A stretch of 64,000 nt of DNA, from the NCBI RefSeq assembly GCF_003116015.1, contig NZ_LGQZ01000018.1:62001-126000 (forward strand). Reading direction: 5' to 3'. Source of the DNA: Azospirillum sp. TSO22-1. Lineage in GTDB: Bacteria; Pseudomonadota; Alphaproteobacteria; Azospirillales; Azospirillaceae. Position numbers and translations under genes: made by a program. Below are positions 1-64,000 of the stretch, one piece after another (within the stretch, counting starts at the first letter, position 1; each line of letters begins with the position of its first letter). The notes beneath the pieces were generated by a model, which was not told where the DNA came from, ran no database searches, and saw only the letters and a program-made list of their open reading frames with translations.

Positions 1-1
1 C

Positions 2-1786
2 CGGCTGGACTACCGCCTCGACAGCGACCATCCCACCGGCGCCTGCCACCATCAGAAGCTGCTCATCGTCGACGACGCGCTGGCCTTCTGCGGCGGCCTC
101 GACCTCACCGCCAACCGCTGGGACACCCGCGCCCACCGCCGCGACGAGCCCAACCGCCGGCAGCCCGACGGGCAGTGCTACGAGCCGTTCCACGACGTCA
201 TGATGGCGGTGGACGGCGACGCCGCCCGCGCGCTCGGCGACCTGTTCCGCGAGCGCTGGCTGCGCGCCACCGGCCAGCCGCTGACGCCGACGCCGCCCGG
301 CTACGACCCCTGGCCGGCGGCTCTGCTGCCGGTTCTGCTGCGCGAACATCCGGTGGCGGTGGCGCGCACCGACCCGCACTGGGGCGGCCGGCCCGAGGTG
401 CGCGAGGTGGAGGCGCTCCATCTCGACGCCATTGCGGCTGCGAAACGAACCATCTACCTGGAGAGCCAGTACTTCGCCGCCCAGGCCGTCGCCGAGGCGC
501 TGCGCAAGCGTCTGGCCGAGCCGGACGGGCCGGAGGTCGTGGTGGTCAACCCGGTGCGCGCCAACAGCTGGCTGGAGAACCAGGTGATGGTCTCCGCCCG
601 CAACCGGCTGGCCCGCCAGTTGAAGGAATGCGACCCGCACGGCCGCTTCCGCCTGTACGCGCCGGTCACCGACCAGACGCACATCACCGTGCACGCCAAG
701 GTGATGGTGATCGACGACCGGCTGCTGCGCATCGGCTCGGCCAACCTCAACAACCGCTCCATGGGCCTGGACACCGAGTGCGACCTCGCCATCGAGGCGC
801 GGACCGGCGACGCGTCCGAGGCCGAGGTGCGCGCCGCCGTCACCGCAGTGCGCGACGATCTGCTGGGCGAGCACCTGGGCGTCGCGCCGGAGGCGCTGGG
901 CCATGCGGTGCGGCGCAGCGGCTCGCTGATCGGCGCCATCGAATCGCTGCGCCGCCCCGGCGGCATGGGCCGCACGCTGGAGGTGCTGGAAACGCCCGAT
1001 CCCGGCGTCATCGGCGCCACCATGGCCGACACCGGCGTCCTCGACCCCGAGCGGCCGGTTCCGGCGACCGAACTGGTCAACCGCGTGCTGCCCTCGCTGA
1101 TCCCGCGCCAGCACACGGTGCTGGCAGGGCTGGCGATCCTGCTGGTGCTGGGCGGGCTGTACGCGCTGTGGAGCGTCACCGACCTCAAGGTGCTGGCGAC
1201 ACTGGACGCCGTGATGGCCGGGCTGGAATCGCTGCGCGGCACGCCGCTCGGCCCGGTGTGGCTGGTGGCGCTCTACGTGCTGGCCGGGCTGGTGGTGTTC
1301 CCCATCACCGTGCTGATCGCCGCCACCGCCATCGTGCTCGGCCCACTGGAAGGTTTCGTGATCGCAATGACTGGGGCGCTGGCGTCGTCGGTGGTGCTGT
1401 TCTGGATCGGGCGCACGCTGGGGCGGCGGCACATCGAGCGCTTCGGCGGGCCGGCGGTGGCGCGGGCCAGCGCGCGGCTGGCGCGCAGCGGAATTCTCGC
1501 GGTGGCGACGATCCGGGTTGTCCCGGTGGCCCCGTTCACCGTAATCAATCTGGTGGCCGGGGCGTCGCGCATCCGCTTCCGCGACTTCGTCGTCGGCACC
1601 CTGGCCGGCATCGCGCCGGGAGCACTGGCGTTCAGCCTGCTGGGCAACCAGTTGGAGAGGACGCTGCGCAACCCGACAGGGGCCGACGTGGCGCTGCTGG
1701 TCGGGCTCGCCGCCGTGGCGGTCGGGCTGGGCTGGGCGGCGAACCGGGTGTTGGACAGGACAGGCTGGGGAGGCAGGGACTCGTGA
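2..1786 (+). CDS. Phospholipase D-like / VTT (DedA-like) domain membrane protein, 5' partial
   Basis: The reading frame is open from the window edge, so the N-terminus is missing; 594 codons remain. Two PLD catalytic HKD motifs are visible: HQKLLIVDD at about residues 18-26 and HAKVMVIDD followed by GSANLNNRS at about 231-250. The pair implies a phosphatidyltransferase or phosphodiesterase of the PLD superfamily. The C-terminal third (about 370-590) is hydrophobic with several membrane segments and resembles the VTT/SNARE-associated (DedA-like) domain. Fusion of the two halves is a known bacterial architecture, so the PLD part probably sits on the cytoplasmic membrane. The substrate cannot be told from sequence. 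The TGA overlaps the GTG start of the next gene, which suggests translational coupling. Confidence 0.88.
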   Translation, partial: RLDYRLDSDHPTGACHHQKLLIVDDALAFCGGLDLTANRWDTRAHRRDEPNRRQPDGQCYEPFHDVMMAVDGDAARALGDLFRERWLRATGQPLTPTPPGYDPWPAALLPVLLREHPVAVARTDPHWGGRPEVREVEALHLDAIAAAKRTIYLESQYFAAQAVAEALRKRLAEPDGPEVVVVNPVRANSWLENQVMVSARNRLARQLKECDPHGRFRLYAPVTDQTHITVHAKVMVIDDRLLRIGSANLNNRSMGLDTECDLAIEARTGDASEAEVRAAVTAVRDDLLGEHLGVAPEALGHAVRRSGSLIGAIESLRRPGGMGRTLEVLETPDPGVIGATMADTGVLDPERPVPATELVNRVLPSLIPRQHTVLAGLAILLVLGGLYALWSVTDLKVLATLDAVMAGLESLRGTPLGPVWLVALYVLAGLVVFPITVLIAATAIVLGPLEGFVIAMTGALASSVVLFWIGRTLGRRHIERFGGPAVARASARLARSGILAVATIRVVPVAPFTVINLVAGASRIRFRDFVVGTLAGIAPGALAFSLLGNQLERTLRNPTGADVALLVGLAAVAVGLGWAANRVLDRTGWGGRDS

Positions 1787-2595
1787 TCCGGTTCACCGAC
1801 GAGCGGGTTCGGCGCATCGCGTCGGCCCTGCGGGCCGCCCGCGCCCGCCGCCACCTGCGCCCGCCGGACAGCCGGTCGAGCCCGGTGCCGGAGGGCATGA
1901 CGACGCTGCGCATCGCCACCTGGAACATCCACAGCTGCGTCGGCCTCGACGCCCGCTTCGCCCCCGACCGCATCGCCGAGGTGATCCGCGGCCTCGACGT
2001 CGACCTGATCGGGTTGCAGGAGGTCGGCTGGCACCACCGCGGCGAGGTCGGGCTGGACCAGTTCGACTACCTCGCCAAGGCCACCGGCCTGACGGCGCAC
2101 GCGGCACCCACCAAGCACAACGCCCGCGCCCACTACGGCAACTGCGTCCTGACGCGGCTGCCGGTGCGCTCGGTGACGCCGATCGACCTGTGCGTCCGCC
2201 ACCGCGAGCCGCGCGGCGGCGTCGACGTGGTGGTGGAGGTGGAGGGCCGCCCGGTGCGGGTGATCGCCGCCCACCTCGGCCTCGACCCGTGGGAGCGCGC
2301 CAGCCAGATCGCCCGGATCATCGGCCTGCTCGACCAGCAGCCGGAGCTGCCGTCGCTGTTCATGGGCGACCTCAACGAATGGACGCCGACCTCGCCGCGC
2401 CTGCGCCGCCTGGCCGAATCCTTCGAGGACTGGGCCAGCCCGCGCAGCTTCCACGCCAAGATGCCGACGCTGCGGCTGGACCGCCTGTACGTCCGCGGCG
2501 GCCTGAAGATCCCGGCCTTCGAGGTGATCCGCACGCCGGTGACCCGGCGGGCATCCGATCACCTGCCGGTACGGGCTGTGGTTGCGGTGCCGTAA
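1783..2595 (+). CDS. Endonuclease/exonuclease/phosphatase family protein
   Basis: The 270-aa protein carries the fold's signature blocks: RIATWNIHS near residue 42, LIGLQEVG near 77, a metal-binding MGDLNEW near 196, and a terminal SDHLPVRAVV with the catalytic Asp-His. These define a Mg-dependent phosphodiesterase of the EEP superfamily. The GTG start at 1783 is preferred because it has GGAGG a few bases upstream and overlaps the upstream TGA. An ATG at 1897 would remove a basic 38-residue leader and is the alternative. Coupling to a PLD-like membrane protein suggests a shared role in phospholipid or nucleotide phosphodiester turnover, which is inference. Confidence 0.87.
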   Translation: MIRFTDERVRRIASALRAARARRHLRPPDSRSSPVPEGMTTLRIATWNIHSCVGLDARFAPDRIAEVIRGLDVDLIGLQEVGWHHRGEVGLDQFDYLAKATGLTAHAAPTKHNARAHYGNCVLTRLPVRSVTPIDLCVRHREPRGGVDVVVEVEGRPVRVIAAHLGLDPWERASQIARIIGLLDQQPELPSLFMGDLNEWTPTSPRLRRLAESFEDWASPRSFHAKMPTLRLDRLYVRGGLKIPAFEVIRTPVTRRASDHLPVRAVVAVP

Positions 2596-2603
2596 CCGTT
2601 GCC

Positions 2604-2757
2604 GGCCCCTCCCCCGCCTCCGGCGGGGGAGGGTTGGGTGGGGGCAGCGACGTATCCGAGAATCAACGCCTGCCACGGTGGCCGTCACCCCCACCTTCCC
2701 ACGCCTGCGGCGCGGGCCCCTTCCTCCCCCAGCGGGGCTGGGGGAGGGGGTCACATG
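2604..2757. repeat. G+C-rich palindromic intergenic element
   Basis: The gap between two convergent genes holds an 11-bp perfect hairpin (CCTCCCCCGCC / GGCGGGGGAGG at 2608-2632) and a second, looser C-rich/G-rich inverted pair near 2690-2755. The same CTCCCCCGC...GCGGGGGAGGG core recurs at 29.6, 32.6 and 56.5 kb. It may stop transcription from both sides, but there is no T-tract. Confidence 0.7.
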
Positions 2758-2767
2758 GCCCCCGGGG

Positions 2768-3853
2768 TCACCGCACCGGCTTCAACTCGTAGATCAGCCA
2801 CACCAGCAGCCCGACCACGACCAGCGCCCCGCCCTGGTGCGCCGCCGCCAGCGGGATCGCCACCACGCTGAGCAGCGTCGCCACCCCCAGCGCGATCTGC
2901 ACCACCACCATGGCGCCGAGCAGCAGCGCCACCCGCCCCGCACGCCCCGGCAGCCCCGCCGCCCACACCCACGCCGCCAGCACCAGCGCCACCGCGCCGG
3001 TGGTCAGCGCCAGCGCGCGGTGCAGGAACTGCACGGCCGCGGTGTTCTCGAAAGCGTTGAGCCACCAGGGCGACAGGTTCCACACCTCGGGCGGCACGAC
3101 GTGCCCGGCCATCAGCGGGAAGGTGTTGTAGGCAAGGCCGGCGCGGAGGCCGGCGACGAACGCGCCCCAGACGATAGTCACCGCCGCCAGCCCCAGCGCC
3201 CAGCGGGCGAACCGGCGCAGCCCCGCCGCCTCCGGCCGCCAGCCGGCCAGTGGGGCCGGGTCGAGGATGCCCAGCGCCACCCGGATCAGCGCCGCGTAGA
3301 TCAGGATCGCCGTGCCCAGGTGCAGCGCCAGCCGGTAGTGGCTGACGTGCGGCGCGTCGGCCAGCCCGCTCTTCACCATGAACCAGCCGATGACGCCCTG
3401 CAGCCCGCCCAGCAGGAACAGTCCGGCCAGCTGCGGCGCCAGCGCCCTCGGCACCCGCCCGCGCGCCAGGAACCACAGGAACGGCAGCAGGAAGACGAAG
3501 CCGATCAGCTGTCCCCACAGCCGGTGGAACCACTCCCAGAAGAAGATCTGCTTGAAGCCGGCGAGGTCCATCCAGGCGTTGTAGACGCGGAACTCCGGCG
3601 TCTGGCGGTAGAGGTCGAAGACACGGGTCCACTCCGCCTCCGACAGCGGCGGCAGGATGCCGATCAGCGGCTTCCACTCCACCATCGACAGGCCGGATTC
3701 GGTCAGCCGGGTGATCGCCCCGATCACCGCCATGGCGAACACCATGCCGGCGCAGGCCAACAGCCACACGGCGAGCGGCCGCGTCGCCGGTTTGGCACGG
3801 GGCGCGGCGCGGGAAACGCAGGTGTCGGTCAAGCTCGTCACGGGCGGGTCCAT
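2768..3853 (-). CDS. ctaA: Heme A synthase (COX15/CtaA, type 2)
   Basis: The 361-aa protein oxidises the C8 methyl group of heme O to a formyl group, giving heme A for aa3-type cytochrome oxidases. It is an integral membrane protein with about eight hydrophobic segments. The N-terminal block GAITRLTESGLSMVEWKP is the hallmark of the alphaproteobacterial/mitochondrial COX15 branch, and later His residues in HRLWGQL, HVSHYRLALHLG and FLHRALA fit the heme ligand pairs. The start at MDPPVTS is chosen because it gives the usual family length. The gene diverges from the large oxidoreductase at 4007 and no other oxidase assembly genes are adjacent. Confidence 0.95.
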   Translation of the reverse strand: MDPPVTSLTDTCVSRAAPRAKPATRPLAVWLLACAGMVFAMAVIGAITRLTESGLSMVEWKPLIGILPPLSEAEWTRVFDLYRQTPEFRVYNAWMDLAGFKQIFFWEWFHRLWGQLIGFVFLLPFLWFLARGRVPRALAPQLAGLFLLGGLQGVIGWFMVKSGLADAPHVSHYRLALHLGTAILIYAALIRVALGILDPAPLAGWRPEAAGLRRFARWALGLAAVTIVWGAFVAGLRAGLAYNTFPLMAGHVVPPEVWNLSPWWLNAFENTAAVQFLHRALALTTGAVALVLAAWVWAAGLPGRAGRVALLLGAMVVVQIALGVATLLSVVAIPLAAAHQGGALVVVGLLVWLIYELKPVR

Positions 3854-4006
3854 TGGGGGTAGCGGCCGGGAGAATGTGGGGGCGGGGTGGGGCTGCGTCA
3901 AATGGGCTGCGCCCGCCAGCCCGATTTGGCTGTACGCCGGTCCCCGGAATGTTACAAATTCGATAGGGAGACCAACCATTTGGGGCGGAAGCCCCGGCAG
4001 GCGGCG

Positions 4007-7000
4007 ATGACGGACCTCACGCTGAGCTACGGCCTCGAGTTCGCGGATCTGTACGAACGGGAGGGGCTGCTGCGGATCGACCGCGCGTTCCTCGACCACC
4101 TCGCCGGCGCCGATGCCGGGCTGGCGGCCCGGCTGGAGGCGGCGCGCAGTGCGCCCGACGCGCTGGAGCGCAAGGCGGAGAGCGATCTTCTGATCGCCGT
4201 CGCCCCGCACCTGGAGGATTTCCTCGGCCAACTCTTCGGCATCCGCGCCGAATTGGACGAACTGCGCGCCCGCCACCACGAACTGGCGCCGCTCTACGCC
4301 GCCAAGCGCCTGTTCGTGCAGCGCCGCGCCGCCAAGGCGGTGGCGCCCGACGCGATCCCCAGCCTGGACGGCGCCGAACTGGCGGCGCGGCTGGAGGACT
4401 GGCTGGCCGGCCCGCTGACCGAGATCGCCTTCGCCCGCCAGGTGCTCGCCTGGATGGACGCCGAGGCCGAGCACGCCGGCAAGCTCGACACCGCCGCGCA
4501 GTACGCCGCCTGGGCGGTGTTCGCCGAGGCCGGCCGGGCGAAGCACGGCAAGGGCGTGCTGTTCCAGGTGCCGCACCGGACCGACCCGCTGCACCTCGTG
4601 CCGCTGGCCGTGGAGGAGCGGCACGGCGCCCCCATGGCCAAGGCGCCGGAGGAGCGCTGCCGCCCACGCCAGGGCTTCCACCTCACCGACCCGGGCACCG
4701 ACCTGAAGGGCGCGCTCGACCAGGCCAACTACTGCATCTGGTGCCACAACCAGGGCAAGGACAGCTGCTCGCACGGGCTCCCGGATAAGAAGAATACGGA
4801 CCGCAAGGCCGGCGGCTACGCCAGGAGCGCCTTCGGCGTGACGCTGCACGGCTGCCCGCTCGACGAGAAGATCTCGGAGATGCACGCCCTCAAGGCCGAG
4901 GGAGCGCCGGTCGGCGCGCTGGCCGCGGTCGTCATCGACAACCCGATGTGCGCGGCCACCGGCCACCGCATCTGCAACGACTGCATGAAGGCCTGCATCT
5001 ACCAGAAGCAGGAGCCGGTCGACATCCCGCAGGCCGAGACCCGCACCCTGAAGGACGTGCTGGAGCTGCCCTGGGGCTTCGAGATCTACAGCCTGCTGAC
5101 GCGCTGGAACCCGCTCGACCTGCGGCGCCCGGTGATGAAGGCGGCGAGCGGCTACAAGGTTCTGGTGGTCGGGCTGGGGCCGGCCGGCTTCACGCTGGCG
5201 CACCACCTGATGAACGACGGCCACACCGTGGTCGGCATCGACGGCCTGAAGATCGAGCCGCTGCCGGCCGACCTCTCCGGCGTCCTGCCCAGCGGCACGC
5301 GCGTCGGCTTCCGGCCGATCCGCGACGTGCACGACCTCTACGACCGGCTGGACGAGCGCGTCATGGCCGGCTTCGGCGGCGTGGCCGAGTACGGCATCAC
5401 CGTGCGCTGGAACAAGAACTTCCTGAAGGTCGTCCGCCTGCTGTTGGAGCGGCGCAGCCGGATGAGCATCATCGGCGGCGTGCGCTTCGGCGGCACGCTG
5501 ACCATCGACGACGCGCTCGAGTTGGGCTTCGACCACATCGCGCTGTGCATGGGCGCCGGCAAGCCGACCGTGGTGCCGATGAAGAACGGGCTGGCGCGCG
5601 GCGTGCGGCAGGCCTCGGACTTCCTGATGGCCCTGCAGCTGACCGGGGCGGCGAAGACCGAGTCCATCGCCAACCTGCAGGTCCGCCTGCCCATCGTGGT
5701 GATCGGCGGCGGCCTGACCGCCATCGACACCGCCACCGAGTCGCTGGCCTACTACCCCGTCCAGGTCGAGAAGTTCCTGTCCCGCTACGAGACCCTCGCC
5801 GCCGAGCGCGGCGAGGCCGCGGTGCGCGGGCGCTGGACGCCGGAGGAAACGGTGCTGGCCGACGAGTTCCTCGGCCACGCCCGCGCCATCCGCGCCGAGC
5901 GCGCCGCCGCCGCGGAGGAGGCCCGGTCGCCCCGCATCGCTGCGCTGCTGGACTCCTGGGGCGGCGCCACCATCGCCTACCGCCGCCGGCTGATCGACGC
6001 GCCGAGCTACACGCTGAACCACGAGGAGGTGATGCACGGCCTCGCCGAGGGCATCCGCTTCCTGGAATCCGTCACCCCGCGCGCCGTGGAGATGGACGAG
6101 CACGGCGCCGCCAGGGCGCTGCACCTTGCCCACAACCCGGTCGGGCCGGACGGCGTCGTCGCTCCGGCCGCGGTGGACGTCACCCTGCCCGCCCGCACCA
6201 TCCTGGTCGCCGCCGGCACCCAGCCCAACACCGTGCTGGCCCGCGAGGAGCCGGAATGGGTGGAACTGGACGGCCGCACCTTCCGCGCCCTGGACGAGGA
6301 CGGCAACCCGGTGAAGCCGGAACCGATGCCGAAGCCGGCCGAAACGCACGTGCTGATGGCGAAGGCGCCTGATGGACGCTTCCTGTCCTTCTTCGGCGAC
6401 CTGCACCCGTCCTTCTCCGGCAACGTGGTGAAGGCGATGGGCGGGGCGAAGCGCGGTTACCCGGTGGTCAGCCGGGTGCTGGAGAGGCGCTCCCCCACCG
6501 CGGTGGCGCCGGAGCGGCTGGTGCAGACGCTGAACCACGACCTGCGCCCCAGCGTGCACGCGGTGCACCGGCTGACGCCGACCATCGTCGAGGTGGTGGT
6601 GAAGGCCCCCGCCGCCGCCCGCCGCTTCGAGCCCGGCCAGTTCTACCGCCTGCAGAACTTCGAGACGCTGGCCTACCGGGTGGGGCACACCACGCTGGCC
6701 ATGGAGGGGCTGGCACTGACCGGCGCCTGGGTGGACAAGCAGCGCGGCCTTCTGTCGATGATCGTGCTGGAGATGGGCGGCTCGTCCGACCTGTGCGCGA
6801 CGCTGAAGACCGGCGACCCGGTCATCGTCATGGGCCCGACCGGCGCGCCGACCGAGGTGCCGGAGGGCGAGACGATCGGACTGGTCGGCGGCGGCCTCGG
6901 CAACGCGGTGCTGTTCTCCATCGGACAGGCGGCGCGCGCGCGGGGCTGCCGCGTCGTCTACTTCGCCGGCTACAAGAAGCTGATCGACCGCTACAAGGTG

Positions 7001-7513
7001 GACCAGATCGAGGCCGCCGCCGACCGCGTCATCTGGTGCAGCGACGAGGCGCCGGGCTTCGAGCCCTCGCGCCCGGGCGACAAGACCTTCGTCGGCAACA
7101 TCGTCGAGGCGATGCGCGCCTACGCCTCCGGCGAGCTGGGCCGGGCCGACATCCCGCTGTCGGACGTGGACCGCATCGTCGCCATCGGCTCCGACCGCAT
7201 GATGGCGGCGGTGGGGGCGGCCCGGCACGGCGTGCTGAAGCCCTTCCTGAAGCCGGGGCACGTCGGCATCGGTTCGATCAACTCCCCCATGCAGTGCATG
7301 ATGAAGGAGATCTGCGCCCAGTGCCTGCAGCGCCACCGCGACCCGGAGACGGGCGAGGAGAGCGTGGTGTTCTCCTGCTTCAACCAGGACCAGAACCTGG
7401 ACCGCGTGGACTTCGCCAACCTCAACGACCGCCTGAAGCAGAACGCCGTGCAGGAGAAGCTGACCGCGCAGTGGATCGACCGGTGTTTGCGGGCGATGGG
7501 GGCGCGGAGGTAG
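4007..7513 (+). CDS. Large multi-domain FAD/NAD(P)/Fe-S oxidoreductase (GltD-like plus ferredoxin-reductase-like)
   Basis: The 1168-aa protein starts with a helical region of about 230 residues. A cysteine-rich stretch follows (YCIWCHNQGKDSC near 242; CAATGHRICNDCMKAC near 314), resembling the Fe-S linker of glutamate synthase small subunits. Two dinucleotide-binding folds come next (VVGLGPAGF near 386, VVIGGGLTAIDTATE near 564), with AAGTQPNT near 736. The C-terminal part looks like a ferredoxin reductase or PyrK module (FEPGQFYRLQ near 874, GLVGGGLGNAV near 960). It ends in CMMKEICAQCLQRH near 1098, another likely Fe-S site. It probably moves electrons between NAD(P)H and an acceptor in the cytoplasm; neither substrate nor partner is evident. 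It stands alone as a single gene. Confidence 0.85.
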   Translation: MTDLTLSYGLEFADLYEREGLLRIDRAFLDHLAGADAGLAARLEAARSAPDALERKAESDLLIAVAPHLEDFLGQLFGIRAELDELRARHHELAPLYAAKRLFVQRRAAKAVAPDAIPSLDGAELAARLEDWLAGPLTEIAFARQVLAWMDAEAEHAGKLDTAAQYAAWAVFAEAGRAKHGKGVLFQVPHRTDPLHLVPLAVEERHGAPMAKAPEERCRPRQGFHLTDPGTDLKGALDQANYCIWCHNQGKDSCSHGLPDKKNTDRKAGGYARSAFGVTLHGCPLDEKISEMHALKAEGAPVGALAAVVIDNPMCAATGHRICNDCMKACIYQKQEPVDIPQAETRTLKDVLELPWGFEIYSLLTRWNPLDLRRPVMKAASGYKVLVVGLGPAGFTLAHHLMNDGHTVVGIDGLKIEPLPADLSGVLPSGTRVGFRPIRDVHDLYDRLDERVMAGFGGVAEYGITVRWNKNFLKVVRLLLERRSRMSIIGGVRFGGTLTIDDALELGFDHIALCMGAGKPTVVPMKNGLARGVRQASDFLMALQLTGAAKTESIANLQVRLPIVVIGGGLTAIDTATESLAYYPVQVEKFLSRYETLAAERGEAAVRGRWTPEETVLADEFLGHARAIRAERAAAAEEARSPRIAALLDSWGGATIAYRRRLIDAPSYTLNHEEVMHGLAEGIRFLESVTPRAVEMDEHGAARALHLAHNPVGPDGVVAPAAVDVTLPARTILVAAGTQPNTVLAREEPEWVELDGRTFRALDEDGNPVKPEPMPKPAETHVLMAKAPDGRFLSFFGDLHPSFSGNVVKAMGGAKRGYPVVSRVLERRSPTAVAPERLVQTLNHDLRPSVHAVHRLTPTIVEVVVKAPAAARRFEPGQFYRLQNFETLAYRVGHTTLAMEGLALTGAWVDKQRGLLSMIVLEMGGSSDLCATLKTGDPVIVMGPTGAPTEVPEGETIGLVGGGLGNAVLFSIGQAARARGCRVVYFAGYKKLIDRYKVDQIEAAADRVIWCSDEAPGFEPSRPGDKTFVGNIVEAMRAYASGELGRADIPLSDVDRIVAIGSDRMMAAVGAARHGVLKPFLKPGHVGIGSINSPMQCMMKEICAQCLQRHRDPETGEESVVFSCFNQDQNLDRVDFANLNDRLKQNAVQEKLTAQWIDRCLRAMGARR

Positions 7514-7566
7514 TCGGAGACGAAGAAATTCGGCGAGACCTCCGCCCGCCATGAGGGAAACACAAG

Positions 7567-7935
7567 ATGCTTAAGCCGAGTGCACGCTTCTCCGATGTGG
7601 TCATCAGAGCGCTCCGATATTGGCCTAATAAAGTGAGCACATCAGATCGCATAATAACTATAGTTGGCAACGAGGTTAGAATAAGATTTCCAACTCTATC
7701 GCAGGCAGAGGATCAGGCAGATCCACAACTCCTATCAGAAAATGACGAGTTTGGACATTTACTGAACTGGACCCTGTACACAATTCTTCATAAAATCGCA
7801 CAAATGCAAGAAGCCGTCTTTCCGCAGATGGTTTACCACGGCTATCTGCGGCATGCGTTTGAAGAAAGCCTGAAAGACGACATGTATCAAACAATCGCCA
7901 AAGAATATTGGGAAAGCAACTCCAGGCACCCGTAA
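7567..7935 (+). CDS. Hypothetical protein in an AT-rich islet
   Basis: This 122-aa frame (MLKPSARFSD...) shows no family motif I recognise. Its codons often end in A or T, unlike every neighbour, and the surrounding 400 bp is visibly AT-richer than the rest of the window, which suggests recent acquisition. The reading is uncharged to mildly acidic with no signal peptide or membrane segment. Just past the stop a short hairpin (TCCCTG/CAGGGA, 7940-7958) separates it from the convergent lysozyme gene. It could be a real accessory gene or a remnant. The open frame in AT-rich DNA, where chance stops are common, favours a real gene. Confidence 0.5.
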   Translation: MLKPSARFSDVVIRALRYWPNKVSTSDRIITIVGNEVRIRFPTLSQAEDQADPQLLSENDEFGHLLNWTLYTILHKIAQMQEAVFPQMVYHGYLRHAFEESLKDDMYQTIAKEYWESNSRHP

Positions 7936-8024
7936 AACATCCCTGCCCAGTACAGGGAAGAGCTTCCAAAAGCGTGCATCTGGATAGGTCGGGCCGACCA
8001 GTGGGCGATCCGACGATCGAATCC

Positions 8025-8513
8025 CTACGCCGTCGCCGCCGGCGTCGGCTCTGCGTTCAGGAAGTCCGCCTCGCCCTGAAACAGCGCGGCCTCGGCGGCG
8101 CGCCGCTTGACGAGGCCCTGCAGGATCACCTTGCGGCCGTCCACCGTGCTGTACACCCACTTGCCGAACTCGCCGGCCGCGCCGGCGAAATCTTCGGCGT
8201 TGACCTTCTTCAGCAGGGTGGACTCTTCGAGATTCCCAATCCCCAAGTTGAAAGCGAAGGACGCCAACGCGCCGCGCTGCTGCGGATTGATCGTCACCTT
8301 CACCAGCCGGTCCACGCCGGCCGCCGCGCCGGTCAGGTCCTCGGCCAGATAGGCGTTCGCCTGATCCTCGGTGATCGTGTCGCCCAGTTTCACGCCCTCC
8401 GTGTGCCCGTAGCCGATGGTCGGCACGCCGGCCGGGCACAGGTAGGCCTTCAGGTACAGACCTTCGAAATGCTTCACTAGGTCGACGGCGTCCTGGCACA
8501 CCGGCTCTGTCAT
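8025..8513 (-). CDS. Phage-type lysozyme (glycoside hydrolase family 24)
   Basis: The 162-aa endolysin-type muramidase cleaves the glycan strands of peptidoglycan. The family motif is clear: FEGLYLKAYLCPAGVPTIGYGHT-like, split here as FEGLYLKAYLC and PAGVPTIGYGHT. The catalytic Glu is followed by Cys after eight residues and Thr after five more, the E-C-T variant of the T4/P22 triad. The start at MTEPVCQ is chosen over a longer frame because the upstream DNA is AT-rich, promoter-like sequence. No signal peptide is present and no holin or phage structural gene is nearby, so this is an isolated phage-derived or domesticated lysozyme. Confidence 0.9.
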   Translation of the reverse strand: MTEPVCQDAVDLVKHFEGLYLKAYLCPAGVPTIGYGHTEGVKLGDTITEDQANAYLAEDLTGAAAGVDRLVKVTINPQQRGALASFAFNLGIGNLEESTLLKKVNAEDFAGAAGEFGKWVYSTVDGRKVILQGLVKRRAAEAALFQGEADFLNAEPTPAATA

Positions 8514-8606
8514 CGCACACCCCTTCGCGAGAATGAGCGAAAACCATAACCGATCATGCATTGTAAGTAAAATTTGATCCGCATCCGAAGCGTTATCCAC
8601 TTCGAA

Positions 8607-8753
8607 CTATAACACCGACAGATCCTCCAGCGCGTGCAGCAGGAAGAACAGGCCGAAGAAGATGGCGAACAGCCCGGCGATGGTGGCGAACTCCAGGACC
8701 GCCTCGGTCAGCCAGGCGTCGGACTCGTCGTGGTCGACGTGCAGCATGGTCAT
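8607..8753 (-). CDS. Small single-span membrane peptide (48 aa)
   Basis: The short frame begins MTMLHVDHDESDAW and then runs into one hydrophobic span of about 22 residues (FATIAGLFAIFFGLFFLL). Its ATG is preceded at 4-5 bp by GGAGGG, an excellent ribosome binding site, which is the main reason to call it. The N-terminus is acidic and the C-terminus short. Function is unknown; small single-span proteins of this kind often modulate a larger membrane complex, but no partner is adjacent. Confidence 0.6.
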   Translation of the reverse strand: MTMLHVDHDESDAWLTEAVLEFATIAGLFAIFFGLFFLLHALEDLSVL

Positions 8754-8857
8754 TCATCCCTCCGCGTGCGCCCGATGGCGCGTTCATTTGCATAAAATTT
8801 TAGGCAAGCGGCGCAAGGAGGCAGTGACGGCCGTCACACCGGCCACAGGGGATCCGT

Positions 8858-9121
8858 TCAGTGCAGCCGCAGTTCGGCGGCGACCAGCCGCACCTCGGCC
8901 GGAGCGATCAGCCCCTGGGTCGCCAGCTTCACCGAGTGGAGCTTGCCGTCCAGGTTGCGCTGCCAGTAGTCGAGGAAGCGCGTCAGCACCGGATAGTGCG
9001 GCGCCATGTCCAGGTCCTGCCAGATGAAGCTCTGCAGCAGGGCGGGATGGTCGGGCATGTGGTAAAGGATTTCCGCCGTGGTCAGGCGGTAGTCGCGAAG
9101 CTGCCGGGCAAGGTCGGTCAT
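8858..9121 (-). CDS. usg: Usg family protein
   Basis: The 87-aa protein matches the alphaproteobacterial Usg-like family, recognisable from the blocks DYRLTTAEILYHMPDHP and QDLDMAPHYPVL and the ending AEVRLVAAELRLH. Biochemical function is not known. The start is fixed by GGAGGTGAG eight bases upstream of the ATG; longer readings run into the groESL upstream region and are unlikely. It diverges from groES. Confidence 0.88.
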   Translation of the reverse strand: MTDLARQLRDYRLTTAEILYHMPDHPALLQSFIWQDLDMAPHYPVLTRFLDYWQRNLDGKLHSVKLATQGLIAPAEVRLVAAELRLH

Positions 9122-9302
9122 GCGCTCACCTCCACAGTGGTTGGCATGGTGGTTGGTTCCGCGGCGATCCCCCGTTGCATTTTGATGAAGCCTGCCGCAC
9201 GAACAATCAACGCGCAAGACGGAAGATTGTTCCATTTCAATATCTTAGCAGCCAACACGCACGACTGCTGCCAGCTTTTCGCACAAATGCGCCAACGACC
9301 CT

Positions 9303-9331
9303 CTTGAATCGCATCGGCCGTTCGATTAGCT
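9303..9331 (+). promoter_or_regulatory. Candidate heat-shock promoter of groESL
   Basis: CTTGAA at 9303-9308 is followed after 17 bases by TTAGCT at 9326-9331, just before the CIRCE element. This resembles a sigma-32/sigma-70 type promoter, as expected for a groE operon. The -10 match is weak, so the call is tentative. Confidence 0.4.
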
Positions 9332-9333
9332 GT

Positions 9334-9360
9334 CTGGCACTCACCGGGCGAGAGTGCTAA
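9334..9360 (+). promoter_or_regulatory. CIRCE operator (HrcA binding site)
   Basis: CTGGCACTC (9334-9342), a 9-base spacer, then GAGTGCTAA (9352-9360). The consensus is TTAGCACTC-N9-GAGTGCTAA; the right arm is perfect and the left arm differs in two bases. It lies 50 bp upstream of groES, the standard place for HrcA repression of groESL. Confidence 0.93.
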
Positions 9361-9409
9361 CAACCGCCCGAAACCCAAATTCCTTTGAGCCTTTGCAGGA
9401 GGCACGCAC

Positions 9410-9700
9410 ATGAAGTTCCGTCCGCTGCACGACCGCGTCGTCGTCAAGCGTATCGAGTCCGACACCAAGACCAAGGGCGGCATCATCATCCCCGATACGG
9501 CGAAGGAGAAGCCGCAGGAGGGTCTGGTGATCGCGGTGGGCCCGGGCGCTCGTGACGAGGCCGGCAAGGTCGTGGCGCTCGACGTGAAGGCCAACGACCG
9601 CGTCCTGTTCGGCAAGTGGTCGGGCACCGAGGTGAAGATCGACGGCGAGGATTTCCTGATCATGAAGGAATCCGACATCATGGGCGTCATCGAGGCCTAA
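9410..9700 (+). CDS. groES: Co-chaperonin GroES
   Basis: The 96-aa protein is the standard length for GroES, the heptameric lid that caps the GroEL folding chamber. [14 protein letters not shown] at the start, the mobile-loop region with [10 protein letters not shown], and the ending [10 protein letters not shown] are diagnostic. AGGAGG precedes the ATG at a normal distance. It is the first gene of a bicistronic operon with groEL 57 bp downstream, under CIRCE control. Confidence 0.98.
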
Positions 9701-11401
<1,701 letters not shown>

Positions 11402-11426
11402 GCCCAAGTCTCCGGCACGTTACAGG

Positions 11427-11459
11427 AAAGGGCGCCTCCGTCGGGGGCGCCCTTTTTCT
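11427..11459 (+). terminator. Rho-independent terminator after groEL
   Basis: An AAAGGGCGCC stem with a short loop pairs with GGCGCCCTTT and runs into a T-tract (TTTTTCTT). It starts 26 bp after the groEL stop. Confidence 0.9.
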
Positions 11460-11475
11460 TTGCTCACAACCCGGT

Positions 11476-11740
11476 GGACACGGATTACACGGATTTCCTT
11501 AAAGCGGTGTCCGAACGTGCCTGAGCGAACCAATGCTGTCATGCCCGGGCTTGTCCCGGGCATCCACGCACCTGAACCTTTGGAAAAGCAGTGGCCGTGG
11601 ATGGCCGGGTCAAGCCCGGCCATGACGGCTAAATAAAAGCTCTTCGGATCGTCTTGCTTGCGGCGCCATGGCGGTTCCGCAAGCCGTGGAGCAGGCACGA
11701 ATAAAAATCCGTGCCTGAAATCCGCGAAATCCGTGTGTCC
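11476..11740. repeat. Imperfect inverted repeat flanking a nested hairpin element
   Basis: This covers most of the 364-bp gene-free stretch between groEL and the ferredoxin reductase gene. The left end GGACACGGATTACACGGATT (11476-11495) reads as the near reverse complement of 11718-11740 (AAATCCGCGAAATCCGTGTG and on). The AATCCGTG core occurs four to five times in all. A second palindromic element (11534-11629) is nested inside. I see no coding potential here. Confidence 0.65.
11534..11629. repeat. REP-like palindromic element (GTCATGCCCGGGC family)
   Basis: Left arm GTCATGCCCGGGCTTGTCCC...GCATCCACG and right arm CGTGGATGGCC...CCCGGCCATGAC form a roughly 95-bp long-range hairpin, and each arm is itself palindromic (CCCGGGC..GTCCCGGG; GCCGGG..CCCGGC). 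The layout matches abundant alphaproteobacterial intergenic repeats. Confidence 0.7.
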
Positions 11741-11765
11741 CCTGTTGCCCCCAAGGAACAGGAAA

Positions 11766-12791
11766 TCACTCCGCCCCCGGCACGCCCTTGCTGGTGGAAT
11801 ACTCGAAGTGCAGCGCCTCGCCCGGATGGACCAGCGGGTGGATGGCGTGCGCGGCCTGCGCCGCCTCGGCGAAGCCGCAGAGGATCAGCTTCAGTTTGCC
11901 CGGATAGGTCGCGATGTCGCCGATGGCGAACACGCCCTCGGCGCTGGTGATGCAGGAGGGCTGCGTCACCGTGATGTGGCTGCGCTCCAGGTTCAGGCCC
12001 CACTCGGCGATCGGCCCCAGGTTCATCGACAGCCCGAAGAAGGCCAGCAGCGCGTCGGCCGGCAGCGCCTTCTCCTCGCCATCCAGCGTGGCGACGCGCA
12101 CCGCGGTGAGCTGGCCGCCCGTCCCGTCCAGGCCGGAGAGCTGGTAGGGCACCACCAGTTCGATGCGGCCGTCGCGCGCCAGCGCCTCCATGCGGGCCAC
12201 GCTCTCCGGCGCGCCGCGGAACTTCGGCCGGCGGTGCACGACGTAGACCTTCTCGGCGACGTCGGCCAGTGACAGCGTCCAGTCGATGGCGGAATCGCCA
12301 CCGCCGGCGATCACCACCTTCTTGCCCGCAAAGTCCTGCTTGCGGCGGACCATGTAGTGCACCGACTTGCCCTCGTACGCCTCCAGGCCGTCCAGCGGCG
12401 GACGGTTCGGGCCGAAGGCGCCGACGCCGGCGGCGATGATCACCGCCTGCGCGTCGATCCGCGTGCCGATGGTGGTCTCGACCAGCCAGCGCCCCTCGGC
12501 GGTGCGGGTCAGCGTCGAGACCTGCTGGCCCAGATGGTAGGTCGGCGCAAAGGGCGCGGCCTGCTCGGCCAGCTTGTCGATCAGGTCGGCGGCGTCGATG
12601 GCCGGGTGGCCGGGGATGTCGTAGATCGGCTTTTCCGGATACAGCGCCGTGCACTGGCCGCCCACCATGTCGAGCGCGTCGATGACGTGGCAGTTCATCT
12701 TCAGCATGCCGCACTCGAAGATGGCGAAGAGGCCGACGGGGCCGGCGCCGATGATGGCGACGTCGGTGCGGTGGGCGGTGGAAGCCGACAT
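11766..12791 (-). CDS. Ferredoxin-NADP+ reductase, thioredoxin-reductase-like (type 2)
   Basis: The 341-aa flavoprotein moves electrons between NADPH and ferredoxin or flavodoxin. The FAD site IIGAGPVGLFA lies near residue 13, the NADP site VIAGGGDSAIDW near 155, and the FAD C-terminal motif GVFAIGDIATYPGKLKL near 285. The redox CxxC of true thioredoxin reductases is absent, which separates this YumC-like class from TrxB. The start at MSASTAH is chosen for the GGAG 8 bases upstream; a longer in-frame extension has no such site. Confidence 0.92.
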   Translation of the reverse strand: MSASTAHRTDVAIIGAGPVGLFAIFECGMLKMNCHVIDALDMVGGQCTALYPEKPIYDIPGHPAIDAADLIDKLAEQAAPFAPTYHLGQQVSTLTRTAEGRWLVETTIGTRIDAQAVIIAAGVGAFGPNRPPLDGLEAYEGKSVHYMVRRKQDFAGKKVVIAGGGDSAIDWTLSLADVAEKVYVVHRRPKFRGAPESVARMEALARDGRIELVVPYQLSGLDGTGGQLTAVRVATLDGEEKALPADALLAFFGLSMNLGPIAEWGLNLERSHITVTQPSCITSAEGVFAIGDIATYPGKLKLILCGFAEAAQAAHAIHPLVHPGEALHFEYSTSKGVPGAE

Positions 12792-13034
12792 GGGAACTCC
12801 GGGATCAGGAACGGTCTTCGACGGGAAAACGGTCCCTTCATGCACCCGATCCGCCACCCCGATCAACCCCCGCGGCGGTGCGGCGCAGGGCAGCCCCGCC
12901 CGCGGCGCAGCCACATGTCACAAATTTGCGCAAAATTTTCGTTGAGTGCGAGTTATGTCGAAGGGATTATGAATCATGGATGGCGCACCGGTTCGCGCCG
13001 CACGCGAACGGCCCGGCGGGGCCGGAGGTCCCCG

Positions 13035-13433
13035 ATGAAAGAGCTGCGCTGCCTCGTCTTCACCGAGCAGGAAGTGGTCAAGGCCGTCCTCGATCGCCGC
13101 CGCAAGGTGCGCGACGCGATGCCGATCGGCACCGTCCAGGGTGTGGTCTACACGATGAGCTACGACACCGTCACCACCACCATCCGCATCATCGACGACC
13201 ACGGCGGCGACCAGTCGCTGATGCTCGGCCCGACCGAGGTGGCGGCGGCGCTGGTCGGCTACTGCATGGGGCGCAGGGTGCCGCTGCCGGTGGACGCCGA
13301 CAAGTGCCTGCACCTGATCAACGGCGCGCTGACGCTGATGATCACCATGAACTTCAAGAAGGCGCCGCGCATGGTGGCGGAGACGCACACCGCCACCCAC
13401 GCGGCCGAGCAGCCGACCCGTCTCGCCAGTTGA
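13035..13433 (+). CDS. Conserved hypothetical, paralog A of a flanking pair
   Basis: The 132-aa soluble protein (MKELRCLVFTEQE...) belongs to no family I recognise. It shares about two thirds of its residues over the first ~112 positions with the gene at 13976-14365. The best conserved blocks are MKELRCLVFT, EVAAALVGYCM, PLPV and LINGALTLMITMNF. There is no signal peptide. The C-terminal 20 residues differ between the copies and are Ala/Thr-rich. The ATG is preceded by GGAGG. Invariant acidic and Cys residues (DDHG, DKCL) could bind a ligand, but that is speculation. Confidence 0.75.
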   Translation: MKELRCLVFTEQEVVKAVLDRRRKVRDAMPIGTVQGVVYTMSYDTVTTTIRIIDDHGGDQSLMLGPTEVAAALVGYCMGRRVPLPVDADKCLHLINGALTLMITMNFKKAPRMVAETHTATHAAEQPTRLAS

Positions 13434-13440
13434 CGGGGCG

Positions 13441-13460
13441 ACCGCCCGGCCGCGGGCGGT
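13441..13460. terminator. Hairpin between convergent genes
   Basis: ACCGCCC (13441-13447) and GGGCGGT (13454-13460) form a perfect 7-bp stem in the 32-bp gap between two convergent genes. It could end transcription in both directions, but no T-tract is present. Confidence 0.4.
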
Positions 13461-13465
13461 GAGCG

Positions 13466-13744
13466 CTACTGCCCGATCCGGTCCAACTGGTTGTTGGCGA
13501 TGCCGCCCGGCGGGCCGTCGCCGACGCCGTACGACGAGCCGCTGCCGGCCACCGCCCCTTCCCGCGCACCGAGCCACTGACCGTTGTCCATGCCCCCGAC
13601 GCCGACGGCGCGCGGCGGCGCGCTGGAGCCGGAGGGTAAGGCCGCGTAGGTCCCCGACGATCCGGACGTCCCCGCCATGCGGGAGTCGCTGCACGCGGCA
13701 AGCGACACGCTGAACGCGCAGGCGATGAGGAATCGGATGAGCAT
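13466..13744 (-). CDS. Small putative lipoprotein
   Basis: The 92-aa protein starts with a short basic end, a hydrophobic run (FLIACAFSVSL) and the lipobox LAAC, so it is probably lipidated and membrane anchored. The mature part is Gly/Ser-rich and disordered in appearance, with SGSSGTYAAL and VGVGGMDNGQWLG. A good GGAGGCAAC ribosome binding site precedes the ATG. It lies in opposite orientation between two paralogous unknown genes. Function is unknown. Confidence 0.72.
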   Translation of the reverse strand: MLIRFLIACAFSVSLAACSDSRMAGTSGSSGTYAALPSGSSAPPRAVGVGGMDNGQWLGAREGAVAGSGSSYGVGDGPPGGIANNQLDRIGQ

Positions 13745-13975
13745 GAGTTGCCTCCTTGCAGCGATGCGGGTCTCGTCAGCGAACTGGCCCCATGCTGCGA
13801 CGCAGCAACCGCTGCCTATCGACAGTGCCCGCCAGTGATAGGGCGGGGTGGTCGGATGACACCTTGCTGCCCCCTATGGGCGGGTCCCCCTACCACCCTT
13901 GTCGAAAGACACATTGAAGCCGGCCCGGCGGCCACCAATACTCGCTGACCGATCGGGTTGGATCGGGGTGTCCCG

Positions 13976-14365
13976 ATGAAGGAACTGCGCTGCCTCGTCT
14001 TCACCGACCAGGAGGTGATCAAGGCGACCATCGAGCACCGCCGCAAGCTGCGCGAGGCGCTGCCGGCCGGCACCATCCGCGCCGTCGCCTACGCCGTGCA
14101 CGACGGGGCGATCACCACCGCCATCCGGATCGTCGATGACCACGGCGAGGACCAGTCGATGACCCTTGGCCAAGCCGAGGTGGCGGCGGCACTGGTCGGC
14201 TATTGCATGGAGCGCGGCATCCCCCTGCCGGTGCATTCCGACAAGTGCCTGTACCTGATCAACGGCGCGTTGACGCTGATGATCACCATGAACTTCAACA
14301 AGACGCCGCGCTTCACCTCCAAGGCGCAGCCGGCCACCGAATCCGCGGCGCCCATGGCGGAGTGA
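13976..14365 (+). CDS. Conserved hypothetical, paralog B of a flanking pair
   Basis: The 129-aa protein (MKELRCLVFTDQE...) is the second copy of the unknown family at 13035. The first 30 nt of both genes are almost identical, so the duplication is either fairly recent or kept similar by conversion. The start ATG fixes the same N-terminus as copy A. It ends only 4 bp from the convergent Ala-rich protein gene. The upstream 231-bp gap carries no gene. Confidence 0.75.
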   Translation: MKELRCLVFTDQEVIKATIEHRRKLREALPAGTIRAVAYAVHDGAITTAIRIVDDHGEDQSMTLGQAEVAAALVGYCMERGIPLPVHSDKCLYLINGALTLMITMNFNKTPRFTSKAQPATESAAPMAE

Positions 14366-14369
14366 CGAC

Positions 14370-15263
14370 TCAGACCAGCATGTCCAGCCCTTCCATCGGG
14401 CTTTCCCCGGTGTTGCCGCCCGGAAGGCTGCGCACCACCCGCTCGGTCTCGCGCAGCGTGTCGAGCGCCTCCTTGGCGTCCTTCTCAGCCTGCCGGGCGT
14501 CCCGCCCCGCCTCGCTCCGCAACCGTTCCGCCTGCTGGGCGAGGAAGATCTTCAGCTTCTTGGCCAGCGCGCGCGCCTGCTGGGCGAAGCCGTCCGATCC
14601 CGGCGCCTCCTTGCCCCCGTCCGCCTTGGCGTCCGCGGCCTTGCCGGTCGCGGCCTCGGCGGCCTTTGCCTCGGCCGCCTTGGCGTCACCGGCAGCCTCG
14701 GTGGCGGCGGCATCCGCGCGCCCCTCGGTCGCGGCGTCTCCCTCGGCGTTCGCCGCGCTCCCGGCTTCGGTCCCGGCGGCCTCGACCTCGCCGGAGGCGG
14801 CGGAGGCGCCGTCGTCCGAACCAGCCTTGCCCTCGGCCTTGGCGCCCTCCTTGGTCGCGGCCCCACCACTGACCGGAGCGCCGGCGGATACGCCGCTGCC
14901 GCCGGCGTCGGTGTACTCCTTGACCGCCTTGGCGAGTTCCCGGGCCAGCCGGGCGGCTTCGCGCGCCGCCGTCTTCGGGTCGCCACCGAACATCTTCAGC
15001 GTGCGCAGCGCCTCGTTGATCATGTCCAGCCGCTGCTTGGCGGCCTGCTTGCGCTGCGCCTTGATGTCGACCTTGGAGGTTTCCAGGGTCTTCGCCGCCT
15101 GTTCCGCAGCCGCGCGCGTCTCCTGGAGACGCTTGGCGGTGGCGTCGTCCGGCTTCGTTCCATCCGGCTTCGCCATGGTGGCGAGCCGCTGCGCAAATGT
15201 GCGAACCACGAACTGTGCCGCGTTTTGCGGCGGTAGGGTGATGCCGGCCATGACCAACCCCAT
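14370..15263 (-). CDS. Ala/Glu-rich low-complexity protein of unknown function
   Basis: The 297-aa protein has three parts. A helical N-terminal region (about 1-110) is rich in Lys, Arg and Ala with coiled-coil character (TLETSKVDIKAQRKQAAK). A central low-complexity linker (about 110-225) is almost only Ala, Gly, Glu, Asp and Lys. A C-terminal helix (about 230-297) ends in NTGESPMEGLDMLV. I recognise no catalytic motif. GAGGAAAA upstream supports the ATG at 15263; a second ATG 12 bases later is possible. The architecture suggests a scaffold or filament-associated protein, but that is inference. Confidence 0.65.
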   Translation of the reverse strand: MGLVMAGITLPPQNAAQFVVRTFAQRLATMAKPDGTKPDDATAKRLQETRAAAEQAAKTLETSKVDIKAQRKQAAKQRLDMINEALRTLKMFGGDPKTAAREAARLARELAKAVKEYTDAGGSGVSAGAPVSGGAATKEGAKAEGKAGSDDGASAASGEVEAAGTEAGSAANAEGDAATEGRADAAATEAAGDAKAAEAKAAEAATGKAADAKADGGKEAPGSDGFAQQARALAKKLKIFLAQQAERLRSEAGRDARQAEKDAKEALDTLRETERVVRSLPGGNTGESPMEGLDMLV

Positions 15264-15368
15264 CACGCGATTTTCCTCAACTTGAACAAGAATACGCTGA
15301 AACAACCTCGAAGGCCATCGCCACGGGGCTTGCCGAGCGAGGGTCCGGTCGACCAAGATCCGCCCGCC

Positions 15369-15845
15369 ATGCCGCAGCCCGCAGCCCTCCGCACCGTTCC
15401 CCTGCCTGACGAGGCCGCCACCGCGGCGCTCGCCCGCCGGCTGGCGCCCGCGCTGCGGCCGGGCGACGCGCTGGCGCTGCGCGGCGACCTCGGCGCCGGC
15501 AAGACCGCCTTCGCCCGCGCGCTGGTCCGCGCCCTGCTGGGCGATGAAGAGGCCGAGGTGCCCTCGCCCACCTTCACGCTGGTGCAGACCTACGACGCCC
15601 CGTCCGCCGCGATCTGGCACTTCGACCTCTACCGCCTGTCCGGCCCCGACGAGGTGCAGGAGCTGGGCTGGGACGAGGTGGCCGACGGCATCGCCCTGGT
15701 GGAGTGGCCCGACCGCCTCGGCCCCCTGCTGCCCCGTGACCGCCTGGAGTTGACCATGGCCTTCGATGGTCCGGACTCCCGCCGCGCCGGGCTGGCCGGG
15801 TTCGGCACCTGGGGACCGCGCCTCGACGCGCTGGAGCTGCCGTGA
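15369..15845 (+). CDS. tsaE: tRNA threonylcarbamoyladenosine biosynthesis ATPase TsaE
   Basis: The 158-aa P-loop ATPase is needed with TsaB and TsaD for t6A37 modification of ANN-decoding tRNAs. Walker A is GDLGAGKTAF near residue 40. The family block SPTFTLVQTY lies near 66 and HFDLYRL near 83. The start at MPQPAAL gives the normal length; an upstream in-frame ATG (15282) would add 29 atypical residues. It is the first gene of a run in which each stop overlaps the next start by 4 nt (tsaE-amgK-murU-addB-addA). Confidence 0.95.
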   Translation: MPQPAALRTVPLPDEAATAALARRLAPALRPGDALALRGDLGAGKTAFARALVRALLGDEEAEVPSPTFTLVQTYDAPSAAIWHFDLYRLSGPDEVQELGWDEVADGIALVEWPDRLGPLLPRDRLELTMAFDGPDSRRAGLAGFGTWGPRLDALELP

Positions 15846-16843
15846 GCGACCGGATCGCCGCCTTCCTCGCCCGCCACGGCCTCGCCGGAGCCGAGCGCCG
15901 CCCGCTCACCGGCGATGCCTCGGCGCGCCGCTACGAGCGGCTGCGGGCACCCGACGGCCGTGCGCTGATCCTGGCCGACACGCCGGCCCCCAAGGACGAC
16001 CTGATCCCCTTCATCGCCATCGGCGACGCGCTGGCCGACCTCGGCCTCTCGGTGCCCGCGGTGGTCGCCGCCGACGTGGATGCCGGATTGGCTCTGCTGG
16101 AGGATTTCGGGGACGCAACGTTCTCCCGCCTGCTGGAGTCCGGCGGGGATCCGGACAGCCTCTACGCGCTCGCCACCGACGTGCTGGCCGGGCTGCACCG
16201 CCGTTTCCGCCCGGGCGGGCTGGACCTGCCGGTCTACGACGCCGCCCTGTTCACCGAGCAGGTGATGCTGTTCGCCGACGTCTACGTCCCCCTCGCCACC
16301 GGCCGCCCGCTGCCTGCGGCCGACCATGCGGAGCTGGAGTCCGCGTGGGCCGGGGTGATCGCCGACGCCTGCGCCGGCCCGGTGTCGCTGCTGCTGCGCG
16401 ACTATCACGTCGACAACCTGATGCGCCTCGACCGGCCGGGCGTCGCGGCGGCCGGCCTGCTGGACTTCCAGAACGCCGGGATCGGGCCGGTCGCCTACGA
16501 CCTCGTGTCGCTGCTGGAGGACGCGCGGCGCGACGTGCCCTTGGCCCTTGCCGCGCGCATGGTGGAGCGGTATGTCAGCGCCTTCCCGGACCTCGACCGG
16601 GCGGCGTTCCGCCGCTCCTACGCGGTCCTGGGGGCGGTGCGCCACGCGCGCATCGTCGCCGTCTTCACCCGCTTGGCGCTGCGCGACCGAAAGCGCGGCT
16701 ACCTCGTCCACCTGCCGCGCGTCTGGCGCCTTCTGGAAAGCCAGCTCGCCAAACCCGACCTCGCCCCGGTGGCCGCGTGGTTCGACCGCCACCTGCCGCC
16801 GGGCCTTCGTGCCGACTTTGTCATTCCGGAGACGGAATCATGA
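15842..16843 (+). CDS. amgK: Cell-wall sugar kinase AmgK (aminoglycoside phosphotransferase fold)
   Basis: The 333-aa protein has the APH kinase fold. The catalytic loop LRDYHVDNLM lies near residue 185 and the metal-binding LLDFQNAG near 206. The C-terminal end (VAAWFDRHLPP) fits AmgK, which phosphorylates N-acetylmuramate and GlcNAc at the anomeric carbon during peptidoglycan recycling. Direct coupling to murU, the next enzyme of the same bypass route to UDP-MurNAc, makes this assignment much firmer than fold alone. The GTG start overlaps the tsaE TGA. Confidence 0.9.
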   Translation: MSDRIAAFLARHGLAGAERRPLTGDASARRYERLRAPDGRALILADTPAPKDDLIPFIAIGDALADLGLSVPAVVAADVDAGLALLEDFGDATFSRLLESGGDPDSLYALATDVLAGLHRRFRPGGLDLPVYDAALFTEQVMLFADVYVPLATGRPLPAADHAELESAWAGVIADACAGPVSLLLRDYHVDNLMRLDRPGVAAAGLLDFQNAGIGPVAYDLVSLLEDARRDVPLALAARMVERYVSAFPDLDRAAFRRSYAVLGAVRHARIVAVFTRLALRDRKRGYLVHLPRVWRLLESQLAKPDLAPVAAWFDRHLPPGLRADFVIPETES

Positions 16844-17586
16844 GCAAGCCTTCCTGGATGCCCCGCAAGGCGATGGTGCTGGCCGCCGGCCTCGGCCTGC
16901 GCATGCGCCCGCTGACGCTGGAGCGCCCGAAGCCCCTGATCAACGTCGGCGGCAAGCCGATGCTCGACCACGCGCTCGACCGCCTGGCCGAGGCCGGGGT
17001 CGAGACCGCGGTGGTCAACGCCCACTGGCAGGCCGACATGATCGCCGCCCACCTGAAGGGCCGCAAGAAGCCGAAGATCGTCGTCTCGCACGAGGACACG
17101 CTGCTGGAGACCGGCGGCGGGGTGAAGAAGGCGCTGCCGCACCTGGGCAAGGACCCGATCCTGGTGGTCAACGCCGACATCCTGTGGCTGGACGGCCCGA
17201 CGCAGGCGCTCGGCCGCTGCGCCGCGCACTGGAACCCGGAGACCATGGACGCGCTGCTGCTGCTGATGTCCACCACCCGGGCGGTGGGCTACGACGGGCG
17301 CGGCGACTTCCACATGGACCCGCTGGGCCGCCTGAACCGGCGCGCCGAGGGCGAGATCGCCCCCTTCGTCTTCGCCGGCGTGCAGATCATCAAGCCCGAG
17401 CTGTTCGCCCAGGACACGCCGGACGGCGCCTTCTCCACCAATCTGGTGTGGGACCGCCTGCAGGAGTCCGGGCGGCTGTACGGTCTGGCGCACGACGGGC
17501 CGTGGTTCCACGTCGGCACGCCGGCGGCGCTGCTGGAGTCCGAGGAGCTGCTGGCGACCGGCGGCATCCGCTGGTTCTGGCCGTGA
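16840..17586 (+). CDS. murU: N-acetylmuramate alpha-1-phosphate uridylyltransferase MurU
   Basis: The 248-aa nucleotidyltransferase carries the N-terminal signature MVLAAGLGLRMRPLT and the following KPL(I)NVGGKPM block, with a second metal/UTP motif VVNADILW near residue 107. It uses UTP to turn MurNAc-1-P into UDP-MurNAc, bypassing de novo MurA/MurB synthesis and thus lowering fosfomycin sensitivity in species that have it. The ATG overlaps the amgK stop as ATGA. The two genes form the recycling pair. Confidence 0.93.
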   Translation: MSKPSWMPRKAMVLAAGLGLRMRPLTLERPKPLINVGGKPMLDHALDRLAEAGVETAVVNAHWQADMIAAHLKGRKKPKIVVSHEDTLLETGGGVKKALPHLGKDPILVVNADILWLDGPTQALGRCAAHWNPETMDALLLLMSTTRAVGYDGRGDFHMDPLGRLNRRAEGEIAPFVFAGVQIIKPELFAQDTPDGAFSTNLVWDRLQESGRLYGLAHDGPWFHVGTPAALLESEELLATGGIRWFWP

Positions 17587-20570
17587 GGCGCACGGCGGAT
17601 AACGTCCACACCATCCCGGCCGGCGCGCCGTTCGTCGATACGCTGGCCGCCGGCATCCTGGCACGCGTCGGCAACGACCCGCTGGAGCTGGCGGCCTGCA
17701 CCGTCCTGCTGCCCACCCCACGCGCCTGCCGGTCCCTGCGCGAGGCGTTCCTGCGCCTTTCCGGCGGCCGGCCGCTGCTGCTGCCGCGGCTCAGCCCGCT
17801 CGGCAGCGTCGATGCCGACGCGCTGGCGCTGACCTCCGAATCGCTGCCCAGCCTGCACGACGCGCTGGACCTGCCCGAGGCCGTGTCGCCCCTGAAGCGC
17901 CAGCTGCTGCTGGCCAAGGCGGTGCTCGCCGCCCCCGACCTCGCCGTCACCCTGCCGCAGGCGGCGCGGCTGGCCGCCGACCTCGGCCGCTTCGTCGACG
18001 AGGTGCACACCGAACGCCTGCGCTTCGACGGCCTGCACGCCGTGGTGCCGGAGGACTACGCCGCGCACTGGCAGGAAACCCTGAAGTTCCTGACCATCAT
18101 CACCGAGCACTGGCCGCTGATCCTGCAGCAGGAGGCCGGCGGCATCGACCCCGCCGCGCGGCGCAACACGGTTCTGGAGACGCTGGCCGCGCTGTGGGCC
18201 GCCGCGCCGCCGCCCGGCCCGGTGATCGCGGCGGGCGACACCGGCTCGATCCCCGCCACCGCCGACCTGCTGGCGGTGATCGCCGGCCTGCCGAACGGCA
18301 CGCTGGTGCTGCCCGGCATCGACCAGGACAGCGACGACGCGACCTGGGACGCCGTCCGCGCCGACGAGGCGCACCCGCAGCACGCCCTCGCCCGCCTGCT
18401 CGACACGCTCAGGCTCGACCGCCGCGCCGTCCGCCCCTGGAACGGCACCGCCGAGCCGCGCCCGGCACGCGCCCGCCTGCTCGCCGAGGCGATGCGCCCG
18501 GCCGCCACCACCGAGGGCTGGCGGTCGCTGGAGGCGCTCGGCCCCGAGGCGCTGGACGGCCTGACCCGCATCGACGCCGCCAACCCGGAGGAGGAGGCGG
18601 CGGTCATCGCGCTGCTGATGCGCCAGGCGCTGGAGACGCCGGAGCGCCGGGCCGCCCTGGTCACCCGCGACCGCGGGCTGGCGCGCCGCGTCGCCATGGC
18701 GCTGAAGCGCTGGAACATCGTCGTCGACGACTCCTCGGGCCGGCCGCTCGCCGACACCGCGGTCGGCACCTACCTGCGCCTCGCCGCGCAACTGGTCGCC
18801 ACGCGCGCCCACCCGCTGGCGCTGCTGGCGCTGACCAAGCACCCGCTGTCGGCCGCCGGGCAGGACGCGCACGACTTCCGCGCCTCCGCCCGCGCGCTGG
18901 AGCGCACCGTGCTGCGCGGCCCCCGCCCGGCCGAGGGCTTCGACGGCCTGCTCGCCGCCCTCAAGACCGCCGAGTGGTTCGAGTTCGACGGCCAGCAGCC
19001 GTTCCTGATCGATTGGGTCGAGCGGCTGCGCGCCCTCGCCGCCCCCTTCGCCGCGGCGATGCAGGGTAAGGCGCCGCTGAAGGACCTCGTGGACGCCCAC
19101 ATCGCCTTCGCCGAGGATCTCGCCCGCAGCGCCGACGAGTCGGGCGCCGAGCGCCTGTGGCGCCACGACGACGGCGAGGAGGCGGCGCGCTTCATCCACG
19201 ACCTGCGGCAGGCCGCGGACGGTTTCAGCGACGTTCCGGGCCCGGAATATCCAGCGCTGTTCGAGGCACTGATGGCCGGCCGCGAGGTGCGCGTGCGCTT
19301 CGGCCTGCACCCGCGCCTCGCCATCTTCGGCCCGATGGAGGCCCGGCTCCAGCACCATGACCTGATGATCCTCGGCGGGCTGAACGAGGGCACCTGGCCG
19401 GCGGACCCGACCGCCGATCCCTGGATGTCGCGCCCCATGCGCAAGGCCTTCGGCCTGCCCAGCCCGGAGTTCAAGATCGGCCTCACCGCGCACGACTTCG
19501 TGCAGGCCTGCGGCGCCGAAGCGGTCGTGCTGACCCGCGCCGAGCGCGTCGATGGCACCCCCACCGTGCCATCCCGCTGGCTGCTGCGCCTGGAGACCGT
19601 GCTGAAGGCGGTGAACCTCGACGGCCGCCTGGACGAGCAGGGAGAGCTGTGGCTCGCCTGGGCGCGCCAGCTCGACGAGCCGGACCGCGTGCAGCCGGTC
19701 TCTCCGCCCGAGCCGCGCCCGCCGGTGGAGGCGCGCCCGCGCAAGCTCTCGGTCACCAAGGTCGAGACCTGGATGCGCGACCCCTACGCCATCTACGCCC
19801 AGTACGTGCTGAAGCTGAACGTCCTCGACCCCATCGCCGCCGACCCCGGCGCGGCGGACCGCGGGCAGTTCATCCATCAGGCGCTCGACGACTTCGTGCG
19901 CGCCCACCCCGGCGTTCTGCCGCCCGACCCGCTGGACGAGCTGCTGCGCCTGGGTCGCGCCGCCTTCGGCCCGCTGCTGGAGACGCACCCGGACGTCTGG
20001 GCCTTCTGGTGGCCGCGCTTCCAGCGCATCGCCGCGTGGTTCATCGCCGTCGAGCGCGAGCGCCGCGCCACCGTCAAGCCGCTCGCCACCGAGGTGAAGG
20101 GGCAGTTGGAGCTGTCCGGCCCCGGCGGCCCGTTCCTGCTGACCTGCAAGGCCGACCGCATCGACCGTGACGGGCGCGCGCAAGGACTCGTGCTGATCGA
20201 CTACAAGACCGGCACGCCGCCCTCGGCCCGGGAGATCGAACTGGGCTTCGCGCCGCAGCTTCCCCTGGAGGCGGCCATTGCCGAAGCCGGTGGTTTCGAA
20301 GGCGTTCCGGCCGGTGCGGTGGCGGAGATCGCCTTCTGGCGGCTGTCCGGCGGCGACCCGGCCGGCGAGGAGCGCCCGGTGAAGGGCGACGTCGCCACGC
20401 TGTCCGCCGACGCCCGCGCCGGCCTGGAGGCGCTGATCCGCGCCTTCGACGACGAGCGCACGCCCTACCGCTCCTGCCCGCGCCCGAGCATGGCGCCGCG
20501 CTACACCGACTACGCGCACCTCGCCCGGGTGCAGGAATGGTCCGCCGGCGGCGGTGGAGGTGGGGAGTGA
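17583..20570 (+). CDS. addB: Double-strand break repair protein AddB
   Basis: The 995-aa subunit pairs with AddA to form the helicase-nuclease that resects double-strand breaks for RecA (alphaproteobacterial type). Its C-terminal PD-(D/E)XK nuclease domain ends in LIDYKTGTPPSA near residue 871 and contains the upstream FIHQALDDF. The motif HHDLMILGGLNEGTWP near 590 is typical of the AddB family. The GTG start at 17583 is set by the 4-nt overlap with murU; much longer readings run antisense-like through murU and amgK and are not credible. Confidence 0.95.
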   Translation: MRRTADNVHTIPAGAPFVDTLAAGILARVGNDPLELAACTVLLPTPRACRSLREAFLRLSGGRPLLLPRLSPLGSVDADALALTSESLPSLHDALDLPEAVSPLKRQLLLAKAVLAAPDLAVTLPQAARLAADLGRFVDEVHTERLRFDGLHAVVPEDYAAHWQETLKFLTIITEHWPLILQQEAGGIDPAARRNTVLETLAALWAAAPPPGPVIAAGDTGSIPATADLLAVIAGLPNGTLVLPGIDQDSDDATWDAVRADEAHPQHALARLLDTLRLDRRAVRPWNGTAEPRPARARLLAEAMRPAATTEGWRSLEALGPEALDGLTRIDAANPEEEAAVIALLMRQALETPERRAALVTRDRGLARRVAMALKRWNIVVDDSSGRPLADTAVGTYLRLAAQLVATRAHPLALLALTKHPLSAAGQDAHDFRASARALERTVLRGPRPAEGFDGLLAALKTAEWFEFDGQQPFLIDWVERLRALAAPFAAAMQGKAPLKDLVDAHIAFAEDLARSADESGAERLWRHDDGEEAARFIHDLRQAADGFSDVPGPEYPALFEALMAGREVRVRFGLHPRLAIFGPMEARLQHHDLMILGGLNEGTWPADPTADPWMSRPMRKAFGLPSPEFKIGLTAHDFVQACGAEAVVLTRAERVDGTPTVPSRWLLRLETVLKAVNLDGRLDEQGELWLAWARQLDEPDRVQPVSPPEPRPPVEARPRKLSVTKVETWMRDPYAIYAQYVLKLNVLDPIAADPGAADRGQFIHQALDDFVRAHPGVLPPDPLDELLRLGRAAFGPLLETHPDVWAFWWPRFQRIAAWFIAVERERRATVKPLATEVKGQLELSGPGGPFLLTCKADRIDRDGRAQGLVLIDYKTGTPPSAREIELGFAPQLPLEAAIAEAGGFEGVPAGAVAEIAFWRLSGGDPAGEERPVKGDVATLSADARAGLEALIRAFDDERTPYRSCPRPSMAPRYTDYAHLARVQEWSAGGGGGGE

Positions 20571-23500
20571 GCCTCTTCGAACTGACGGGGGCGGACCGCC
20601 CCCCCGACCCCAACGTCCTGCAGCGCCGCGCCTCCGACCCGCTGGCCTCGGTGTGGGTCGGCGCCTCGGCTGGTTCCGGCAAGACCAAGGTGCTGACCGA
20701 CCGCGTGCTGCGCCTGATGCTGGCCGGCACGCCGCCGTCGCGCATCCTCTGCCTGACCTTCACCAAGGCGGCGGCGGCGGAGATGTCGATCCGCATCAAC
20801 CGCACGCTCGGCACCTGGGCGACGGCGTCCGAGGATTCGCTGACCGACCGGCTGTACGACCTGTGCGGCGGGATGCCCTCGCCCGAGACGCGCACCGAGG
20901 CGCGCCGGCTGTTCGCCCGCGTGGTGGACTGCCCCGGCGGCATGAAGATCCAGACGATCCACGCCTTCTGCCAGTCGCTGCTGCGCCGCTTCCCCATCGA
21001 GGCCGGGCTGGCCCCGCACTTCGAGGTGATGGACGACCGCACGGCTACCGCCCTGCTGACCGAGTCGCGCGACGCGGTGCTGCACGCCGGCCGCGCCGAC
21101 CGCGACTCCGACCTGGGCCGCGCGCTCGGCCGCCTGACCGCCGACCTCAACGCCGAGGAGTTCGCCGGCCTGATGGCGGAACTGGCCGCCGAGCGTGGCC
21201 GCATCCGCCGCATCTTCGACCGCCACGGCGGCCGCGAGGCCACCGTCGGTGAGGTCTTCCGCACCCTGGACGTCCCGCCCGGCACCACCGAGGCCGACAT
21301 CCTCACGGAAGCCTGCGGCGACACCGCGCTCGACGTGCCCACCCTGCGCGAGGCCTGCCGCGCCCTGTCGCTGGGCAGCGCCAGCGACCAGGAGCGCGGC
21401 ATCGGCATCCAGCAGTGGCTGGATGCGGCGGAGACCCGCGTCGCCGCCTTCCAGGCCTACGCGCGGCTCTACCTCACCGCCGAGGGCACGCCGCGCAAGA
21501 CGCTGATGACCAAGAAGCCGGCCACCTCCCACCCCCACGCGCTGCGCGCGCTGGAGGAGGAAGCGGAAAGGCTCGTTTCGCTGATGGAACGGATCAAGGC
21601 GGCGGGTGTCGCGGCCTCCACGGCGGCGCTGCTGACGCTGGCCGAGGCGCTGCTCGGCACCTACGAGACCGCCAAGCGCCGCCGCTCCTTGCTCGACTAC
21701 GACGACCTGATCCTGTTCGCGCACGCGCTGCTGACCGGCGGCGGGCGGGTGCCGTGGGTGCTCTACAAGCTCGACGGCGGCCTCGATCACATCCTGATCG
21801 ACGAGGCGCAGGACACCAACCCCGAGCAGTGGCAGGTGGTGTCCGCCATCGCCGAGGAGTTCTTCGCCGGTCTCGGCCGCCGCGAGGAGCAGGGGATGGT
21901 GCGCACCGTCTTCGCGGTGGGCGACGAGAAGCAGTCGATCTTCAGCTTCCAGCGCGCCGACCCCGCCGAGTTCGCCCGCATGCGCCGCCACTTCCAGGAC
22001 CGCGCGTTCGCCGCCGAACGCACCTGGGCGCAGGTCGACCTGGACATCTCCTTCCGCTCCACCGCGGCGGTGCTGCAAGCCGTCGACGCCGTGTTCGCCG
22101 ACGGCACCGCGCGCGACGGCGTCGCCTCCGAAACGAGCCCGACGATCCGCCACCGCGCCTTCCGCCGCGGCCACGCCGGACTGGTCGAGCTGTGGCCGCC
22201 GGTGAAGCCGCAGGACGCCGCCGACCCGGAAGCCTGGGCGCCGCCGGTGGAGCGCGAGGCGGCGGATTCGCCGTCGGCCCGCCTCGCCTCGGTGATCGCC
22301 GACACGGTGGCCGACTGGATCCGCCGCGGCGAGCCGCTGGAGGCGCGTGACCGGGCCATCCAGCCCGGCGACGTCATGGTGCTGGTGCGCCGCCGCACCG
22401 GCTTCGTGGCCGAGCTGGTGCGCGCGCTGAAGGACCGCGGCGTGCCGGTGGCTGGTGTTGACCGCATGGTGCTGACCCAGCAGCTCGCCGTCATGGACCT
22501 GATGGCGGCGGCCGACTTCCTGCTGCTGCCCGAGGACGACCTGACGCTCGCCACCCTGCTGAAGGGCCCGCTGATCGGGTTGACCGAGGACGAGCTGTTC
22601 ACGCTCGCCCACGGGCGCCGGGGCACGCTGTGGCAGGCGCTGCTCGGCCGCGGCGCGGTGGATCCGACCTTCGGCCCGGCGCGCGGCTACCTGCTCACCC
22701 TGCTCGGCCGCACCGACTTCGTCCGCCCGTACGAGCTGTTCGCCGGCATCCTCAGCGCCCCCTGCCCGGCCGACACCGTGTCGGGCCGGCGCGCGATCCT
22801 GCGCCGCCTCGGCCCCGACGCGCACGACCCGCTGGACGAGTTCCTGGCCACCGCGCTGAACTTCGAACGCACCGAGGCCCCGTCGCTGCAGGGCTTCCTC
22901 GCCTGGCTCGCCGCCAGCGAGGTGGAGATCAAGCGCGAGCTGGAGCAAGGCGGCGGGCGCGTGCGCATCATGACGGTGCACGGCTCCAAGGGGTTGCAGG
23001 CGCCCATCGTCTTCCTGCCCGACACCATGGCGACGCCGACGCAGAGCCCGCCGATCCTCTGGCCCGACGAGGGAGCCACGATCCCCCTCTTCGCCCCGCG
23101 CCGCAGCCACGAGGACGCGCTGTGCGCCCAGGCCCGCGCGCGCGCCAACCGCAAGCGCGACCAGGAGTACCGCCGCCTGCTCTACGTGGCGCTGACCCGC
23201 GCCGAGGACCGGCTGTACGTCTGCGGCTGGCAGGGCAAGCGCGACCCGGCCGAGGGCTGCTGGTACCGCCTCGTCGAGGAGGCGATGCGCGAGATCGCCG
23301 TGGCGGCGGAGTACGACTTCACCCGGCTGTGCCCCGCGGATGGCTGGAGCGGCCCCGGCTGGCGACTCGCCGACCGCCAGACCGTTCCCGCCCACCCGGA
23401 CAACGCCGACTGGGTGCCGGCGGACGCCAAGCCCGCCCTGCCGCCCTGGTGGAACACCCGCCCGGCGCCGGAGCCGGAACCGTCGCGCCCCCTCACCCCG

Positions 23501-24052
23501 TCGAAGCCCGAGGGGGAGGAGCCGGCGGTGCGCTCGCCGCTCGGCGCTGACGACGGGGAGCGCTTCCAGCGCGGCATCCTCGTGCACCGCCTGCTGCAGA
23601 CGCTGCCCGACCTGGACCCGACTCTGCGCGAGTCCGCCTGCCGGCGCTTCCTGGCCCGCTCCGCACACCGGTTAACCGCCGGACAGCAGGACGAAATCGC
23701 CTCCGAAACGATGGCCGTGCTGACCGCGCCGGAGTTCCGCGACCTGTTCGCCCCCGGCTCGCGCGCCGAGGTGCCGGTGGTCGGCGTGGTGCAGGGGCGC
23801 GCGCTGTCCGGCCAGATCGACCGGCTGGCGATCACCGAGGAGGCGGTGTGGGTGGTGGACTACAAGACCAACCGCCCACCGCCGCGCCGGGTGGAGGATG
23901 TGCCGCCGGTCTACGTGCAGCAGTTGGCCGCCTACCGCGCCGCGGTGGCGGCGATCTACCCCGACCGGACGGTCCGCTGCGTGCTCTTGTGGACGGACGG
24001 GCCGTTCCTGATGGAGTTGCCGGCGGATCTCCTTGGGGGATCAACGGGTTGA
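20567..24052 (+). CDS. addA: Double-strand break repair helicase AddA
   Basis: The 1161-aa UvrD-family helicase-nuclease has Walker A GASAGSGKTKVL near residue 34 and LCLTFTKAAAAEM near 63. Helicase motif II is LIDEAQDTNPEQW near 409, with GDEKQSIFSFQRAD near 452. Motif V/VI regions are TVHGSKGLQAP near 804 and LYVALTRAEDRLYV near 873. The C-terminal nuclease motif is VDYKTNRPP near 1098. The GTG start overlaps the addB stop. AddA supplies the 3'-5' helicase; both nuclease centres are present, so the enzyme looks intact. Confidence 0.96.
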   Translation: MSLFELTGADRPPDPNVLQRRASDPLASVWVGASAGSGKTKVLTDRVLRLMLAGTPPSRILCLTFTKAAAAEMSIRINRTLGTWATASEDSLTDRLYDLCGGMPSPETRTEARRLFARVVDCPGGMKIQTIHAFCQSLLRRFPIEAGLAPHFEVMDDRTATALLTESRDAVLHAGRADRDSDLGRALGRLTADLNAEEFAGLMAELAAERGRIRRIFDRHGGREATVGEVFRTLDVPPGTTEADILTEACGDTALDVPTLREACRALSLGSASDQERGIGIQQWLDAAETRVAAFQAYARLYLTAEGTPRKTLMTKKPATSHPHALRALEEEAERLVSLMERIKAAGVAASTAALLTLAEALLGTYETAKRRRSLLDYDDLILFAHALLTGGGRVPWVLYKLDGGLDHILIDEAQDTNPEQWQVVSAIAEEFFAGLGRREEQGMVRTVFAVGDEKQSIFSFQRADPAEFARMRRHFQDRAFAAERTWAQVDLDISFRSTAAVLQAVDAVFADGTARDGVASETSPTIRHRAFRRGHAGLVELWPPVKPQDAADPEAWAPPVEREAADSPSARLASVIADTVADWIRRGEPLEARDRAIQPGDVMVLVRRRTGFVAELVRALKDRGVPVAGVDRMVLTQQLAVMDLMAAADFLLLPEDDLTLATLLKGPLIGLTEDELFTLAHGRRGTLWQALLGRGAVDPTFGPARGYLLTLLGRTDFVRPYELFAGILSAPCPADTVSGRRAILRRLGPDAHDPLDEFLATALNFERTEAPSLQGFLAWLAASEVEIKRELEQGGGRVRIMTVHGSKGLQAPIVFLPDTMATPTQSPPILWPDEGATIPLFAPRRSHEDALCAQARARANRKRDQEYRRLLYVALTRAEDRLYVCGWQGKRDPAEGCWYRLVEEAMREIAVAAEYDFTRLCPADGWSGPGWRLADRQTVPAHPDNADWVPADAKPALPPWWNTRPAPEPEPSRPLTPSKPEGEEPAVRSPLGADDGERFQRGILVHRLLQTLPDLDPTLRESACRRFLARSAHRLTAGQQDEIASETMAVLTAPEFRDLFAPGSRAEVPVVGVVQGRALSGQIDRLAITEEAVWVVDYKTNRPPPRRVEDVPPVYVQQLAAYRAAVAAIYPDRTVRCVLLWTDGPFLMELPADLLGGSTG

Positions 24053-24083
24053 TGCGTGCAAAGCAGGGCCGACATACCACACC

Positions 24084-24113
24084 TTGACCGAAGCGCCGGG
24101 AACGACCTACATT
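24084..24113 (+). promoter_or_regulatory. Sigma-70-like promoter upstream of trxA
   Basis: TTGACC (24084-24089), an 18-base spacer, then TACATT (24108-24113), about 100 bp upstream of trxA. This suggests trxA is expressed independently of the tsaE-addA run. Confidence 0.55.
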
Positions 24114-24213
24114 TTGCCCCGTTTCCCCTGTCAGGGATGATCCCGCCCCGAACGCCGGGCCGGGTCCGCCGCGCGGGCAGCGGCGGCCGCCCTGAACCGA
24201 TGCAAGAGGTCCC

Positions 24214-24540
24214 ATGAGCAGCACCGTTAAGGTCACCGACGCCAGCTTCGAGCAGGATGTCCTCAAGGCGCCCGGGCCCGTCCTGGTCGATTTCTGGGCG
24301 GAGTGGTGTGGCCCCTGCAAGATGATCGCCCCCGCGCTGGACGACCTCGCGGCGGAGTTCGGGGGCAAGCTGACGATCGCCAAGATCAACATCGACGAGA
24401 ACCCGCAGACGCCGAACAAGTACGGCGTGCGCGGCATCCCGACGCTGATGATCTTCCGGGACGGCAACGTCGCCGCCACCAAGATCGGCGCCATGCAGAA
24501 GAGCGCCCTGAAGAGCTGGATCGAAAGCTCCATCGCCTGA
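24214..24540 (+). CDS. trxA: Thioredoxin
   Basis: The 108-aa protein is a classical thioredoxin of standard length. The active site WCGPCK has Cys32 and Cys35, the buried Asp26 sits in VDFWAEW, and the cis-Pro loop is RGIPTLMIF. It reduces cytoplasmic disulfides, receiving electrons from thioredoxin reductase. A promoter candidate lies upstream and a strong terminator follows. The addA-trxA adjacency is conserved in many alphaproteobacteria. Confidence 0.98.
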
Positions 24541-24577
24541 TCTGGCGCCAGATCCGCCGCCGCACCGCGGCGCGCCG

Positions 24578-24607
24578 AACCCCGCCGGCCCTCCGGCGGG
24601 GTTTTCG
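24578..24607 (+). terminator. Rho-independent terminator after trxA
   Basis: CCCCGCCGG (24580-24588), a 4-base loop, CCGGCGGGG (24593-24601), then TTTTCGTTT. It begins 40 bp after the trxA stop. Confidence 0.9.
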
Positions 24608-24643
24608 TTTGCGCGCCGCCCGCGCGATCCGCACACTCGCGGC

Positions 24644-25531
24644 ATGGCCTACCGTCTGCCGCCCCTCACCACGCTCCGCCTGTTCGAGGCCGCCGGCCGC
24701 CATCTCTCCTTCAAGCGCGCCGCGGAGGAGCTGAACCTCACCCCCTCCGCCGTCAGCCACGGCATCCAGACGCTGGAGGACTGGCTGGGCGTGCCGCTGT
24801 TCGTGCGCGGCAACCGCACGCTGGCGCTGACCGAGGCGGGAACCGCCTACCTGCAGCCGGTGGGATCGGCGCTGGAGGCGCTGGCCCGCGCCACCGACGC
24901 GGTGCCCGGCCGCCGCCCCGCCGGCCGGCTGCACGTCAGTTCGGCGCCCAGCTTCGCGCTGTGCTGGCTGATCCCCCGCCTGCCCGCCTTCCAGGAGCGT
25001 CACCCGGACATCTCGGTGTCGCTGGACACCGTGCACCGCGTCCTCGCCTTCCCGCGCGACGGCGTCGACCTGGGCATCCGCCTCGGCCGCGCGCCCTGGC
25101 CGGACCTCGTCTCGGTCAAGCTGCTGGACGAGGTGCTGGTCCCGGTCTGCGCGCCCGCGCTGGCGGCGCGCATCCGCAGCGTCGCGGATCTCGCACGCGT
25201 GCCGCTGCTGCACGTCGCCACCGTCAGCGAGGACTGGGAGGCATGGCTGGCCGCGGCCGGCCACACCGGAACCCTCGACGTGTCGCGCGGGCTGCGCTTC
25301 GACGCCCTGCGCTTCGCCGCCGACGCCGCGGCGCAGGGGCTTGGCGTCGCCATCGGCCGGCGGCCGACGCTGGATGCGATGATCGCGTCCGGCGCGCTGG
25401 TCCCGGTGCTCGACGCGGTGCCGGCGCAGACCGCGTGGTGGCTGGTGGAGGCCCCCGAATCGGCCGGCCGCGCCGACGTCGCCGCCTTCCGCACATGGCT
25501 GCTGGCGGAGATGGCGACGGTCACCGGGTGA
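24644..25531 (+). CDS. LysR-family transcriptional regulator (GcvA-like)
   Basis: The 295-aa protein has an N-terminal winged helix-turn-helix: PLTTLRLFEAAGRHLSFKRA and ELNLTPSAVSHGIQTLE, residues about 5-60. This 'LRLFEAAGRHLSF' form is typical of the GcvA/AmpR branch. The remaining ~230 residues are the two-lobed periplasmic-binding-protein-like effector domain (FPRDGVDLGIRLGRAPWPD near 135). The effector and targets cannot be inferred; no divergent metabolic gene is adjacent, since trxA's terminator lies directly upstream. Confidence 0.92.
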   Translation: MAYRLPPLTTLRLFEAAGRHLSFKRAAEELNLTPSAVSHGIQTLEDWLGVPLFVRGNRTLALTEAGTAYLQPVGSALEALARATDAVPGRRPAGRLHVSSAPSFALCWLIPRLPAFQERHPDISVSLDTVHRVLAFPRDGVDLGIRLGRAPWPDLVSVKLLDEVLVPVCAPALAARIRSVADLARVPLLHVATVSEDWEAWLAAAGHTGTLDVSRGLRFDALRFAADAAAQGLGVAIGRRPTLDAMIASGALVPVLDAVPAQTAWWLVEAPESAGRADVAAFRTWLLAEMATVTG

Positions 25532-25634
25532 ATGTTGCTCACCTGAAGTGCAGGGCTTCGCGTTTGCCGGATGCCACGGCGCGGGCGAAGCTGATGGGCA
25601 TGGACCATTTATTCCGATCCCGAAAGGAACGGCT

Positions 25635-25823
25635 ATGCACATCACCTTATCCCGCCTTCACTGGCCTTTCCCGACGCGCGCCGCGGCCCTCCTCCGTCGC
25701 TGGTGGCAGTGGCGGGCCGAGCGCTGGGAGCTGCTCGCCATGAGCGAGCGCGAGCTGCGCGACATCGGCTTGACGCGCACCGACGCCCGCACCATCGCCG
25801 GCCGGTCGCCCTGGCGGCGGTGA
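25635..25823 (+). CDS. DUF1127 small protein
   Basis: The 62-aa, Arg/Trp-rich protein ends in the DUF1127 block WELLAMSERELRDIGLTRTDA. Small DUF1127 proteins are widespread in alphaproteobacteria; some are known to bind RNA or to act in phosphate, stress or RNA turnover responses. The start at MHITLSR is chosen for GAAAGGAAC just upstream; a longer frame beginning at 25548 has no such site. It stands alone after the LysR gene. Confidence 0.82.
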   Translation: MHITLSRLHWPFPTRAAALLRRWWQWRAERWELLAMSERELRDIGLTRTDARTIAGRSPWRR

Positions 25824-26076
25824 GGTCAGGGGGAACGGTCCGGCCGCATCGTCGTTCACAGCCATGTCCGCCCCGTCCTGCAGCACCACCCCGACGGGCC
25901 TATAAGCATCCGCCACGCCGGCCCATCCCGTCCGGCCGAAGAAAAATTGCGGAACATTAACCTATGTTATGGCCCCCGGACGAAGAAGATCTAAACGTTC
26001 GCCAGCGCCCAGCCGAGGCGCCGCTGCGCTTCTTCTGGCGTGGCGACGACGGAATACTGAAGGCTGGGAAACAACG

Positions 26077-26889
26077 ATGGTCCGCGCACCGGCAGGAAAA
26101 GCGCCGGGAAGCCCCCTCTGGCTGAAGCTCAGCAGCTACGTCACGCTGACCCGCGACGAAACCGCGTTCCTTCTGGAACTGGAGCGCTGCGTCGCGCGCC
26201 AGCCGGCCCGCGCCGACCTGCTGCGCCAGGGCGACCGCTACGGCGAGGCCAGCGTGCTGCGCGACGGCTGGGCGATCCGCCACAAGGCGCTGCCGGACGG
26301 GCGGCGGCAGGTGGTCAACTTCGTGCTGCCCGGCGACATCATCGGCATCTATTCCAACCTGTTCGAGTGCGCCGACCATTCCGTCACCACGCTGACCCCG
26401 GTGGAGGTCGCCAGCTTCCCGCCCGAGCGCATCGTCGCGCTGTTCCGCGGCTTCCCCCGCCTCGCCGCCGCGCTGGCGTGGTCCGGCGCCCGGGAGGAGG
26501 CGATGGTGGCCGAGCGCCTGCTCAGCCTCGGCCGCCGCACCGCGCTGGAGCGCGTCGCCCACCTGATCGTCGAGCTGCTGCGCCGGCTCAGCGTGGTCAA
26601 CATGGCGCAGGACGGCCACTTCACGCTGCCGGTGACGCAGGAGATCATGGCCGACGCGCTGGGCCTCAGCATCGTGCACGTCAACCGCACGCTGCGCCGC
26701 CTGCGCGACAGCGGCCTGGTCGAGGTCAGCGGCCAGCGCCTCACCGTCAAGGACGTGTCCCAGCTCGCCGTCGTCGGCCAGTTCGACGAGCTGTACCTGC
26801 ACCTGATCCGGGCGCCTGACCAGCTGGAGCGCGCCTTCTCCGATCATCAGGCGAAGCGCCGGACGATCCTCTCCACCGACCCGACGTAG
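26077..26889 (+). CDS. Crp/Fnr-family transcriptional regulator
   Basis: The 270-aa protein has an N-terminal cyclic-nucleotide-binding-type beta barrel (about 30-150; LLRQGDRYGEASVL, FVLPGDIIGIYS). A C-terminal winged HTH follows (about 165-240; PVTQEIMADALGLSIVHVNRTLRRL). It lacks an N-terminal cysteine cluster, so it is not an oxygen-sensing Fnr proper. The start at MVRAPAG is chosen because the upstream extension is Arg-rich and atypical. Its last 43 bp overlap the convergent kinase gene, so transcripts of the two genes are antisense there. Confidence 0.88.
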   Translation: MVRAPAGKAPGSPLWLKLSSYVTLTRDETAFLLELERCVARQPARADLLRQGDRYGEASVLRDGWAIRHKALPDGRRQVVNFVLPGDIIGIYSNLFECADHSVTTLTPVEVASFPPERIVALFRGFPRLAAALAWSGAREEAMVAERLLSLGRRTALERVAHLIVELLRRLSVVNMAQDGHFTLPVTQEIMADALGLSIVHVNRTLRRLRDSGLVEVSGQRLTVKDVSQLAVVGQFDELYLHLIRAPDQLERAFSDHQAKRRTILSTDPT

Positions 26890-27689
26890 GATCCGCCGAA
26901 CAGCCGCACGTGCACCAGCAGCGGGTAGAGGTTGTAGAGGTCGCGCCGCACCTCGAAGAAGCCGGGACGCAGCGGCCGCATCTCGCCGTAGCGGCGGAAG
27001 AACGCCGCGCCGAAGGTGCCGAACAGCGTGGTGAAGGCCAGTTCGACCTCGGGGTCGGCGTGATGGATGGCCGGGTCGATGAACGCCGTCACCCGCCCGC
27101 CGCGCACCAGCACGTTGCCGGTCCACAGGTCGCCGTGCACCAGCACCGGCGGCGCCGGCGTGCCGATCAGCTCCGGCAGGCGCCCGGCCAGCGCCTCGAT
27201 GCGGTGCATCAGCGCGGCATCGATCCGGCCTTCCTCCAGCGCCGCCCGCGCCATGGCCAGCAGCCGGCGGTCGCGGAAGAAGGCGATCCAGTCGTCGGAC
27301 TCCGCGTTGTCCTGCGGCAGCGGCCCGATCGGGGTGGAGCGTGGGAAGCCGTAGCGCGGCGCCGCGATGCCGTGCAAGTCGGCGACCAGCTCCGCTGCGT
27401 GCTCCTCGGCCTGCGGCGTGATGGCGTCGCCGCCCTCGACGAAGTCCATCAGCAGCAGCCGGTCGTCGCCGTGGTGCACGGCCGGCACCGGCAACCGGCT
27501 GTGCGACGCGAGGTGGCGCAGCATGAAGCCCTCCGGCTCCAGCCCGTACCCCACCTTGGCGATCAGCTTGCGCCCGTCGGCCAGCGCGACGGTGAACAGC
27601 GCCGCGTTGTGCCCGCCGGCGAGCGGACGGACGGAGGCGACCGCACTGCCGGTCGCGGCTTCGATGAGGGGGTGGAGATCGGGGGTCAC
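26847..27689 (-). CDS. Fructosamine/ketosamine kinase family protein
   Basis: The 280-aa APH-fold kinase has the catalytic LVHGDLWTGNVL near residue 188 and the metal-binding FIDPAIHHADPE near 209, both typical of the fructosamine-3-kinase family. The N-terminal GGHNAALFTV and FVEGGDA blocks also fit. Such kinases phosphorylate sugar amines on glycated proteins as a repair step, though bacterial substrates are mostly untested. The GTG start overlaps the stop of the upstream phosphatase gene by 4 nt, so the two form a protein-repair and dephosphorylation-like operon. The 3' end overlaps the convergent Crp gene. Confidence 0.9.
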   Translation of the reverse strand: MTPDLHPLIEAATGSAVASVRPLAGGHNAALFTVALADGRKLIAKVGYGLEPEGFMLRHLASHSRLPVPAVHHGDDRLLLMDFVEGGDAITPQAEEHAAELVADLHGIAAPRYGFPRSTPIGPLPQDNAESDDWIAFFRDRRLLAMARAALEEGRIDAALMHRIEALAGRLPELIGTPAPPVLVHGDLWTGNVLVRGGRVTAFIDPAIHHADPEVELAFTTLFGTFGAAFFRRYGEMRPLRPGFFEVRRDLYNLYPLLVHVRLFGGSYVGSVERIVRRFA

Positions 27690-28159
27690 ACCCCCGCCCG
27701 CCGGATGTGCTCCAGCAGCCCTTTGGCTCCAACCTCCACAAGGTCCAGCACCTCATGGAAGTGGCTGCCCTCGCCGTAGTAGGGATCCGGCACCTCACGC
27801 TTCGTCGCCCCAGGGGCGTAGTCCATGAACAGGCGGACCTCCGCCGTGCCGTCCGGCGGCGCCAGGCGGCGCAGCTGGCTCAGGTGCCCCGCGTCCATGG
27901 CGAGCACGTAGTCGAAGCGGCGGAAGTCCGCCACCGTGACCTGCCGGGCGCGCAGATCGGCGATGTCCACCCCGCGCGCCTTGGCGGCCTGCTGGCTGCG
28001 GTGGTCCGGCGGTTCGCCGGTGTGGTAGTCACTGGTGCCGGCCGAGTCCGTGCCGATCGCGCCCTCCAGCCCGGCCTCGCGCACGAAGTGGCGGAACACC
28101 CCCTCGGCGGTGGGCGAGCGGCAGATGTTCCCGGTGCACACGAACAGGACCCTGACCAT
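27686..28159 (-). CDS. Low-molecular-weight protein tyrosine phosphatase
   Basis: The 157-aa enzyme has the P-loop VCTGNICRS (nucleophile Cys8, Arg14) at its N-terminus and the general-acid Asp in VPDPYYG near residue 125, the full catalytic set of the family. The start at MVRVLFV puts the P-loop in the expected place; a 13-residue longer form is less likely. It is the first gene of a two-gene leftward operon with the fructosamine kinase, an arrangement often seen in alphaproteobacteria. Confidence 0.94.
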   Translation of the reverse strand: MVRVLFVCTGNICRSPTAEGVFRHFVREAGLEGAIGTDSAGTSDYHTGEPPDHRSQQAAKARGVDIADLRARQVTVADFRRFDYVLAMDAGHLSQLRRLAPPDGTAEVRLFMDYAPGATKREVPDPYYGEGSHFHEVLDLVEVGAKGLLEHIRRAGV

Positions 28160-28235
28160 ACGCTCTCCCCCCTTGGCATTCCCGGCGCTTATGGCCAACT
28201 TAGCCGATCCGGACCATCAGCCGCCAGAGTTGCCC

Positions 28236-28958
28236 ATGCCGCTCCACCCCTCCGCCCCCATCGTTGTGCTGACCGGGGCCGGCATCTCGCGCGAATCCGG
28301 CCTGCACACCTTCCGCGACGCCGACGGCATCTGGGCGCAGGTCCGGATCGAGGACGTCGCCACGCCCGAGGCTTTCGCCCGCAACCCGCGCCGCGTTCAG
28401 GACTTCTACAACGCGCGGCGCCGCGGCCTGCTGTCCCCGGAGATCCGCCCCAACCCGGCGCACGCCGCACTGGCCGAACTGGAGCGGCGCTGGGCCGGCG
28501 AGGTGCTGGTGGTCACCCAGAACATCGACGATCTGCACGAGCGCGCCAGCAGCAAGACCCTCATCCACATGCACGGCGAACTGCTGAAGGTGTTCTGCGC
28601 CCACTGCCGCTTCACCCAGGAGATCCGCACCGACCTGTCGGTGGAGGACGTCTGCCCGAACTGCGGCCGCAAGGGCGGCCTGCGCCCGGACGTCGTCTGG
28701 TTCGGCGAGATGCCCTACCACATGGAGCGGATCTACGAGGCGCTGACCGGCTGCGACCTGTTCGTCTCCATCGGCACGTCGGGCAACGTCTACCCCGCCG
28801 CCGGCTTCGTCGCCGAGGCCGGCGCGGCGGGTGCCCTCACCGTGGAACTGAACCTGGAGCCCTCGGCCGGCGCCACGCTGTTCGACCGGAGCATCCAGGG
28901 CCCGGCCACCGAGGTGGTGCCGGCCTTCGTCCGCGACCTGCTGGCCGGGGCGGTGTGA
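28236..28958 (+). CDS. NAD-dependent protein deacylase (sirtuin, CobB-like)
   Basis: The 240-aa sirtuin removes acyl groups from lysines using NAD. Key motifs are VLTGAGISRESG near residue 11, TQNIDDLHERA near 92, the catalytic HMHGEL near 112, and zinc-binding CAHC and CPNC. FYNARRR near residue 55 carries the Tyr-x-x-Arg pair that marks class III sirtuins with desuccinylase activity. The start at MPLHPSA gives the usual length; a start 45 bases upstream is possible. The TGA overlaps the GTG of the next gene. E. coli CobB is the reference homolog; the cobalamin gene cobB elsewhere in this window is unrelated. Confidence 0.94.
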   Translation: MPLHPSAPIVVLTGAGISRESGLHTFRDADGIWAQVRIEDVATPEAFARNPRRVQDFYNARRRGLLSPEIRPNPAHAALAELERRWAGEVLVVTQNIDDLHERASSKTLIHMHGELLKVFCAHCRFTQEIRTDLSVEDVCPNCGRKGGLRPDVVWFGEMPYHMERIYEALTGCDLFVSIGTSGNVYPAAGFVAEAGAAGALTVELNLEPSAGATLFDRSIQGPATEVVPAFVRDLLAGAV

Positions 28959-29542
28959 GCGACCTCGACGCCCTGCTGGAGCGCGTGCGCGCCTGCACGC
29001 TGTGCGCGGCGCACCTGCCGCACGGCGTACGCCCGGTGCTGCGCGCCAGCCGCACGGCGCGGCTGCTGATCGTCGGGCAGGCGCCGGGGGCGCGGGTGCA
29101 CGCCACCGGCATCCCGTGGAACGACCCGTCCGGCGACCGGCTGCGCCAGTGGCTGGCGATGGACCGCGCCGCCTTCTACGACGGGAGCCGCATCGCCATC
29201 GTGCCGATGGGCTTCTGCTATCCCGGCACCGCGCCCAAGGGCGGCGACTACCCGCCCCGCCCGGAGTGCGCGCCGCGCTGGCACGCCGAGGTGATGGCGG
29301 CGCTGCCCGCGGTGGAGCTGACGCTGCTGGTCGGCAGCTACGCGCAGGCGCACTACCTCGGCGACCGGAGGAGGCCCACCATGACCGACACGGTGGCGGC
29401 GTGGCGGGAGTACGGCCCGCGCTTCATTCCGCTTCCGCATCCAAGCTGGCGCAACACCGCTTGGATCAAGCGGAACCCGTGGTTCGAGGAGGATCTGGTG
29501 CCGGCGCTGCGGGAGCGGGTGCGGGTGGTGCTGGGCGGGTAG
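28955..29542 (+). CDS. Uracil-DNA glycosylase family protein
   Basis: The 195-aa protein has the UDG-superfamily motif A LIVGQAPGARVH near residue 40 and the motif B region PLPHPSWRN near 158. An N-terminal CTLC pair is present but I do not see the four-cysteine set of family 4/5 Fe-S glycosylases. Base excision of uracil or a related lesion is therefore plausible but not proven. It starts at GTG overlapping the sirtuin stop and is followed by a palindromic repeat. Confidence 0.85.
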   Translation: MSDLDALLERVRACTLCAAHLPHGVRPVLRASRTARLLIVGQAPGARVHATGIPWNDPSGDRLRQWLAMDRAAFYDGSRIAIVPMGFCYPGTAPKGGDYPPRPECAPRWHAEVMAALPAVELTLLVGSYAQAHYLGDRRRPTMTDTVAAWREYGPRFIPLPHPSWRNTAWIKRNPWFEEDLVPALRERVRVVLGG

Positions 29543-29558
29543 GTGTCCGCGCGTGTTG

Positions 29559-29651
29559 CCCCCACCCTAACCCTCCCCCGCTATCGCAGGGGAGGGAACT
29601 CCGCCGCTCTGCCCCCTCCCCTGCGAAGCGGGGGAGGGTTGGGGTGGGGGC
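29559..29651. repeat. G+C-rich palindromic intergenic element
   Basis: This copy has CCCCCACCCTAACCCTCCCC at the left edge and GGGGGAGGGTTGGGGTGGGG at the right, so the whole 93 bp can fold back on itself. The centre reads GGGAACTCCGCCGCTCTG. The element at 56477-56573 inside cobN is nearly identical in both arms and centre. Confidence 0.85.
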
Positions 29652-29664
29652 CAAACGCGCAGCC

Positions 29665-30423
29665 TCACCCCATCCGCCGCAGCAGATAGAACACGTACCC
29701 GTAGCTCGCCCCGAACCGCCGGTACAGGTCGATCTCCGCCGCCGCGGCGTCCAGCACGGCCGTCCAGCGCTCGTCGAGCGGATGCCGCTCGCGGAAGTCG
29801 GCGATGCGCTCCTCCAGTGGCCGGTAGTACTCGTCCCACCACGCCGAGGCCGGCAGCGCAAAGGTCTCAAGCACCCGCCAGCCGGCGCGCTCGGCCGCCG
29901 CGCGGTTCTCCGCCTCGGTGGCCATCGCCGGGTAGGCCTCGGCCCAAAAGGCGCGGGCGTCGGCCGGCGGGGTTCCGCTCAGCCAGGTCAGCTCGCTGAC
30001 CGCCGCCAGCGCCCCCGGCCGCATCAGCCGGCGCCAGCGCTCCAGCCCGCGGCCGAAGCCGATCACGTAGATGGCGCCCTCGGCCCACAGCAGGTCGAAG
30101 CTCTCCGGCGGGTACGCGCCGTCCAGCTCCAGCATGGAGCGCCGCTCGACCCGCAGCCGGCGCCCCAGCCCGGCGTCGTCAATCCTCCGCTGCGTCTCGC
30201 CGAGGAACGGTTCGTGGATGTCGATGGCGGTCACTTGCGCGCCGGTGTGCCGCCCCAGCAGCAGCGTCGCCCGCCCGGTGCCGCAGCCGACCTCGAGCGC
30301 CGCCGGCTCATCCGGCAGCCCGTGCCGGCGCAGCCGGTTCAGCGCATCGAGCGTCGCGGCGTCGGAGCCCGGCGCCTGCCGCGGCAGAGCGCCGTGCAGT
30401 TGAAGGAAGCGTTGCTCGTCCAT
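29665..30423 (-). CDS. SAM-dependent methyltransferase (class I)
   Basis: The 252-aa protein has the SAM-binding motif LEVGCGTGRATLLLG near residue 47, an acidic motif AIDIHEPFL near 71, and WAEGAIYVIG near 118. The C-terminal half holds several aromatic residues (ASAWWDEYYRPLEERI), as in small-molecule or quinone-type methyltransferases. The substrate is unknown. The ATG overlaps the stop of the upstream metallopeptidase gene (TGATG), so the two are co-translated. Confidence 0.85.
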   Translation of the reverse strand: MDEQRFLQLHGALPRQAPGSDAATLDALNRLRRHGLPDEPAALEVGCGTGRATLLLGRHTGAQVTAIDIHEPFLGETQRRIDDAGLGRRLRVERRSMLELDGAYPPESFDLLWAEGAIYVIGFGRGLERWRRLMRPGALAAVSELTWLSGTPPADARAFWAEAYPAMATEAENRAAAERAGWRVLETFALPASAWWDEYYRPLEERIADFRERHPLDERWTAVLDAAAAEIDLYRRFGASYGYVFYLLRRMG

Positions 30424-30839
30424 CAGTCGAAATCGCTGTTCTCGATGCGGTCCATGTCGTCGTCGGAGAAGCCGAAATGGTGGCCGATCTCGTGGATCAG
30501 CACGTGGCGGACGATTCCATACAGGTCCTCCCCGGTCTCGCACCAGTAGTCGAGGATCGGCCGGCGGTAGAGGAAGATGGCGTCGATCTCGGTGCGCACG
30601 TGCGACACGCTCTGCCGCGTCAGGTCGACGCCGCGGTAGAGGCCCAGCAGGTCGAACGGGCTCTCCAACTCCATCTCCTGCTCGGTCTCCTCGTCGGGGA
30701 AGTCCTCGACGCGGATCAGCACGTTCTGGACGTGACGGCGCAGCGGCTCGGGGATGGTGGCGAGGGCCTCGTCGGCCATGCGCTCCAGGTCGGCCAGCGC
30801 GGGCGGGGCGGTGAAGGCGTGTGGGCGGTTCACGGTCAT
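30423..30839 (-). CDS. Metallopeptidase family protein (zincin-like, MMP-type fold)
   Basis: The 138-aa protein carries HEIGHHFGFSDDDM near residue 115: an HExxH zinc site with a third ligand (Asp/His) downstream, as in the small bacterial zincin-like family formerly DUF1025. These proteins are short and have no signal peptide, so it should act in the cytoplasm. The substrate is unknown. It is the first gene of a leftward pair with the methyltransferase. Confidence 0.87.
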   Translation of the reverse strand: MTVNRPHAFTAPPALADLERMADEALATIPEPLRRHVQNVLIRVEDFPDEETEQEMELESPFDLLGLYRGVDLTRQSVSHVRTEIDAIFLYRRPILDYWCETGEDLYGIVRHVLIHEIGHHFGFSDDDMDRIENSDFD

Positions 30840-30923
30840 GGTGGCCTGAGCCTAGCGGAGCTTGACCCCCGCGCCAAGCGGCGCTAAGCCGGGACCCCAT
30901 AACGCGTTAGGGGGAGGAAACCC

Positions 30924-31226
30924 ATGTCGGAGAAGCTGGTCGGCGCCAAGCGCCAGGGCGCGCTGCGCGAACTGCACGGCTGGTCGGAAGTGCTGGAGCG
31001 CGACGCCGTCCGCAAGACCTACCACTTCGCCGATTTCCCCACCGCCTGGGGCTTCATGACCCAGGTGGCGCTGCTGGCGGTCAAGCACGACCATTGTCCG
31101 GAATGGTTCAACGACCTGGGCCGCGTCGAGATCATCCTGTACACCCGCGCCGCCGACGGCGTGACCGCCAAGGACATCGAGTTCGCCCACCGCCTGGACG
31201 CCATCGCGCCGGCGCACGACCGTTAG
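30924..31226 (+). CDS. phhB: 4a-hydroxytetrahydrobiopterin dehydratase (pterin-4a-carbinolamine dehydratase)
   Basis: The 100-aa protein has the family motif HDHCPEWFNDLGRVEI (residues about 54-69), with the essential His pair preceding the PEW core. It dehydrates the pterin carbinolamine formed by aromatic amino acid hydroxylases and may act as a moonlighting dimerisation factor. No phenylalanine hydroxylase gene is nearby. GGGGGAGGAAACCC gives a strong ribosome binding site. Its stop codon overlaps the convergent folC stop by 3-4 bp. Confidence 0.94.
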   Translation: MSEKLVGAKRQGALRELHGWSEVLERDAVRKTYHFADFPTAWGFMTQVALLAVKHDHCPEWFNDLGRVEIILYTRAADGVTAKDIEFAHRLDAIAPAHDR

Positions 31227-32500
31227 TCGTTCTCCGCCAGCACGGTCCCGGCGAGGTACAGCGAACCGCAGATCAGCGCGCGGCCCCGGTCCGCCTGCGT
31301 GATGGAGGCGAGCGCCGCGGCGGTGTCTACGGCCGGTTCAGCGTCGGCGATGCCCGCCGCGCGCGCCGCCGCCGCCGCGGCTTCGGCCGGCAGCGACGCG
31401 TCCTCGCCGGGGATGGCGACGGCGCGCAGGCGGCGGACGTGCGGCGCCAGCGGGCGCAGGAACTCCGCCGGCTCCTTGCTGCCCAGCATGCCGAACACCA
31501 GGTCGAGCGGCCGGCCGTCCTGCGCCGCCCAGACGGCGGCCTGCACGGCCAGAACCTCGCCGGCGGAATCGTTGTGGCCGCCGTCCAGCCACAGCTCCCA
31601 GCCCGGCGGCAGGCGGTCCACCAGCGGGCCGCGGGTCAGCCGCTGCAGGCGCGCCGGCCAACTGGCCCCCGCCACCCCGCGCGCCGCCGCCGCGTCGTCC
31701 ACCCGAACCGGCAGATGCTCCAGGCAGGCCAGCGCCAGCCCGGCGTTGAGGATCTGGTGCGCGCCGGCCAGCCCCGGCGGCGGCAGGTCGAGGCGGCGGG
31801 CGGCGCTCTCGAAACAGAAGCCCCCCGGCGACGGCTCGGCCCGCCAGAAAGACACCGGGGCGCCCACCGCGGCGGCGCGCTCGGCCAGCACGCGGGCGAC
31901 CTCCGCGTCCGGCTGCGGGGCGAACACCGCCGGCACGCCGGGTTTCAGGATGCCGGCCTTCTCGCCGGCGATGGCGGCCAGGCTGTCGCCGAGGAACTGG
32001 CGGTGGTCGTGCGAGACGCGGGTGATCGCGGTGACCGCCGGGCGCTCGATCACGTTGGTGGCGTCCAGTCGCCCGCCCAGCCCGGTCTCCAGCAGCACCA
32101 CGTCGGCCGGCGTGCGGGAAAAGGCCAGGAAGCCGGCGGCGGTGGTCACCTCGAAGAAGGTGATCGGCGCGCCGCGGTTGGCGGCCTCGCACTCCTCCAG
32201 CAGGGCGGTGAGGTGGTCGTCGGTGATCAGGGTGCCGGCCAGCCGGATGCGCTCGTGGAAGCGCACGAGGTGCGGCGAGGTGTAGACGTGCACGCGCAGC
32301 CCCGCCGCCTCCAGCATGGCGCGCAAGAAGGCGACGGTGGAGCCCTTGCCGTTGGTGCCGGCGACGTGGACCACCGGCGGCAGCCCCTCGTGCGGGTCGC
32401 CCAGCGCGGCCAGCAGCCGGTGGATGCGGTCGAGCGACAGGTCGATGACCTTGGGGTGCAGCGCCGTCAGCCGCTGGAGCACGGGGTCGGAGAGGGCCAT
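31223..32500 (-). CDS. folC: Bifunctional folylpolyglutamate synthase / dihydrofolate synthase
   Basis: The 425-aa Mur-ligase-fold enzyme adds Glu residues to folates and makes dihydrofolate from dihydropteroate. The P-loop is HVAGTNGKGSTV near residue 43 and the second fold block ETGLGGRLDATNV lies near 135. The C-terminal half has LDGGHNDSAG near 312. It is the last gene of the leftward trpB-trpA-(two inserted genes)-accD-folC set, separated from accD by a palindromic repeat. Confidence 0.96.
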   Translation of the reverse strand: MALSDPVLQRLTALHPKVIDLSLDRIHRLLAALGDPHEGLPPVVHVAGTNGKGSTVAFLRAMLEAAGLRVHVYTSPHLVRFHERIRLAGTLITDDHLTALLEECEAANRGAPITFFEVTTAAGFLAFSRTPADVVLLETGLGGRLDATNVIERPAVTAITRVSHDHRQFLGDSLAAIAGEKAGILKPGVPAVFAPQPDAEVARVLAERAAAVGAPVSFWRAEPSPGGFCFESAARRLDLPPPGLAGAHQILNAGLALACLEHLPVRVDDAAAARGVAGASWPARLQRLTRGPLVDRLPPGWELWLDGGHNDSAGEVLAVQAAVWAAQDGRPLDLVFGMLGSKEPAEFLRPLAPHVRRLRAVAIPGEDASLPAEAAAAAARAAGIADAEPAVDTAAALASITQADRGRALICGSLYLAGTVLAEND

Positions 32501-32520
32501 GGAAGGTCCGAAAAAAAGCT

Positions 32521-32678
32521 ATTGCCCCCCCTGACCCTCCCCCGCTCTCGGCGGAACCTTCGGTTCCGCCTGCCGCGTCAGGCGGATCGAAGATCCGCTG
32601 GGAGCTGTCGCAGGGGAGGGAACTCTGCCGCTCTGCCCCCTCCCCTGCGAAGCGGGGGAGGGATGGGGTGGGGGCAAT
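32521..32678. repeat. G+C-rich palindromic element with internal extra segment
   Basis: ATTGCCCCCC at the left end pairs with GGGGGCAAT at the right end. The CTCCCCCGC...GCGGGGGAGGG frame and the AGGGAACTCTGCCGCTCTGC centre match the copies at 29.6 and 56.5 kb. About 60 bp containing two further small hairpins (GGCGGAACC..GGTTCCGCC; GGCGGATC..GATCCGC) has been added in the left half. It lies in the accD-folC gap. Confidence 0.8.
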
Positions 32679-32691
32679 GCGGCGAGGAGAC

Positions 32692-33669
32692 TTACCGCGC
32701 CTCTTCCCGCACCGCCTCGGCCTGCGCGGGGGTATGGTCGGCGGCGTCGGCCTGGACGACGTCGCCGTCCTCCTCGCCGTCGGCGCCGACGGTGTCCAGC
32801 TCCAGCGGCGCCTTCACCGCCTTCGGACGCGTCAGCAGGTCGAGCACCCGGATCAGCGTCGCCCGCAGGTCCTTACGGTGCACCACCATGTCCACCATGC
32901 CGTGGTCGAGCAGATACTCGGAGCGCTGGAAGCCCTCCGGCAGCGTCTCGCGGATGGTGCTCTCGATGACGCGCGCGCCGGCGAAGCCGATCTGCGCGCC
33001 CTTCTCGGCGATGTGGATGTCGCCCAGCATGGCGAAGGAGGCGGTGACGCCGCCGGTGGTCGGGTCGGTCAGCACCACCACGTAGGGCAGGCCGGCCTCC
33101 TTGACCATCTCCACCGCGATGGTGGTGCGCGGCATCTGCATGAGCGACAGGATGCCCTCCTGCATGCGCGCCCCGCCCGAGGCCGGGACGACCACCAGCG
33201 GCGCGCGGCGCGCCACGGCCTGGCGGGCGGCGGCCAGCAGCCCCTCGCCCACCGCGATGCCCATGGAGCCGCCCATGAAGCCGAAGTCGAAGGCCGCCAC
33301 CACGGCCGGCAGGCCACCCATGGTGCCGTGCCCGACGACGATGGCGTCGTTGCGGCCGGTCTTGCCCTGGGCTTCCTTCAGGCGGTCGGTGTAGCGCTTC
33401 TGGTCGCGGAACTTCAGCGGGTCGACCGGCGTCTTCGGCACCTCGACAGCGTGGAACTCGCCGCCGTCGAACAGCATGCCCAGCCGCTTCAGCGGCTCGA
33501 GCCGCATGTGGAAGCCGCAGTGCTGGCAGACCGAGAGGTTCTCCTCCAGGTCGCGGTGGAACAGCATGGCCTCGCAGCTCGGGCACTTGTGCCAGAGGTT
33601 GTCGGGCACGTCCTTGCGGGCGACCAGCGCACGGATCTTCGGACGGACGTAGTTGGTGAGCCAGTTCAT
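32692..33669 (-). CDS. accD: Acetyl-CoA carboxylase carboxyltransferase beta subunit
   Basis: The 325-aa subunit transfers CO2 from biotin to acetyl-CoA in the first step of fatty acid synthesis. The N-terminal zinc ribbon is complete (Cys29, Cys32, Cys48, Cys51 in KCPSCEAML and CQHCGFH). The crotonase-fold core is seen in [14 protein letters not shown] and SGGARMQEG. The last ~45 residues are an acidic, Ala-rich tail. The ATG overlaps the stop of the upstream HEPN-like gene (ATGA), so accD translation is probably coupled to that inserted gene. Confidence 0.96.
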
Positions 33670-34142
33670 GGTGTCGCTTTCAGTTCCTTGATGAGCGCCT
33701 CGAGTTCCGCGGCGATTTCCGCCGTGTCGAGACCACTCTGCAGGATTTCGCCGTGTGCGATCCTGCTTCGCAGCCGATAGAGTTCAGAGAGCCGGTTGTA
33801 GACCCGCCCACCCTTCTTGCACAGCAGGGCGATACGGTCCATGAGGTCGCGCGGGCCGCGCAGCTTGCGCCCGGTCGGGCCATGCTCGCCGATGAGGTCC
33901 CAGGCGCGTTGCGAGTCCCAGTCTGAATCGTTGCGCTTGCGCTGAATCAGCTCATCGCACAGCTGATTGATCTCGACCTCAGCCTGCGACCACAGCAGAA
34001 CAAAATAGGCGTTCGCGTTGAACTGCCGCAGATTGGCCCAGGTGTTGGCCCACTCCGCGTCACCGGGTTCTTCGTCTGCAAACTCCCTAAAATGCCCGTC
34101 CGTGACGGCATGGGCGTTCCAGATCGCGCGGAAATGGATCAC
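33666..34142 (-). CDS. HEPN-like protein, possible RNase component of a two-gene unit
   Basis: The 158-aa protein is helical, with [21 protein letters not shown] (about 41-60) and a C-terminal helix with Arg125-x4-His130 in LRSRIAHG. An R-x4-6-H motif ending in 'HG' after a helix is the hallmark of HEPN domains, many of which are RNases in toxin-antitoxin or defence systems. I infer the domain by eye. The GTG start overlaps the upstream partner gene's TGA, and its own TGA overlaps the accD ATG. G+C is visibly lower than in trpA and accD. Alternatively it is a non-catalytic HEPN protein. Confidence 0.65.
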
Positions 34143-34597
34143 CGCGGCTCTCCCAAAAGGGATTGCAGCGCGGCAGCATCGAAGGGAATGCCGCCGATCG
34201 GTCCCCACATGGTGTAGAGTCGCCAATGCACATCGCCGGGCGCGGCTCCCTTGTCGAGCAGCCGTGCCGGCCATTTCATCCCCTGGATCATGATCCGTCC
34301 GCGCGTGAAGTACACCCAGCGGGCATCAGGAACGAATCGCAGAAGGCCGACTCCGGCACGGCGAATTCCGAGGCTGGGCAGGCGGTACGCCGGAAGACCA
34401 TGGGACCACGTCATGCGCTCGTCCATGAGCACGGTTCTCGACAGGTCGACCTCATAGCCCTCGTCGGCCGGCAGCCAGCTGCGGATGGTCTCGAACAGGT
34501 CGTTGATGCGGCGTGTCCAGTCCTCGGTCTCGGCGCGCACCTCGTCGGCGGACGGAATCCGTTCCGGCTCGCCGTCGTCGATGTTTGCAATGGTCAT
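34139..34597 (-). CDS. Hypothetical partner of the HEPN-like protein
   Basis: The 152-aa protein begins MTIANIDDGEPERIPSADEV with an acidic N-terminus and continues with DERMTWSHGLPAYRLPSLG and DARWVYFTRGRIMIQGMKW. I recognise no family. It contains many aromatic residues and appears soluble. GAGGCGGCGG lies just before the ATG. It is co-oriented and 4-nt-overlapped with the HEPN-like gene, and lies 38 bp after trpA. Being the first gene of a coupled pair, it may be the antitoxin or a regulatory partner, but that is inference. Confidence 0.6.
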   Translation of the reverse strand: MTIANIDDGEPERIPSADEVRAETEDWTRRINDLFETIRSWLPADEGYEVDLSRTVLMDERMTWSHGLPAYRLPSLGIRRAGVGLLRFVPDARWVYFTRGRIMIQGMKWPARLLDKGAAPGDVHWRLYTMWGPIGGIPFDAAALQSLLGEPR

Positions 34598-34635
34598 GGC
34601 CGCCGCCTCTTCGCACTAGCTTCCCAGCTTATAAT

Positions 34636-35465
34636 CTAGGTACGCGCGCCACGCACCCCAGCCGCCAGCTGCCGGACGAAGCCCAGAACGTCGGGCACCA
34701 GCCTCGGCTTCGGCACGCCGTCCTCGCCGAGGTTCGCGGCCACCCTGCTGACGATGGCGGACCCCACCACCGCCGCGTCGGCGACGCGGGCGACCGCGGC
34801 CGCCTGCTCCGGCGACTTGATGCCGAAGCCGACCGCCACCGGCAGGTCGGTGTGGCGCTTCAGCCGGGCCACCGCCTCGGCCACCGCGGCGTCGCTGGCG
34901 GACGCGGCGCCGGTGATGCCGGCCACCGAGACGTAGTAGACGAAGCCCGAGGTGTTCTTCAGCACCGCCGGCAGCCGCGCGTCGTCGCTGGTCGGCGTGG
35001 CGAGGCGGACGAAGTTCACCCCGGCCTTGAGGGCGGGGATGCACAGTTCCTCGTCCTCTTCCGGCGGCAGGTCGACGACGATCAGGCCGTCCACGCCGGC
35101 GGCCTTGGCGTCGGCCAGGAAGCGCTCCACGCCGTAGCTGTAGATGGGGTTGTAATAGCCCATCAGGATCACCGGCGTGTCCTGGTCCTTGGCGCGGAAA
35201 TCGGCAACCAGCTCCAGCACCCGCTTCGTCTTCGCCCCGGCCTTCAGCGCGCGCAGGCCGGCGGCCTGGATCGCCGGGCCGTCGGCCATCGGATCGGTGA
35301 AGGGCATGCCCAGCTCGATCAGGTCGGCGCCGGCCTCGGGCAGGCCCTCCAGCACGGCGCGGCACGTCTCGTGGTCGGGGTCGCCGGCGGTGATGAAGGT
35401 GACGAGGCCGGCGCGGCCTTCAGCCTTCAGCGCCGCGAAGCGCCTGGCGATGCGTCCGGTCTCGC

Positions 35466-35469
<4 letters not shown>
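34636..35469 (-). CDS. trpA: Tryptophan synthase alpha subunit
   Basis: The 277-aa TIM-barrel subunit cleaves indole-3-glycerol phosphate to indole. The catalytic Glu52 is in [10 protein letters not shown] and Asp63 in MADGP; the phosphate-binding GFGIKSPEQ lies near 212. The GTG start is chosen because it overlaps the trpB TGA by 4 nt; the longer frame upstream lies in trpB. Indole is channelled to TrpB in the alpha2-beta2 complex. In many relatives the next gene is accD; here two extra genes intervene. Confidence 0.97.
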
Positions 35470-36683
<1,214 letters not shown>

Positions 36684-36798
36684 CGCGGGATCGGGGACTC
36701 GAGTGCTGGAACGGGCGGTCTCACCCGGGAAGGCGCCACCATAGCGGCGCGCGCCCGACTTTTGAAGGGCGATGGGACCGGAATCGCTTCGAGATCTG

Positions 36799-37833
36799 CT
36801 ATCCCCCCAGCGGCGGCGCGTACAGCAGCCCGCCCTTGGTCCACAGCGCGTTCGGCCCGCGGTCGATGTTGAGGCGCGAGCCGGCGCCCAGGTGGCGCTC
36901 GAACAGTTCGCCGTAGTTGCCGACCTGGGCGATGGCGCGCCGCGCCCACAGATCGTCGAGGCCGAGGCCCTCCCCCAGCCCCGGCGTCAGGCCCAGCAGC
37001 CGGCGCGCCTCCGGATCCGCCCCATCGCCCAACGCCGGGAAGGCCGCCTGGGTGGCGGTGATCCCCTTCTCCTCGGCCAGCACCAGCGCGTGCAGCACCC
37101 AGGCGACCACCTGTTCCCACACCCGGTCGCCGGCCTTGACGGTGGGGCTGACCGGCTCCTTCGAGATCACCTCGGGAAAGACCACGTAGTCGGCGGGGTT
37201 TGGGGCGTTCTGCAGGCGTTGGGCGAACAGGCTGATGCGGTCGTTGGTGAGCAGGTCGCAGTGATGGTTGAAGAAGGCGCTGAGCGCCCCCTCCGTCGTG
37301 TTGAGCGTGCGCACCGTCAGCCTGGCGCCGGTGGCGGCGATCCATCCCACCAGGTTCCGGTGCGTCGTGGTCTCCTCGATGACGCAGACGCTGGCCGCGC
37401 CGACGTCCGCCAGCCGGCGCGCGCCCAGCGACCGGTGCGCCATGAAGCCCTGGCCGTCGAACATGTAGACCGCCGGGAAGGCGATCCCCTGGGTGGCGAG
37501 CCTGTGCAGCGTCACCGTCGAGCCGTCGGCCACCAGGTCGACCTTGCCGTCGCGCAGCGCCTGGAAACGGTCGGCGGTGCTGGTCTCCAGGAAATCCACG
37601 TTGTCGGCGCTGCCGGTCACGGCCGCCGCCACGGCGCGGCAGAAATCGACGAAGAAGCCCTGCCAGCGCCCCTGCGCGTCGAGGACGGCCAGCCCGGCGC
37701 CGCTGGTCGTCACCCCGCAGCGCACGAGCCCGGCGGCGCGCACCCGCTCCACCGTGCCCCCGTCAGAGCCGGCGGCCGGGCCGGCCAGCAGCCCGGCGCA
37801 CGCCGCCAGGACGAGGAGGGTCTTCCGCCGCAT
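36799..37833 (-). CDS. Amino acid ABC transporter substrate-binding protein (AapJ-like)
   Basis: The 344-aa protein starts with a signal peptide ([21 protein letters not shown], cut near residue 21-22). It continues with [20 protein letters not shown] and [18 protein letters not shown], typical of the periplasmic general L-amino acid binding family. The later [14 protein letters not shown] and the C-terminal [11 protein letters not shown] fit AapJ/BztA. No permease or ATPase gene is adjacent, so it is either an orphan receptor or serves a transporter encoded elsewhere. The start at MRRKTLL gives a normal signal peptide. Confidence 0.9.
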
Positions 37834-37958
37834 GGCGCGCTCCGCCCGAAAGGAACGGCCCAGCATCCCTCCGGCGATGCGCGACGGTCAAGCATGCCGC
37901 AAGCGGCACCGGGTGTGGCGAATTGCGCCCTTCCGCGGCGCCATGTTAGGTTTTCCAT

Positions 37959-41513
<3,555 letters not shown>

Positions 41514-41516
41514 CGG

Positions 41517-42017
41517 CTACCCCGTCCGCCCCAGCCCCATCCGCAGCGCCGTGCGGACCGCCTGCGCCAGCACTTCCTTGGGCGAGCCGGGGAAGCGGTG
41601 CTCCTCCACCCGCGGCTCCTCGCCGCGCTTGACCACCGCGACGTACACCAGCCCCTGCGGCTTGCCGCAGTCCGGCCCCGGCCCGCCGACACCGGTCACC
41701 GCCAGCGCCACCGTGGCGTGCTGCGCCCGTTCCAGCGCGCCCAGCGCCATGCGCCGCGCCACCTCCGGATGGTAGGGGGTCTGCTCCTCGATCAGGTCGG
41801 CGGATACGCCCAGCGCGTCGGTCTTCATGGCCGCGCGATAGGTGACGAAAGACCCGAGGAACACCTCGGAACTGCGCGGCACCGAAGCGAGGCAGACACC
41901 GATCAGCCCGGCCGTGCAGGACTCCGCCGTCACCACGCGGTCACCGGAGTCGGCCGACGCTTCGACCAGCCGTCTGGCCAGATGCTCCAGGTCGGGCGGC
42001 AACTCGAACACCGTCAT
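41517..42017 (-). CDS. CinA-family nicotinamide-nucleotide amidohydrolase (PncC type)
   Basis: The 166-aa protein is the stand-alone C-terminal CinA domain, which deamidates NMN to nicotinate mononucleotide in pyridine nucleotide salvage. The signature TAESCTAGLIG lies near residue 30, AVTGVGGPGPD near 103, and GLVYVAV near 120. The start at MTVFELPP gives the usual family length. It is convergent with the hybrid kinase gene, with a gap of only 3 bp, and divergent from the multi-PAS kinase. Confidence 0.93.
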   Translation of the reverse strand: MTVFELPPDLEHLARRLVEASADSGDRVVTAESCTAGLIGVCLASVPRSSEVFLGSFVTYRAAMKTDALGVSADLIEEQTPYHPEVARRMALGALERAQHATVALAVTGVGGPGPDCGKPQGLVYVAVVKRGEEPRVEEHRFPGSPKEVLAQAVRTALRMGLGRTG

Positions 42018-42172
42018 CGGCACGTCCCTCTTCCGGTAGGATCCCGCTCCCAACAACGCACGAGCCATCACTCCGTCTCGCGGGCTACGACCTTGGTGCA
42101 AAGGAGGGGCGCCGCTTGCCCCGCCCGGTGTCCGGCTTGCCGGGCCGCCGGGGCTGGGCTAGTTTGTGCGCC

Positions 42173-44572
42173 GTGAGCGTGTTTACCAAAACCTACGCGC
42201 CAGCCCTGGCCGCCCTCGGGCTGGCCGTGGGCATCGGGCTGACCGGACAGGCCGAGTCGCCGACCGGCTGGGGCGTGCTGTGCGCGCTGTGCATCGGCGC
42301 GGTGGGGGCGCTTGGCTGGTGCCTGCAGTCCGAGCGCCGCCGGGCCGACGGCGCGGCGGCCGAGACCGCCCGGCTGGAAGCCCTGCTCGCCGCGGCGCCG
42401 CAGCCCTGGTTCGGCTGGGACGGCGCCGGCGGCCACCGCGCCGCGCCGGAGTTCACCGCGCTCCTGCACGGTGCGTCGCCGGGATCGGGGGAAGACATCG
42501 CCGCCCTGCTCGCCCCCGCCGACGCCGGGGCCTTCGCCGACGCCCTCCAGGGGCTGCGCGGGAATGGCCGTCCCTTTCGCCTGGACGTCACCGCCACCGA
42601 CGGCCGCCGCCTGCGGCTGACCGGACGGCGCGGCCACGCCGCCGACGGCGGCGCGCCGCACGACGTGCTGTGGCTGGAGGACGTCAGCGACGCCTGCCGG
42701 TCCGCCGAGCAGGACAAGACCGACCGCGCCGTGGCAGAAACCGCGGCGGCCGAGCTGCGCACCGCGCTCGACGCGCTGCCGCTGCCGGTCTGGCTGCGCC
42801 GCGCCGACCTGGACCTGGCGTGGTGCAACGGCGCCTACGCCCGCGCCGTGGACGCCGCCCCCGACCGCGCCGTCGCCGAGGGACGCGAGCTGGTCCCCGG
42901 CGGCGCCGTGCGCGAGCTGGCCAGCCGCGCGCGGACCGGCGGTTTCGCCCAGTCGGAGAAGCTGCCGGTCGTGGTCGGCACCCAGCGCCGCCTGCTGGAG
43001 GTGACCGAGGCCCCGCTGCCCGGTCCCGGTGGCGGCACGCTGATGCTTGGCTACGCGCTCGACGTGACGCCGCTGGAGGATCTGCGGACCGAGCTGGACC
43101 GCCACCTCGCCGCCCACGCCGAGGTGCTGGAGCGCCTGGGCTCGGCCATCGCCGTGTTCGGGCCGGACCAGCGGCTGAAGTTCTTCAACCAGGCCTACGT
43201 CCGCCTGTGGGACCTGGACGAGGCGTTCCTGCGCAGCGAGCCGACGCACGGCGAGCTGATGGAGGAGCTGCGCTCCCGCCGCAAGCTGCCGGAATACGCC
43301 GACTTCCAGAGCTACAAGCGCGAGCGGCTGACCCGCTACACGCACCTGATGGAGGCGACGGAGGAGCTGATGCACCTCCCCGACGGCACCACGCTGCGTT
43401 CGCTGGCCGCGCCGCATCCGCTGGGCGGCATCATCACCATCATGGAGGACGTCACCAACACGCTGGCGCTGGAGTCCTCCTACAACACGCTGATCGCCGT
43501 CCAGCAGGAGACGCTGGACAACCTCGCCGAGGGCATCGCGGTGTTCGGCGGCGACGGCCGGCTGAAGCTGTCCAACCCCGCCTTCGCCCGCATCTGGGAG
43601 CTGCGCGACGAGGATCTCCAGGGCGAACCGCACATCACCGAGGTGTTCGACCGCATGCACCCGTTCTTCGCCGACGGCGGCGACTGGGACGGGCTGAAGG
43701 AGGAGATGGTCGGCTCGACGCTGGAGCGCTCGGTCCGCTCCGGCCGGCTGGAGCGCACCGACGGTTCGGTGATCGAGTTCTCCACGGTGCCGCTGCCGGA
43801 CGGCGCGGTGCTCAACAGCTACCTCGACGTCACCGACAGCGCCCGGCTGGAGCAGGCGCTGCGCGCCTCCAACGCCGCGCTGGAGGCCGCCGACCAGCTG
43901 AAGGGCGAGTTCATCGCCAACGTCTCGCACCACCTGCGCACGCCGCTGAACGGCATCATCGGCTTCGCCGAGGTGCTGGCGAACGAGTATTTCGGCACGC
44001 TGGCGCCGCGCCAGCTGGAGTACGTCAAGGGCATCCTGTCGGGCGGCGAGCGGCTGCTGGCGCTGATCGACGACGTGGTCGACCTGACCAGCATCGGCGC
44101 CGGCGTCACCACGCTGGACCACGCGCCGGTGGACGTCGCCGATCTCCTGGACTCGGTGGCCGGCCTGACCCGCGAGTGGGCGCGCCGCGAGGGCCTGCGG
44201 CTGGAGGTGTCGGCCGACCCGGTGCTCGGCGTCCTGGAGGGCGACGAGAAGCGGCTGAAGCAGGCGCTGTTCAACCTGGTGGTGACGGCGATCCGCACGC
44301 CGCCGGCGAACGGGCGGATCGTGCTGTCCGGCCGGCGCACCGACGACGCGCTGGTGCTGGCCATCGGCGACGGCGCCCCGGCGCCGGTGGAGGATCTCCG
44401 CGCCCCGGCCCGCTTCGACCGCCTGGACCGCGCCGCGCCGGTGCTCGGCCTCGCCCTGGTGAAGAACGTCATCGAGCTGCACGGCGGCCGGATGGAGGTG
44501 GACGACACCCCCGGCCCCGGCCTGCGCGTGCGCTGCGTGCTGCCGGCCAAGCGGCAGGTGGCGGCGGCTTAG
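42173..44572 (+). CDS. Multi-PAS membrane histidine kinase with degenerate ATP-binding domain
   Basis: The ~800-aa protein has two membrane segments (about 7-22 and 32-50), then four PAS-like domains up to residue ~575 (for example RLGSAIAVFGPDQRL and NLAEGIAVFGGDGRL). The dimerisation block is NVSHHLRTPLNGIIGFAEVL with phospho-acceptor His586. The C-terminal ATPase domain is degenerate: the N-box has Thr where Asn is expected, the DxGxG motif reads GDGAPAP, and the G2 lid is shortened to VLGLALVKN. It may act as a phosphatase or scaffold like DivL. The GTG start at 42173 is uncertain. Confidence 0.85.
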   Translation: MSVFTKTYAPALAALGLAVGIGLTGQAESPTGWGVLCALCIGAVGALGWCLQSERRRADGAAAETARLEALLAAAPQPWFGWDGAGGHRAAPEFTALLHGASPGSGEDIAALLAPADAGAFADALQGLRGNGRPFRLDVTATDGRRLRLTGRRGHAADGGAPHDVLWLEDVSDACRSAEQDKTDRAVAETAAAELRTALDALPLPVWLRRADLDLAWCNGAYARAVDAAPDRAVAEGRELVPGGAVRELASRARTGGFAQSEKLPVVVGTQRRLLEVTEAPLPGPGGGTLMLGYALDVTPLEDLRTELDRHLAAHAEVLERLGSAIAVFGPDQRLKFFNQAYVRLWDLDEAFLRSEPTHGELMEELRSRRKLPEYADFQSYKRERLTRYTHLMEATEELMHLPDGTTLRSLAAPHPLGGIITIMEDVTNTLALESSYNTLIAVQQETLDNLAEGIAVFGGDGRLKLSNPAFARIWELRDEDLQGEPHITEVFDRMHPFFADGGDWDGLKEEMVGSTLERSVRSGRLERTDGSVIEFSTVPLPDGAVLNSYLDVTDSARLEQALRASNAALEAADQLKGEFIANVSHHLRTPLNGIIGFAEVLANEYFGTLAPRQLEYVKGILSGGERLLALIDDVVDLTSIGAGVTTLDHAPVDVADLLDSVAGLTREWARREGLRLEVSADPVLGVLEGDEKRLKQALFNLVVTAIRTPPANGRIVLSGRRTDDALVLAIGDGAPAPVEDLRAPARFDRLDRAAPVLGLALVKNVIELHGGRMEVDDTPGPGLRVRCVLPAKRQVAAA

Positions 44573-44760
44573 ATCGGATTGCCATCCGATCTGGACCGCG
44601 ACTGCGGTCCCGGGCGCGCGTGCGCCCGAAGCCCGGCCGGCGTGTGAGGCCATTTGAATCTAAAGCGGATCACAATCCGCTTTAGAAAGCCCCCCTCCCG
44701 TGACGGGAGAGGGGCTTCGAAGGGACGCGCCCCTTGGAGGGGCTTCGAAAGGGCGCGACC
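44571..44760. repeat. Cluster of five or more tandem hairpins
   Basis: Four perfect or near-perfect stems follow one another: AGATCGGAT/ATCCGATCT (44571-44592), GGACCGC/GCGGTCC (44593-44610), CGGGCGC/GCGCCCG (44611-44628) and TCTAAAGCGGAT/ATCCGCTTTAGA (44659-44686). A C/G-rich pair follows near 44692-44713, and then two copies of a GGGGCTTCGAA unit. The block fills the gap between two convergent genes. Confidence 0.75.
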
Positions 44761-44761
44761 C

Positions 44762-45277
44762 TTACCCGCGCGGTCCGCCCATCATGTGATCGCCGTGCCG
44801 CTGACCGTGCATGCCGCCGCGGCCCGGGCCGCGGTTCAGCATCTCGTCGGCGACCTTCTGCTGCTCCGGCGTCAGCTGGCCGTACATCTCCTTGATGGCC
44901 GGCACCATCTGGTGCATCTGCTGCTGGCGCGCGGTCATCATGGTGTCCATGCGCTCCAGCCGCTCGATGGCGTTGGCCGGCTGCGGCTTGTCCTTGAGCC
45001 CGGTGCAGGCCGCCTGCAGCGGCGCCCCGCTGGCGCGGGCTTGGTCGGCGAACTTGGTCCAGGCCGCCTTCTGGGCGTCGGTGATCTTCAGCTTCTTCTC
45101 GGCGAAGGCCAGCATGCCGGCCAGCCGCGCCTCGTGGTTGTCGCACATGCGGGTGAAACCTTGGCCGGTGCCCGGGCCGCCGCCCGGACCCATGCCCCCA
45201 CCCTGCTGGGCGAAGGCCGGGATCGCCACGGCGAGGCTGCCGGCGACCGCGAGCGTGGTGAGCAGAGCGCGTTTCAT
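44762..45277 (-). CDS. Spy/CpxP-like periplasmic protein
   Basis: The 171-aa protein has a signal peptide (MKRALLTTLAVAGSLAVAIP, cut after AFA), then a Gly-rich spacer and helical region with LKITDAQKAAWTKF and the LTPEQQK motif typical of the Spy/CpxP family. These periplasmic helical cradles act as chaperones or signal inhibitors of envelope-stress sensors. It ends in a His/Gly/Met-rich tail (RHGDHMMGGPRG) that might bind metal. It diverges from an OmpR-type regulator across a region with two CpxR-like boxes. Confidence 0.85.
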   Translation of the reverse strand: MKRALLTTLAVAGSLAVAIPAFAQQGGGMGPGGGPGTGQGFTRMCDNHEARLAGMLAFAEKKLKITDAQKAAWTKFADQARASGAPLQAACTGLKDKPQPANAIERLERMDTMMTARQQQMHQMVPAIKEMYGQLTPEQQKVADEMLNRGPGRGGMHGQRHGDHMMGGPRG

Positions 45278-45376
45278 GGAACTGAACTCCCTGGGTTGGA
45301 AGCGGAACGTTTGTCCCGATGAGCCCAAGACTGCCCCACGACCGTTGCCGCTTGATGTCCGCCGGGGGCCTGTTTG

Positions 45377-45391
45377 GTAACGCTGTGTAAC
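45377..45391. promoter_or_regulatory. CpxR-like box 1 (GTAAC-N5-GTAAC)
   Basis: GTAAC (45377-45381), five bases, GTAAC (45387-45391). The E. coli CpxR consensus is GTAAA-N5-GTAAA. It lies in the divergent spacer between the Spy-like gene and the regulator. Confidence 0.7.
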
Positions 45392-45404
45392 AGCCGCGGC
45401 CCCC

Positions 45405-45419
45405 GTAACCATCCGTAAC
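45405..45419. promoter_or_regulatory. CpxR-like box 2 (GTAAC-N5-GTAAC)
   Basis: GTAAC (45405-45409), five bases, GTAAC (45415-45419). It is identical in half-sites and spacing to box 1 and is offset by 28 bp, near the third helical turn. Repetition makes chance unlikely. Confidence 0.7.
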
Positions 45420-45465
45420 ACTTTTCCACTTAACCCCCGGCCCGGCCCGGCGGACAATGCGCTCT

Positions 45466-46182
45466 ATGGACCGCATGCCCCACCTTCTGGTCGTCGACGA
45501 CGACCGCGACATCCGCAGCCTCGTCGCCCAGTTCCTGACGAAGCACGGCTACCGCGTGACCGCCGCGCGCGACGGGGCGGAGATGATGAAGGCACTGGAG
45601 GCGTCGCGCGTCGACCTCATCGTCCTCGACCTCATGCTGCCGGGCGAGGACGGGTTGAGCCTGTGCCGCCGCCTGCGCGCCACCTCGGCCACGCCGATCA
45701 TCATGCTGACCGCCATGGGCGAGGAGACCGACCGCATCGTCGGGCTGGAGATGGGCGCCGACGATTACCTCGCCAAGCCGTTCAGCCCGCGCGAGCTGCT
45801 GGCCCGCATCAAGGCGGTGCTGCGCCGGGCCGGCGCGCCGCAGACGGTCGGCGAGGGCGCCACCGCGCTGCGCTTCGAGGGCTGGAGCCTTGACCTCACC
45901 AAGCGCGAGCTGCGCTCCGCCGACGGCGTGCTGGTGCAGCTCTCCGCCGGCGAATACGACCTGCTCGTCGCCTTCGTCGAGCACCCGCAGCGCGTGCTGA
46001 CCCGCGACCAGCTGCTCGACTTGGCGCGCGGGCGCGCCGCGGTGCCCTTCGACCGCTCCATCGACGTGCAGGTCAGCCGCCTGCGCCGCAAGATCGAGCC
46101 CGACCCGGCCGAGCCGACGCTGATCAAGACCGTGCGCGGCGGCGGCTACCTGTTCACCGCCACGGTCACGACCGGCGGCTGA
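45466..46182 (+). CDS. OmpR/PhoB-family response regulator (CpxR-like)
   Basis: The 238-aa protein has a receiver domain with the acidic DDD triplet near residue 11, phospho-acceptor Asp55 in LIVLDLMLPG, conserved Thr in MLTAMGE and Lys in LAKPFSPREL. A C-terminal winged helix follows (VDVQVSRLRRKIE). The ATG at 45466 is one of three close candidates (45457, 45466, 45475) and spacing to GGCGGAC is best for it. The neighbouring Spy-like gene and the boxes suggest autoregulation and an envelope-stress role. Confidence 0.93.
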   Translation: MDRMPHLLVVDDDRDIRSLVAQFLTKHGYRVTAARDGAEMMKALEASRVDLIVLDLMLPGEDGLSLCRRLRATSATPIIMLTAMGEETDRIVGLEMGADDYLAKPFSPRELLARIKAVLRRAGAPQTVGEGATALRFEGWSLDLTKRELRSADGVLVQLSAGEYDLLVAFVEHPQRVLTRDQLLDLARGRAAVPFDRSIDVQVSRLRRKIEPDPAEPTLIKTVRGGGYLFTATVTTGG

Positions 46183-46189
46183 GGACCCC

Positions 46190-47548
46190 ATGCGCCGCTT
46201 CCTGCCCGACAGCATCGCCGCCCGCACGGCGCTGACCATCGTCGTCGCGCTGATCCTGACCCAGCTGGTCAGCGCGCTGCTCTACCTGCTCGACCGGCCG
46301 GAGGGGCCGCCGGTGCACAGCCCGCGCGTGCTGGTCGAGCGCGTCACCGCCATCGTCCAGCTGGTGGACGCCACCCCCGCCCAGGACCGGCCGCGGGTGG
46401 TGCGCGCCATCGACGATCCGGTCCTGCGCGTCACCTGGCAGACGGAGCGCCCCGCCCTGCAGCCGGCCCGCGAGGGCGCGCCGCGCACCCTGCTGCAGCG
46501 CCGCCTGCGCAGCGAGCTGGGCGACCCGAAGCGCGAGGTGCTGCTGGAGATCCGCCGCCACGGCCCGCACCCCGGCCCGCCGCTGCCCATGGGGCCGCCG
46601 GACGAGCCGCGCTGGACGCACGACATGCGCCTCTACGTCGCGCTGGCCGATGGCTCCTGGCTGGCCTTCGCCTCGGGCGAGCCGATGGAGGGCGCGTTCC
46701 GGCTGCTGCGCTTCGGCCTGTGGATGGCCGGCATCGTCGGCGTCATCGCGCTGCTGTCGGTGTGGGCGGCGCGCCGGGTGACGGCGCCGCTCGCCCGCTT
46801 CGCCGGCGCCGCCGAGCGCCTGGGCGTGGACGGCGAGGCCGAGCCGCTGCCCGAGGCCGGCCCGCGCGAGCTGCGCGCCGCCACCCGCGCCTTCAACCGC
46901 ATGCAGGAGCGGCTGCGCCGCTTCGTCGCCGACCGCACGCAGATGCTGGCCGCCATCAGCCACGACCTGCGCACGCCGCTGACCCGCCTGCGCCTGCGTG
47001 CCGAACTGGTCGACGACCCGGAGATGCAGCGCAAGATGCTGGCCGACCTGAACGAGATGGAGGCGATGATCACCGCCACCCTCGCCTTCGCCCGCGACGA
47101 CGCCCAGCGCGAGCCGCGCGGCCCCCTCGACCTCGCCGACCTGCTGCAGAGCCTGTGCGAGGACCGCGGTGACGCCGGCCAGTCGGCCGCTTACCAGGGG
47201 CCGGTGCACAGCGTGGTGGACGCCCGCTCGGTGGCGCTGCGCCGCGCCTTCGCCAATCTGATGGACAACGCCATCGCCTACGGCGGCGGCTGCCGCGTGC
47301 GGCTGGCGGAGGAGGAGGGGCAGGTGCGCGTCGAGATCGACGACGACGGCCCCGGCATCCCGGAGAACCAGCGCGAGAAGGTGTTCGCGCCCTTCTACCG
47401 GCTCGACCCCTCGCGCAACAAGGACACCGGCGGCGTCGGCCTCGGTCTCTCCACCGCCCGCACCATCGTCCGCGGCCACGGCGGCGACGTCACCCTGGCG
47501 AACCGGAAGGAAGGCGGCCTGCGGGCGACGGTGACGCTGCCGCGGTAG
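46190..47548 (+). CDS. Sensor histidine kinase paired with the OmpR-type regulator
   Basis: The 452-aa membrane kinase has TM1 at about 14-34, a periplasmic sensor of about 140 residues that is Pro/Arg-rich, TM2 at about 180-198, HAMP, and HisKA with His258 in AAISHDLRTPLTRLR. The ATPase domain is complete (LMDNAIAYGGG, IDDDGPGIP, GVGLGLSTA). It starts 7 bp after the regulator stop and forms the cognate pair. The sensor loop contains GPHPGPPLPMGPPDEP, which looks disordered. Confidence 0.93.
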   Translation: MRRFLPDSIAARTALTIVVALILTQLVSALLYLLDRPEGPPVHSPRVLVERVTAIVQLVDATPAQDRPRVVRAIDDPVLRVTWQTERPALQPAREGAPRTLLQRRLRSELGDPKREVLLEIRRHGPHPGPPLPMGPPDEPRWTHDMRLYVALADGSWLAFASGEPMEGAFRLLRFGLWMAGIVGVIALLSVWAARRVTAPLARFAGAAERLGVDGEAEPLPEAGPRELRAATRAFNRMQERLRRFVADRTQMLAAISHDLRTPLTRLRLRAELVDDPEMQRKMLADLNEMEAMITATLAFARDDAQREPRGPLDLADLLQSLCEDRGDAGQSAAYQGPVHSVVDARSVALRRAFANLMDNAIAYGGGCRVRLAEEEGQVRVEIDDDGPGIPENQREKVFAPFYRLDPSRNKDTGGVGLGLSTARTIVRGHGGDVTLANRKEGGLRATVTLPR

Positions 47549-47584
47549 ACGCTGCGTTCTCCGGGGCAAGAGCGCACGCTTCCC

Positions 47585-47698
47585 CATCCCGTCATCCCCG
47601 CGAAAGCGGGGATCCATGCTCGCGTCCGCGAGCCGCATAACTCATGTCGCCCCTATCGGGGCTCACTCCTGGATCCCCGCCTGCGCGGGGATGACGGC
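47585..47698. repeat. Palindromic intergenic element (CCGTCATCCCCGC family)
   Basis: CCCGTCATCCCCGCGAAAGC...GGGATCCA at the left and TGGATCCCCGCCTGCGCGGG...GATGACGG at the right are inverted arms, each with an inner CCCCGC..GCGGGG hairpin; the middle has small GC hairpins. This family is common between genes in many alphaproteobacteria. It lies between convergent genes. Confidence 0.75.
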
Positions 47699-47722
47699 GA
47701 AATTTAGATTATTGGCTTAATC

Positions 47723-49093
47723 CTAATTTTTCAGCGCATCCTCCACCGCCCGACGCCCCACCTCGTAGCAGTATTGGCTCGCCGGCCGGTGCCAAACCTC
47801 GACCCCGTCGTGCGCCTTCAGCGACGCCACCGTCCGCGTCGTGGAACCCACCCAGCGCAGCGGCGCGTTGCGCTTCGCAAATTGGATCATTCCATTGATC
47901 GTAGCTTCGTCGCTCCCGGACAGCACGCAAACCCAGGCCGGGCGGTCGGTGACGGCGTCGAGCGCCACCAGATCCACCGGCCCCTCCGGCAGGCGGGCGT
48001 AGGCCAGCCGGGTGCGCTCGGCCGAAGCCAGCCATTGCCCGACGATGGCGCTCTCGGTCAGCGCCGCGAAGGCCGGATCGTCCGGCGCCACCGGGCCGAA
48101 CAACGCGGCATAGAGGCACGGCGCGGCGAGGTGGACCTTAAAGGTGCGCATGCGCTGGAAACGGTCGCCCGCCGGGTGGACGCGCCCCATGCGCAGGATC
48201 AGGTAACTGGCCTCCAGGTAGTCGAGGTGCCGGCGCACCGTGTTCTTGGCCAGCCCGGCGCGCTCGGCCAGGACTTCGATGGACACCTCGCGGCCGGTGT
48301 TGCGGGCCAGCAGGGTGAACAGCGCGTTCAACTCCGCCGTGCCGGCGATGCCGGCCAGCCCCGGCAGGTCCTGGTGCAGCAGCGCCCCCAGCACCTCGCC
48401 GCGCAGCAGCCGGGCGGAGTCGCGGCCGGGCCGCAGCAGCACCGCCTCCGGAAAGCCTCCGCCGTTGATGTAGTGGCCGAAGCGCTCGTTCAGCGCAGCC
48501 ATGTCGCGCACCACGTACATCGGCGGCCCCTTGCCGAACACCATCGGCTCGACGAGGTCGCGCTCGGCGCCGGTCAGGCGCAGGTACTCGGCGAAGGTCA
48601 GCGGCGGCAGCACGAAGGCGCCGGCGACCCGCTGCGCCGCCCCCGACGCCACCGCCACCACCCGCAGGTCCGGCAGCGCCGCCGCCAGGACGGCGACCTC
48701 CGCCTCCCAGCCGCGCACGTTGTGGACGCCGTCGAGCACCAGCACGCCCGGCCCTTCCAGCCCGGCCGCCGCCCGCAGGCCGCGGGCCAACCGCTCCAGC
48801 GGCACGCCGTGCACCACCGGCGCGGTCAGGTCGGCGTAGAGCAGGCTGCGCGGCGGTGCGCCATCCTCGATCAGGCGGGCGATGGCCTGCCGGACCAGCA
48901 CCGTCTTGCCGACCCGCCGCGGACCGATCAGCACCAGCGGCCGCTCCGGCCCGGTCCGCTCCAGCCGGCGCAGGAAGCCGTCGAAGAAGGCGCGCTTCGG
49001 CAAGCCCGCCAGCTCCGGATCCGGCGCGCCGCGCCACCACGGATTGTCGAGGGCGAGCCGGTCGAGGATGGCGCGTTCAGGGAGAGGCAGCAT
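47723..49093 (-). CDS. AAA-type ATPase with DUF4143 domain
   Basis: The 456-aa protein has Walker A LIGPRRVGKTVLV near residue 57. Walker B reads VLVLDGVHN, with Gly122 where the catalytic Glu is normally found, so ATP hydrolysis may be weak. A winged-helix part (LAERAGLAKNTVRRHLDYLE near 275) and the C-terminal DUF4143 restriction-fold-like region (ESAIVGQWLA, LPEGPVDLVAL) follow. The family is widespread, often mobile, and of unknown function. An ATG at 49093 follows GGTGG; a TTG at 49114 with AGGATC upstream would add seven residues. A palindrome overlaps the promoter region. Confidence 0.85.
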   Translation of the reverse strand: MLPLPERAILDRLALDNPWWRGAPDPELAGLPKRAFFDGFLRRLERTGPERPLVLIGPRRVGKTVLVRQAIARLIEDGAPPRSLLYADLTAPVVHGVPLERLARGLRAAAGLEGPGVLVLDGVHNVRGWEAEVAVLAAALPDLRVVAVASGAAQRVAGAFVLPPLTFAEYLRLTGAERDLVEPMVFGKGPPMYVVRDMAALNERFGHYINGGGFPEAVLLRPGRDSARLLRGEVLGALLHQDLPGLAGIAGTAELNALFTLLARNTGREVSIEVLAERAGLAKNTVRRHLDYLEASYLILRMGRVHPAGDRFQRMRTFKVHLAAPCLYAALFGPVAPDDPAFAALTESAIVGQWLASAERTRLAYARLPEGPVDLVALDAVTDRPAWVCVLSGSDEATINGMIQFAKRNAPLRWVGSTTRTVASLKAHDGVEVWHRPASQYCYEVGRRAVEDALKN

Positions 49094-49108
49094 GCGCCAC
49101 CAAAACAA

Positions 49109-49124
49109 GATCAATACAATGATC
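49109..49124. promoter_or_regulatory. Palindrome GATCA-N6-TGATC upstream of the ATPase gene
   Basis: Perfect inverted repeat in an AT-rich pocket, directly upstream of the ATPase ATG and covering the alternative TTG. It could be an operator; equally a chance palindrome in a Dam-like GATC context. Confidence 0.35.
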
Positions 49125-49205
49125 CTAAATGCCAGGACACCCGCCTTCGGTCAATGGTCGGATGGCCGGCGCGTCCCCTTGCGCGGCGTGGATGGCCCTG
49201 CCTCA

Positions 49206-50147
49206 ATGAGTCGCAGGTCCACAGGGAGCTTGCGGGTGCCGCACACGCTCATGCGGCCGGACGCCGTGGCGGCGCGGATCGCCGCGGGCCGGCCGCTGGT
49301 CATCGCCGGGGACGAGGCCCTCCTGGCCGGCCTGCCGCGCGGCCGCTGGATCGGCGGCACCGCGCCCGCCCCGGACGACGGCCGGCTGATCGTCACCGAA
49401 CTGCCGGAGGCCGCGACCGCCGTCGCCATCCGCTCCTACGACGAGCGGACGCTGCCGGGCATCGGCGCGGCGGCGCCGGAGAACGGCTTCACCGTCCTGG
49501 CCATCCCCGGCTTCTCGGCGCCGCACGCCGCCTACGCCGAGGGGGTGTTCCGGGTGGAAGGGCTGTTCGACCGCCCGCTGGTCGGCTGGATCGCGGCGGA
49601 GCACGGCGCGCGCACCCCCAAGGTGTTCGACGGGGTGACCGGGGCCGTATCCGACCGGGTGGCGGTGGCGGCGCACGTGTGGCTGCCGCCGCGCCTGACG
49701 CCGCGCGCCCATGTCGTCAACCCGTTCCGGCCCGGCGACGGCGACGAGCTGGTGTTCGGCGCCTCCGGCTTCTCGGCCCGCCATTGCCGGATCGGCGGCG
49801 AGCCGGTGAACCTCGCCGCCCACATGCGCGAGCGCGGCATCGGCCTGGACCGGCCGCTGGTCGCCGACTGCTTCGGCACGCCGGTCAACGTGGCGATCCG
49901 CGCCGTGAACGAGGACGCCGGCGAGGTGCGGTTCTGCGCGCCGGTGTTCGCCCACCTGCGCTACCGCTTCGCCGCTCCACGGACGCAGGAAGCCGGGCCG
50001 GCCCTGCCCGCCGGCGTGCGCCCGGCCTTCGCCTGCGGCTGCGTGCGCAGCCCGCCGCCGGCCGCCGGCCTGCTGGGCTATGGGGAGATCGCCTACGTGG
50101 TGCACAACCAGACGCTGGTGTACCTGACGGTCGACGAGGCCGGATGA
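49206..50147 (+). CDS. Conserved hypothetical protein (DUF6976-like)
   Basis: The 313-aa protein has the distinctive block AGRPLVIAGDEALLAGLPRGRWIGGT near its N-terminus (about residues 25-50; shown here in part only as AGDEALLAGLPRGRWIGG). I recall this from a proteobacterial uncharacterised family now listed as DUF6976, but I cannot confirm it. There is no signal peptide. Several paired Cys and His residues (ARHCRIGG, VADCFG) are present. The gene stands alone between the ATPase and the CorA gene. Confidence 0.75.
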   Translation: MSRRSTGSLRVPHTLMRPDAVAARIAAGRPLVIAGDEALLAGLPRGRWIGGTAPAPDDGRLIVTELPEAATAVAIRSYDERTLPGIGAAAPENGFTVLAIPGFSAPHAAYAEGVFRVEGLFDRPLVGWIAAEHGARTPKVFDGVTGAVSDRVAVAAHVWLPPRLTPRAHVVNPFRPGDGDELVFGASGFSARHCRIGGEPVNLAAHMRERGIGLDRPLVADCFGTPVNVAIRAVNEDAGEVRFCAPVFAHLRYRFAAPRTQEAGPALPAGVRPAFACGCVRSPPPAAGLLGYGEIAYVVHNQTLVYLTVDEAG

Positions 50148-50150
50148 GGC

Positions 50151-51152
50151 TTACAGCCAGCCGCGCCGCTTGAAGTACCAGAGCGGCAGGACGCCCGAGA
50201 GCACCATCATGACGATGGCCATGGGGTAGCCGTACTCCCAGTGCAGCTCGGGCATGTGCTGGAAGTTCATGCCGTAGGCCGAGGCGATCAGCGTCGGCGG
50301 CAGGAAGGCCACCGCCACCACCGAGAAGATCTTGATGATGGCGTTCTGCTCGATGTTGATGAGGCCCAGCGTGGCGTCGAGCAGGAAGTTCGCCTCGTGC
50401 GCCAGGAACCCGGCGTGCTCGTTCAGCGAGCGCAGGTCGCGCGTCAGCGTCTTCAGCGCCGCCTTCTGCTCCTTGCTCAGGCGCCCGGCGGTGACCGAGG
50501 TCAGGAACGCCACCAGCCGGTCGAGGCCGGCCAGGCTGTCGCGCACCTTGTGCGTCAGGTCGCCGGCCCGGCCGATGCCGCGCAGCACGTCCTGCAGCTC
50601 GTCCGGCTTCTTCTTGCGGCCAAGCCCGCCCCCAAAGCCGCCCGGCTCCAGCGAATCGGTAAAGACCCGGGTGGATAGGCTGTCGATGCGCGCACCGATC
50701 AGCTCCAGCACGTCGGCCACCCGGTCCACCACGGCGTCGAGCATGCCGAGCAGCGCGTCCTCGGCGCTCGCCAGCAGCTCCGGCTGGCGCCCGGTGCGCG
50801 CGGCGAAGGTGGCGACCGAGCGCGGCTCCATGAAGCGCACCAGGATCAGGTGCCGCGGCGTCAGCACGAAGGTCAGCTCGCCCGCCTCGGGGTACGGGGT
50901 GTCGGCCCGGGCGATGACGGGGGTGGTCAGGTAGATGGCCTCCCCCTCGGTGTAGAGCTGGCTGGAGGCCTCGATCTCCTTCATCTCCTCGCGCGTCGGC
51001 AGGTCGCACCCCGTAAGGGCGCCGACGTGGGCGCGCTCCGTCTCGTCCGGGCGCAGCAGGTCGATCCACACGGTGCCCGGCGGCAACAGGTCGCCGACGG
51101 CGAGCGGCTGCTCGACGACGCGTCCCTCCACCCGGGCGTGGACCGTGATCAT
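50151..51152 (-). CDS. CorA-family divalent cation transporter
   Basis: The 333-aa protein has an N-terminal cytoplasmic alpha/beta domain, long helices, and two C-terminal membrane segments. The selectivity motif [10 protein letters not shown] lies near residue 297. It resembles CorA more than ZntB but the transported ion (Mg, Co, Ni or Zn) cannot be fixed from sequence. The ATG overlaps the folD stop as ATGA, so it is the last gene of the yggT-DUF167-folD-corA operon. Confidence 0.92.
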
Positions 51153-52054
51153 GCCAGCGCCTCGGCCGGGACGGGGGCACCGGCGGCGCGGCAGGCGGCG
51201 GTCAGCGTGTTGAGCATCAGGCAGGCGATGGTCATCGGCCCGACGCCGCCCGGAACCGGGGTGATGGATCCGGCCACCAGCTTCGCCTCGTCGAACGCCA
51301 CGTCGCCGGCCAGCCGGGTCTTGCCCGGCTCCGCACCCGGAACCCGGTTGATGCCGACGTCGATGACGCAGGCACCCGGCTTGATCCAGTCGCCGCGCAC
51401 CATCTCCGGCCGGCCGACGGCGGCCACCAGGATGTCGGCGCGCCGGCACTCGCCGGGCAGGTCCGCCGTGCGCGAGTGCGCCACCGTCACCGTGCAGTCC
51501 TGCTGCAGCAGCAGCTGCGCCATCGGCTTGCCGACGATGTTGGAGCGGCCGAGCACCAGCGCCCGCTTGCCCTTGAGGTCGGTGCCCAGCGTGTCGCGGA
51601 TCAGCAGCAGGCTGCCCAGCGGCGTGCATGGCACGATGGCGCCCTTCTGCCCGGTGGCCAGCAGGCCGGCGTTGACCACGTGAAAGCCGTCGGCGTCCTT
51701 CTCCGGCGCGATGGCGGCCAGCACCTTGGTGGTGTCCATGTGCCGGGGCAGCGGCAGCTGCACCAGGATGCCGTGCACCGCCGGGTCGGCGTTGAGCTTG
51801 GCGATCAGGACCAGCAGGTCCTCTTCGCTCATGTCCATGGGATGGTGGTGGTCGAAGGAGTTCATCCCCAGCTCGACCAGCGCCTTCTCCTTGGAGCGCA
51901 CGTAGACCTGGCTGGCCGGGTCCTCGCCGACCAGCACCACGGCCAGACCGGGGGTGATCCCATGGCTCTTCTTCAGGTCGGCCACGCCCTGCGCGACGCG
52001 GCTGCGCAGGCCGGCCGCGAAGGCCTTGCCGTCGATGATCTTCGCCTCAGCCAT
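51149..52054 (-). CDS. folD: Bifunctional methylenetetrahydrofolate dehydrogenase/cyclohydrolase
   Basis: The 301-aa enzyme interconverts 5,10-methylene-, methenyl- and 10-formyl-tetrahydrofolate. The signature blocks are [11 protein letters not shown] near residue 49 (catalytic Lys), [10 protein letters not shown] near 94, and the NADP site [15 protein letters not shown] near 168; the family end [11 protein letters not shown] lies near 270. It is co-transcribed with yggT, the DUF167 gene and corA. Confidence 0.97.
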
Positions 52055-52064
52055 CGGAACCCTC

Positions 52065-52379
52065 CTAGTCCGCGCCGGCCGCCAGCCGGCGCATCAGATC
52101 GGCCGGATCCCCGGCCACGTGCAGGATCTTGTTGCGGTCGGTGTGGCCGGCGACCACGGCGATGCTGCTCTTCGGTACATGCCACAGCTTCGACAGCAGT
52201 TTGATGACGGCCTCGTTCGCCTTGCCGTCCTCCGGCACCGCGGTCACCGCCACCTTCAGCGCTTTCTTGCCGTCCGCGGTGTCGGCCAGCCCAGTCACCG
52301 CGTTGCGCGACGCCTTGGGCGTCACCCGCAACGCGACCCGGACGCCGTCCGCAGCCGGCTCGAAAGGGCCGGCCGTCAA
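52065..52379 (-). CDS. DUF167 (UPF0235) family protein
   Basis: The 104-aa protein has the family blocks [12 protein letters not shown] near residue 15 and [16 protein letters not shown] near 50, then [13 protein letters not shown]. Function is unknown; the gene commonly follows yggT in proteobacteria. No ATG or GTG fits. The TTG at 52379 overlaps the yggT TGA and gives the right length, so I chose it. A gap of 10 bp separates it from folD. Confidence 0.88.
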
Positions 52380-52675
52380 AAACCGTACATCCCGTAGCGG
52401 ACGATGAGGCTCTGCACGAACCACACCAGCAGCAGCGCGATGATCGGCGAGAGGTCGATGCCGCCGAGATTCGGCATGATGCCGCGGATCGGCCGCAGAA
52501 CCGGCTCGGTCACCCGGTAGGTGAAGTCGCTGACCAGATAGACGAAGCGGTTGCGGGTGTTGATGACGCTGAAGGCGATCAGCCAGCTCAGGATCACGGA
52601 AATCAGCAGGACCCACTTGAAGAGGTCCAGCACGATGTAGACGAGTTCGAACAGCGTCACGACGAGTGGCTGCAT
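52376..52675 (-). CDS. YggT family membrane protein
   Basis: The 99-aa protein has two hydrophobic segments (about 8-30 and 78-96) with the intervening NRFVYLVSDFTYRVTEPVLR and RGIMPNLGGIDLSP, which is typical of YggT. It may help osmotic or membrane homeostasis, though its function is not established. The start at MQPLVV removes a basic leader that has no ribosome binding site support. It is the first gene of the yggT-DUF167-folD-corA run and diverges from a tRNA gene. Confidence 0.93.
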   Translation of the reverse strand: MQPLVVTLFELVYIVLDLFKWVLLISVILSWLIAFSVINTRNRFVYLVSDFTYRVTEPVLRPIRGIMPNLGGIDLSPIIALLLVWFVQSLIVRYGMYGF

Positions 52676-52802
52676 AAGGATGGGGCCTCCGGGATCGCGG
52701 TCCGCGCGCACCCTAATCCGGGACCCTGGGCGTGGCAAGAGCCGCGCGGACGGGGTGGCGCTACCCTGTTTTCGCGCCCGTATATGGGAAGCGATTGAGG
52801 GC

Positions 52803-52832
52803 TTGACACCGGCATGCCGCCCGCCCTATATC
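52803..52832 (+). promoter_or_regulatory. Sigma-70 promoter of tRNA-Ala
   Basis: TTGACA (52803-52808, consensus -35), an 18-base spacer, TATATC (52827-52832). The tRNA begins 25 bases downstream of the -10. Confidence 0.85.
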
Positions 52833-52856
52833 CCGCCCACACCGGAGACGGTGCGT

Positions 52857-52932
52857 GGGGCCGTAGCTCAGCTGGGAGAGCGACGCGTTCGCAATGCGTA
52901 GGTCGGGAGTTCGATCCTCCTCGGCTCCACCA
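52857..52932 (+). tRNA. tRNA-Ala (anticodon CGC)
   Basis: A 76-nt cloverleaf can be folded by eye. The acceptor stem GGGGCCG/CGGCTCC contains one G-T pair, the D-arm GCTC..GAGC follows, and the anticodon stem ACGCG/TGCGT frames the loop TTCGCAA, giving anticodon CGC for codon GCG. The T-arm is GGGAG TTCGATC CTCCT, and CCA is encoded. GCG is a common Ala codon in this G+C-rich sequence. Confidence 0.95.
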
Positions 52933-52961
52933 ATCTCCCCCTCCCCGGGGGAACCGGAACG

Positions 52962-52984
52962 AAGCCGCCGCTGGCGGCTTTTTT
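52962..52984 (+). terminator. Rho-independent terminator after tRNA-Ala
   Basis: AAGCCGCC, a three-base loop and GGCGGCTT, then a run of Ts. It starts 30 bp after the tRNA end. Confidence 0.88.
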
Positions 52985-53017
52985 CATGCCTGCCTTTTCC
53001 ATGCCCGAAGAGTGGTC

Positions 53018-53902
53018 ATGCTCGCCAACCTCGCTGCCCTCGGCGCCGCGCTCTGCTGGTCGGCGGGCGGCCTGATCGCCGTGGCGCCGGTGCGCGCCAT
53101 CGGTTCGGTCGCCTTCAACCGCATCCGCATGATCATCGTCTTCGCCATGCTCAGCCTCGCCGCGACGCTGACCGGCGGTTGGGCGACGCTCGACACGTCG
53201 GCGCTGGCGTGGCTGGCGCTGTCCGGTGCGGTCGGCATCTTCCTGGGCGACACCGCGCTGTTCTGGGCGCTCGGCCGGTTGGGCCCCAGGCGCAACGTGG
53301 TGATCTACGCCACCAACGCGCCGATCACCGCGCTCCTGGGCTGGCTGCTGCTGGGCGAGGTCCTGGCGCCGCTGACGCTCCTGGGAATCGGACTGGTCAC
53401 GGTCGGCGTCATGCTGGCGGTGGCGCTGCGCGGCGGCTCGCACGACCTGGAATCGGTGCGCGGGCCGCTGCTGGCCGGGGTCGGCGTCTGCCTGATCGCC
53501 GCGCTGTGCCAGGCCGGCGGCTCGATCCTCGCCAAGCCGGCGCTGACCGCCGGCGCCGACCCGGTCGCCGGAGCGGCGGTGCGCGTCGGCATGTCCGGCC
53601 TGCTGCTGTGGCTCGGCGCCCTGCGGCCGGGCAGGCGGGCGGGGGTGCTGTTCGCCGGGCTGACGCCGCGCATCGTCGCGCTGACCGCCGCCAACGGCTT
53701 CGTCGGCCTGGGCCTCGGCATGACGCTGCTGATGATCGGCCTGAAGTTCGGCGACGCCGGAGTCGCGGCGACGCTGTCCGCCACCAGCCCGGTGCTGATC
53801 CTGCCCATGCTGTGGGCGCTGACCCGCCAGCCGCCGCGCCCCGGCGCCTGGATCGGCGCCGCGCTGGCGGTGGCCGGGGTGATGCTGATCGTGAACCGGT
53901 AG
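53018..53902 (+). CDS. EamA/DMT-family transporter
   Basis: The 294-aa protein consists of about ten hydrophobic segments in two similar halves, the EamA repeat layout. LGDTALFWALGRLGPRRNVV closes the first half's middle part, and FGDAGVAATLSATSPVLILP sits in the second. Family members export amino acids, nucleosides or other metabolites; the cargo here is unknown. The start at MLANLAALG lies right after the tRNA terminator. Confidence 0.88.
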   Translation: MLANLAALGAALCWSAGGLIAVAPVRAIGSVAFNRIRMIIVFAMLSLAATLTGGWATLDTSALAWLALSGAVGIFLGDTALFWALGRLGPRRNVVIYATNAPITALLGWLLLGEVLAPLTLLGIGLVTVGVMLAVALRGGSHDLESVRGPLLAGVGVCLIAALCQAGGSILAKPALTAGADPVAGAAVRVGMSGLLLWLGALRPGRRAGVLFAGLTPRIVALTAANGFVGLGLGMTLLMIGLKFGDAGVAATLSATSPVLILPMLWALTRQPPRPGAWIGAALAVAGVMLIVNR

Positions 53903-53967
53903 CGTCCGGCAGCGGCCCCCTCTATAAAGACCGTCCAACGCACTCGGACGCTATCGGAGCCGCCGCC

Positions 53968-54999
53968 GTGAGCCGCAAGATCCCCGCCACCATCATCACG
54001 GGCTTCCTCGGGGCCGGGAAGACCAGCCTGATCCGCCACCTGCTGGCGAACGCCGGGGGCCGGCGGCTGGCGCTGGTGATCAACGAGTTCGGCGACCTCG
54101 GCGTCGACCGCGAGCTGCTGGCCGGCTGCGGCGTCGAGGGCTGCACGGAGGACGACATCGTCGAGCTGACCAACGGCTGCATCTGCTGCACCGTCGCCGA
54201 CGACTTCCTGCCCAGCATCACCGCGCTCCTCGCGCGGCCCGAGCCGCCCGACCACATCGTCATCGAGACCTCGGGCCTCGCCTTGCCGAAGCCGCTGGTG
54301 AAGGCCTTCGGCTGGCCGGAGGTGCGCACCCGCGTCACCGTCGACGGCGTCATCGCCGTGATCGACGCGGAGGCCGTGGCCGCCGGTCGTTTCGCTCCCG
54401 ATACGGATGCGCTGGCTGCCCAGCGCGCCGCCGACCCGACGCTCGACCACGAAAGCCCGCTGGAGGAGCTGTTCGAGGAGCAGATCCTCTGCGCCGACAT
54501 GGTGGTGCTGAACAAGGCCGACCGCGTCGACGCCACCACCATGGAGCGCGTCCGCGCCGAGGTGGCCGGCCACCTGCGCCCGCTGGTCCGGACCGTGACC
54601 TCCACCCAGGGCGGCGTCGATCCGGCGGTGCTGCTGGGCCTGGGCGCGGCGGCCGAGGACGACCTCGACTCCCGCCGCTCGCACCACGAGGAGGAGGGCG
54701 ACGACCACGACCACGACGAGTTCGAGAGCTTCGTCGTGCCGCTCGCCACCGTCGCCGACCCGGCCGAGGTCGAGGCGCGCATCCGCGCCACCGCGGCGGC
54801 GCACGACATCCTGCGCGTCAAGGGCTTCCTGGACGTCGCCGGCAAGGCGATGCGCCACGTCATCCAGGGTGTGGGCGACCGCATCCAGGGCTACTACGAC
54901 CGCCCGTGGAAGCCCGGCGAAGCGCGCCAGAGCCGTCTGGTGGTGATCGGCCAGCGCGGCCTGGACCGCGAGGCGATTTCCGCCGCGCTCGCCGGCTAG
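53968..54999 (+). CDS. cobW: CobW-type GTPase/metallochaperone
   Basis: The 343-aa G3E GTPase has Walker A TGFLGAGKTSL near residue 10, the metal-binding NGCICCTVADD near 70 and the guanine site NKAD near 185. A His/Glu/Asp-rich segment (HHEEEGDDHDHDEFE) near 235 may bind metal. Its position 4 bp from cobN fits a role in delivering cobalt to the CobNST chelatase. The GTG start is the only in-frame start close to the conserved N-terminus. Confidence 0.93.
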   Translation: MSRKIPATIITGFLGAGKTSLIRHLLANAGGRRLALVINEFGDLGVDRELLAGCGVEGCTEDDIVELTNGCICCTVADDFLPSITALLARPEPPDHIVIETSGLALPKPLVKAFGWPEVRTRVTVDGVIAVIDAEAVAAGRFAPDTDALAAQRAADPTLDHESPLEELFEEQILCADMVVLNKADRVDATTMERVRAEVAGHLRPLVRTVTSTQGGVDPAVLLGLGAAAEDDLDSRRSHHEEEGDDHDHDEFESFVVPLATVADPAEVEARIRATAAAHDILRVKGFLDVAGKAMRHVIQGVGDRIQGYYDRPWKPGEARQSRLVVIGQRGLDREAISAALAG

Positions 55000-55003
55000 T
55001 CCC

Positions 55004-58000
55004 ATGCACCTCCTGGCCGCGCAGCCCGGCAGCCTGGGCGACGGCGGCGAGGCCGTCGACCTCGGCCAGAGCCCGGGTGACATCGTCTACCTGACCGCCG
55101 CCGACACCGAGCTGGCGTGCCTCGCCGCGGCGCGCGACCGGCTGGGCGAGTCGGGGCCGAGCCTGCGCCTCGCCAACATCCTCCAGCTCGGCCACAACCT
55201 GTCGGTCGACGTCTACGCGGACAGCACCGTTTCGAAGGCGAAACTGGTGGTGATGCGCCTGCTCGGCGGTGAGCGCTACTGGCCCTACGGCGTCGAGCAG
55301 ATCGCCGAGACCTGCCGCCGCCACGCCATCCCCCTGGCCGTGCTGCCCGGCGACGACCAGCCGGACCCGGAGCTGGCCCGCCGCTGCACCGTGCCGGCCG
55401 AGGCGGCGCACCGCCTCTGGCAGTACGGCGTGCACGGCGGCATCGACAACGCGGTGGAGCTGCTGCGCTACGCCGCCTCGCTGATCGGCCGCGACGCGGA
55501 CTGGCGTGAACCGATGCCGCTGCTGCGCGCCGGCTTGTACTGGCCGGGCGCCACCCGGCCGGGGCTGGACGAGGTGCGCGCGCGCTGGACGGACGGCGCG
55601 CCGGTGGCGGCGATCCTGTTCTACCGGGCGCTGGTGCAGGCGGCGAACCTCGCCGTCATCGATTCGCTGATCGACGCGCTGAAGGCGGAGGGGCTGAACC
55701 CGCTGCCGGTCTACACCACCAGCCTGAAGGAAGGCGCCGCGGCGGCGGTGGTCGCCGAGCTGCTGGGCGCCGCCGGACCGGACGTGATCCTCAACGCCAC
55801 GTCGTTCGCGGTGTCGCAGCCGGGCGCGGCGCGGTCGGCGACGCCGTTCGACGAGTCGGACTGCCCGGTCCTGCAGGTGGTGTTCTCCGGCGGCTCCGAA
55901 GCCGGATGGCGGGACGGCACCGCCGGCCTGTCGGCGCGCGACATCGCCATGAACGTCGCGCTGCCCGAGGTGGACGGTCGCATCCTCGCCCGCGCCGTCA
56001 GCTTCAAGGCCGAAGCCCGCCGGCACGAGCCGACGCAGAGCTGGATCCTCGATTACCGCCCGGTGCCGGACCGCGTGGCGTTCACGGCGCGGCTGGCCGC
56101 CGGCTGGGCGCGGCTGCGGCGGACTCCGGCGGCGGAGCGGCACGTCGGGATCGTGCTGGCGAACTACCCGAACCGGGACGGCCGTCTGGCGAACGGGGTC
56201 GGGCTGGACACGCCGGCCGGGGTGATCGAGGCGCTGACGGCGATGGCTGCGGCGGGGTACCGGGTGGACGGCGCTCCTGGGGACGCCGCCGGACTGATGG
56301 CCGCGATGCAGGCGGGCGTCACCAACGACGTGAGCGCGCTGGACAGGCGCGCGGTGCGTGAGACGCTGAGCGTTGCAGATTACCGACGCTGGTTTGATTC
56401 GCTGCCGGAACGGGTGCGGACGGCGGTGGTCGAGCGATGGGGGGAGCCGGAGAGCGATCCCTTCGTCGCCGACATGGCCCCCCACCCTAACCCTCCCCCG
56501 CTGGGCGGGGGAGGGAACTCCGCCGCTCTTTCCCCCTCCCCTGCGACAGCGGGGGAGGGGTCAGGGGTGGGGGCAAACGCCTCCGGCACCCCAGCCTTCC
56601 GCCTCCCCGCCATCCGCTACGGCAACGTCGCGGTCGCCATCCAGCCGGCGCGCGGCTACAACCTCGACCCGGCGGGCAGCTACCACGACCCGGCGCTGGT
56701 GCCGCCGCACGCCTATCTGGCGTTCTACGCGTGGCTGCGCCTGCGTTTCGGCGCCCACGCCGTGGTGCATTTCGGCAAGCACGGCAACCTCGAATGGCTG
56801 CCCGGCAAGGCGCTGGCGCTGTCGGAGTCCTGCTTCCCGGAGGTCGCCCTCGGCCCCGTCCCGCACCTCTACCCGTTCATCGTCAACGACCCCGGCGAGG
56901 GCACGCAGGCCAAGCGCCGCGCGTCCGCCGTCGTCATCGACCACCTCACCCCGCCGCTGACCCGCGCCGAGAGCTACGGCCCGTTGCGCGAGCTGGAAAT
57001 GCTGGTGGACGAATACTACGAGGCGGCCTCCCTCGACCCTCGCCGCCTGCCAGAGCTGCGCTCCCGCATCCTCGACCTGTCGGCGACCACGGGCATCGCC
57101 GCCGACTGCGGCGTGGCGCCGGACGACGACCCGCCGACCGCGCTGTCCAAGCTCGACCGGCACCTCTGCGAACTGAAGGAACTGCAGATCCGCGACGGCC
57201 TGCACGTCTTCGGCCTGTCCCCCGAGGGCGAACAGCGCGACACGCTCCTGGTGGCGCTCGCCCGCCTGCCGCGCGGCAAGGGCGAGGGCAAGGACGCCTC
57301 GCTGATCCGCGCGCTGGCGGCCGACCTGGGCTTGGACGGCTTCGATCCGCTCGACACCGACATGGCCGCCCCGTGGACCGGCCCGTGGCCCGACGCCCTC
57401 GCAAGTAAGGATGATCCCTGGCGCACCGCCGGCGACACGGTGGAGCGGCTGGAACTCTTGGCGCTGGCGCTGGTCGCCGGCAAACAGCCCTGCGACCCGG
57501 CCTGGACGCGCACGCGCGCCGTGCTCGACTGGATCGCCGATGAGCTGGTGCCCACCGTGGACGCCTGCGGCCCCGCCGAGACCGACGGGCTGATGCGCGG
57601 CCTCGCCGGCCGCTTCGTGCCGCCCGGCCCGTCCGGCGCGCCGTCGCGCGGGCGGCCGGAGGTGCTGCCCACCGGGCGCAACTTCTACTCTGTCGACACC
57701 CGCGCGGTGCCGACCCCTGCGGCGTGGCAGCTCGGCTGGGCCTCGGCCGGGCGCGTCGTCGAGCGGTATTTGCAGGAGCACGGCGACTGGCCGCGCACGC
57801 TGGCGCTGTCCGCCTGGGGCACCGCCAACATGCGCACCGGCGGCGACGACATCGCCCAGGCGCTGGCCCTGATGGGCGTGCGGCCGACCTGGGACACCGC
57901 CACCGGCCGCGTCACCGGCTACGAGATCCTTCCCCCCGGCGTGCTCGACCGCCCGCGGGTGGACGTGACGCTGCGCGTGTCGGGATTCTTCCGCGACGCC

Positions 58001-58870
58001 TTCCCGGCGCAGATCGACCTCGTGGACCAGGCCGCCCGCGCCGTCGCCGCGCTCGACGAGCCGGAGGATGTCAACCCTCTGGCCGCCCGCGTGCGCGCCG
58101 ACCGTGCCCGGCTGGAGGCCGCCGGCGTCGCCTCCGACGAGGCCGCCAGGCGCGCCGGCTTCCGCGTCTTCGGCTCGATGCCCGGCGCCTACGGGGCCGG
58201 GCTGCAAGCGCTGATCGACGAGCGCGGCTGGCAGACCGACCGGGACCTCGCCGACGCCTACCTCGCCTGGGGCGGCTACGCCTACGGCACCGGGGTGGCG
58301 GGCGTCCCGGCGCGCGCCCAGTTCGCCGAGCGCCTCACCGCCGTCCAGCTCGTCCTGCACAACCAGGACAACCGCGAGCACGACCTGCTGGACAGCGACG
58401 ACTACTACCAGTTCGAGGGCGGCATCACCGCCGCGGTGCGCGTGCTGTCCGGCCAGCAGCCGGAAGTCTTCCACAACGACCACTCGCGCCCCGAATCGCC
58501 GCGGGTGCGCACGCTGAAGGAGGAGATCGGCCGCGTCGTCCGCGCCCGCGTGGTGAACCCGAAGTGGATCCGCGGCGCCATGCGGCACGGCTACAAGGGG
58601 GCCTTCGAGCTGGCCGCGACCGTGGACTACCTATTCGCCTTCGCCGCCACGGCGTGCTGCGTCGGCGACCATCATTTCGACGCGGTGTTCGACGCCTATG
58701 TCATGGACGACGAGGTGCGCGCCTTCATGGAAAACGCCAACCCGGCGGCGCTCAAGGAGATGGCCGAACGCCTGCTGGAGGCGCTCGACCGCGGCCTGTG
58801 GCGCCCGCGTGCCAACGCGGCCCACATCACGCTGAAGGAAATCAGCGGACAACGAGGGGAAGAGGAATGA
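55004..58870 (+). CDS. cobN: Cobaltochelatase subunit CobN, with a repeat element inserted in frame
   Basis: The 1288-aa subunit inserts Co into hydrogenobyrinic acid a,c-diamide together with CobS and CobT. The motif HFGKHGNLEWLPGKAL lies near residue 588; VVHNKWI-like and HHFDAVFDAYV motifs are near the C-terminus. Residues about 493-525 (PHPNPPPLGGGG...GEGSGVGANA) are encoded by the G+C-rich palindromic element and look foreign in a region where relatives have only a short link before the conserved RYGNVAVAIQPARG. The frame is kept, so the protein may still work. It starts 4 bp after cobW and overlaps cobO by 4 nt. Confidence 0.95.
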   Translation: MHLLAAQPGSLGDGGEAVDLGQSPGDIVYLTAADTELACLAAARDRLGESGPSLRLANILQLGHNLSVDVYADSTVSKAKLVVMRLLGGERYWPYGVEQIAETCRRHAIPLAVLPGDDQPDPELARRCTVPAEAAHRLWQYGVHGGIDNAVELLRYAASLIGRDADWREPMPLLRAGLYWPGATRPGLDEVRARWTDGAPVAAILFYRALVQAANLAVIDSLIDALKAEGLNPLPVYTTSLKEGAAAAVVAELLGAAGPDVILNATSFAVSQPGAARSATPFDESDCPVLQVVFSGGSEAGWRDGTAGLSARDIAMNVALPEVDGRILARAVSFKAEARRHEPTQSWILDYRPVPDRVAFTARLAAGWARLRRTPAAERHVGIVLANYPNRDGRLANGVGLDTPAGVIEALTAMAAAGYRVDGAPGDAAGLMAAMQAGVTNDVSALDRRAVRETLSVADYRRWFDSLPERVRTAVVERWGEPESDPFVADMAPHPNPPPLGGGGNSAALSPSPATAGEGSGVGANASGTPAFRLPAIRYGNVAVAIQPARGYNLDPAGSYHDPALVPPHAYLAFYAWLRLRFGAHAVVHFGKHGNLEWLPGKALALSESCFPEVALGPVPHLYPFIVNDPGEGTQAKRRASAVVIDHLTPPLTRAESYGPLRELEMLVDEYYEAASLDPRRLPELRSRILDLSATTGIAADCGVAPDDDPPTALSKLDRHLCELKELQIRDGLHVFGLSPEGEQRDTLLVALARLPRGKGEGKDASLIRALAADLGLDGFDPLDTDMAAPWTGPWPDALASKDDPWRTAGDTVERLELLALALVAGKQPCDPAWTRTRAVLDWIADELVPTVDACGPAETDGLMRGLAGRFVPPGPSGAPSRGRPEVLPTGRNFYSVDTRAVPTPAAWQLGWASAGRVVERYLQEHGDWPRTLALSAWGTANMRTGGDDIAQALALMGVRPTWDTATGRVTGYEILPPGVLDRPRVDVTLRVSGFFRDAFPAQIDLVDQAARAVAALDEPEDVNPLAARVRADRARLEAAGVASDEAARRAGFRVFGSMPGAYGAGLQALIDERGWQTDRDLADAYLAWGGYAYGTGVAGVPARAQFAERLTAVQLVLHNQDNREHDLLDSDDYYQFEGGITAAVRVLSGQQPEVFHNDHSRPESPRVRTLKEEIGRVVRARVVNPKWIRGAMRHGYKGAFELAATVDYLFAFAATACCVGDHHFDAVFDAYVMDDEVRAFMENANPAALKEMAERLLEALDRGLWRPRANAAHITLKEISGQRGEEE
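56477..56573. repeat. Intragenic copy of the G+C-rich palindromic element
   Basis: CCCCCCACCCTAACCCTCCC at the left and GTGGGGGC at the right, with the shared GGGAACTCCGCCGCTCT centre. It matches the intergenic copy at 29559-29651 closely. Its length and phase add about 33 sense codons with no stop. Confidence 0.88.
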
Positions 58871-59508
58871 CCGAAGAGACGCATGAGGGCGAAGGCGAGC
58901 CCGGTGGAGAAGACGTCAACGCCCGCCACGCCGAGAAGATGGCCAAGAAGAAGGCGGCGCGCGACCGCATGCTGGCCGGCAAGACCATCGAGAAGGGCCT
59001 GCTGATCGTCCACACCGGCAAGGGCAAGGGCAAGTCCACCGCCGCCTTCGGCATGGTGCTGCGCGCGGTCGGGCACGGCATGCGGGCCGGCGTGGTGCAG
59101 TTCGTCAAGGGCAAGTGGGCGACCGGCGAGCGCACGGTGCTGGAGCGCTTCCCCGACCAGGTGGAGTTCCACGCGCTGGGCGAGGGCTTCACCTGGGAGA
59201 CGCAGGACCGCGAGCGCGACATCGCCTCCGCCCGCGCCGCCTGGGACGCCGCCAAGCGCCTGATCGAGGATCCGGAGATCCGCATGGTGCTGCTGGACGA
59301 GCTGAACATCGTGCTGCGCTACGGCTATCTCCCCCTGGAGGAGGTGGTGGAGTACCTGCGCAACAAGCCCGCCGACACCCACGTCATCGTCACCGGCCGC
59401 AACGCCGCCGACGAGCTGATCGAGGTGGCGGACCTCGTCACCGAGATGACCATGGTGAAGCACCCGTTCCGCGACGGCGTGAAGGCGCAGGCGGGCATCG
59501 AGTTCTGA
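58867..59508 (+). CDS. cobO: Cob(I)yrinic acid a,c-diamide adenosyltransferase
   Basis: The 213-aa ATP-dependent adenosyltransferase attaches the 5'-deoxyadenosyl ligand to the corrinoid cobalt. The P-loop HTGKGKGKSTAAFG lies near residue 49, VQFVKGKWATGE near 79, and LDELNIVLRYGYL near 143. The acidic/basic N-terminus (about 35 residues) precedes the core as in other CobO/BtuR proteins. The ATG overlaps the cobN TGA. Confidence 0.97.
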   Translation: MTEETHEGEGEPGGEDVNARHAEKMAKKKAARDRMLAGKTIEKGLLIVHTGKGKGKSTAAFGMVLRAVGHGMRAGVVQFVKGKWATGERTVLERFPDQVEFHALGEGFTWETQDRERDIASARAAWDAAKRLIEDPEIRMVLLDELNIVLRYGYLPLEEVVEYLRNKPADTHVIVTGRNAADELIEVADLVTEMTMVKHPFRDGVKAQAGIEF

Positions 59509-59515
59509 TAGACTG

Positions 59516-59643
59516 CCCTCTCCCGCCCCGGGAGAGGGTGGCGCCGAAGGCGCCGGGTGAGGGTAAAATCAAGGATCCTTGGCTTTACCCTCACCCTCCC
59601 ACGCTTCGCGTGGATCCCTCCCTCTCCCGGGGCGGGAGAGGGA
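59516..59643. repeat. Long palindromic element (CCCTCTCCCG family)
   Basis: CCCTCTCCCGCCCCGGGAGAGGG is itself a hairpin at the left; the right end has CCCTCTCCCGGGGCGGGAGA and the arms pair over about 128 bp, including GGGTGAGGGTAAA/TTTACCCTCACCC. It lies between cobO and the DUF3095 gene and could end cobO transcription. Confidence 0.75.
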
Positions 59644-59653
59644 GAATCACGTC

Positions 59654-60811
59654 ATGCACCTGCCGACCATCCGCGACTTCGCCCGCGAGGCCACCGTGCC
59701 CGGCTGCTACACGGCGCTCGGGCCGGACTGGTCGCTGGCCGTCGCCGACGTGATCGGCAGCACGCGCCTCGCCTCCGAGGGGCGGCACCGCGAGGTGAAC
59801 TTCGTGGCCGGCGCGGTGATCGCCGTGCTGACCGAGGTGCTGCGCCAGCCCGGCGTCGAGCCCGCCTGCCAGTTCGGTGGCGACGGCGCGCTGGCCGCGG
59901 TGCCGCCCGGCTTCCGCTCGGCGGCGGCGGACGCGCTGGCGGCGCTGGCCGACTGGTCGGGCACCGAGATGGACGTGCCGCTGCGCGTCGGCATCGTGTC
60001 CGTCCGCGAGCTGCTGGACGCCGGCCTCGACGTGATGGTGGCGGTGCAGGACTTCGGCGCCGGCAACGCCTTCGGCCATTTTCTGGGCTCCGGCGTCGCC
60101 GCCGCCGAATCCTGGGTGAAGGCCGAGCCGAAGCGGCAGATCGCCCCGCGCCCCGGCCCGCTGCCCGGCCTGGAGGGCCTGTCCTGCCGCTGGCGCCCGG
60201 TGCCGGCGCGGCGCGGCACCATCCTCTGCGTCATCGCCGACCCGGTCGCCCCCGGCGTCCGGGGGTTGGAGATCATTGCCCGCCTGCAGGCCGACATCGA
60301 GCGCGTCGTCCCCACCGCGGCGGCCGCCCCGCTCGGCACCGGCGAGACGCTGCACCCCAAGCTGCCCTCCGCCGACTCCCTGAAGCTGGAGCTGCGCACC
60401 GAGCCGCCGCGCCGCCGCCTGTCGCGCGCCATCCGCGCCGTCGCCGGCACCGGACTGCTGTGGCTGGCCGACCGGACCGGGCTGCGCGTCGGCGCGCTCG
60501 ACGTGCCGCGCTACCGCGCCGCGCTGGCGGAGCGCTCCGACTACCGCAAGGAAGCCAACGGCCCGCGCTACGTCCTCGACGTGACGGAAGAGGAGGCGCG
60601 GGCGCTGGAGGCGCTGCTGGAGCGCTACGCCCAGGCCGGCGAGATCGTCTACGGCACCGCGCGCGCCGCCTCGACGACGATCACCTGCGTCGTCGGCGAC
60701 TTCGCCGCCGACCGCCACGTGCATTTCGTCGATGGGGCCGAACTGGGGTTCTGGCGCGCTTCGGTTCAGCTCAAGGCGATGCGCGCCCACACCGCGGAAC
60801 CCGCGGCCTAA
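59654..60811 (+). CDS. DUF3095 family protein
   Basis: The 385-aa protein is one I associate with DUF3095; the N-terminal ADVIGSTRLASEGRHREVNFVAGA and QFGGDGALAAVPP resemble nucleotide cyclase-like folds. I do not see the full metal/catalytic set of adenylate cyclases. The C-terminal half is a second alpha/beta domain with GETLHPKLPSADSLKLELRT. The function is unknown. The start at MHLPTIR follows GGAGAATCACGTC, and it is not overlapped with cobO. Confidence 0.75.
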   Translation: MHLPTIRDFAREATVPGCYTALGPDWSLAVADVIGSTRLASEGRHREVNFVAGAVIAVLTEVLRQPGVEPACQFGGDGALAAVPPGFRSAAADALAALADWSGTEMDVPLRVGIVSVRELLDAGLDVMVAVQDFGAGNAFGHFLGSGVAAAESWVKAEPKRQIAPRPGPLPGLEGLSCRWRPVPARRGTILCVIADPVAPGVRGLEIIARLQADIERVVPTAAAAPLGTGETLHPKLPSADSLKLELRTEPPRRRLSRAIRAVAGTGLLWLADRTGLRVGALDVPRYRAALAERSDYRKEANGPRYVLDVTEEEARALEALLERYAQAGEIVYGTARAASTTITCVVGDFAADRHVHFVDGAELGFWRASVQLKAMRAHTAEPAA

Positions 60812-61200
60812 CGGCCCTGCAGGCAGCGCCCGTAGGCCTTCGGGTCGTTCTTGTAGAGGCGGGTGCAGCCCTCGACCAGCGAGTCCTCGCTCTTGCGGCT
60901 GCCGCTGACGCACTGGGCGTACTTGTTGGTGCCGGGATTGAAGCGCTGCTTGCAGCCCTCGGCCAGCGCCGCCATGGAGCGCCCGCTCATCCGCCGCGGC
61001 TCGTCGTAATCGTAGGAAGTGCGCGGCCGGCCGTAGCCGCCCCAGCCGTAGGGAGACCCATAGGGCGACGCATAGCCCGGCGCGTACCCGTACCCGGACG
61101 GCGCGGCCCCGTAGGACTGGTAGGAACCGCCCTCGGTCACGCACCCGGCGAGCAGAAGCGCAAAGCCCGCCGCCACGATCAGAGTCCGCCCCGTCCTCAT
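60808..61200 (-). CDS. Putative lipoprotein with Tyr/Gly/Pro-rich segment
   Basis: The 130-aa protein has a signal peptide with lipobox LLAGC (Cys22), then a Tyr/Gly/Ser/Pro-rich stretch (YGYAPGYASPYGSPYGWGGY) and a small C-terminal domain with four Cys (EGCKQRF, AQCVSG, EGCTRLY, GRCLQGR). The evenly spaced Cys suggest two disulfides in the envelope. Its stop overlaps the convergent DUF3095 stop. Function is unknown. Confidence 0.75.
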   Translation of the reverse strand: MRTGRTLIVAAGFALLLAGCVTEGGSYQSYGAAPSGYGYAPGYASPYGSPYGWGGYGRPRTSYDYDEPRRMSGRSMAALAEGCKQRFNPGTNKYAQCVSGSRKSEDSLVEGCTRLYKNDPKAYGRCLQGR

Positions 61201-61284
61201 CGCCGCCTCCGTTCGCCCGTCATGCTGGTAAGCACGTTCCATAAACGCGCGCCGATCCGGCTTTCATCCGAGGGTACCGCAAAA

Positions 61285-62589
61285 TCACGAAAAGGCGCGA
61301 TCCACTACGTGCAGGAAGGAGCCGCACACCGTCCCGCACCGGCTGCCCAGCGCGCCGAGATCGGCCCCGCGCGCGTCGGACACGCTGAACAGCGGCTCGC
61401 CAGCTCCGGCCGAGGTGATACTGGCGTAATGAAACTCGTGCCCACGCAGCTCGGTGCCCGCCGGCCCGAGCGCCGAGTCCGCCAGCGTCACCGCGCGCCG
61501 ATATCCCAGGTGCAGCGTGCGCCGGGCGAACGAGGTCGCCACCGGCAGCAGCCCGGCCATCGCATGCGTGCCCCCGTCCGCGTCCTCCAGCGCCTCGCCG
61601 AGCACCATGTAGCCGCCGCATTCCCCGTACACCGCCGCCCCGCGCGCCGCCGCGGCGCGCAGCCCGTCGAGGAAACTGCGGTTGCCGGCCAGCCGGCCGG
61701 CATGCAGTTCCGGATAGCCGCCGGGCAGGTAGACGGCGTCCGCCGCCGCGTCCGGCGCCTCGTCGGCGAGCGGCGAGAAGGGCAGCAGCTCCGCCCCCTG
61801 CGCCCGCCAGTCCTCCAGCAGGTGCGGGTAGGCGAAGGCGAAGGCCGCGTCCGCCGCCACCGCGGTCCGCTGCCCGAGCGGCGGCAGCGCGAAGCCCGCG
61901 CCCGGCGCCGCGAAGCGCGCCGGCCGCGCCAGCACGCGCAGGGCCTCCAGGTCCACCGCCGCGCCCAGCCGCGCGGCGGCGCCGTCGAGGAAGGCGTCGA
62001 GGTCGGCGTGCTCCTCCGCCTGGACGAGGCCGAGGTGCCGGCTCGGCAGGTCGAGCGCCGCGTCGCGCCGCACCGCCCCCAGCACCGGCACGCCCGAGGG
62101 CGCCAGCGCCGCGCGGATCATCGCCTCGTGCGAGTCGCTGCCCACCCGGTTGAGGATGACGCCGGCCACGTCCACGTCGCTCCGAAAACGGCTGAAGCCG
62201 TGCAGCACCGCCGCCGCCGACTGCCCCTGCCGCGCCACGTCCATCACCAGCACCACCGGCCAGCCGGCCAGCGCCGCGAGGTCGGCGGTCGAGCCGGTGC
62301 CGTCCGCCGCCCCGTCGAACAGGCCCATCACGCCCTCGACGACCAGCAGCTCCGCGTCGCCTTCGGCCAGCCGCGCCAGCGTCTCCGGCCGCATCGCCCA
62401 CGGGTCGAGGTTGCGGCACGGCCGGCCGCTCGCCGCGGCATGGAAGCGCGGGTCGATGTAGTCCGGGCCGACCTTGCGGGACGCCACGTCCACCCCGGCC
62501 CGGCGCAGCGCGCGCAGCAGGCCCAGCGTCACCACCGTCTTGCCGCTGCCGGAGTGCGGCGCAGCGATGACGATGCCGGCTGCTACCAC
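61285..62589 (-). CDS. cobB: Cobyrinic/hydrogenobyrinic acid a,c-diamide synthase CobB
   Basis: The 434-aa glutamine-dependent amidase converts (hydrogeno)byrinic acid to its a,c-diamide. An N-terminal P-loop APHSGSGKTVVTLG lies near residue 8 and the DYIDPRFHAAASGR block near 38. The GATase domain nucleophile Cys is in YGECGGYMVLGE near 328 and the His in HEFHYASI near 385. The GTG start overlaps the cobA stop by seven bases, so cobA and cobB are one leftward unit. It is unrelated to the sirtuin at 28.2 kb. Confidence 0.96.
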   Translation of the reverse strand: MVAAGIVIAAPHSGSGKTVVTLGLLRALRRAGVDVASRKVGPDYIDPRFHAAASGRPCRNLDPWAMRPETLARLAEGDAELLVVEGVMGLFDGAADGTGSTADLAALAGWPVVLVMDVARQGQSAAAVLHGFSRFRSDVDVAGVILNRVGSDSHEAMIRAALAPSGVPVLGAVRRDAALDLPSRHLGLVQAEEHADLDAFLDGAAARLGAAVDLEALRVLARPARFAAPGAGFALPPLGQRTAVAADAAFAFAYPHLLEDWRAQGAELLPFSPLADEAPDAAADAVYLPGGYPELHAGRLAGNRSFLDGLRAAAARGAAVYGECGGYMVLGEALEDADGGTHAMAGLLPVATSFARRTLHLGYRRAVTLADSALGPAGTELRGHEFHYASITSAGAGEPLFSVSDARGADLGALGSRCGTVCGSFLHVVDRAFS

Positions 62590-63383
62590 GGCAGCTGCGC
62601 CTTGCCCTGCCCCAGCACCGCGTGCAGGTCGACCACCGGGCCGATGACGATCATCGCCGGCGGCTCGATGCCGCTGGCCGCCACGTCGGCGGCGGCACGG
62701 GCCAGCGTGGTGGTCAGCACGCGCTGCTCCGGCAGCGTGGCGTTGGCGACCACGGCGACCGATTCGTCCGGATTGCGCCCGCCGTCGATCAGGCGCGCCG
62801 CGATGGTGCCGATGTGCTTGAGTGCCATGTACAGCACCAGCACGTGCGTGCCGCGGGCCAGCGCCGCCCAGTCGAAGGCGTCCGGCACGTCGCCGGTGGC
62901 GGAGTGCCCGGTGGCGAAGGTCACCGCCTGCCCGCTCTCGCGGTTGGTGATCGGGATGCCGGCGTAGGCTAGCCCGCCGATGCCCGCCGAGATGCCGGGG
63001 ACGACGCGGAACGGCACGCCGGCCTCGGCCAGCTCCAGCGCTTCCTCGCCGCCGCGGCCGAAGACGAAGGGATCGCCGCCCTTCAGCCGCAGCACCCGGT
63101 GCCCGGCCCTCGCCAGCTCGACCAGCTGGCGGGAGATGTCCGGCTGCTTGGGCGACGGCTTGCCGCCGCGCTTGCCGGCGAAGATCCGCTCGGCGCCCGG
63201 CCGCGCCATCTCCAGGATGCCGGGGCCGACCAGCGCGTCGTAGACCACCACGTCGGCCTGCCGCAGCGCGTTCAGCGCGTGCAGCGTCAGCAGGCCCGGG
63301 TCGCCCGGCCCGGCGCCGACCAGCCACACCGTGCCCGGCTCGAAGACCGGCAGGTTCAGCTCCGGCATCGCAGCAACGCTCAT
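62583..63383 (-). CDS. cobA: Uroporphyrinogen-III C-methyltransferase
   Basis: The 266-aa SAM-dependent enzyme methylates uroporphyrinogen III at C2 and C7 to precorrin-2, the entry to cobalamin and siroheme synthesis. Motifs: [13 protein letters not shown] near residue 21, [15 protein letters not shown] near 99, and [11 protein letters not shown] near 127. There is no CysG dehydrogenase/ferrochelatase domain. It diverges from cbiD across only 42 bp, so both promoters must lie inside coding DNA or be very compact. Confidence 0.96.
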
Positions 63384-63425
63384 TCACCCCTCCCAAACGC
63401 TCCGTGCGGAGCCTATAACCCGATC

Positions 63426-64000
63426 ATGACCAAACCGGCCAGCGCCAAACCAGAAGGACCGTTGCGCCGCGGCTGGACGACCGGCGCCTGCGCCACCGCC
63501 GCCGTCAAGGCGGCGTACACCGCGCTGCTCACCGGCGCCTTCCCCGACCCGGTGGAGATCGTCCTGCCGCGCGGCGAACGGCCGAGCTTCCCGCTCGCCC
63601 GCGCCACGCGCACCAACGATGCCGCCACCGCGGGAATCGTCAAGGACGCCGGCGACGACCCGGACGTGACGCACGGCGCGCTGGTCCTCTCCACCGTGTA
63701 CCACGGAGTACCGGGCTCCGGTGTGATCTTCCGGGCGGGGCCGGGGGTGGGCACCGTCACCAAGCCCGGCCTGCCCATCCCGCCCGGCGAGCCGGCCATC
63801 AACCCGGTGCCGCGCGCGATGATGCGCGCCGTCGTCGAAGAGGTGGCGGCGGCCTTCGGCGGCAGCGGCGACGTGGTGGTCGAGGTCTCCGTGGAAAACG
63901 GCGAGGCGCTGGCCCGCAAGACCTGGAACCCGCGGCTCGGCATCGTCGGCGGCCTGTCGATCCTCGGCACCACGGGGGTGGTGGTGCCGTTCTCGTGCTC
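63426..64000 (+). CDS. cbiD: Cobalt-precorrin-5B C1-methyltransferase CbiD, 3' partial
   Basis: The frame is open to the window end (191 codons). [23 protein letters not shown] near residue 13 (read as [16 protein letters not shown]) and [12 protein letters not shown] near 76 with [20 protein letters not shown] near 112 are typical of CbiD. It methylates C1 with loss of the C20 fragment. CbiD belongs to the cobalt-early (anaerobic) route, whereas cobN in this window belongs to the cobalt-late route, so the organism probably uses a mixed enzyme set. ATG is preceded by a short spacer from cobA. Confidence 0.95.

Follow-up and report, generated by a model that had tools for sequence, protein, structure and literature searches.

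Two small genes, here called P1 and P2, stand between trpA and accD in a 64-kb window (the whole stretch of DNA analyzed, 64,000 nucleotides) of Azospirillum sp. TSO22-1. The trpA-accD-folC order around them is itself documented (PMC2395257). A previous account made from the letters only (hereafter the sequence-only reading) suspected a toxin-antitoxin or defense-like pair, and regarded its presence in a core biosynthetic operon as unusual. What do the two genes encode, is this junction an exceptional place for them, and what has become of them in related genomes?

The P1-P2 unit and the nature of P2

On the minus strand, the gene order is trpB-trpA-P1-P2-accD-folC, with trpB at 35466..36683 and folC at 31223..32500 in the ORF list. 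The immediate flanks, trpA upstream (34636..35469, its start codon inferred) and accD downstream (32692..33669), each have homologues in 81 of 82 family genomes. The first gene of the pair, P1 (34139..34597), starts with ATG and encodes 152 amino acids of an unnamed family; the second, P2 (33666..34142), starts with GTG and encodes a HEPN-type protein of 158 amino acids, a probable RNase as judged from its motif and predicted fold. Both assignments draw on the open reading frames, on alignments of relatives (A1 for P1 and A2 for P2) and on AF2 models. A longer, 202-residue reading of P2, the start of which would fall inside P1, was set aside in favor of the GTG-initiated form.

The stop of P1 and the start of P2 share 4 nucleotides (34139..34142, minus strand), and the two genes are expected, from this overlap, to be translationally coupled. 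Among 18 pairs, the 4-nucleotide overlap was found in 15, an 8-nucleotide overlap in two and a 2-nucleotide gap in one, a census that depends on the start codons we chose. The sequence-only reading had described two co-oriented genes, overlapped by 4 nucleotides and visibly lower in G+C, and this description is confirmed: the pair has a G+C content of 63.0%, versus 71.8% for the window. Equally low values occur in 17 of 424 windows of 450 nucleotides along the 64-kb stretch, with the pair's own windows counted. At third codon positions, mean GC3 is 0.72 for P1 and 0.69 for P2 versus 0.87 for trpA and 0.88 for accD in the 17 family members that have the pair and both flanks, and P1 and P2 lie below trpA and accD in every one of them. 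A further 4-nucleotide overlap, between the P2 stop (TGA) and the accD start (ATGA) at 33666..33669, was absent from the earlier account.

HEPN RNases carry an Rx4-6H signature, with a polar residue, mostly N, D or H, after the arginine (PMC3710099, section 6). In P2, the corresponding stretch reads R125-S-R-I-A-H130 (33753..33770, minus strand), and G follows H130. Of 82 family genomes, 19 have a P2 match, and these gave the 18 full-length sequences of alignment A2, that of the window included, in which A45, E55, L107, R125 and H130 are invariant. The pattern R[NDHS]xx[AV]H[GE] fits 22 of 23 P2 sequences, with L071 (RCEIAHG) as the exception; the residue after the motif arginine is Asn in 20 of the 23, and in the window's P2 it is Ser, which is polar and lies outside the usual N/D/H trio. 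HEPN proteins have a second conserved residue, an acidic one, typically in Ex3[KR]; in P2 this is E55, which is also kept in an 11-row set, and the Ex3[KR] form around it is not conserved, the window's protein having N59. As for background, R[NDHS]xx[ACV]HG occurs in two of 300 stop-to-stop ORFs of at least 100 amino acids in the 64-kb window, and P2 itself fits; at other loci, the motif was counted 13 times in 591 ORFs, P2 homologues among them.

The window's own P2 gave no match as a single sequence to any profile in Pfam, NCBIfam or PADLOC (version 2023). Its relatives gave weak matches at E values up to 1, in particular to HEPN_RiboL-PSP (PF18735; 15 of 18 members, best E 8.6e-4) and HEPN_MAE_28990 (PF18737; 6 of 18, best E 2.6e-3), the Pfam families that fit P2 best; together with HEPN_Swt1 (4 of 18), these are the three commonest families, and the P2 of the window matches none of them. 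The contexts described for MAE_28990 and MAE_18760 in the accessible part of PMC3710099 comprise a ParB nuclease, DNA methylase, ParA/Soj, RES-NTD, Toprim-NTD and Schlafen, and, unlike that of P2, include no P1-like partner there.

An AF2 model of P2 built from 10 sequences (pLDDT 84.0) is all-alpha, with six helices. R125 lies in the fifth of these (113-129) and H130 just past its end. The Arg125-x4-His130-Gly motif reported previously stands, with R and H invariant in 18 sequences, and the helix described as C-terminal is in the model the penultimate rather than the last. Among the first 18 structural matches of the model (Z 9.2 to 6.9), 13 are HEPN proteins by title or by their papers; HI0074, 1wwp, 1wty and YutE, also among the 18, are presumably HEPN as well, and 3mfn is a protein of unknown function. 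The first clearly unrelated match, at Z 6.5, is tied with the lowest HEPN rows at 6.9, and for helical bundles a Z below about 13 may reflect a common arrangement only. Sequence searches of the PDB with P1 and P2 returned nothing credible. The motif, the weak profile matches of relatives and the predicted fold jointly support the previous assignment, and P2 is very probably a HEPN protein; its RNase activity and toxicity are putative.

P1 and its relatives at other loci

That the first gene has no recognizable family, as was stated earlier, still holds. P1 matched nothing in Pfam, NCBIfam or PADLOC in single-sequence searches and gave only chance-level matches in PHROGs (E 0.25 and above), and its 18 members, searched one by one against Pfam, gave only stray weak matches; matches to LptD (E 0.4-0.9) were taken as chance. 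None of these searches (Pfam, NCBIfam and PADLOC, with the Pfam scan of 18 members) assigned P1 to a DNA-binding family. W27, R30, L34, P90 and W125 are invariant in alignment A1 (n = 18). An AF2 model from 10 sequences (pLDDT 87.9) comprises a long helix, strands and a C-terminal helix, and its best structural match is CyaY (4lp1; Z 9.6, rmsd 2.7, 96 of 104 residues, 9% identity). Further matches to frataxin (Z 7.3-7.5) stand level with those to a complex I subunit (7.4) and to Mediator (6.6-7.5), in a range where models with no clear match usually have their best Z (7-8). Foldseek searches gave no match with E < 0.001, either for the P1 model against the PDB and viral models or for the P2 model, so that the fold claims rest on VIA Z-scores. 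The Pfam frataxin family matched none of the 18 P1 members at E values up to 1. P1 therefore likely shares the alpha/beta fold of frataxin and CyaY, as modeled, while standing outside the frataxin family by sequence; the likeness is one of predicted fold only, and an iron function like that of frataxin is not claimed.

Among known systems, P1-P2 is closest in outline to HEPN/MNT (HepT-MntA, type VII), which, as far as the accessible descriptions go, likewise combines a HEPN Rx4H protein with a partner in a small overlapping two-gene unit. HepT (6m6u) matches the P2 model with Z 9.2 (rmsd 3.5, 116 residues aligned). The partners differ: that of HepT is a nucleotidyltransferase in those descriptions, whereas P1 is predicted to be frataxin-like. 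No nucleotidyltransferase match in Pfam was found in 18 P1 members, and GS..DxD, the motif of minimal nucleotidyltransferases, is not conserved in P1, with scattered loose matches in 5 of 24 sequences. HepT, moreover, carries HxY, whereas P2 has HGE at the motif histidine. The pair resembles type II toxin-antitoxin systems in that its genes are small, overlapping and co-oriented, with a joint tree accepted by both.

P1 and P2 were found in the same seven genomes of a class-level sample (n = 385; nine or ten candidates were scored in each genome). A family of more distant P1-like genes, present in 13 of the 398 genomes examined from the phylum, is related to P1 by profile-profile comparison (probability 96.8%, E 2.2e-10 over 82 columns). 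The distant family and L181 provided 16 distinct P1-like places (15 and one; L196 and L182 are one place and were counted once), of which two, L190 and L194, run off the end of their contigs. At 12 of the 14 testable places, R[NDHS]xx[ACVI]H[GE] is present in an ORF directly downstream, L191 and L200 being the two that have none; the census took any open frame overlapping the downstream region, and its pattern is slightly wider than that of the background count. Ten of the downstream partners match a second family, with the consensus RNWLAHGRWW, which by its motif would also be HEPN, and the P2 profile also picks up one of its members (L197, E 4.8e-4). The partner at L181 is a P2 homologue, and that at L196 matches neither profile. 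P1 appears from these arrangements to be the usual upstream partner of HEPN-motif proteins, and is probably the partner of P2 as well.

Pairs are not confined to the family. Outside it, those of the class-level sample include two (L064 and L065) beside integrase-like genes and one (L066) between fba-like and thiE-like genes; a Hyphomicrobiales MAG has a pair flanked by secG-like and tpiA-like genes and located on the opposite strand, and a Planctomycetota MAG carries one too. The integrase, fba, thiE, secG and tpiA genes, like HU and GNAT at other loci, were named by eye from ORF translations. A search of plasmids with the window's P1 returned one record, and a distant P2 returned the same record, a conjugative Methylobacterium plasmid with a damaged pair: P1 followed by a frame-shifted and shortened P2, and, a few kb away, annotated PIN and prevent-host-death genes. 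The window's P2 gave no match in the plasmid search or in the first scan of genome contigs. Scans of viral contigs found no relative, and phage records, queried with one distant P2 only, gave no match.

A regular site with a changing occupant

Wherever P2 was matched in the family (19 genomes), it directly follows trpA; 18 of these genomes have a contig that extends to accD, and in each of them P2 stands between the two genes. Both genes are present in 18 of 82 genomes, and the nineteenth match is a truncated P2 alone. The 82 genomes gave 79 junctions, with G046 (no trpA match), G053 (34 kb between trpA and accD) and G074 (which has the pair on a contig ending before accD) left out: 17 hold a full pair (with a junction of 893-1018 nucleotides), one a truncated pair (G073) and 20 a remnant of P2, and 41 show no trace. 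The remnant test covered 58 of the 62 junctions that lack the full pair; those of G001, G052, G056 and G057 are too short for it and were counted as without trace. All 20 remnants are in the window's own genus, whose 45 junctions comprise 5 full, 20 remnant and 20 other ones. The junction is thus where the pair regularly resides in this family, yet the pair is not a fixed member of the operon. The earlier view of an unusual insertion into a core operon calls for revision on the first of these points.

A single recent chance insertion, which the lower G+C and GC3 of the pair and its full presence in only 5 of 45 genus members might suggest, is very improbable: the same junction is occupied in 18 other family genomes (one truncated and one contig-cut) and by remnants in 20 more, and the lower GC3 is common to all 17 pairs examined. 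On the 79-taxon family tree, which has no support values and on which all change counts and nestings given here rest, parsimony requires 10 changes for the full pair and places absence at the root. The pair therefore need not be ancestral, and the 41 empty junctions may have lacked it from the start.

The histories of pair and flanks were compared in 17 genomes. A joint P1+P2 tree was compatible with the P1 data (AU p 0.33) and with the P2 data (0.26). The trpA+accD tree was rejected by the P1 data (1.8e-4), the P2 data (1.1e-4) and the joint data (5.4e-45), and the flank data in turn rejected the pair tree (AU 1.7e-5). The tree of P2 alone was rejected by the P1 data (AU 8e-5), and the reverse was not rejected (0.083); P1 and P2 may therefore not always have travelled together. 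Low dN/dS values (in four pairs of relatives, 0.05-0.26 for P1 and 0.07-0.34 for P2, with dS saturated in several) show that both genes are under purifying selection.

Could the pair nonetheless be strictly vertical, with fast evolution and many losses giving only an appearance of exchange? Pair and flank trees both group G006, G014 and G045 (an Azospirillum trio) as well as two g3 genomes, and this partial agreement at the genus level suggests that part of the history may be vertical; in G071 and G075, furthermore, dS in the pair (0.26-0.27) exceeds that in the flanks (0.14-0.21) only a little. Against this stand, besides the AU tests, several close comparisons. G072 and G070 are 93-100% identical in trpA and 87-100% in accD over 60-nucleotide windows, whereas their cassettes are 12-63% identical after the first 60 nucleotides, with the switch near the P1 start and at the accD ATG; the pair tree places G072 with G069, G071 and G075 (support 99), not with G070. 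In G014 and G045, dS is about 1.9 in the pair versus 0.18-0.19 in the flanks, a tenfold difference (G067 and G070 show a smaller excess), and the full pairs of these two genomes are nested among remnant-bearing ones in the tree that lacks support values. We consider strict verticality improbable, and only slightly less so than a chance insertion. Homologous recombination through the conserved flanks would be the simplest mechanism for a swap of cassettes. At G006, which has the pair while five compared neighbors have none, the accD 5' end is 99-100% and the trpA 3' end 88-98% identical to theirs, with no clear sign of imported flanks in either; the 88% split in trpA is also found among the pair-less neighbors, so that either direction of change is conceivable there.

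The same data bear on the possibility that P2 is a non-toxic, MtlR-like HEPN protein and the pair a local regulator of the trp-acc-fol run. The MtlR mannitol repressor shares the HEPN fold predicted for P2 (3brj, Z 8.0), and the fixed site and the 4-nucleotide overlaps couple the pair to accD. A regulator of this run, however, is hard to reconcile with related pairs at unrelated loci, with the 41 of 79 junctions that have no trace of it, with a pair that differs between near-identical flanks and whose history rejects theirs, or with an Rx4H motif preserved in 22 of 23 P2 sequences; we regard this role as unlikely.

Remnants, the accD start and the proposed module

Remnants were recognized by local alignment to intact P2 genes with the last 20 nucleotides masked. 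They scored 82-122, versus shuffle maxima of 28-37, and none of 100 shuffles reached the observed score for any of the 20 remnants or for G073. Decay of the pair has thus occurred at least twice, once in the remnant lineage and once in G073. All 20 remnants have ACGGTTTACAA at the left edge and CGTTGAAAGGCGTTCC before accD, both invariant, and the middle drifts. Constraint over the whole remnant, considered for 13 remnants (161 nucleotides, mean 97.5% identical), was discarded, as it held only at the two ends; in deeper comparisons overall identity falls to 0.65-0.79, near or below that of four-fold sites.

The conserved right end has a counterpart in the intact gene. The 4-nucleotide overlap of the P2 stop with the accD start is found in all 17 family members with the pair and accD, and the ribosome-binding site of accD must therefore lie in P2, presumably at its last codons, CTGAAAGCGACACC (33670..33683, minus strand), to which CGTTGAAAGGCGTTCC of the remnants corresponds. 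The remnant might also hold a promoter. In G012, a terminator-like hairpin of 15 pairs, 13 of them G-C, followed by a T run, lies between trpA and the remnant (one found, 0.5 expected from shuffles), and accD there may thus be transcribed from a separate promoter, which the remnant might contain. TTTACA and TAC[GC]AC, 17 nucleotides apart, occur in all eight remnants looked at, with a score within chance (reached by 18-48 of 200 base shuffles); a promoter scan of G012 found none, and the window's own P2 matches at 7 of 12 positions at the corresponding place. We mention this element as a suggested candidate promoter.

Swaps, remnants and the company of integrase-like and toxin-antitoxin genes elsewhere are less expected of housekeeping genes than of a module for phage defense or of toxin-antitoxin type. 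What the sequence-only reading proposed in this respect is consistent with the shared history of the two genes, their exchange as a cassette, their decay and their neighbors elsewhere, while the activity stays putative. A classical addiction-type toxin-antitoxin system, retained selfishly and with no role in defense, would account for the small size, the overlap and the partner-first order (antitoxin first and toxin second being the usual gene order), as well as for the copy on the conjugative Methylobacterium plasmid near PIN and prevent-host-death genes. The chromosomal decay seen in 20 remnants and one truncated pair, however, and the broken plasmid copy fit strong addiction poorly, and no DNA-binding family was found for P1, although such a domain, common in type II antitoxins, is not required. 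We hold this alternative to be possible, yet doubtful, and more plausible than a regulator.

We favor, with a probability of roughly 60%, the reading that P1-P2 is an unnamed HEPN-partner module, of the toxin-antitoxin or abortive-infection type, whose two genes are exchanged together at one fixed place among core genes. P2 would be a metal-independent, toxin-type RNase of the HEPN fold, and P1, translated just before it from the coupled gene, its dedicated partner, which may hold P2 inactive or gate it. Phage infection, stress or a similar trigger would free P2, which would then cut RNA and stop growth; neutralization by P1, the trigger and the defense role are all inferred. The trpA-accD junction would serve as a standing site at which complete cassettes are swapped, probably by homologous recombination via the flanks; some lineages would lose the cassette, and one loss would have left the P2 remnant directly before accD. 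In the titles and abstract openings of the matches listed in our literature searches, a set in which subscription papers are mostly not represented, no description of the pair was found.

A broader and more tentative proposal joins these elements. P1 may represent a new class of HEPN partner, an antitoxin or sensor of frataxin fold common to two or more HEPN-motif families, inside the phylum and outside it; the junction may be a dedicated site for the exchange of alleles between species via essential genes; and one Azospirillum lineage may have retained the 3' end of a dead toxin, which would now supply accD with its promoter and ribosome-binding region.

An unnamed partner family that accompanies more than one HEPN-motif family would offer a new and testable mechanism of neutralization or sensing. 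Since intact, swapped, truncated and fossil states are all found among relatives, the turnover of a probable immunity module within a core operon can be traced in this family, where accD keeps its start signals while the module upstream turns over.

P1 genes with damaged or missing partners

On plasmid pLVM1 of Methylobacterium sp. DM1, a homologue of P1 (the first gene of the pair, with a predicted frataxin-like fold), for which the record lists no gene, is followed by a broken P2, the probable HEPN partner (locus L078, 4888-5700). This P2 is frame-shifted and cut short, with a transposase-like ORF alongside, and annotated PIN and prevent-host-death genes lie within a few kb. Genome G443 carries two P1 copies (L064 and L068), only one of which has a P2 match; the second P2 of this genome has a broken look. 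Two further loci, L191 and L200, contain P1-like genes with no HEPN-motif ORF directly downstream. These genes may be solitary partners, or alternatively their toxins may have been lost.

A second HEPN-motif family

Downstream of distant P1 homologues, an unnamed HEPN-motif family with the pattern R[NH]WL[AC]HGR[WN] is encoded (L183, 2034-2669; L187, 2018-2542; L185, 731-1264, minus strand). The family has no Pfam match, and none in NCBIfam above the cut-off.

P2 remnants and another gene at the trpA-accD junction

A decayed 3' end of P2 precedes accD in L101 (from genome G022) and at 19 further Azospirillum trpA-accD junctions, and its left edge is ACGGTTTACAA in all 20. Among remnants of 161 nt (n=13), the mean between-genome identity is 97.5%. 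Both ends of the remnant look constrained, the middle unconstrained. In G012, a terminator-like hairpin (L091, 892-928; 15 pairs, 13 of them G-C, then CTTTTTT) separates trpA from the remnant, and accD may therefore have its own promoter there. No P2 remnant was found in the 587-nt junction of G015 (L094), which holds a different open stretch that by eye resembles a GNAT-type acetyltransferase gene. Thus, genes other than P1-P2 may also lodge at the trpA-accD junction.
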